From: Acidobacteriota bacterium
Lineage (GTDB): Bacteria; Actinomycetota; Acidimicrobiia; ATN3
Length of the DNA: 34,161 nt
Direction of reading: 5' to 3'
NCBI GenBank assembly: GCA_003577105.1
Contig: QEUQ01000026.1
Location: forward strand, 1-34,161
In this document: piece after piece, positions 1-34,161 of the stretch
Layout: every line of letters starts with the position of its first letter
Position numbering within the stretch: the first letter of the stretch is position 1
Made by a program: the position numbers and the translations under genes
The notes under the pieces: model-generated
Database searches by the model: none
What the model saw: only the letters and a program-made list of their open reading frames with translations
Told to the model about the DNA's origin: nothing

Positions 1-2
1 AC

Positions 3-281
3 CTAGGTGATATCGAAGATCCCGCATTCGCCAGCCTGCTGCCACTTGAGAGGACCAAGCTCGTCATCAGCTCGGTCCGTCTGCCTGAGGCAAACCGGAT
101 CTTGTCCCAGGCGCTCGACTCCCATGGTTATCAGGGTCGGTTGATCGTTGTGGCGCATACCGAAGACGAGGCCGAAGACCTGACTGGGATTGGCGCTGAC
201 GATGTACTCCTCCCGTTTGAGGATGCAGCCGACCGCGCGACCGAAATCGCTCAGGCGGAGCTTGGCAGGGCTATCACCTAG
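3..281 (+). CDS. Cation/proton antiporter, C-terminal TrkA-N (RCK) domain, 5'-truncated
   Basis: The reading frame is open from the left edge to TAG at 279-281 and gives 92 residues. It begins LGDIEDPAF and continues with LERTKLVISSVRLPEAN, RLIVVAHTEDEAEDL and DDVLLPFEDAADRA. This is the second half of a Rossmann-type TrkA-N/RCK domain, which binds nucleotide and gates K+ or monovalent cation transport. The ending LLPFEDAADRA with a short tail is typical of KefB/CPA2-type antiporters carrying a C-terminal RCK domain. The membrane part would lie left of the window. A stand-alone RCK subunit cannot be excluded. Confidence 0.75.
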   Translation, partial: LGDIEDPAFASLLPLERTKLVISSVRLPEANRILSQALDSHGYQGRLIVVAHTEDEAEDLTGIGADDVLLPFEDAADRATEIAQAELGRAIT

Positions 282-315
282 AGAGCAATAGCTCGGTCGG
301 GTGAAAAGGCAGTTA

Positions 316-333
316 CGATTGGCCCACCAATCG
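316..333 (+). terminator. Possible terminator hairpin after the antiporter gene
   Basis: CGATTGG and CCAATCG form a perfect 7-bp stem around the loop CCCA, 34 nt after the antiporter stop. There is no T-run behind it, so it is not a canonical intrinsic terminator. It could also be an operator-like palindrome. Confidence 0.3.
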
Positions 334-383
334 AGGACGATTGCCGGTCAAACAGGCCTCAGTTGGCATCTCGGCCGGCCCAA

Positions 384-456
384 GCGCCCGTAGCTCAGGG
401 GACAGAGCAGGAGCCTTCTAAGCTCTTGGTCGGGGGTTCGAATCCTCCCGGGCGCG
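384..456 (+). tRNA. tRNA-Arg (anticodon TCT)
   Basis: The acceptor strands GCGCCCG (384-390) and CGGGCGC (449-455) pair perfectly. The D-stem is GCTC/GAGC, the anticodon stem GGAGC/GCTCT has a G-U pair, and the T arm contains GGTTCGAATCC. The seven-base loop CTTCTAA puts TCT in the anticodon, which reads AGA. No CCA is encoded; the bases after the discriminator G are CTC. This arginine codon should be rare in a GC-rich genome. Confidence 0.96.
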
Positions 457-473
457 CTCCGGCCCAAGAAATG

Positions 474-502
474 TTGAAGCGCCGCGGCGGTTCCCATATA
501 GC
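474..502 (+). promoter_or_regulatory. Sigma-70-like promoter for tRNA-His
   Basis: TTGAAG (474-479) and TATAGC (497-502) are separated by exactly 17 nt. They lie 14 nt upstream of the tRNA-His 5' end, where a housekeeping promoter is expected. It sits between the two tRNA genes, so tRNA-His may be transcribed independently of tRNA-Arg. Confidence 0.5.
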
Positions 503-515
503 CTTGATCAAGCAT

Positions 516-594
516 GGTGGCCGTAGCTCAGTTTGGTTAGAGCGTCAGGTTGTGGCCCTGAAGGTCGCGGGTTCAAATCCCGTCGGTCACCCCA
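516..594 (+). tRNA. tRNA-His (anticodon GTG), CCA encoded
   Basis: The acceptor strands GTGGCCG (517-523) and CGGTCAC (584-590) pair with one G-U. A G at 516 supplies the G-1 and C591 the discriminator, and this G-1:C73 pair is the hallmark of bacterial tRNA-His. The anticodon stem is TCAGG/CCTGA with loop TTGTGGC, giving GTG. CCA is encoded at 592-594. The 3' end overlaps the stop codon of the converging glycoside hydrolase gene at 587-589. Confidence 0.96.
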
Positions 595-2245
595 CCGGAG
601 TCCGCAGGTCTTGTGAGATTTCCACTCCCGTGCCGCACGCAAGAGCGCCAATCCCATCGCGGCCAGATCCAAGCGCCAATAGGGTTGCAGAGAAGGGCGC
701 TAGCTCGATCGAGAACTCCTGAGCGGCCTCGTATCGCGAGCACCTGACGCCAACAGACTCAGCTTGGGGAGTCGCGCCCAACGTCGTGATCCGGATCGTG
801 CCGTCGACGGGGAAGCCAATTTCAATGTTGGCCACCTGGGGACTCAGCGAGCGATTCACCAGCACCAGATTCTTACCCTCAAGACCCTCAGAACAAAGCG
901 CTGAAAGCACTGGGAAATCAAACTCTTCGCCAATGTAGGAGCGCGACTTCGCCGTCGGAGCACCAACAAGAAATGTCTCTAGCAGTTGCGGGCCAAGATG
1001 CCGGGCCGTCTCGCGGGCCGCAGTCAACGTGGGAGCTGGCCGAGACGGATCACCGTCGAGCCAAAACGAATACCCACCGGGGACTCCTCGCGGAGTTGCC
1101 GAGGCAAAGTAGTTTGCAATTGATATGCCCTGCTCTGCCTGAGCGATGTATGAATCGACCATCAACAGCCCCGTGAGCCAGTTCCTTCCCATGTGAGTTG
1201 GAAAGGCTGAACCGGCCCATTCCGTAATAGCGATTTCCATAGGTTTTGAAGTCGACTCTTGGATCGTCTGCTTCAGAACCTTGAGTTTTTCACCCAAGAG
1301 ATGCGACATGCCCGCCCACATCTCCGGAGCGCCACCGTCTGCGGGTAGCGGATAGTAGTGAATCGTGTAGCCATCGAGGTTTCCCGCGGTATTGGCAATG
1401 ATCGATCTCAGCGCCGCGTCTGGATATGAGTTGAGCTCCCAATTGGTTAGTGGCGCATAGAGCTTTATGGGCGATGGACTTCGCGCGCGCATCTTCGTTG
1501 CGAACTCGTTGACTCGCCGAATGTAGGCATCTGGATCTCTCGAACCGATCGAACCGTCGGGATACGAATAGAAGCCTGCCTCCCAATGGCCGTACTGCTC
1601 ATTCCCGATCTCCCAGACTTCCACTGAGTAGGGCTCGATATGCCCGCGTTGACGCCGAAGACCAACCATTGGATCGTCAGGGTCGGTGCCATTGGAGTAA
1701 GCAACTAAGTCGGCCGCGTCAGCGGCGTCTGCTGTGCCGAAGTTGACGACAACTTGGGGTGATGCTTCCACCTTGTACACATATGCCATGTAGTCGTCGA
1801 TGCTCCACTGACCGCCGCTCAGTGCCTCTTTCCAGTGGTATCCCGTACGAAGCGCACCGCTCGAGTCGATATAGCCGTCGGTCGGTTGATGCCCAAAGCG
1901 CAGATACGGCCTCGGTAACGTAGGCGAACTGACGTCTCGAAAGTAGCTACGGAGCGCCTTGGCCGTCTCGTCTAGGTATCCCGTCTCCCAAGCTATGTCG
2001 TCGTGAGCGGTGCCCACCCATTGCGGCATGAACAGTGCGGTGCTGAAGATCTCCTCGCGCTCGCCTGTGACCTCCGAGTTGCATCTGATCGTGGGTTGAC
2101 CCGCTTCTGCCGGCTGAAGCCGAGGCGCGCCCGGCGGAACTGAAGCGGCGCCCTGCTGGATTTGCCGGCGAGCAAGCACGAGTGCGCCCAGACCGACCAG
2201 GATCGCAACCACTATCACACCGGCCACTGGGATCATCCTCTTCAT
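587..2245 (-). CDS. Membrane-anchored glycoside hydrolase, alpha-L-arabinofuranosidase-like (clan GH-A)
   Basis: The 552-residue protein has one N-terminal hydrophobic segment (about residues 5-25) after MKRM, with no lipobox cysteine. It is probably a signal anchor placing the enzyme outside the membrane. WEIGNEQYG (211-219) matches the acid/base motif of GH51/GH39-like arabinofuranosidases, with Glu216 as proton donor. AITEWAG (339-345) supplies a plausible nucleophile Glu342 after HYYP (296-299). A beta-sandwich-like C-terminal region from about residue 430 is expected of this clan. The ATG at 2245 follows AAGGGG by 9 nt. The exact GH family and substrate are unsettled. The stop codon lies inside the opposite-strand tRNA-His. 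Confidence 0.78.
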   Translation of the reverse strand: MKRMIPVAGVIVVAILVGLGALVLARRQIQQGAASVPPGAPRLQPAEAGQPTIRCNSEVTGEREEIFSTALFMPQWVGTAHDDIAWETGYLDETAKALRSYFRDVSSPTLPRPYLRFGHQPTDGYIDSSGALRTGYHWKEALSGGQWSIDDYMAYVYKVEASPQVVVNFGTADAADAADLVAYSNGTDPDDPMVGLRRQRGHIEPYSVEVWEIGNEQYGHWEAGFYSYPDGSIGSRDPDAYIRRVNEFATKMRARSPSPIKLYAPLTNWELNSYPDAALRSIIANTAGNLDGYTIHYYPLPADGGAPEMWAGMSHLLGEKLKVLKQTIQESTSKPMEIAITEWAGSAFPTHMGRNWLTGLLMVDSYIAQAEQGISIANYFASATPRGVPGGYSFWLDGDPSRPAPTLTAARETARHLGPQLLETFLVGAPTAKSRSYIGEEFDFPVLSALCSEGLEGKNLVLVNRSLSPQVANIEIGFPVDGTIRITTLGATPQAESVGVRCSRYEAAQEFSIELAPFSATLLALGSGRDGIGALACGTGVEISQDLRTPVG

Positions 2246-2277
2246 GGAGTCAGACCCCTTCTAGCTAATCTGCCAAC

Positions 2278-2304
2278 TTGAAAATCCAACAATCACCCTA
2301 AGAT
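2278..2304 (+). promoter_or_regulatory. Candidate promoter of the 2344-4752 unit
   Basis: TTGAAA (2278-2283) and TAAGAT (2299-2304) are spaced 15 nt apart, shorter than ideal. Initiation would fall near 2311, giving a leader of about 33 nt with the ribosome site GAAAGG before ATG 2344. It lies between divergent genes. Confidence 0.35.
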
Positions 2305-2343
2305 GTGCCCTGCACCGCGCACGGCGAAGCGAAAGGCTGCCCG

Positions 2344-3366
2344 ATGGTGAAGCTCCGTCTTGACCCCGAAGATGAACTCATGCACCCACTCGAGGAAGCT
2401 GAGAACTTCAACGAATCAATGTATTTCAACTTTTACGACCCTTCGACCAAGCTCGGGGGATTCGTCAGACTTGGAAATCGCCCCAACGAGGGCAAGGCAG
2501 AAATGACGACTTGCCTGTTTCTCCCCGATGGTCGCGCGGCATTCATGTTCAATCGTCCCCAAATAGACAACAACGATGCTTTCGACGCAGGCGGCATGCG
2601 CTTTGAGGTCGTCGAGCCCTTCAAGGAGCTGAAGGTCGCCTACAAGGGAGGCGTGCTTCTCCTCGACGATCCGCTCGAGATGGCACATCCCAGAAAGGCA
2701 TTTACGTCGAACCCAATTGCCCAGTGTGAGATTGCGCTCACCTACAAAGGAATTTCACCGATGTTTGGCGGCGAGCCGGTTGCCGACGATGGCTCCCAGC
2801 TTGATCTAGAAGGCCACGAGGACGCATTTGCCAGAGGCCACTATGAGCAACACGTTGCGGCGGTCGGCCAAGTCACCGTTGGCGATGACAGCTGGGATGT
2901 GAGTGGATTCGGCCTTCGTGACCATTCGTGGGGACCACGCTATTGGCAAGCTCCATGGTGGTATCGCTGGCTCACAGCCAACTTCGACGACGACTTCGGC
3001 TTCATGATCTCGATCATCGCCGGACGAGACGGGTCAAAGCGGATTGGTGGCATGTTCTTGGTCGACGGGGAGTATCACAACGTCAACAACGCCGAGATCA
3101 CCACCGATTGGAAGGGCGAGGACTACTTCCACGACCGCATCACGGCCAAGGCGGAGACGGGCTCTGAGACCTATGAGGTGACCGGCGAGGTCATGACGCT
3201 GATTCCACTTCGGAACCGCAGGACCGACGACGAAGGCAATGAACTCATGACGCGCATCGGCGAGGGGATGACCCGATGGACCTGTAACGGCCGCACTGGC
3301 TACGGGCTCTCGGAATACCTCGATCAGGTGATCGACGGGCGCCCAGTGGGACTCGGCGAGGCCTAG
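2344..3366 (+). CDS. CrtC/AttH lipocalin-like protein (DUF7064/DUF7065 type), function unknown
   Basis: The 340-residue protein is soluble, with no signal peptide or membrane helix. The most recognisable element is GLRDHSWGPRYW (190-201), followed by the aromatic run QAPWWYRWL. This pattern occurs in the CrtC (hydroxyneurosporene synthase)/AttH-like beta-barrel family that actinobacteria encode beside APH-type kinases. The early text YFNFYDPSTKLGGFVRLGNR also fits these families. I chose ATG 2344 because GAAAGG lies 7 nt upstream. A GTG at 2305 in the same frame has no ribosome site. It is probably co-transcribed with the next two genes (16-nt gap). Its role, perhaps binding or converting a hydrophobic substrate, is inference. 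Confidence 0.65.
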   Translation: MVKLRLDPEDELMHPLEEAENFNESMYFNFYDPSTKLGGFVRLGNRPNEGKAEMTTCLFLPDGRAAFMFNRPQIDNNDAFDAGGMRFEVVEPFKELKVAYKGGVLLLDDPLEMAHPRKAFTSNPIAQCEIALTYKGISPMFGGEPVADDGSQLDLEGHEDAFARGHYEQHVAAVGQVTVGDDSWDVSGFGLRDHSWGPRYWQAPWWYRWLTANFDDDFGFMISIIAGRDGSKRIGGMFLVDGEYHNVNNAEITTDWKGEDYFHDRITAKAETGSETYEVTGEVMTLIPLRNRRTDDEGNELMTRIGEGMTRWTCNGRTGYGLSEYLDQVIDGRPVGLGEA

Positions 3367-3382
3367 CCGGCTACGCGCGTCC

Positions 3383-4387
3383 ATGAGCCGGCTCTCTCCT
3401 GAAGAAATCACTGCACGCCTCGAAGCGGCGTTTGACCGCCATTTCGGTTTCAAACCGACGATCGCGAATCTGCGTCGCCTCACCGGCGGCGCGTCGAGAG
3501 AGACGTGGTCATTTGATATCGATGCTGACGCCGACTCCGGATTGCCGGGCGGACTGATTTTGAGGCGCGACCCGGGCAAGACTCCCCTTGCGCTCGAGCG
3601 ATCGACCGAGGCCGGGCTCCTCTCGGCGGCCTACGACGCGGGCGTGCCAGTTCCCCAGATTGTCTGCAAGCTTGACGATGACGACGGGCTTGGACCTGCG
3701 TTCATCATGGAGCGGATCGAGGGCGAGACAATCCCGCGCAAGATCCTGCGCGACGCCGAATACGCTGAGGCTCGGCCAAAGATGTCTGCGCAGTGCGGCG
3801 AGATCCTCGCCAAGATACATGCGATCAACTTCGAGGACCTCGGCCTGCCTGCACCGGGCGATGCACATCCCGTTGATGATCAAATCAAGCAGTATCGGCA
3901 GCTCTTGGATGGGTTTGGCGAGCCCCACCCGGCATTTGAGCTAGGTCTGAAGTACCTCGAAGAATCGAAGCCTCCTCTCGCAAGGCTGGCCTTGGTACAC
4001 GGCGACTTCCGGAACGGCAACTTGATAGTTGGACCTGACGGAATCCGCTCAGTACTGGATTGGGAGCTTGCTCACATTGGCGATCCGCTCGAAGACTTCG
4101 GGTGGCTCTGCGTGCGCTCGTGGCGCTTCGGCGAGGACTCCAACGAAGTCGGAGGTTTCGGCCACCTCGAAGACTTGTGTGAAGCATATGAAGCGGCTGG
4201 CGGAGATTCAGTCAGTCCTGAATCTGTCAGATTCTGGGAGATCTTCGGGACGGTGAAGTGGGGAGTGATCTGCATAGTGCAGGCGTTCACGCACCTCAAC
4301 GGCCTGACGCGCTCCGTTGAGCTGGCGACGCTGGGAAGACGAGTGTGTGAGATGGAGTACGACGTCATGAGGCTACTGCCATGGTGA
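3383..4387 (+). CDS. APH-fold phosphotransferase, LvaA/ACAD10-like hydroxyacyl-CoA kinase candidate
   Basis: The 334-residue protein has the aminoglycoside-phosphotransferase kinase fold. ALVHGDFRNGNLIVG (203-217) holds catalytic Asp208 and Asn213, and SVLDWELAHIGDPLEDFGWL (223-242) holds the metal-binding Asp226. LILRRDPG (58-65) is the lysine/arginine strand, and PAFIMERIEG (105-114) is the hinge. Members of this subgroup include Pseudomonas LvaA and the kinase domain of human ACAD10/11, which phosphorylate 4-hydroxyacyl-CoA. The gene overlaps the next by 7 nt (ATGGTGA), implying translational coupling. It is unlikely to be an antibiotic-resistance enzyme. The true substrate is unknown, and no acyl-CoA dehydrogenase lies nearby. 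Confidence 0.85.
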   Translation: MSRLSPEEITARLEAAFDRHFGFKPTIANLRRLTGGASRETWSFDIDADADSGLPGGLILRRDPGKTPLALERSTEAGLLSAAYDAGVPVPQIVCKLDDDDGLGPAFIMERIEGETIPRKILRDAEYAEARPKMSAQCGEILAKIHAINFEDLGLPAPGDAHPVDDQIKQYRQLLDGFGEPHPAFELGLKYLEESKPPLARLALVHGDFRNGNLIVGPDGIRSVLDWELAHIGDPLEDFGWLCVRSWRFGEDSNEVGGFGHLEDLCEAYEAAGGDSVSPESVRFWEIFGTVKWGVICIVQAFTHLNGLTRSVELATLGRRVCEMEYDVMRLLPW

Positions 4388-4752
4388 GCTCACCGGCTGA
4401 CCGGCCAACTGCTACCGAGCTAATCGAGGCGGTGCGGGAATATCTTGAGCGCGACGTAATGCCACTTGAGGGGCGCACAGGATTTCACGCCAGAGTCGCC
4501 CGCAACGCGCTGGGAATGATCCAGCGCGAGCTTGACCTTGGTCCGGGGCTCGAGGCCGAGTGCCGAGACCGGCTTGCCGAACTGTTGGGCGATTCTCGTA
4601 AGGATCTGAGCCTTCGCGAGCTCGAAGGCGAACTCGTCACAGCAATCAGAGCCGGCGACTTCGACGAGCGCCTCAGCGAAGTTGCCGAGTGTGTACGCAA
4701 GGCAGTCGACGCCAAGCTGGCAATCTCGAATCCCGAATACTTCGTGGAGTGA
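4381..4752 (+). CDS. DUF6285-like small protein, probable kinase partner
   Basis: The protein has 123 residues, is charged and helical, and has no membrane segment. RPTATELIEAVREYLERDVM followed by GRTGFHARVARNALGMIQREL is the pattern I associate with DUF6285 proteins encoded directly after APH-type kinases. The ATG overlaps the kinase stop by 7 nt, so equal expression is likely. In Pseudomonas the small protein LvaB is needed for efficient phosphorylation by LvaA, and this protein may act likewise. That analogy is inference from position and size. Its stop at 4752 lies one base from the converging methyltransferase stop. Confidence 0.7.
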   Translation: MVSSPADRPTATELIEAVREYLERDVMPLEGRTGFHARVARNALGMIQRELDLGPGLEAECRDRLAELLGDSRKDLSLRELEGELVTAIRAGDFDERLSEVAECVRKAVDAKLAISNPEYFVE

Positions 4753-4753
4753 T

Positions 4754-5494
4754 CTAGGCAGGCTTTCGGGCTACCACAGCCACCGAGACACCAAAGGGAA
4801 TGTTTCGTCCGGCTCGCATCCACTTCTGTTCGCTTCGAGCAAGCTTGTTGAAGATCGTCGTCCCCGATTCGCCCCGTTCCAGATCGCTCTTGTCACGGCT
4901 CGGGCGCTTGACTCTGTCGAGTACAGCTAGCGCAAAGGCCACGGGATATAGAAACGAATAGACATAGGTCGAGCGAGTTACCTCAAAACCAGCCTGCACG
5001 GCGAGGCTCTGCAATGACGAACGGCGATATCGGCGCACGGCATGAACCACCCGATCGTGCTCCCGTCGCAAGACAGAAAAAGCGGGCTCGATGATCACCG
5101 CTACTCCCCCCGCCTTCAGCACCCGTCGGTACTCGGTCAGCGCCCGCACGGGATCGGGCACGGCCTCGTGCGTGATGATCGTGATCGATTGCAATGCGTC
5201 AAATGAATCGTCGGCAAAGGGCAGTGAGTCAACTGAGGCTTGAGCCAGGATCAGGCCCGGATGATTCTCCGACGCGAACTCGATCGCGTCGGGCATCACG
5301 TCAATACCGAAGACAGTCCCGCGGGGTTGCATCCAGATTCCGTTGCCCCCAGGACCGCAGCCAGCGTCCAGAAACCTGCCGCCGTCGCCGGGGATGAGGT
5401 CACCGGCAAGAATCTCGATCGCCTGACGCATCGCGACGTACCACCAGTGCTGCTCTTCAGCAATGGCGATTCGGCGATATTCCTCTGATTCCAA
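4754..5494 (-). CDS. Class I SAM-dependent methyltransferase
   Basis: The 246-residue protein opens with MESEEYRRIAIAEEQHWWYV. The HWWY element is common in methyltransferases of cell-surface and lipid pathways. SAM motif I is FLDAGCGPGGNG, the acidic residue after strand 2 is GIDVMPDA, and motif post-I is SVDSLPFADDSFDAL. EYRRVLKAGGVAVIIEPAF completes the Methyltransf_11 core. The start is TTG at 5494 with AAGGA about 10 nt upstream. The C-terminal part (YVYSFLYPVAFALAVLDRV) is hydrophobic and may touch the membrane. The substrate cannot be read from the sequence. Confidence 0.88.
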   Translation of the reverse strand: MESEEYRRIAIAEEQHWWYVAMRQAIEILAGDLIPGDGGRFLDAGCGPGGNGIWMQPRGTVFGIDVMPDAIEFASENHPGLILAQASVDSLPFADDSFDALQSITIITHEAVPDPVRALTEYRRVLKAGGVAVIIEPAFSVLRREHDRVVHAVRRYRRSSLQSLAVQAGFEVTRSTYVYSFLYPVAFALAVLDRVKRPSRDKSDLERGESGTTIFNKLARSEQKWMRAGRNIPFGVSVAVVARKPA

Positions 5495-5656
5495 AGGCCG
5501 GATGTCCTTGATCGACTTGCCGGTGGGGTGGCCGGCGCCTGACGGGCAACGCTACGTTATCCGGCGACGCGGAATATGGCGTCTATTGAGGCCGGACCCC
5601 GCTCCGCACGGCTCCGTGAAGGCATGTGAAATTCAAGCGGTGCAGGAGTTGATTGG

Positions 5657-5662
5657 TAAACT
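5657..5662 (+). promoter_or_regulatory. Candidate -10 box for tRNA-Lys
   Basis: TAAACT sits 14 nt before the tRNA-Lys 5' end. I see no good -35 hexamer at 16-18 nt spacing, so the call is weak. Confidence 0.3.
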
Positions 5663-5676
5663 TCGCCCCCCTTCGA

Positions 5677-5750
5677 GGGCCGCTAGCTCAACTGGCTAGA
5701 GCAACGGACTCTTAATCCGTAGGTTCGGGGTTCGAGTCCCTGGCGGCCCA
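5677..5750 (+). tRNA. tRNA-Lys (anticodon CTT)
   Basis: The acceptor strands GGGCCGC (5677-5683) and GCGGCCC (5743-5749) pair perfectly, with discriminator A at 5750. The anticodon stem is ACGGA/TCCGT with loop CTCTTAA, giving CTT. The T arm contains GGTTCGAGTCC. CCA is not encoded (CTG follows). Confidence 0.97.
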
Positions 5751-5855
5751 CTGACCAGCTGTGCACGCTGCGCGGAGCAGCTCTCTGGCGCCACGCCGAT
5801 AACCGTCATCCGGGCCAGCAAATAGGATTGGCGTCTTACCCGGTGGAGCCAGAGC

Positions 5856-8800
5856 TTGATAAACGCCTGCACAATCATCGCCCGCAATTACATCGCGCAC
5901 GCGAGGGTCCTCGGCGCGTCGCTCGAAGAGCACAACCCAGACTCGATCCTCCACGTTCTCGTCGTCGATGACCCTGACCGCAAGACCCAGGCGCCATCGC
6001 AACAAACACCGGCAAATCTCGAGTTCCTCTACCCTGATGAACTCGAATTGGACCCGGCACGATTCCTCGAGATGGCGGCCACCTACAGCCCCCTTGAACT
6101 CTGCACGGCGCTAAAGCCCTGGCTGCTAGGGCACCTGCTCGCCGAAACCGCCGGTCACGTCATATATCTCGATCCCGACATCAGGGTCTACGCGCCCCTA
6201 GATGAGCTAGCCGAGCTTGCCGAGGCACACGGAGTCGTGCTCACGCCGCACGTCATCGAAGCACTTCCCGATGACGGCAAGCGCCCCACCGAAACCGACA
6301 TCATGGCTGCGGGCATATTCAACTTGGGCTTCATCGGGATCGGGCCCGGGTCAGACGACTTTCTCAAGTGGTGGTCGGACCATCTGTTGCGCGACTGCGT
6401 CGTCGATCCAGCCGGGTCCGTCTTTGTCGATCAGCGCTGGGTCGATATGGCGCCGAGCCTCTTCAATGCCTTCATCTGCCGGGATCCTGCGGTCAACGTC
6501 GCCTATTGGAACCTTCACGAGCGCAACCTCGAAGTAATCGGTGGAAGGGTCCACGCAGCCGGTCACCTGCTCAAGTTCTTCCACTTTTCCGGCTATGACC
6601 CCATCGACTCGCACATCTTGAGCAGGCATCAAGCGGAGCAGCCGCGGATTCTGCTCAGTGAGCACCCGGCACTCGAGGCGCTCTGCGACGACTACGGCCA
6701 CGAGCTCGCCGCCCGTGGCAATCGCTCTGCATCACTCGAGCCCTATGGGTTCTCAGTAACCTCAGCCGGGCTCAGAATTGACCACGCCATGCGGCGCATC
6801 TATCGCGAGGCACTCAAGCGTTCCGATCGCGATCACAGCCAGGCCCCGCCGAACCCGTTTGAAGAGCCCGGGGAGTCCTTCACCAACTGGCTCAACGAGT
6901 CAGCAGGAGGTGGGATGCGCACTGAAATCACAAGGTATCTGCATGGACTCTGGGAGTTGAGAAGTGATCTTCGCCAAGCATTTCCAGATCTCAGCGGCCC
7001 CGATGCCGCCCGATATGTCGAGTGGGCGAGGTCGGCGCAGCGCACAGATGAATCACTTGAGCCGGCACTTATTCCCAGGTACGAAACACCCGCTTCGGTC
7101 CCGGCTCCGATCTGGCCCGAGTTCGCCGAACCAGCCCAGCTCAAAGCTGGCGTCAACGTCGCCGGCTATCTCAACGCGGAATTGGGAATTGGGGCCGTCG
7201 CGCGCCTGGCAGTTGCCGCCCTCGAAGCCGGAGGGGTCGATTGCGCAACTTCTTCGAGGCAGACCCCTACCCACAGGAACTCAGCGCCCTTCGTCGGTCG
7301 CGAGGCTCGATTCGGGGATTTCGATATCAATCTTGTCTGCGTAAACGCAGATCGCTTCACCGAGTTCGCCCACTCGGTTGGCCCCAACTTCTTCGATTCC
7401 AGATACACAGTTGGACTCTGGTGGTGGGAGATCGCCGAGATGCCCTCTGCCTATCGCCAGGCCTTCGACCTCGTCGATGAGATCTGGTGCGGCTCGGATC
7501 ATGTGCTCGATGCAATCGCGAGAGCAACGGACAAACCAGTGCATAAGGTGCTCTTGCCGCTGGCGCTTCTGGGCCAGCCCTCCGATCTGACTGAGCGCAA
7601 GCGCGGGCAAAGTGACGATCCCTTCACATTCCTCTTCTCTTTCGACTTCTACAGCGTCGTCGAGCGCAAGAATCCCAGAGGACTGATCGATGCATACACC
7701 TCGGCGTTCGGGCCAGACGAGCAAACTCGCCTGATAATCAAGACGATCGGAGGCGACCGGCACGTCTCAGACCTCGAATCGCTGAAGCGATACGCCAAAG
7801 GTCGAACCGATATCGAATTTCGAGACGAATACTTGGACTCCGAAGCGAATGCAGCCCTCACAGCCTCGGCGGACTGCTACGTCTCGCTCCACAGAGCCGA
7901 GGGACTCGGACTGACGATGGCCGAGGCAATGCTCGCGGGCGTACCAGTCATCGCCACCGGATACTCAGGCAATCTCGAGTTCACCTCGGCCGAAACTGCA
8001 TGGCTGGTTCCATACACGCTCATCAAGGTCGCGCCCAGATCCGGCCCGTACCCAGCTGGATCCGAATGGGCAGATCCTGACCTCGGCGCCGCCGCGCGCC
8101 TCATGCGCCAGGTCTTCGAATCCCCAGAAGCTGCAAGAGAGCGGGCAGCACTTGCTCGCCGCCGTCTGCTCGAAGACTTCTCGCTCGATCGGGCTGCAAG
8201 AGACTTCACCAGCCGGATCGAATCCATCAGGGGCACGCGCGGCTCAACCGCAGCGAGGCGCGACCGGCTCGACACAACACGGCGCAAACTCGACGGAATG
8301 GCGCGCGCTGAGTCCTATCTCAAGCGCGGACCTGATCTTGAGGTCGATTCTCGATTCGGAGAGCCGGGGCGGCTCGCAAGGCGGGCGGTAATGCGCCTTC
8401 TGCGGTCCTACTCGCTCTATCAGGGCGAGGTTGACCGAGGACTGATCGACGCAATCGCCGAGCTAGGTGAACGCCTGCATCTCAGCGAGGCTCGCGGCGA
8501 CGCTCGCCTAGATGAGATCGCTTCACTGCAAGTCGAGCTCAAGGCGCTGCGCTCCGATCTCTCCGCAGAGACGTCAGCGCTCGACGCGGCCTTGATTCAG
8601 CTCACCGCATCGCTCAATCCGGCAAGCCCGATCGCAGAGGGGGAGGCCTTCGTCGCGAGGGACTCTACAGGCGAGAAGTATCTCGGATATGACGCAACGA
8701 GCCGCCTCCCAACCGCCTTGACCGAGGAGGCGCCGCGCCAGCTCGAGGAAATGCTGCGCGGTTCCGAGTCGGCCAATCGCAAGCGCCTCAGCCGCTACGT

Positions 8801-9335
8801 CGAGCTGCTTGCCGGCTACGCACCGGTACTCGATGCCGGCTGCGGGAGAGGTGAGCTGCTCGCTCTGCTCGAGGAGAACCACGTCGCCGCTGTCGGAGTT
8901 GATGCCGACGCGTCAATGATCCGCGCATCTACAAACAAAGGGGTCAAGTGCGATCAAGGCGATGTCATCACCTACCTCGATGGCATCGCGGATGGGGCAC
9001 TTGGCGCGGTCTTCTCATCTGGCCTGGTCGAGTACCTGAACGCCACCGAGCTTCACGAGCTCTTCTCTCTTGGCTACTCGAGGATCCGCGATGGCGGCAT
9101 TTTCGTTGTGGATACCCCCAATCCGCATTGCCCGGCGGTCATGAATGGATTCTGGTCCGACCGGGCGCGCGTCGGACCGCTCTATCCCGAGGTCGGGATC
9201 GCACTTTGCCGGATTCACGGATTTGCCGAAGCTCGAGTCGATTTTCTTCCCGGCACAGCGTCGCTCGAACGCGATCGCCAGATGGCGCCAAGGTATGTAC
9301 TCACGGCTACGAAGAGCGCGTCTAGTGACCGGTAA
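5856..9335 (+). CDS. Trifunctional glycosyltransferase (GT8-like + GT4) – methyltransferase fusion
   Basis: The protein has 1159 residues and three modules. Residues 1-270 resemble a GT-A glycosyltransferase: IIARNYIAHARVLGASL at the N-terminus and IYLDPDIRVY, with DPD at 106-108 as the metal-binding DxD. Residues from about 430 to 790 are a GT-B (GT4) domain. It starts GVNVAGYLNAELGIGAVAR and carries HRAEGLGLTMAEAMLAGVPV near residue 680, the E-x7-E donor site. A coiled-coil-like stretch (about 885-930) leads to a class I methyltransferase with VLDAGCGRGELLALLEE near 988. The start is TTG 5856 with GGAG 7 nt upstream. It probably builds and methylates a surface glycan. The next gene overlaps it by 11 nt. 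Confidence 0.85.
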   Translation: MINACTIIARNYIAHARVLGASLEEHNPDSILHVLVVDDPDRKTQAPSQQTPANLEFLYPDELELDPARFLEMAATYSPLELCTALKPWLLGHLLAETAGHVIYLDPDIRVYAPLDELAELAEAHGVVLTPHVIEALPDDGKRPTETDIMAAGIFNLGFIGIGPGSDDFLKWWSDHLLRDCVVDPAGSVFVDQRWVDMAPSLFNAFICRDPAVNVAYWNLHERNLEVIGGRVHAAGHLLKFFHFSGYDPIDSHILSRHQAEQPRILLSEHPALEALCDDYGHELAARGNRSASLEPYGFSVTSAGLRIDHAMRRIYREALKRSDRDHSQAPPNPFEEPGESFTNWLNESAGGGMRTEITRYLHGLWELRSDLRQAFPDLSGPDAARYVEWARSAQRTDESLEPALIPRYETPASVPAPIWPEFAEPAQLKAGVNVAGYLNAELGIGAVARLAVAALEAGGVDCATSSRQTPTHRNSAPFVGREARFGDFDINLVCVNADRFTEFAHSVGPNFFDSRYTVGLWWWEIAEMPSAYRQAFDLVDEIWCGSDHVLDAIARATDKPVHKVLLPLALLGQPSDLTERKRGQSDDPFTFLFSFDFYSVVERKNPRGLIDAYTSAFGPDEQTRLIIKTIGGDRHVSDLESLKRYAKGRTDIEFRDEYLDSEANAALTASADCYVSLHRAEGLGLTMAEAMLAGVPVIATGYSGNLEFTSAETAWLVPYTLIKVAPRSGPYPAGSEWADPDLGAAARLMRQVFESPEAARERAALARRRLLEDFSLDRAARDFTSRIESIRGTRGSTAARRDRLDTTRRKLDGMARAESYLKRGPDLEVDSRFGEPGRLARRAVMRLLRSYSLYQGEVDRGLIDAIAELGERLHLSEARGDARLDEIASLQVELKALRSDLSAETSALDAALIQLTASLNPASPIAEGEAFVARDSTGEKYLGYDATSRLPTALTEEAPRQLEEMLRGSESANRKRLSRYVELLAGYAPVLDAGCGRGELLALLEENHVAAVGVDADASMIRASTNKGVKCDQGDVITYLDGIADGALGAVFSSGLVEYLNATELHELFSLGYSRIRDGGIFVVDTPNPHCPAVMNGFWSDRARVGPLYPEVGIALCRIHGFAEARVDFLPGTASLERDRQMAPRYVLTATKSASSDR

Positions 9336-9975
9336 TAGCACACCGACGTTGAAGTCCCGCCCCGTCTTCGCCTGGATCTATGACCGCCTGGCCCGCAACA
9401 TGGAGCGCGGTCCAGTCGGGCGCTACAGACGCGAACTGCTAGCGCCAGTAACCGGCAAGGTGATCGAGATCGGTGGCGGCACCGGCGAGAACATCAAGCA
9501 CTACTCGCCTCTTACGACCCAGGTGGTCCTCAGTGAGCCAGACCGCTTCATGCTCAAGCGCGCACAGCATCGGGATGTGCGCCACGCATCTCACCTGGAG
9601 TTCGTTCGGGCACCCGGCGAAAACCTGCCGTTCGGCGATGAGACTTTCGACGCGGCGGTGGCGACCCTCGTTCTGTGCTCGGTAACCGATCAGGCCGTCG
9701 TACTAGGTGAAATCAAGCGAGTCCTGCGACCTGGCGGAACACTTCACTTCTTCGAGCATGTACTCGACGAGGACTCCGAGCGGATTGCTAGGAGGCAGCG
9801 CCGCTGGGCGGGAATCTGGAGCAGGGTGGGTGCCGGGTGCAGACCCGACCGCACCACTGCCCAGGCTATTGAGGAGGCCGGCTTCGAGATCTCTGAGCTC
9901 CGTCAGTTCCCGATGCCCGGTGCTCCAAAGCTTGTGCGCCCCCATATCTTCGGTGAGGCACTCAAACCTGAATAG
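9325..9975 (+). CDS. Class I SAM-dependent methyltransferase (UbiE/Methyltransf_11 type)
   Basis: The 216-residue protein reads from GTG 9325. The start fits VTGNSTPTLKSRPVFAWIYDRL, and everything upstream in the frame lies within the preceding gene. SAM motif I is VIEIGGGTGENI, followed by VLSEPDRFMLKRA, NLPFGDETFDAAVATLVLCS and IKRVLRPGGTLHFFEHV. The FEHV ending and the later EEAGFEISELRQFPMPG match small UbiE-like enzymes that modify lipids or quinones. The 11-nt overlap with the fusion glycosyltransferase gene suggests coupled translation and a shared pathway. The substrate is unknown. Confidence 0.85.
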   Translation: MTGNSTPTLKSRPVFAWIYDRLARNMERGPVGRYRRELLAPVTGKVIEIGGGTGENIKHYSPLTTQVVLSEPDRFMLKRAQHRDVRHASHLEFVRAPGENLPFGDETFDAAVATLVLCSVTDQAVVLGEIKRVLRPGGTLHFFEHVLDEDSERIARRQRRWAGIWSRVGAGCRPDRTTAQAIEEAGFEISELRQFPMPGAPKLVRPHIFGEALKPE

Positions 9976-10031
9976 GAATTCGCGCAGCTATGAGTCTGAT
10001 TGGTGTAACACTTGGGCTCCCATCCGACGGC

Positions 10032-10113
10032 GCGAGAGTGGCGGAATTGGCAGACGCGCCGGCCTTAGGAGCCGGTGCCTTCGGGCGTGGGGGTTCGAAT
10101 CCCCCCTCTCGCA
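10032..10113 (+). tRNA. tRNA-Leu (anticodon TAG)
   Basis: The acceptor strands GCGAGAG (10032-10038) and CTCTCGC (10106-10112) pair, with discriminator A10113. The anticodon stem is CCGGC/GCCGG with loop CTTAGGA, giving TAG. A long variable arm (TGCCTTCGGGCGT) marks a class II tRNA. No CCA is encoded. The converging rdgB stop starts at 10115, so only one base separates the two genes. Confidence 0.97.
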
Positions 10114-10114
10114 C

Positions 10115-10762
10115 TTAGCTAGCGTCAAGACGGCGTGAGAACTCAGCGGCAAACTTCCGAAACGCACGCCCGCGATGACTGATTGCGTTCTTCTCATCAG
10201 AGGTCATTTCGGCCAGGGTACGGTCTGAGCCGTTTGGCACGAAGACCGGGTCGTACCCGAATCCGCCACTGCCACGTCTCTCTGACGAGATCTCGCCCTC
10301 GAGCACGCCGTCAACGTCGAAGTCACCTCCTGCGATACCCGCATCGTCGAGACCGGCGGTAGCAACAACTGTCCGAAAGCGAGCTGACCTTGCCGAGGTC
10401 TCGCCGAGATCAGAGAGCAGCTTGGCGCAATTCGATTCGTAGGTCGCCCCCTCACCTGAATACCGTGACGAGCGCACCCCGGGTGCTCCGCCAATTGCAT
10501 CGACCTCGAGGCCGGTGTCGTCGGCAACGGACGGCACGCCGGTAGCGTCGTATACCGCTTTCGCCTTGATGTACGCGTTGTCTTCCAGGGTTTCGCCATC
10601 TTCGAGTGGTTCATCCCACCGGGGCAGGTCTGCCGGATCGGCCACCTCGACGCGCGCATCCCTCAAGATCGCGGTGATTTCGCGAATCTTGTCGGGATTG
10701 CGAGTAGCCAGCACGACTAGAAAAGCCCCTTCGGCTGGAGTTCTGCCGTTGTGATCGCTCAC
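10115..10762 (-). CDS. rdgB: XTP/dITP diphosphatase (RdgB/HAM1)
   Basis: The 215-residue protein carries the HAM1 signature set: LATRNPDKIREI, then DETLEDNAYIKAKAV-like text (here GETLEDNAYIKAKAV), SVADDTGLEVDAIGGAPGV and the C-terminal ISHRGRAFRKF. The family hydrolyses XTP, ITP and dITP to monophosphates, cleansing the nucleotide pool. The start is GTG 10762, which shares its G with the rph stop (TAGTG). It is the last gene of the mec–rdgB cluster. The 18-residue N-terminal tail before FLVVLATRN is slightly longer than usual. Confidence 0.95.
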   Translation of the reverse strand: MSDHNGRTPAEGAFLVVLATRNPDKIREITAILRDARVEVADPADLPRWDEPLEDGETLEDNAYIKAKAVYDATGVPSVADDTGLEVDAIGGAPGVRSSRYSGEGATYESNCAKLLSDLGETSARSARFRTVVATAGLDDAGIAGGDFDVDGVLEGEISSERRGSGGFGYDPVFVPNGSDRTLAEMTSDEKNAISHRGRAFRKFAAEFSRRLDAS

Positions 10763-11586
10763 TAACCGGCGGAGACGGCAACGGGCGCAGGGGCAGGGGC
10801 CGGGAGCGCGCTGTAGACCGCGAAAGGACTGTCCATGTCACGCGGAGGTGCGTCAGGCAGGCCGAGCACCGATCGCTGCGCGCCAACTATTTCGGTGATG
10901 CCCCACTCCGCGAGCCCCATGAGGTCATCCATCTCGCGCTTGGTGAAGCTGAGTCCTTCCGCTGTGCCCTGGACTTCTATGTAGCGCCCGCCCCCTGTCA
11001 TGACCACGTTCATGTCTACGTCCGCAGTCGAGTCCTCGCTGTAGCAGAGATCGAGCATCGACATGCCGCCGACTACGCCCACACTGACAGCTGCGCAATA
11101 GTCGGAGAGAGGAATCTCACTCATCCTGCCGTCGGCCCTCAGCCGTTCAAACGCGTCATAGAGGGCAACAAAGCCCCCGGCGATTGAGGCTGTGCGAGTC
11201 CCACCGTCGGCCTGAATTACGTCGCAGTCGACGGTGATTTGGACCTCGCCCATGAGGTCGCGCCGAGTCACGGCTCGCAGGCTTCGTCCGATGAGACGCT
11301 GGATCTCATGGGTTCGCCCGCCTATGCGACCCCGGCTGGCCTCGCGCTGGGTGCGCTCATGAGTCGCCCTCGGCAACATCGAGTACTCGGCGGTCACCCA
11401 CCCCAAGCCTGTACCGCGCATCCACGGAGGAATTCGATCCTCGACGCTCGCATTGCAGAGGACCCTCGTTGATCCAAACTCGACAAGCACCGATCCCTCG
11501 GCGTAGTCGGTGAAACCCCGCGTCAAGCGGATCGGCCGCATCTGCTCGGGCTGACGCCCGTCACTTCGAAGTCCACCCTCAGTCAC
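10762..11586 (-). CDS. rph: Ribonuclease PH
   Basis: The 274-residue protein has RNase PH hallmarks: [13 protein letters not shown] at the N-terminus, [38 protein letters not shown] and [23 protein letters not shown] (as separate adjoining blocks). Residues [18 protein letters not shown] follow near the C-terminus. The enzyme removes 3' nucleotides from tRNA precursors using phosphate. The tail [16 protein letters not shown] is an Ala/Pro extension beyond the catalytic domain. The start is GTG 11586, forming a GTGA overlap with the upstream MBL gene. Confidence 0.96.
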
Positions 11587-12326
11587 AACTCAATCCGATC
11601 ACCTTGTACAACGCACCCAACTTCTTCTCCGAAAGCCTCACTTGCCTCACCAACACACCTTCTGGCATCTACCGTCGGGAAGATGTGTGCCAGGCATAGT
11701 CTCCCAACACCTGCATTGGCCGCTATCGAACCCGCTTCTCCGGCGCTTAGGTGAATTGGAGGACCCTGACCCGCGTACTCGTAAGTTGACTCGCAAATGC
11801 AAATGTCTGCACCGGCGGCTAGCCCTGGATAACCCCCGTCAGGACCAGTGTCGCTTGAGTACACAATGCGATGGGCGCCTTCCTGCACCGAGACGGCTAG
11901 TGTCTCAACCGGGTGGTGGGTGCGCGCGAATCGCAGCTTGAAGGGTCCGGCCTCAAGCTCACTCGCTTCGTCAATCACCCGGAAATCAAAGACCCGCTGG
12001 AACTCCTCACGAGAGTCTCCCGACAAGAAAGCAAATAAGTGCCTCTCTGCCCCAGCAGGTGCGTAGACAGGTAGGCGCGCCGGCGAGTCGGGGTGGAACC
12101 TAAGCGCATAGAACAGCGGATAGATGTCAGTGCAGTGGTCCGGATGCCAGTGCGTGAGAATGACGGCATCAAGCTCCTCGACCGAGCAGTACTCCTGGCC
12201 CTCTACGAATGTCCCGGGACCGCAATCAACCTGCAAATTGAAACCTTCGGAGCTGAAGAGGTAACCCGAGCACGCGTTCGTGGGTGTGGGATAAGTCCCT
12301 GAGCTGCCGATAACTGTCAGCTTCAC
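11583..12326 (-). CDS. MBL-fold metal hydrolase, Rv1339-like (candidate cyclic-nucleotide phosphodiesterase)
   Basis: The 247-residue protein begins at GTG 12326 with [39 protein letters not shown] is the zinc-binding HxHxDH motif, [11 protein letters not shown] supplies the bridging aspartate, and LAHIFP holds a late histidine. The same position in the mycobacterial cluster is held by Rv1339, reported to lower cAMP as an atypical phosphodiesterase. The RNase Z-like fold would also suit other phosphoesters. I chose this start because it makes a GTGA overlap with murI and matches family N-termini; an in-frame start at 12383 would lie within murI. Confidence 0.85.
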
Positions 12327-13177
12327 CCCCGGCTCACCACCCCTGCCTCGTGCGCGTCCGCGCCCGCTTGCATCGAGGGCCACGAGATTTTCTCGGCCCC
12401 CTTGACCTCTGGACCGAGAAATCGCTCGCCTAGCGACGCAAAGGCTACGGGGTCGCCGCTCGAGATGAACCTGTGCCAGGCCGGTTGAGAATCGATGCGG
12501 CGCTGCCCTACGGACGAGAGCAGATCCGCTACCTCAAAGGCGGTCGAATCGGCGGAATCGACTAGCGTCACTGACTCACCAACGACCTTCTTGATCGTCT
12601 TGGCCAGGAGCGGATAGTGCGTGCACCCAAGGATCAACGTGTCAATGTCCTCATCTGTCAATGGTTTGAGATAAGAGCGAGCCAGAGCTTCGACCTCATC
12701 CCCTTCCGTCTCGCCCCGTTCGACATAGTCCACGAAGTCCGGGCATGCCGCTTTGAAGAGAAATGCAGACTTCCTAGTAGCAGCAAGCGCCGCGTCGTAG
12801 GCGCCCGCCTCAACGGTGCCGACCGTCCCTATCAAGCCAATTCTTCCCGTCCGGGTCGCGGCGAGCCCGGCATGAATCCCCGGCTCGACCACACCCATCA
12901 AAGGAAGGCCCGCGAAGTGCGCACGGGCTTGCTCAAGAGCGGCCGAAGCAGCTGTGTTGCAGGCAATCACAACGAGCTTGACCCCTTCATCTTTGAGGAA
13001 AGAAATGATCTCGAATGTGTAATCCCGCACATCATCGAGCGGTTTCGGACCAAATGGTCCTCTCGCCGAATCGCCGAGATAGATCACATTTTCATTTGGC
13101 ATAAGGTCGATGATCGAGCGCGCAACTGTCAGGCCGCCAACCCCTGAGTCAAATATGCCGATCGGCCTGTTATCCAA
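12323..13177 (-). CDS. murI: Glutamate racemase
   Basis: The 284-residue protein starts IGIFDSGVGGLTVARSI and continues IYLGDSARGPFGPK. It contains both catalytic cysteines, in VVIACNTAASAAL and LILGCTHYPLL. It makes D-glutamate for peptidoglycan in the cytoplasm. The C-terminal 35 residues after RFLGPEVKG are a low-conservation tail. It lies 21 nt after cysM, where mycobacteria place a rhomboid protease gene between the two; that gene is absent here. The MBL gene overlaps its stop by 4 nt. Confidence 0.96.
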   Translation of the reverse strand: MDNRPIGIFDSGVGGLTVARSIIDLMPNENVIYLGDSARGPFGPKPLDDVRDYTFEIISFLKDEGVKLVVIACNTAASAALEQARAHFAGLPLMGVVEPGIHAGLAATRTGRIGLIGTVGTVEAGAYDAALAATRKSAFLFKAACPDFVDYVERGETEGDEVEALARSYLKPLTDEDIDTLILGCTHYPLLAKTIKKVVGESVTLVDSADSTAFEVADLLSSVGQRRIDSQPAWHRFISSGDPVAFASLGERFLGPEVKGAEKISWPSMQAGADAHEAGVVSRG

Positions 13178-13198
13178 TTGGATGCGCCTTGATCGCCG

Positions 13199-14131
13199 TC
13201 AGAAATAGAGCATGGTCTCCATCCGCTTCACGACTTCATCAAGCGGATCTGTCCACGCCCGTGTTGAGAGGTACTTCCAGCCCCCCTCGGGCAGCAAGAC
13301 AACGATAGTGCCGGAATCGATCTGATCTGCGAGTTTCACTGCACCTGCGATGGCTGCCCCACACGAAATGCCGGCGAAGACACCCTCTTTCTCGGTCAGC
13401 AGCCGGGTGAATACCACCGACTCTTCGGCTTTGATCAAGAACTTGCGATCGAGGATCGCAGGGTCGAACACCGGAGGTATGTAGCCGTCATCGAGGCTTC
13501 GCAATCCCTGAACCAGCTCACCACTAGGAGGCTCAACGGCAACAACTTGGACTTCTGGGTTCTGCTCCTTGAGATATCGGCCGACGCCCACGAGTGTGCC
13601 CCCCGTGCCGAGCCCGGCGACGAAGTATCCGACCTCAGGGCAGTCCCGAAAGATCTCGGGTCCGGTCGTCTCGTAGTGTGCTCCGGGGTTGTTGGGATTT
13701 GCGTACTGAAAGAGCATGACGAACTCGCCTGATTCGGCCATCTCCTCAGCGACCTTGATTCCCCCGTTCGAACCACCCTCGGCAGGCGACAGAACTACCT
13801 CGGCGCCGAAGATCTCGAGCAGTCTCCGGCGTTCTTCGCTGACGTTCTCGGGCATCACAACAGTCAGGGAGTAGCCGCGTCGCCTCGCGACCATCGCAAG
13901 CGCGATTCCCGTGTTCCCCGAGGAAGGCTCTAGCAGCCGTGCTCCGGGCTTGAGGATTCCTTCAGCCTCGGCCTGCTCCACCATTTGGCGAGCTATCCGA
14001 TCTTTGACGCTGCCAGTCGGGTTCTGCCCCTCGAGCTTGGCATAGATACGGACTCTTGGATTTGGGCTGAGCTTGTGGATCCCTACGAGCGGCGTATTGC
14101 CAATTGACTCAACAACATCTTCAAAGCGCAC
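13199..14131 (-). CDS. cysM: CysM-type cysteine synthase (CysO-thiocarboxylate dependent)
   Basis: The 310-residue protein is a fold-type II PLP enzyme. SIGNTPLVG (9-17) and NPTGSVKDRIA (37-47) hold the PLP lysine Lys43. EPSSGNTGIALA binds the amino-acid substrate, and GTGGTLVGVGR binds the PLP phosphate. The C-terminal EGGWKYLSTRAW resembles the M. tuberculosis CysM tail, which closes over O-phosphoserine. Clustering with cysO and mec on the same strand supports use of CysO-COSH rather than free sulfide. The start is GTG 14131, 23 nt after cysO. A conventional O-acetylserine sulfhydrylase is the alternative. Confidence 0.93.
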   Translation of the reverse strand: MRFEDVVESIGNTPLVGIHKLSPNPRVRIYAKLEGQNPTGSVKDRIARQMVEQAEAEGILKPGARLLEPSSGNTGIALAMVARRRGYSLTVVMPENVSEERRRLLEIFGAEVVLSPAEGGSNGGIKVAEEMAESGEFVMLFQYANPNNPGAHYETTGPEIFRDCPEVGYFVAGLGTGGTLVGVGRYLKEQNPEVQVVAVEPPSGELVQGLRSLDDGYIPPVFDPAILDRKFLIKAEESVVFTRLLTEKEGVFAGISCGAAIAGAVKLADQIDSGTIVVLLPEGGWKYLSTRAWTDPLDEVVKRMETMLYF

Positions 14132-14154
14132 GCGGCCACCGACTTCTTGGCGCC

Positions 14155-14427
14155 CTAGCCACCCGCAACTGCAGGCAGAATCGAAATCACGTCTTCGTCA
14201 CTCACCTTGGCATCCAGCTTTCCCAGATAGCGGACATCCTCATCATTTAGGTAGACATTGACAAAGCGGTGCAGGTCGTCGTCGATCATTAGCTGTCCGC
14301 CGATTCCGGGGAACCGGCTCTCGAGATCACTGATCAGGTCGCGCAAGGTCTCGCCGTCAGCCTCAACCACAGCTGATCCGGCTGCATACTGGCGAAGCAC
14401 CGTTGGTAGGTGAATCTCAATTGCCAC
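14155..14427 (-). CDS. cysO: Sulfur carrier protein CysO (MoaD/ThiS family)
   Basis: The protein has 90 residues with a beta-grasp pattern. IEIHLPTVLRQYAAG begins it, ETLRDLISDLESRFPG forms the helix and FVNVYLNDEDVRYL the central strands. It ends exactly in PAVAGG. The exposed Gly-Gly is adenylated and converted to a thiocarboxylate that delivers sulfur to CysM. No Cys follows the GG, so no C-terminal processing is needed. GTG 14427 has AAGGGAG 11 nt upstream. The activating MoeB/MoeZ-type enzyme is not in the window. Confidence 0.93.
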   Translation of the reverse strand: MAIEIHLPTVLRQYAAGSAVVEADGETLRDLISDLESRFPGIGGQLMIDDDLHRFVNVYLNDEDVRYLGKLDAKVSDEDVISILPAVAGG

Positions 14428-14479
14428 CGCTCAGAATTCTCCCTTGCCTGCCAAATCGTCACCTGTTTGAGAACGGCAG

Positions 14480-14485
14480 ATTCTA
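14480..14485 (-). promoter_or_regulatory. Candidate internal -10 box ahead of cysO
   Basis: TAGAAT on the minus strand lies about 53 nt upstream of cysO. It sits within the only sizeable gap of the cluster (119 nt between mec and cysO). No clear -35 element is seen. It might give cysO–rdgB a promoter independent of the upstream genes. Confidence 0.25.
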
Positions 14486-14546
14486 CCGCCCAAACGCTCA
14501 GGCATCATAATCCCGACCAAATTAGTCGTGATTCCGCTCATCCAGT

Positions 14547-14978
14547 TCATGGCCAATGAACAGGTATCTCTTCATAAGTACCGTCTTCAATTGAATAGGC
14601 CTTCAATTCAGGTTCGGACCCGCCAAGAGAGACGATTAACCAGGCCCATTCGGGATATGCCGCAAGTGCGAGATCAGTCTCACTTGGCCGCGCGGGCGAC
14701 CGCACGTGACTGTGGAACGCTCCAATGATTTCAAGCCCATCGGCCTCGGCCGATCGCATCGCCTTGAACTGCTCCCCCGCGTCGAGCAAGTACCGGACTG
14801 ATCTGTCGCCGGGCTCGGCATTGGTCATGCAGATCACTCGCTCGGCTCTGACGACATCGCCATCGACGAGGCCTGCAATCAAGCCGCACGACTCTTCGGG
14901 TTCGCATGCGCGGGCGTGAGCGCAGATCTCCTCGAACATCGGATGCGAAAGGCAGATGCCTCGAGGAGGTATCCCCAC
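14547..14978 (-). CDS. mec: Mec/JAMM metalloprotease (CysO-cysteine hydrolase)
   Basis: The 143-residue protein has the full JAMM zinc motif. Glu29 lies in EPEESCGLIAG, His89 and His91 in AFHSHVRSP, with Ser99 and Asp102 following in RPSETDLAL. In M. tuberculosis, Mec cleaves the CysO-cysteine adduct, releasing cysteine and regenerating CysO. The start is GTG 14978, directly abutting the upstream stop (TAG|GTG). An internal ATG at 14939 (MFEEI) would trim 13 residues, but the longer form fits the family. Confidence 0.93.
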   Translation of the reverse strand: MGIPPRGICLSHPMFEEICAHARACEPEESCGLIAGLVDGDVVRAERVICMTNAEPGDRSVRYLLDAGEQFKAMRSAEADGLEIIGAFHSHVRSPARPSETDLALAAYPEWAWLIVSLGGSEPELKAYSIEDGTYEEIPVHWP

Positions 14979-19005
<4,027 letters not shown>

Positions 19006-19009
<4 letters not shown>

Positions 19010-21978
19010 GCAGTTGACTCCATGAGCCACCCGGGCTCGGTGAGCATCAGCTGCGCGAACTCGTCAGGCGGCACCGGGCGCGAAATGTGGAATCCCTGAA
19101 TGTAGTCACACCCCAACGAGGCGAGCATCGCCATTTGATCTTGGGTCTCCACTCCCTCGGCGACGGTCTCGATGTCGAGTGCGTGCGCCATCTCGACTAT
19201 TCCTCTAACGATCGCCGAGCTGCCTCCTGCCGGATCGAGCTTGTCGACGAACATGCGGTCGATCTTGAGCGCACCGACCGGGAGGTTCTGGAGATATCCA
19301 AATGATGAATAACCGGTGCCGAAGTCATCGATCGCACAATTGATGCCAATTGCCCTGATTCGATTCAGGAAGCGAATCGCGCTCTCCATATCGCGCAGAA
19401 GGATCGACTCGGTGATTTCAAAGGACAGATCCCCGGCCTCGAAGCCCCCCGAGTCCAGAAGCATTGCGACGTAGGAGGGGAACTCGGGCGCGTCGAGCTG
19501 AACCGCTGAAAGATTCACGGCTATTTCAAAGCCCTTGGTGACCACGCCTTGCCCCCGCCACTCATATAGCTGGCGGAGAGACTCTTCGAGCACGTAGCGG
19601 CCGATCTGAACTATCAGGCCCGTCTCTTCCGCAATTGGTATGAAATCGAGAGGCGGAATCACACCCTTGTCTGGGTGCACCCAGCGAACAAGAGCCTCCG
19701 CCCCCATGATCTTCTGCTCTCTGAGGTTGACCACCGGCTGATAGTGGACGACCAATTCGTCCTTCTCGATGGCGTGGTGAAGGTCGTTGGTGATCTCGAA
19801 GCGCTTCGCTGACCTGTCCCGGTAGCCCTCATCGAAATACTCGACACCTCCACGCCCGCTCTCCTTGGCGCGGTGGAGCGCCACTTCGGCATCGCGCACA
19901 AGAGCACCAGGATCCACAGTCGCAGAGGCCAGCGATATGCCGACCGAGACCGAGATGTTCACCGAGGGCAGGTGACCCAGCTCAAACGGATGAATAAACG
20001 CGTCGGTGATCTTCTTTGCCAGCTCAACGAGGCTTTGCTCCTGCTCGACACCTTCAATAAGCACGGCAAACTCGTCACCCGCGACTCTGGCGACAGTATC
20101 GAGTGGGCCCGCGGCCGACTTGAGCCGCTCTGCCACCTCAGCAAGCATCAAGTCGCCCGCCTCGTAACCAAGGCTGTCGTTGATTAGCTTGAAGTCATCA
20201 ATGTCAACGACGACGACTGCGATGGACCGATCTTCAACGTCTGCACGGGTGAGTGCCCGCGTCAGCCGGTCAAGGAGAAGGCCGCGATTGGCCAGACCCG
20301 TAAGTGGGTCATACATCGTGTGATACAGGAGCTGGCCTTCTGCCTCGCGAAGTGCGGTTACGTCTTCAAAGACACCGACGTAGTGCTGCGGTTCGCCGGT
20401 CTCGGGATTGAGGATGGGCGTAACGGTCTCGATCACTGTGTAGAGCGACCCGTCTTTGCGTCTCTCGACGAGCTCCCCTCGCCAGGCATTTCCCGCGATG
20501 ACTGACTTGATCATGGAATCGGCTCCGCCCCGGGCCTTTGATGACATGAGGCGAATAGGCTGGCCGATCGTCTCTTCCATGCTGTAGCCGCTCATCTCGA
20601 GATATGCCTCATTGACCCACTCGATGGTGCCGGTAGCGTCGGCAATGAGCATCGCGTTAGCCGCAGCATTCATCGCCGCGACTTGAAGGCGGAGACGCTC
20701 TTGAGCCTCGGCAATGTGGATCGAGACCATGACGCGTGTCGCCAGACCTTCGACCTGATTTAGCAGATCGGGAGTGAAGGTCTTTCGTGAGCGCGCATCC
20801 AATACAAAACAGCCGACGGTCCCGGCATCCGTCGATAGCGGAACCGCGGCAACGGCGTTGTAGCCGTGCTGGGCGAGGCGCTCGCGCCACGGTGTGAATG
20901 CCGCCTCGGAAATCTCAATCACCTGTGTCTCACCAGTAGCAATGGCCCGTCCGGCCGGCCCCTCGGATTGCGGGCCGGAATCCCACCTGACATCTATGTC
21001 ATCCAAGATGTCTGCTCCGGCTCCGGCGAACGCCCGAGGAACTACCGAACCGTCTGATTCCTTCGAGCCAATCCAGACGAGCGGAAGTCCAAACACCGAC
21101 GCGACGGTTTCACAAGTTCTGCCCAGGATTTCGTCGATGTTGACGCCCTCGAGGACCTTGCGGTCGATCTCGTGCAGCAGAGTGTCAATCTTCTCGTTGC
21201 GCTTGATGCCGGTGACGTCTATGGCGACACCCTCAACCGCGACGACCTTGCCTTCGGCATCTCGGATCAAGCTAATCCGCTGGGCAGTCCAAATCAGATG
21301 ACCATCGCGATGGAACCACCGGACCTCAAAGCGCTGCGGCAGGGTTTCGGGGCTTGTCATCACCTGTCTGACCAGGTGAGCGTCGTCGGGATGAACAACA
21401 CTGCGGGCCAAATCGGGCTGGCTGTAGATCTCCTCGACTGTGTAGCCGGTCACCTGCTCAAATGCTGGACTCATGTATTCCATCTTGCGATCGGGTTGAA
21501 TCCGATATCGATAGATGATCGCCGGTGAGTTCTCCGCGAGACGCCGGAATTGCTCTTCACTCTCCCGCAGGGCGTTTTCCGCAGCGACCCGCTTTGTCAC
21601 GTCTCGCACGACGGCCATATGGACGCCTGGCATGACTTCGGCCTTGGCAGCAATTTCTACGTCAAGCGGCGAGCCATCAAGTCGCCGCATGACGAACTCC
21701 CCTACGAATTCGCCCTTCCTAATAAAGACGTCCCAAGCGCGCATTGCGGCTTCCTTGGAGTCCGCGAAGTCGATCAAGGCGTAGTCGGTGACCTTCGCCG
21801 GGTCTGCATTGAAAAGCGCGCATGCGGAGGCATTTGCCTCGATGAAACGACCTGATGAATCCAAGAAGACGATCGCGTCGAGAGCGCGTTCGAAAGCGAC
21901 CGAATACCTCGGATCACTTCTCGCACTGTCAGCGCTACCGGCCTCTGCCGGCTCGCCAACGCCTTCTGCTTGCTCCAT
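19006..21978 (-). CDS. PAS-PAS-GAF-PAS-GGDEF-EAL c-di-GMP signalling protein
   Basis: The 990-residue protein has no membrane segment. In order it shows PAS (about 20-130), a PAS_3-type PAS ending EGVAIDVTGIKR, GAF (about 260-420), PAS (MNAAANAMLIADATG onward), GGDEF and EAL. The GGDEF motif reads AGDEF (633-637), a variant seen in active and inactive enzymes. The EAL domain looks intact: GAEALVRW (from about 760), NLSAVQL, EITES, AIDDFGTGYSS, LKIDRMFV and AEGVETQDQ. It is probably a phosphodiesterase with a regulatory or residual cyclase domain. ATG 21978 has GGGGACGGG just upstream. The in-frame start at 22032 lacks a ribosome site. Confidence 0.93.
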
Positions 21979-22090
21979 TACCCGTCCCCGAACGATGCGC
22001 CGAGAGGTCCCCGATTGCCTTTGTCGGCGCATTTTGCGGGTTCAAGATACCCGAAATACCCCCAAAATCCGAAGCAGAGCAAGCAAAAGT

Positions 22091-24400
22091 TTATGGATTC
22101 TCGGAAGAGGTTCCGAGATCTCTCGTGACATCCCCCAAATCGACGTTGCGCCCAATTCCCGGATGTGAGCCGAACCGGGCTTCATCTATGGACTGATCGG
22201 CAAGGGATCCGTGCGCTTGTGCGATCTCGTATCTGTTTCCACCTGCTCGTTTGCCGCGATACATAGCCATGTCCGAACGTCGAATTGCCTGGCCGGGCCT
22301 TTCGTGCTCGCCCACAACCGCGATTCCGACGGTAATTGCGGTATCTAGATGCCCAACCGAGACATCCGCGCCCCTCGCAACCGCGGTCACAATTCGCTGC
22401 GCGACGACGCAGGCCTCCGACTCTCCAGCCAGGTCCTCGCACAAGACGACGAACTCGTCACCTCCGAAGCGAGCAACGAGGTCTTCAGTTCTTACGGCTT
22501 GAGAGATCGAGAACGCGAGAGTTGCAAGGACCTCATCACCGACCGAGTGTCCAAACCGGTCATTGACCGACTTGAGGTTGTCGAGATCACAAAAGAGCAC
22601 CGCCACACCTGATCCGTGACGAGCGCTTCGTGCAATTGCCTGGCCGAGCCGCTCGACAAAGAGCGCCCGGTTGGCCAGACCTGTAAGCGCGTCGTGAGTT
22701 GCTGCTTTGGCCAAATCTGACTCCCGCCGCTTCTGCTCGGTCATATCTTCGACCTGGGCGATCAGATAGTAAGGCTCACCGGAATCATCTCTGACTAGGG
22801 AGACGCCGATCATTGCGGGGATCTCGCGACCGCTTGAGTGGACGAGCGCCTCCTCGAACTTGAACTCGGCTATTTGCCCGTCGCAGAGGCGGCCAAGATC
22901 TGATTCAAACGTCTCGACGCTCGCAGCGCCAATCAACGATGCGAAGGCGCGCCGGTCAATTTGTGTCGGGCCACAGAGCGCCTCGACTAGATCATCACGA
23001 TCCCCGGAGTCGGCTTCACCAAGAAGCCCTTTCAGCGCGGCGTTGACGAAAACCCTTCTTTCGGCAAAATCCACGAGAGTCATGCCCACAGGGGCCGCCT
23101 CGAAAGCAGACTCAAAGCGACGCTCGGCATCGGCGAGTGCCCTCGTGCGCGACGCCTCGCGCCTCAGATCCTCGATTTGGCAGACGAGCTGGCGTTTTCC
23201 TCTACGAGCTCCGATTACCCCGCCAAGTCTCGCCAGCTGCCATCTGCTCGGAATAGGTTCCCGGCCACCGGCACGGACAAATGCGTCGAATCGGGAAATT
23301 TCGGTCTTCTTCAAGAGAAGATCGCGAATTGCCCTCTCGACCTCGGGCAACGAGTCGCGTTCAGTTAGATCGTGCACACTCATGGAATCAAGTTGGTCTT
23401 CCGATAGGTCAAATAGATCCTTGGCAGCTTGGTTTGACTCGTTGACCTGCCCATCTTCACCAATGATCAGGGTTGCGATCGGAGAAGATTCAAATGCCTG
23501 CCGCAACTTCTGCTCAGCCTCAACCAAGGCTTGCTGAATTGCCATTCGCGGAGATACGTCTCTGACGACGAGCACATTGACCCAGCGCTTCCCGAGCTGC
23601 CCCATTGACCGGGTCAACTCCGCCGTAAACTCCTCGCCATTTCCCCGGCGCATTTGTACAACGTGAATCTCCGCACCCGAAGCGTCGGGCCTGAGCGCGG
23701 CCTCGAGTTTTGCCGCCGGCCCCCCAGAGCCAAGCGCGCGCGGGGCGAAGAGGTCGGCGAAGGCCTTGCCGCGAATCTCATCAGCGCCATAGCCAAAAGT
23801 CGTCTGAGCTGCCTTGTTGAAGAGCACGACCTGCCCGGATTCATTGAGTACGACGATGGCGTCGCTGGTCGCGTCGAGAATCTGTGAGGCCCTTGCCGCC
23901 CCTTCCTCGAGTCGATGCTCGAATAGCTTGCGCTCGGTAATGTCGCGACAAACCACAACCACCCCTCGTACGGCCGGGTCACTGGTGCGGTTTGTACCGC
24001 GCGCTTCCATCCAACGCCAGGTACCATCGGCGTGACGCAGCCTGAACTCCGTGCCCTCTTGCTCGTCGTGGCCCTCAACGGTGCGAGTGAGAGCGGTCCA
24101 CGCGTCGCTCAAGTCATCGGGGTGCAAGAGGTGCCAAATTTCCTGCCCAATGTTGTACGAGGGCGGGTACCCGAGGACCGTCGTAATCGACGGACTCGAA
24201 TAGAGCAGCGTACCGTCACCGGCTACCAAAGCAATCAAGTCACTCGAACCCTCGACGAGTGCCCGAAATCTTGATCCTTCAAGCGACAGCTCTTGGGGCA
24301 CAACAAGCTCGCGATGGCCCGAGCGGGCGAGAAGCTGAACGACTGAGAGCGCGACTGCTGCCCCGATTAGCAGGCCGAGAAGGATTCCCACGATAGACAT
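22091..24400 (-). CDS. Multi-PAS diguanylate cyclase with N-terminal membrane anchor
   Basis: The protein has 769 residues from ATG 24400. MSIVGILLGLLIGAAVALSV forms one membrane helix. At least four PAS-like units follow (from FRALVEGSSDLIALVAGDG, ILDATSDAIVVLNESGQVV, AFESSPIATLIIGEDGQ and AFEAAPVGMTLVDFAER). The GGDEF domain has an intact LVARFGGDEFVVL (GGDEF at 646-650). It lies just upstream of the GGDEF-EAL gene, so synthesis and breakdown of c-di-GMP may be co-regulated. The frame stays open to TTG 24442, which has GGGAG 10 nt upstream. With that start, the coding region would run into the divergent ppk2 gene. The start is unresolved. Confidence 0.92.
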   Translation of the reverse strand: MSIVGILLGLLIGAAVALSVVQLLARSGHRELVVPQELSLEGSRFRALVEGSSDLIALVAGDGTLLYSSPSITTVLGYPPSYNIGQEIWHLLHPDDLSDAWTALTRTVEGHDEQEGTEFRLRHADGTWRWMEARGTNRTSDPAVRGVVVVCRDITERKLFEHRLEEGAARASQILDATSDAIVVLNESGQVVLFNKAAQTTFGYGADEIRGKAFADLFAPRALGSGGPAAKLEAALRPDASGAEIHVVQMRRGNGEEFTAELTRSMGQLGKRWVNVLVVRDVSPRMAIQQALVEAEQKLRQAFESSPIATLIIGEDGQVNESNQAAKDLFDLSEDQLDSMSVHDLTERDSLPEVERAIRDLLLKKTEISRFDAFVRAGGREPIPSRWQLARLGGVIGARRGKRQLVCQIEDLRREASRTRALADAERRFESAFEAAPVGMTLVDFAERRVFVNAALKGLLGEADSGDRDDLVEALCGPTQIDRRAFASLIGAASVETFESDLGRLCDGQIAEFKFEEALVHSSGREIPAMIGVSLVRDDSGEPYYLIAQVEDMTEQKRRESDLAKAATHDALTGLANRALFVERLGQAIARSARHGSGVAVLFCDLDNLKSVNDRFGHSVGDEVLATLAFSISQAVRTEDLVARFGGDEFVVLCEDLAGESEACVVAQRIVTAVARGADVSVGHLDTAITVGIAVVGEHERPGQAIRRSDMAMYRGKRAGGNRYEIAQAHGSLADQSIDEARFGSHPGIGRNVDLGDVTRDLGTSSENP

Positions 24401-24420
24401 GGCGGGCTGATGATAGTCGC

Positions 24421-24426
24421 TAGACT
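24421..24426 (+). promoter_or_regulatory. Leaderless-type -10 element of ppk2
   Basis: CTAGACTC (24420-24427) contains the -10-like TAGACT. ATG 24435 follows after 8 nt and no Shine-Dalgarno sequence intervenes. The same octamer precedes the next two plus-strand genes. Confidence 0.55.
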
Positions 24427-24434
24427 CCGATGCC

Positions 24435-25235
24435 ATGACCAAGAAGCAGAAGCTCCCGCGAGCAATCTACGAACAGGAGCTCCTTCGCCTCCAAAGCGAA
24501 CTGGTTCAAGTCCAGGAGTGGGTTCGCTCCTCTGGCGCGCGCATTGTCGTCGTCTTTGAGGGGCGTGATGCCGCCGGAAAAGGCGGAGTGATCAAGCGAA
24601 TCAGCGAATTCCTCAGCCCCCGGACCTGTCGGATCGCGGCGCTACCGGTCCCAACCGAGCGCGAGGCAACCGAGTGGTATTTCCAGCGATATGTCTCACA
24701 TCTGCCGGCCGCCGGAGAGATCGTCTTGTTTGACAGAAGCTGGTACAACCGGGCCGGAGTTGAGAAGGTCATGGGCTACTGCACACCCGAGGAGCACAAG
24801 CTCTTCTTGCGGCAATGCCCTGAATTCGAGCGCCTCATCACCGAATCTGGTGTGATCCTCGTCAAGTACTGGTTTTCGATAAGCGACGAAGAGCAGGAGA
24901 GGCGTTTCCAGCGCAGGATCGCCGACCCGCTCAAGCGCTGGAAGCTCAGCGAAATCGATATCGAATCGAGGGCAAGGTGGGTGGACTACTCCCGGGCCAA
25001 AGACGAGATGTTCGTCCAGACCGATACTCCCGACTCACCCTGGTATGTGGTCGAGGCCGACGACAAGCGGCGTGCACGGATCAACTGCATCGCTCACCTC
25101 CTCTCACTCATCCCGTATGAACCTGTCGAACGTGAACCACTGACGCTCCCACCACGCCAGCCAGATGAGGGATATGTGAGACCCCCAAAGGATCTCTACA
25201 ACTACGTTCCGGACCATTCGGCGGAATTGCTCTAA
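24435..25235 (+). CDS. ppk2: Polyphosphate kinase 2 (PPK2 family)
   Basis: The 266-residue protein has Walker A GRDAAGKG (43-50) within VVVFEGRDAAGKGGVIKRI and the lid/Walker B block LFDRSWYNRAGVEKVMGYC (98-116). FLRQCPEFERLI and LVKYWFSISDEEQERRFQRR follow, as in short single-domain (class I) PPK2 enzymes. They transfer phosphate between polyphosphate and nucleoside diphosphates, often to remake GTP or ATP. ATG 24435 is likely read from a leaderless transcript. Placement next to c-di-GMP enzymes, which use GTP, is suggestive but not proof of a link. Confidence 0.95.
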   Translation: MTKKQKLPRAIYEQELLRLQSELVQVQEWVRSSGARIVVVFEGRDAAGKGGVIKRISEFLSPRTCRIAALPVPTEREATEWYFQRYVSHLPAAGEIVLFDRSWYNRAGVEKVMGYCTPEEHKLFLRQCPEFERLITESGVILVKYWFSISDEEQERRFQRRIADPLKRWKLSEIDIESRARWVDYSRAKDEMFVQTDTPDSPWYVVEADDKRRARINCIAHLLSLIPYEPVEREPLTLPPRQPDEGYVRPPKDLYNYVPDHSAELL

Positions 25236-25264
25236 CGCCCCGACCCGTATCTCTCTTCCCAATC

Positions 25265-25270
25265 TAGACT
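25265..25270 (+). promoter_or_regulatory. Leaderless-type -10 element of the histidine kinase gene
   Basis: CTAGACTC (25264-25271) is followed after a 7-nt gap from TAGACT by TTG 25278, in frame with the kinase. There is no ribosome site between them. Confidence 0.5.
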
Positions 25271-25277
25271 CTTGGCA

Positions 25278-26942
25278 TTGGCGGCAAGCGGAGGGGTGAT
25301 GCCCTTGCGGGAGAAGAATCTCCCAAGCCCGGAAGGTCTCGAAACCGAAAGGCTCTTCGGCGCGGCTCTGAAGCCCTGGGCAATTCCGACCTTCATCGGC
25401 GTTTTCGGAGCTGGAATTCTGGCATGGCTCGCCGGCGCCGACTTTCGGGTTCTCGTGCTGCTTGTGGCGGGCGTCGCTGCCGTGCTCACCGGTATCTACT
25501 GGCTGCGCAAGCGAATTACACGCAAGGGTGATGTATTCCCACCCTGGCTTCTCGCAATCCCGATAGTTGCCGCGCAGTTGGTCGCGACGGGCTTCGCCAT
25601 CACTTACCACGGAATTGACGGGGGGATGTGGTTCGCTTTGACGATGATGTCAGCCGTCGCCGGGCAATCACTCGACAGGAATTGGGCGCTGAGCGTCGGT
25701 GTCGTCGGCGGTTTGCTCGTGCTCGTCGTCGCGGTCGTGACAGACCAGTTCGACCTGGCGAGGTCTCCGGCGATCTTCGCTGGATCGATCTACGTGGTCA
25801 CCATGGCCGGTCTCGCCAGCACCCAACGCGCCGCTGCGGTCGAGCTCTCCGACACGGCGAACCGCGAGCGAATTTCTCTTCTTGAAACTCACAATCGCCA
25901 AGTCGAAGCTCTCATAAACTCGCTTCAGGAGGGGCTTGTCACGACCAGCAACGAGGGTCGGGTGGAGCGATGGAACCCGGCCCTCTTCGCCATGACCGGC
26001 AGAAGCGCTGCTGAGGTGGTCGGCGCCCCAGTTGACGAGGCTCTGGAGCTTTCCGACGGCAGCACTACTCTCAAGGGCTCCCGGCACCCTTGCGTCATCG
26101 CCAGGGAGGGTGGTGTCACGACAGGCAGCCCCCTCGGCGAGCCGGAGCGAGACCTGTTCCTTGTCGCTGAGGACAAGTCCGAAATACCGGTGACAATTTC
26201 GGCAGCTCCGTTCCCTATTGATCATGGCGAGCACGGCGTCGTCGCCGTCGTGACCGATGTCAGCCGCGAGCGAAACGTCAGCGAGATGCGCGACTCACTC
26301 ATTTCACTGGTAAGCCATGAACTTCGCACGCCGCTCACGATGACAGTCGGCTTCGCGGATCTGCTTGCGGACGGAGCCGTCGAGGGCGAGGACGCGCGCC
26401 AGTGCGCCGTTCAAATCCGCGACGCAACCTCGCGGCTTTCGTCGATGATCGAAGACCTACTGACGACGGCAGTGATTGAGGCCGGTGAACTCAAGCTAGT
26501 TGCGGAGAGCTGCGATGCCCGCGCTCTAATCGAGTCAGTAGCATCGCGATTCCCGGACTCTTCTGATCGCATCAAGTTGAATGTGCCGGAAGAGCTGACG
26601 CTGAACGGTGATCCCGATGGCATCGAGCACGTATTGACCAACTTGATTAGCAACGCTCTGAAGTACTCACCCAATCACGCGCCGGTGACGATCACGGCCA
26701 CCGGCGGCGCATTTGAGACAACTATTTCGGTTTCGGATGAAGGTATAGGCATTGCACCGAGCGATGCCGACCACATCTTCGAGCGCTTCAACAGGGCATC
26801 CAACGAAGACGTGCAGCGGCTACCGGGTACGGGCCTAGGTCTGTTCATCGCCTCGCAAGTGGCCGAGGCCCACGGGGGAAGTGTCTCCCTGGAAAGCGCG
26901 CCCGGCGAGGGCGCCACATTCACACTTCATTTACCCGTCTAG
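25278..26942 (+). CDS. Membrane sensor histidine kinase with PAS domain, orphan
   Basis: The protein has about 554 residues. Five or six hydrophobic segments (about 30-180) form the sensor, for example FIGVFGAGILAWLAG, LLAIPIVAAQLVATGFAI and VGVVGGLLVLVVAVV. A PAS domain follows (LINSLQEGLVTTSNEGRVER). HisKA has LVSHELRTPLTMTVGFADLL with the phosphorylated His near 346. HATPase_c shows NLISNALKYSP, VSDEGIGIAPSD and GTGLGLFIASQVAEAHGG. No response regulator lies within the window. TTG 25278 fits the leaderless element; TTG 25272 or GTG/ATG near 25297-25300 are alternatives. Its TAG stop is the first three bases of the next TAGACT element. Confidence 0.92.
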   Translation: MAASGGVMPLREKNLPSPEGLETERLFGAALKPWAIPTFIGVFGAGILAWLAGADFRVLVLLVAGVAAVLTGIYWLRKRITRKGDVFPPWLLAIPIVAAQLVATGFAITYHGIDGGMWFALTMMSAVAGQSLDRNWALSVGVVGGLLVLVVAVVTDQFDLARSPAIFAGSIYVVTMAGLASTQRAAAVELSDTANRERISLLETHNRQVEALINSLQEGLVTTSNEGRVERWNPALFAMTGRSAAEVVGAPVDEALELSDGSTTLKGSRHPCVIAREGGVTTGSPLGEPERDLFLVAEDKSEIPVTISAAPFPIDHGEHGVVAVVTDVSRERNVSEMRDSLISLVSHELRTPLTMTVGFADLLADGAVEGEDARQCAVQIRDATSRLSSMIEDLLTTAVIEAGELKLVAESCDARALIESVASRFPDSSDRIKLNVPEELTLNGDPDGIEHVLTNLISNALKYSPNHAPVTITATGGAFETTISVSDEGIGIAPSDADHIFERFNRASNEDVQRLPGTGLGLFIASQVAEAHGGSVSLESAPGEGATFTLHLPV

Positions 26943-26945
26943 ACT
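26940..26945 (+). promoter_or_regulatory. Leaderless-type -10 element overlapping the kinase stop codon
   Basis: CTAGACTC (26939-26946) has its TAG as the kinase stop codon. ATG 26953 comes 7 nt after TAGACT. That ATG opens the frame MTRQQPSP, which is one base out of register with the methyltransferase downstream. Confidence 0.5.
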
Positions 26946-27004
26946 CTCGAACATGACAAGGCAGCAACCCTCGCCACTTCGACTCGTTCGCGCCCGAATA
27001 CGAC

Positions 27005-27655
27005 GTGATCACAGGGATCAATTCCGAGTTGAGCTTCTTTGTCGAGCGAATTCCGTCGCGAGCCGGGCGGGTGCTTGACGTCGGCTGCGGAACGGGACAC
27101 CTGGCAATCACGCTCGCCGAGCACTTTGATGAAGTCGTGGGCATTGACCTATCGGGCCCGATGCTCGAGATTGCGAAGAGGGAGCGAGCCGCCGCCAACA
27201 TCACCTATCTGCAGGGCGATATCGACTCACTGGAACCTGAGGGCACTTTCGACATGATTTGCTCCTCGACGACCTTCCATCACCTCCCTGATCCCGGCGG
27301 TACCGCGCAGCGTCTCGCTCAGAAACTCGAACCGGAAGGCGTGATCGCAATTGTTGACTGCGTTCAGCGCAGGCCGCGCTTGCCCGACTTCATCTTCCGG
27401 CAGTTTCTGCGCGCTGAAGCGGTCTTCATGCGCATCAAAGAATCACGCTCGTTGGGCCGTGAAGTTGCCGAGAGGAACTACCGAGCCCGCTCGAATCCTG
27501 ATTGGATAGAGCATTTGGTACTCGACCGCTTCCTCTCGCCGTCGGAATTTCGCGACACCTACGGTGGTGCACTCCCCGGCGCTCAGTTCGACTCCCTCGG
27601 CTGGTTTGACGGAGTGACTTGGACGTCAGGCGCAGACGGCGGCCCGGCTCGATAG
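27005..27655 (+). CDS. Class I SAM-dependent methyltransferase, 5' end apparently frameshifted
   Basis: From GTG 27005 the frame gives 216 residues. SAM motif I is VLDVGCGTGHLAITLAE, followed by VVGIDLSGPMLEIAKRE, ITYLQGDIDSL and ICSSTTFHHLPDP. This is a Methyltransf_11/UbiE-like enzyme. In the same frame upstream, codons 26975-27004 read RHFDSFAPEYD, the usual family N-terminus, but no start codon lies between the TGA at 26954 and GTG 27005. The likely start ATG 26953, placed correctly after the leaderless element, is in another frame. A one-base deletion around 26965-26975 or an assembly error would explain this. The 3' end overlaps the converging esterase gene by 30 nt. Confidence 0.78.
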   Translation: MITGINSELSFFVERIPSRAGRVLDVGCGTGHLAITLAEHFDEVVGIDLSGPMLEIAKRERAAANITYLQGDIDSLEPEGTFDMICSSTTFHHLPDPGGTAQRLAQKLEPEGVIAIVDCVQRRPRLPDFIFRQFLRAEAVFMRIKESRSLGREVAERNYRARSNPDWIEHLVLDRFLSPSEFRDTYGGALPGAQFDSLGWFDGVTWTSGADGGPAR

Positions 27656-28789
27656 GCCGATAGTCCGGCGCCCCTGCCTAATGATGTGCGCGTCGAGGCC
27701 GTTTGTGAGGTAGCAAAACGAGATCCCGGAGTCCGGATCAGCCCATGCAATCTGACCACCGGCACCATCATGACCAAAGGTCCGCGGTGACAGGTTGTGA
27801 CCGAACCCCCGGAACTGAGCCTCGGGCGGCTCCCCGGCGACCATGAGCCCGCGGCTGCGATGAGCAGGTATTCCACGTATAGGATCCGGCAATTCGTTGA
27901 TCGGCTCTTTCCCCTCGTCGAGCACGCGCGGATCCCAGATCTCAGACGCGTTGCGCAGCATCTCCTGGTAGTAAAGGGCAATGTCTGCAGCGGTTGAAAT
28001 CCCGCCACCTCCCGGTGCGCCAATTGCTCTCGCAGCTGGTTCATTGAAGGCCATCAATGCCTCGTCGGTTACCTCGCCGCGAACCTCTTCGAGATCGATC
28101 GCAACTCCAAATACCTCTTTGACCTCCTCGGGGGTGGGCAGCTCACCCACAATCGCGAGGTCGTTAATGTCGCCTTGCCGGTCTTCTGGCTCACCAAGCC
28201 GAAAGGCGCTCAGGCCAAGGGGATCAAAGATCCGCTCGGTGATGAAATCGCTGAGGTCGGACCCCGAGACGCGAGTCACGATCTCCCCGAGAACCCAGTG
28301 CGCCGAGAGTGGGTGATACTCAAAGCGCGTGCCAGGCTCCCAGTTCAGGCGCCACTTGCCGAAGCACTCGATCCGCCCCTCGCGCGTACTCGCGACATCG
28401 AGATTCATTGGAGCCTGAGGAAATCCGCTCGTATGGGTGAGCAGCTGCTCGACCGTGATGTTCTCTTTGCCGTTGGTTGCAAATTCCGGGATGAAGTCCG
28501 CGACCTTGTCGCCCCACGCGATCTTGTTCTCACCGACAAGGATCCATATGGCGCCCGCAACGACGCCCTTGGTCATCGAGAAGATGATGTAGCGGCTCCC
28601 CGGCTCCGCGTCGCCCAAAGTCTCGAAAGCGACGAGCTTGCCCTCGCGTGCCAACGCCAGCTGGCACGACGGCAAGAGCCCGCTCTCAATTTCCCTGTGT
28701 GCCCGCTCGATGAGTTCCCTGAGTCGGTCAGAGCTGACTCCGACCGACTCCGGTTCAGCGATGTCGTAGGTTCTCGTCTCGCTTGACAC
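27626..28789 (-). CDS. Serine hydrolase, beta-lactamase/class C esterase family
   Basis: The 387-residue protein has the catalytic FSMTKGVVAGA, with SMTK at 71-74. The second motif is TRFEYHPLSAHW, with Tyr in place of the YxN start. A HDGAGGQIAWADP block near the C-terminus stands in for the KTG/HxG box. ENITVEQLLTHTSGFPQ is typical of class C-type esterases and EstB-like enzymes rather than true beta-lactamases. There is no signal peptide. GTG 28789 follows AAGG by about 9 nt and lies 5 nt after the molybdoenzyme alpha stop, so it is probably in that operon. An esterase in the same degradation pathway is a fair inference. Confidence 0.85.
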   Translation of the reverse strand: MSSETRTYDIAEPESVGVSSDRLRELIERAHREIESGLLPSCQLALAREGKLVAFETLGDAEPGSRYIIFSMTKGVVAGAIWILVGENKIAWGDKVADFIPEFATNGKENITVEQLLTHTSGFPQAPMNLDVASTREGRIECFGKWRLNWEPGTRFEYHPLSAHWVLGEIVTRVSGSDLSDFITERIFDPLGLSAFRLGEPEDRQGDINDLAIVGELPTPEEVKEVFGVAIDLEEVRGEVTDEALMAFNEPAARAIGAPGGGGISTAADIALYYQEMLRNASEIWDPRVLDEGKEPINELPDPIRGIPAHRSRGLMVAGEPPEAQFRGFGHNLSPRTFGHDGAGGQIAWADPDSGISFCYLTNGLDAHIIRQGRRTIGLSSRAAVCA

Positions 28790-28794
28790 GGCGA

Positions 28795-31575
28795 CTACGC
28801 CTTCTCGATGCCTACGCGGGTATTGCGCATTACCGGGCATGGCTGCCATTCGGTCGCCCAATACTTGAAGTGTCCGTAGCCGCCTGCCAGATGAAGCCAC
28901 TTGATCATGCCGGGTTCTGCGTCGTTGGGACCCGCCCAGTCGGGGAACTGGTAGTTGTCGAAACCGTTGTACATGACAACCTGGCCCGGGCACGCCCCTG
29001 AGGAGATCTTGACCCGCACCTTGAACTCGCCGGCGTCGTTGAAGACCCTGACGAGGTCGTGGTCTTCGATGCCGAGCTTCTCGGCGTCGTGATCGTTGAC
29101 CACAACGTGAGGCTCACCACGGTGCGTCTCGAGCATCAGGTCGTTCGCTGTGTTGAGCGAGTGAATGCTCCAGCGGTTGTGACCGCTTGACACCTGAAAC
29201 GGGTAGTCGCCACCGATGCCAGGTGGCTCCTTATGGATCGGCAAGTGCTCGTCGGCCTCGATGAACCAGTCGTGGTCAATGAGGAACTGAGATCTGCGGC
29301 ACAGCGTCGGGTATGGCTCACCCTCTTCGACGTGCTTGCGGAATGGCACAAAGGTCTCATCTGGCTGAGGATCTGTTGCCTGTGCGACCGCCCGAGCCGA
29401 GAGTCCAAGACCTTGCCAACGATAGAAGCCCTTCTCCCTTAGGTCTTCGAGGCTCGCGTTCTCCGGGATCGTCCCGACCATTGCAGTGTCGCGGAGCATC
29501 TCGTCAAAGATGACCTCCTGATCGAGCCACTCACCCGAAGAGGTGAATGTCTCGTGCAAAGTCTTGGGGTCGTAAGTGCGGTTGCGCGAATCCTTATAGG
29601 GCTCAACTCCGCGTTCCTTGGCCCGCTCCTCAACCTTCTCGGCGATCCGCCGAAAGATCTCCCACTCCTGAAGCGCCTCGCCAGGCGGATCTACCGCCTT
29701 GTCACAGAAGGTCAAGTTCATGACGTGGCTCGAGGGAATCCCAAATCCGAGCTTCTCGTACTGCTGAGCTGCCGGAAGGACGATGTCTGAGTGAAGTGCC
29801 GTGGCGCTCATCCTCACATCGATCGTCACGATCTTCTTGAGCTGCGGCCACAGGTGCTCGAGCAGGCGCTTCGAGCCGCCTCGAGTCCGGCGCAACACGT
29901 TGCCACCACACTCGATCAAAACCCTGGGTGGCGAGTCCTCGTGAGGAACATCGGCGCCTCGCCACCAACCCTTCTCGACGGCCTCGTTGAAGTACTCCTC
30001 GAAGGGGCGCTTCATGGAGGGATCGTGCCAGTCAGCGTTGTCCCAGGCTTCCTTGTAGCCGGCGAAGCGATACCAGAAGAAGACAGGCGGCACGAAGCCC
30101 ATCGGCTCTGAATTTCGCGACTGCTCGACCGAGACAATCTTGCGGGTAAGGGTCGGATCGTTTTGCAGAGTCATCTGCATCATGGCCTCGGCCATATCGA
30201 GCATGTTTCCAGTGAGCTCCGGACCACGCTTGCTCTTGAGGAAGAAAGCGAGCATTCCGTCCAAGAATCCGCTCCCCCACGAGCGCATACCCGTGCCGTG
30301 CTTACCCCAGTTTCCCGTGAGAGCCAGAAGCAGGATTTGCGAACGCTCGATCAAGTCACCGTGATAGTGCTTTGAAGCGTTGTTGAGCGATCCGAGAATA
30401 TTTGTCCGCTTGGTCGCAATCTTGCGGGCGAGCGAGCGAATCGCATCTGCATCGATCCCGCAAATCTCCGCTGCCTTCTCGGGTTCGTAGTCCTCTAGCC
30501 GCTCCCGCATAAGCGAGAAGACAGTCGTCACCTCAACAGGGCCGTCTTTCGTATCGACAGTGAACGGGCCTTCGAGGGCCGGCTCGACGTCACCCCAGAA
30601 CAGCGTGCCGCGAGGTGCGAGAACTGCTTGACCGCTGCGCGCATCCCACGCATAGAACTGGCGCGATGAACCCTCTTCGGTGACGTCGCTCTCGCGCAGG
30701 TACTTGTTGGTCTTGGTATTGACCAGCAAAGCCAGATCGGTCTGTTCTGTGGCGAACTTCTCGTCGATTAGTCCTTCGTCAATCACGACCTTGCACATCG
30801 AAAGCGCGAAAGCAGCGTCTGACCCAGGGCGCACGGGCATGTGGTAATCGGCATGTGACGCCGACGGCCCTACGTCGGGTGCAATGTTGATGACCTCGCA
30901 CCCGTGATATCGAGCCTCCGATATGAAGTGGTAATGAGGGATCCTGTTGTAGACGGGGTTTCCGAACCAGATGAGGAAGATCTCTGAATGGAACCAGTCA
31001 TCAATTGAGCTGACGGGGTCAAAAGTCCCCCAGGTCATGTAGAGGCCGGCTGAGAAGTCGTTCATTTCGGCGTTCAGGTCAAGGGTTATGCCCCCTAGAT
31101 TGCCCATGAACTTGCCACGCCCCACCAGCGCGAGGGGGCCGATATTGCAGCCAGATGGCGCAACGATCGACTCGGGGCCGACCTCTTCAATTGCGTCGAG
31201 AATCGAATCGGCGACCTCAGTCGTCGCTTCATCCCAAGAAATCTCTTCCCACTTGCCGTCGCCCCTCTCGCCCACACGGCGAAGCGGGTGGAGCACCCGC
31301 TCATCGGCCGAGAGCAAGCGGGTCCATCCGGCGCCCTTCTGACAGCCCATGGGGTTCATGTCGGGGACGCCTTCTTGCACGGTCTTGAATGCGCCGGCAG
31401 GCTCTTCCCGCACAACTTGGCCGTCTTTCACATAGACCCGCAGAGGGCAATTGCCCGGGTAGCAGTCGATGCAATGCGAGGCCCAATAGACCTCATCCCA
31501 CTTCCACATGTCGTGGTAGCGCTTGCTCACTCCGGGGTTGGAGGTTGTCTCGGTCTTCGTCACGTCAGCGGCCAC
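28795..31575 (-). CDS. Type II DMSO reductase family molybdoenzyme, catalytic alpha subunit
   Basis: The protein has 926 residues. Near the N-terminus His34, Cys38, Cys43 (in SHCIDCYPGNCPLRVYVKDG) and Cys78 (NPMGCQKGAG) fit the FS0 [4Fe-4S] site of type II enzymes. LNAEMNDFSAGLYMTWG supplies Asp173, the expected Mo ligand in place of Cys or Ser. Blocks LIWFGNPVYNRIPHYHF, VNINIAPD-like text (EVINIAPDVGPSASHAD) and the C-terminal molydopterin-binding VSSGHNRWSIHS complete the enzyme. Relatives hydroxylate hydrocarbons (ethylbenzene, steroid side chains) or reduce selenate, chlorate or nitrate. No twin-arginine leader is present, and GTG 31575 has a strong AGGAGA site. The substrate is unknown. 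Confidence 0.93.
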   Translation of the reverse strand: MAADVTKTETTSNPGVSKRYHDMWKWDEVYWASHCIDCYPGNCPLRVYVKDGQVVREEPAGAFKTVQEGVPDMNPMGCQKGAGWTRLLSADERVLHPLRRVGERGDGKWEEISWDEATTEVADSILDAIEEVGPESIVAPSGCNIGPLALVGRGKFMGNLGGITLDLNAEMNDFSAGLYMTWGTFDPVSSIDDWFHSEIFLIWFGNPVYNRIPHYHFISEARYHGCEVINIAPDVGPSASHADYHMPVRPGSDAAFALSMCKVVIDEGLIDEKFATEQTDLALLVNTKTNKYLRESDVTEEGSSRQFYAWDARSGQAVLAPRGTLFWGDVEPALEGPFTVDTKDGPVEVTTVFSLMRERLEDYEPEKAAEICGIDADAIRSLARKIATKRTNILGSLNNASKHYHGDLIERSQILLLALTGNWGKHGTGMRSWGSGFLDGMLAFFLKSKRGPELTGNMLDMAEAMMQMTLQNDPTLTRKIVSVEQSRNSEPMGFVPPVFFWYRFAGYKEAWDNADWHDPSMKRPFEEYFNEAVEKGWWRGADVPHEDSPPRVLIECGGNVLRRTRGGSKRLLEHLWPQLKKIVTIDVRMSATALHSDIVLPAAQQYEKLGFGIPSSHVMNLTFCDKAVDPPGEALQEWEIFRRIAEKVEERAKERGVEPYKDSRNRTYDPKTLHETFTSSGEWLDQEVIFDEMLRDTAMVGTIPENASLEDLREKGFYRWQGLGLSARAVAQATDPQPDETFVPFRKHVEEGEPYPTLCRRSQFLIDHDWFIEADEHLPIHKEPPGIGGDYPFQVSSGHNRWSIHSLNTANDLMLETHRGEPHVVVNDHDAEKLGIEDHDLVRVFNDAGEFKVRVKISSGACPGQVVMYNGFDNYQFPDWAGPNDAEPGMIKWLHLAGGYGHFKYWATEWQPCPVMRNTRVGIEKA

Positions 31576-31604
31576 GGGTTCTCTCCTGTCTTGGCGAATC
31601 GAGT

Positions 31605-32636
31605 TCAGTCCCAGGTGATGTCGATTGGATCTCTCGTGAAATCAGGGAACAGGTCTTGCCAGTTATAAGCGATGAGCAGGTCCATCAGGCCCGAGGCCTC
31701 ACCGCTTCTGGCCTTCTCAACCTCGGTCTTCAACGTGTCGATCGCGTCGTGGACTCCTGGCCCGAACTGCGATTCAAGATGCTCAGGAGGGATGCGCGAT
31801 CCGGCCTCGTTGACGCTCCCGTCTTCATTGAACGGAGCGGGAGCGAGGGGCGGAATGTAATAGACGTTTGGAAGAGTCTCGTACTCGGGATGAAGCGGGA
31901 GCGCCACCTTCCACTCGTTGACGAGTTTGTGAATCGGGCCATCTTCGTCATCTAGGTAACCCACAAACACCAGGCGCCCCGGACACTGCCTGGCACATGC
32001 AGGCGCCACCCCCTGCTCCAAGCGGGGAATGCAGCCTATGCAGTGCTGACTGATTTTCAACTCATAGTTGAAGTAGATCTTCTTGTACGGACAAGCCTCT
32101 GCACAGAACTGATAGCCGCGGCAACGGTCTTCGTCTCTGACGACAATCCCGTCAGATGAGCGCTTGGCCATTGCCCCCCTTGGGCACGCGTCAACACAGG
32201 CCGCGTGAGTGCAGAAGTTGCAGAGCCTCGGCATGTAGTAGAAGTAGGAGTTGGGGTACTCCCCCGCACCCTGGTCTTCATCCCAATTTGGTCCCCATTG
32301 CGGCTGCTCCCCGGCTACTCGCAGCGGTTTGTGCTCCGGATTGCCATCGAAGAAGACCTCCGAGTGGTTGAACTTCCATCCGCCGCCGAAATCTTCTCTT
32401 GACGGGGCGATGCCGCGGACCGGTATTGAGTCCTTGTACCCGCCGCCCATTTCTTCGTAGTCCTTTGGGGTTCCACGACCGGGCATGGTGTTGACAGTGC
32501 ACCACCACTGGTAGTCGGTCCCCTCGTCTTTGCACCAGAGCGACTTACACGCGACGGCGCACGTCTGGCACCCGATGCACTTGTTGAGATCGAGAACCAT
32601 TGCGATCTGGCGTGTGCCAGTGGTCGAAGCGCTCAC
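31605..32636 (-). CDS. Molybdoenzyme iron-sulfur beta subunit (four Fe-S clusters)
   Basis: The 343-residue protein has four cysteine groups: Cys20/23/26/30 (CIGCQTCAVAC), Cys139/142/147/151 (CNFCTHAACVDACP), Cys172/178/182 with Tyr175 (CRGYQFCAEACPYKKI) and Cys199/202/214/218 (CIGCIPRLEQGVAPACARQCP). The third group lacks one cysteine, as in NarH/EbdB-type subunits that hold a [3Fe-4S] cluster. It passes electrons between the alpha-subunit Mo site and the gamma heme. GTG 32636 makes a GTGA overlap with the gamma stop. The in-frame extension to 32771 lies within the gamma gene and is not translated from a visible site. Confidence 0.95.
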   Translation of the reverse strand: MSASTTGTRQIAMVLDLNKCIGCQTCAVACKSLWCKDEGTDYQWWCTVNTMPGRGTPKDYEEMGGGYKDSIPVRGIAPSREDFGGGWKFNHSEVFFDGNPEHKPLRVAGEQPQWGPNWDEDQGAGEYPNSYFYYMPRLCNFCTHAACVDACPRGAMAKRSSDGIVVRDEDRCRGYQFCAEACPYKKIYFNYELKISQHCIGCIPRLEQGVAPACARQCPGRLVFVGYLDDEDGPIHKLVNEWKVALPLHPEYETLPNVYYIPPLAPAPFNEDGSVNEAGSRIPPEHLESQFGPGVHDAIDTLKTEVEKARSGEASGLMDLLIAYNWQDLFPDFTRDPIDITWD

Positions 32637-33247
32637 TGCGCATCCTCCAAGTTCTGCCAAGAGCCGGTAACGGATTTCAGTCCGCCCCTCTGGCCCGCGC
32701 CTCCCTCCCAGACGGCAACGGCAGCCTTTCCGGGCACATCGCCGCCTTGGTTGCGAAAGACCACCATCCACTTGCCATCGTCATACGCCGACTTCGCCGA
32801 CAGGCCACCGCCATCGGCTCGCTCGACGCTGCCGAGGCCGGTCGCTGTGAGCGCCTGGCACTCCCCATCTAGATCTGGGCGCCAATACCAGAGATTGACT
32901 GGCTGATCGGGACTGCCCATCTCCTGCAGCGGAGCGTCGCCTGACGCCGGGAACATGACGGCCGCTGCGTCGGGAAACTTCCGCTCACCGTACGCGATAT
33001 CTGGATCACCGTCAGGCCACGAGAGGCGGAGCATGAAATCTCCGCCAGATGACCGAACGGCGATTACGTCGACCTCCGACGCGCCCGTCGGGGCGCCGCT
33101 TTGGTACGCCGCCGCAACATATCGAGAGGGCTGGCCATCAACCGGTGCCGGCTCGAGCGCCAACGTTTCGCCTGATAGGCCTTGCCAGGCCTGGCCTTTC
33201 GGGTCCTCAAGCGATTCGGAAGATTCGCCCGAATCAATGACTTTCAT
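32633..33247 (-). CDS. Heme b gamma subunit of the molybdoenzyme (EbdC/DdhC-like)
   Basis: The protein has 204 residues. FPDAAAVMFPASG holds Met98 and GLKSVTGSWQNL holds Lys191. These match the Met/Lys axial heme ligands of ethylbenzene and dimethylsulfide dehydrogenase gamma subunits. VNLWYWRPD and GKWMVVFRNQGG also fit that family. There is no signal peptide: the N-terminus is MKVIDSGESSESLEDPKG. Known family members are exported. ATG 33247 has AAGGGGG upstream. It is first in the gamma-beta-alpha order and overlaps beta by 4 nt. Confidence 0.87.
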   Translation of the reverse strand: MKVIDSGESSESLEDPKGQAWQGLSGETLALEPAPVDGQPSRYVAAAYQSGAPTGASEVDVIAVRSSGGDFMLRLSWPDGDPDIAYGERKFPDAAAVMFPASGDAPLQEMGSPDQPVNLWYWRPDLDGECQALTATGLGSVERADGGGLSAKSAYDDGKWMVVFRNQGGDVPGKAAVAVWEGGAGQRGGLKSVTGSWQNLEDAQ

Positions 33248-33278
33248 ACCGACCCCCTTGAGTGGGAATGCCTGTGAA

Positions 33279-33306
33279 CATATAGAGGATGCGAACCCCA
33301 GGCCAA
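33279..33306 (-). promoter_or_regulatory. Candidate promoter of the gamma-beta-alpha molybdoenzyme operon
   Basis: On the minus strand TTGGCC (33306-33301) and TATATG (33284-33279) are 16 nt apart. They lie in the 85-nt gap after the CocE-like gene. Initiation would fall near 33272, leaving a leader of about 25 nt with the AAGGGGG site. Co-transcription from the upstream gene remains possible. Confidence 0.4.
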
Positions 33307-33332
33307 AAGCAAGAGACCGCCGTCGGGCGCGC

Positions 33333-34161
33333 CTAGAAGTTTCTAATCGGCCGGGCAGGGCGCGCCGGCTGGCCTCGCAACGCGTCTTCCGCCGGATGAT
33401 CCTCGGGGTGGTCGGCGCCTTCGGGCCAGACCGGCAGGACGAGCGCAGATCCTCGAGTGCCGCCTCTGCCGACTTCGTGGGTAGCTCCAGCAGTTACTGG
33501 ATTCTCGAAATTCCACAAGGGCATATCCCGCCCCGGAGTCGAGATGGTCACTCGAAGGCGTGACCCCTTCCGGAAGACGTGAGCAACAGGCATGAACGGA
33601 ATTCGCGCCCTGTACCACTCGCCAGGCACGAGCTCGCGCCGATCCTCGGGGGCAAATGTGTAGTCGACTCGCAGCTCATCGGAGCGCTCGGGATCTTCGG
33701 CCCCATGGACGATCCGGTGCCATCCGCACTGAACGCGCACCTCGTTGCCGTCGGGCCTCACCTCAGTGAGGGTTGCCTGAACCGCGACGTCTGTCGTTCC
33801 TGCTCGCAACCACAAGTCCACATGGCCCTGACCAGCAACGACTAGCGCCTCAGACAGAGTGGTCTCGTAGGCGGCTGTGTTCTCGTCCGCGAAATAGGAC
33901 CACTCAACCGGGACCGTGGGCTCGATGAATGCGTCGAAGACCTCGGTCTGCGCGTAGCGGACGTCGCCAGCATCGACGTCGTCTTCGTAGCGGTCGGAGC
34001 CCTCCTCTGTCGGACACTCTGAATTCAACGAGCCTTCTGCCCCGAACCACCAGCGACGAGCTTCGACCTCGGGGGGCGGGAATGAGACCGCTGTCGCCTC
34101 ATAGCGATGCCCTGGCGCACCTGGCGTCTCGTTCGCTGTACCAGATTCAAAGAGGATTCGC
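33333..34161 (-). CDS. CocE/NonD (X-Pro dipeptidyl-peptidase type) hydrolase, C-terminal part
   Basis: The frame is open from the right edge to the stop at 33333 and gives 275 residues. RRWWFGAEGSLNSECPTEEG and later RIPFMPVAHVFRKGSRLRVTISTPGRDMP belong to the PepX_C jelly-roll domain that ends CocE, alpha-amino-acid ester hydrolases and X-Pro peptidases. The catalytic alpha/beta-hydrolase domain would lie right of the window. A start at TTG 34028 is spurious because the family similarity continues upstream. It precedes the molybdoenzyme genes on the same strand, so an ester or amide hydrolase in the same pathway is plausible. Confidence 0.82.
   Translation of the reverse strand, partial: RILFESGTANETPGAPGHRYEATAVSFPPPEVEARRWWFGAEGSLNSECPTEEGSDRYEDDVDAGDVRYAQTEVFDAFIEPTVPVEWSYFADENTAAYETTLSEALVVAGQGHVDLWLRAGTTDVAVQATLTEVRPDGNEVRVQCGWHRIVHGAEDPERSDELRVDYTFAPEDRRELVPGEWYRARIPFMPVAHVFRKGSRLRVTISTPGRDMPLWNFENPVTAGATHEVGRGGTRGSALVLPVWPEGADHPEDHPAEDALRGQPARPARPIRNF

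Follow-up and report, generated by a model that had tools for sequence, protein, structure and literature searches.

A candidate kinase-lyase module in which a relative of the 25-phosphosteroid lyase takes the acyl-CoA dehydrogenase slot beside an LvaA/LvaB-type pair

In the levulinate pathway of Pseudomonas putida (LvaA-LvaB-LvaC), the elimination step is carried out by LvaC, an acyl-CoA dehydrogenase (ACAD). The operon described here probably represents a new combination, in which an LvaA/LvaB-type pair is associated with a relative of the 25-phosphosteroid lyase (25-PSL) in the slot that the ACAD occupies in the known pathway. The protein families, the fold, the conserved unit, the exclusive partner slot and the reliance of the PSL-like gene on the kinase-DUF6285 pair are all read from sequence, and they make it likely that the three genes form an ATP-dependent module for alcohol dehydration; from these elements we infer what both enzymes catalyse, in which order they act and to which class their substrate belongs. 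The trio and its flanks are arranged as follows in the window (the whole stretch of DNA analysed, 34,161 nucleotides):

587-2245, minus strand: divergent gene of 552 aa, upstream flank of the trio (open reading frame)
2305-3366, plus strand: PSL-like protein (DUF7065+DUF7064), proposed phosphate lyase (Pfam, AF2, profile and fold matches to 25-PSL)
3383-4387, plus strand: APH-fold small-molecule kinase of the LvaA/ACAD10/ACAD11 kind, 334 aa (Pfam APH, profile matches, alignment)
4381-4752, plus strand: DUF6285 small all-helical protein, 123 aa, kinase partner in the LvaB slot (Pfam, AF2, kinase fusions in related loci)
4754-5494, minus strand: convergent methyltransferase gene, downstream flank of the trio

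The kinase and DUF6285 reading frames share 7 nt, as the earlier note had described, and both of its family assignments agree with Pfam (APH, E 5.9e-36; DUF6285, E 3e-27). The GTG at 2305 is a mechanical start, and the PSL-like gene probably begins at ATG 2344, giving 340 aa, because its homologues start at about residue 14 and the AF2 model falls below pLDDT 50 nowhere but in residues 1-13. The window contains no acyl-CoA dehydrogenase gene, the LvaC slot being occupied by the PSL-like gene. The claim that the pair stands without its ACAD is thus true of the operon and the window, not of the genome, since about 20 matches to the ACAD family were found on other contigs of the host; these enzymes could still participate. 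Elsewhere in the window, the product of 587-2245 has no Pfam match at E 0.1 and a hydrophobic N-terminus that suggests export, a 1159-aa open reading frame (5856-9335, plus strand) appears by eye to join glycosyltransferase and methyltransferase domains in a single protein, and four tRNA genes are scattered at 384-457, 517-594, 5677-5751 and 10032-10114 (Arg-TCT, His-GTG, Lys-CTT and Leu-TAG).

The catalytic motifs of the kinase, HGDFRNGN and DWE, are intact, and HxDFRxGN and DWE are invariant in the alignment. Searched against the PDB, the kinase profile matched in order 3dxp (3.6e-28), 9o56, ACAD11 (7.3e-24), 3ats (2e-18), which we take to be Rv3168, and 9fsg (2.4e-12), which we guess may be 25-HSK; macrolide kinases were matched with E 1.5e-8. 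By these profile E-values, ACAD11-type kinases are closer relatives of the window kinase than antibiotic kinases or 9fsg are. It can thus be assigned, as judged from these matches, to the LvaA/ACAD10/ACAD11 type, and its preference may be for a hydroxyacyl-CoA-like compound. Kinases of the LvaA/ACAD11 type phosphorylate 4-hydroxyacyl-CoA, the compound on which ACAD10 and ACAD11 act (PMC12440821, PMC11342911). In these two proteins an LvaA-like kinase is joined to an LvaC-like ACAD, and a flavin route via 2,4-dienoyl-CoA has been proposed for them (PMC11342911).

The small protein is the sole DUF6285 member in the host genome. Its AF2 model (pLDDT 92.8) is all helical; no solved structure matched this predicted fold, a single-sequence search of the PDB gave nothing significant, and no mention of DUF6285, DUF7064 or DUF7065 was found in the literature searched. 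A survey of neighbours across genomes, which the earlier note had proposed, showed the kinase adjoining or fused with DUF6285 in all 110 loci around DUF6285 matches (20/20, 38/38 and 52/52), with fusions also seen in Acidimicrobiia. Moreover, 5 of 38 loci (L157, L166 and L168-L170) are complete SDR-ACAD-kinase-small-ligase operons in which DUF6285 is the small protein. The interaction partner of LvaA, LvaB, has a mass of 12 kDa (PMC6692424). Operon position and family make DUF6285 a probable counterpart of LvaB, so that the earlier reading of an LvaA/LvaB-type pair is retained. Two loci show a kinase-DUF6285-kinase order with two different kinases of the family (L116, 8742-11288; L117, 4120-6709). 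A histidine phosphatase gene lies immediately 3' of DUF6285 in Thermus and Azospirillum (L012, 8345-8998, and L013, 8402-9115) and near the PSL-like gene in a Desulfobacteraceae locus (L071, 7200-7907); a similar gene is reported near lvaA in P. citronellolis (PMC6692424).

The upstream partner combines DUF7065 (E 3.5e-17) and DUF7064 (E 2.8e-29). In a single-sequence PDB search 25-PSL alone carried weight (E 0.0014, colinear stretches), and with a 45-sequence profile of the family it was the sole significant match (E 2.6e-6). The AF2 model (pLDDT 90.9) gave 25-PSL as the top Foldseek match over the full length (E 6.9e-15, TM about 0.6), followed by the Diels-Alderases Fsa2, CghA and Phm7, AttH and kievitone hydratase; sequence identity to 25-PSL is about 15%. 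The protein carries the motif G-L-R-D206-H-S-W-G-P-R (numbered from 2305), whose Asp206 is invariant across all 45 aligned sequences. It is aligned with the position changed from Asp to Asn in PDB entry 9g4c of 25-PSL, within the motif GSR(D/N)RSWG, which suggests that the Asp of this RDxSWGxR motif is catalytic. The matched 25-PSL structure contains phosphate and desmosta-1,4-dien-3-one, and the Asp-to-Asn change is in the entry that holds product and phosphate. Fragments of 25-PSL taken from the alignments matched Pfam DUF7065 weakly (E 0.004, below the cut-off), so 25-PSL is not a formal DUF7065 member on that test. The partner had earlier been called CrtC/AttH-like: the AttH part agrees with the fold matches, which also include 25-PSL and kievitone hydratase, and the CrtC part was dropped, no CrtC family being among the Pfam or NCBIfam matches. 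Sequence and model together support naming it a 25-PSL relative rather than a carotenoid hydratase. It also matches the Rv3169 family model, below the cut-off of that model. The host genome has a DUF7065/DUF7064 paralogue on contig 77 (about 69317-70237; loci L002 and L180), which shares 25% identity with the window protein across about 300 residues, has no kinase nearby and gave no match in a PDB search.

A scan with the PSL-like family returned >590 relatives, of which the best 80 loci were retained. Downstream sequence sufficed in 69 loci (window included): the kinase lies directly 3' of the PSL-like gene in 30 of them, and 26 of these 30 also have DUF6285. Being chosen via the PSL-like gene, this set is uninformative on how often the kinase-DUF6285 pair has another partner. 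The trio was found in Parvibaculum/Rhodobiaceae, Gammaproteobacteria, Desulfobacteraceae and Actinomycetota, and an arrangement that recurs in this way across phyla is far beyond chance. Its surroundings vary: in Parvibaculum it is flanked by housekeeping genes including recG and by DUF502, and in some Gammaproteobacteria (L034, L044, L051) it is followed by an acyl-CoA ligase and an SDR. Many copies stand alone amid housekeeping genes. A Pseudonocardia plasmid locus was rejected as an exact trio, its small ORF being unlike DUF6285. One locus with a PSL-like gene and a kinase-DUF6285 pair (L024) is on a contig labelled Bifidobacterium breve; its kinase is almost the same in sequence as one from a genome of the window's own class (G017), and the contig is probably a misassigned MAG.

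Partner counts were made on loci picked through DUF6285 alone. Among 38 loci from 245 genomes of one bacterial order, an ACAD is nearby in 30 and a PSL-like gene in 8, with neither category overlapping and no locus devoid of both (Fisher 2e-8; this and the following p values overstate independence, because the sampled sequences are related). The partner is directly 5' of the kinase in 27 of the 30 ACAD loci and in 7 of the 8 PSL-like loci, in keeping with the earlier suggestion that the third partner stands in place of the ACAD. The 52 loci from 240 alphaproteobacterial genomes of one class comprise 21 with an ACAD, 4 with a PSL-like gene, none with both and 27 with neither; with so many loci lacking both partners, exclusivity is not significant in this sample alone (p 0.14), and it reaches p 1.4e-5 when the two samples are pooled. 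Conversely, 24 of 25 genomes with a PSL-like gene also carry DUF6285 (12/13 in the order, 12/12 in the class), versus 27/232 and 43/228 of those without a PSL-like gene (Fisher 6e-10 and 8e-9). In the window's phylum (246 genomes), the wider DUF7064 family occurs in 14/21 genomes that have DUF6285 versus 14/225 that lack it (p 1.3e-10). A kinase tree (quick method, SH-aLRT support) requires about 10 switches of the partner label, and well-supported branches make at least 6 of them unavoidable; the closest neighbours of the window kinase are Acidimicrobiia kinases with a PSL-like partner, and the SDR-ACAD-kinase-DUF6285-ligase loci group apart. Both partners were found at a few loci: one of Desulfobacteraceae (L065), one of Sulfitobacter (L009) and two Variovorax plasmids, where the PSL-like gene is about 5 kb from the pair. 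These distributions indicate that the PSL-like gene depends on the kinase pair and that the pair can combine with an ACAD instead, as expected if both partners consume its phosphorylated product.

We propose that the kinase and its DUF6285 subunit would transfer phosphate from ATP to an unactivated hydroxyl, unable to leave alone, and that the PSL-like lipocalin-fold protein would bind the phosphate ester and eliminate phosphate with formation of a C=C bond. It would thereby substitute for the LvaC/ACAD elimination step and give an alkene usable by ordinary oxidation enzymes; on balance, a stubborn hydroxyl would be removed at the cost of one ATP. The mechanism of LvaC, ACAD10 and ACAD11 is thought to require flavin and a 4-phosphoacyl-CoA with an acidic alpha-carbon. 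A PSL-type lyase requires neither. The module therefore probably acts on a compound for which such activation is unavailable or unnecessary, e.g. an isoprenoid-like alcohol, tertiary or branched, that may be carried as a CoA ester. The known lyase of this type takes as substrate a tertiary phosphate that is not activated (PMC8449060, PMC11061730, PDB titles), and the relationship with it would favour a tertiary or otherwise unactivated alcohol, that is, a hydroxyl unsuited to the flavin route of the ACADs. Caution is suggested by the about 15% identity to 25-PSL, by the hydratases and Diels-Alderases that share the fold, by the few loci holding both an ACAD and a PSL-like gene, by the 27 of 52 alphaproteobacterial loci with neither and by the predicted nature of the activities, as well as by the kinase, nearer to ACAD11 than to 9fsg and provided with a small subunit that 25-HSK does not have.

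Alternatively, the pathway might be of the LvaABC type with its ACAD encoded elsewhere, the PSL-like protein performing a later step such as hydration or isomerisation of the enoyl product. The about 20 ACAD matches of the host, the kievitone hydratase within the fold and the few loci holding both genes are compatible with this reading, but a later-step enzyme would not replace the ACAD, so the mutual exclusion in the 38 loci, together with no case of both in 52 more, counts against it; since the nearest relative of the PSL-like protein is moreover a phosphate lyase and not a hydratase, we consider it unlikely. That the genes encode a true 25-hydroxysteroid kinase/25-phosphosteroid lyase pair for sterol side-chain degradation would agree with 25-PSL being the best match of the lyase in both sequence and fold. 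This is nevertheless very unlikely, given the rank of the kinase, a 25-HSK without small subunit (PMC8449060), the Parvibaculum trio amid housekeeping genes such as recG, and a level of identity insufficient to transfer substrate specificity. Most improbable is a biosynthetic or tailoring module, in which the pair would phosphorylate and the PSL-like protein cyclise or rearrange an isoprenoid or polyketide: an ACAD fills the same slot in relatives and the gammaproteobacterial trios are followed by an acyl-CoA ligase and an SDR, as in catabolism, against which stand the Diels-Alderases of the same fold and the many solitary copies among housekeeping genes.

We therefore keep the kinase-lyase dehydration module as the preferred reading. 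More tentatively, it may belong to a general, undescribed route, in which two unrelated enzymes, a flavin ACAD and a cofactor-free lipocalin-fold phosphate lyase, were swapped several times beside the kinase pair, opening up a class of alcohols or hydroxy acids without known route. DUF6285, DUF7064 and DUF7065 have no assigned function so far, and a single reaction linking them would provide a testable function for a family with >590 relatives. If the module is real, kinase-plus-lyase dehydration, of which one levulinate operon, the mammalian ACAD10/11 and a single anaerobic sterol pathway are the examples to date, would be a strategy common among bacteria, with lyases that can be exchanged.

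Compared with known systems, the trio shares with LvaABC, ACAD10 and ACAD11 an LvaA-type kinase with a small partner and the proposed passage from phosphorylation to hydroxyl elimination; an acyl-CoA ligase and an SDR nearby, as in LvaABC, are found in some trio loci only. It differs from LvaABC in that the ACAD slot is filled by a PSL-like protein without flavin domain and that the window operon includes neither ligase nor SDR. AttH NE1406, kievitone hydratase and Fsa2/CghA/Phm7 have the same fold as the PSL-like protein, with scores weaker than 25-PSL, catalyse different reactions and, to our knowledge, have no kinase partner. Rv3168/Rv3169 of Mycobacterium tuberculosis match the kinase and the PSL-like protein with E-values weaker than those of ACAD11 and 25-PSL. 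The 25-HSK/25-PSL system of Sterolibacterium denitrificans (25-PSL: PDB 9fzn, 9g2i, 9g4c) likewise associates an APH-fold kinase with a lipocalin-fold lyase-type protein, and the RDxSWGxR motif is common to 25-PSL and the PSL-like protein, as is its Asp, replaced by Asn in 9g4c. There, the kinase feeding 25-PSL is a monomer and no lyase candidate was seen near its gene (PMC8449060), whereas the window kinase is of the LvaA/ACAD11 branch, has a DUF6285 partner and forms one operon with the other two genes of the trio.
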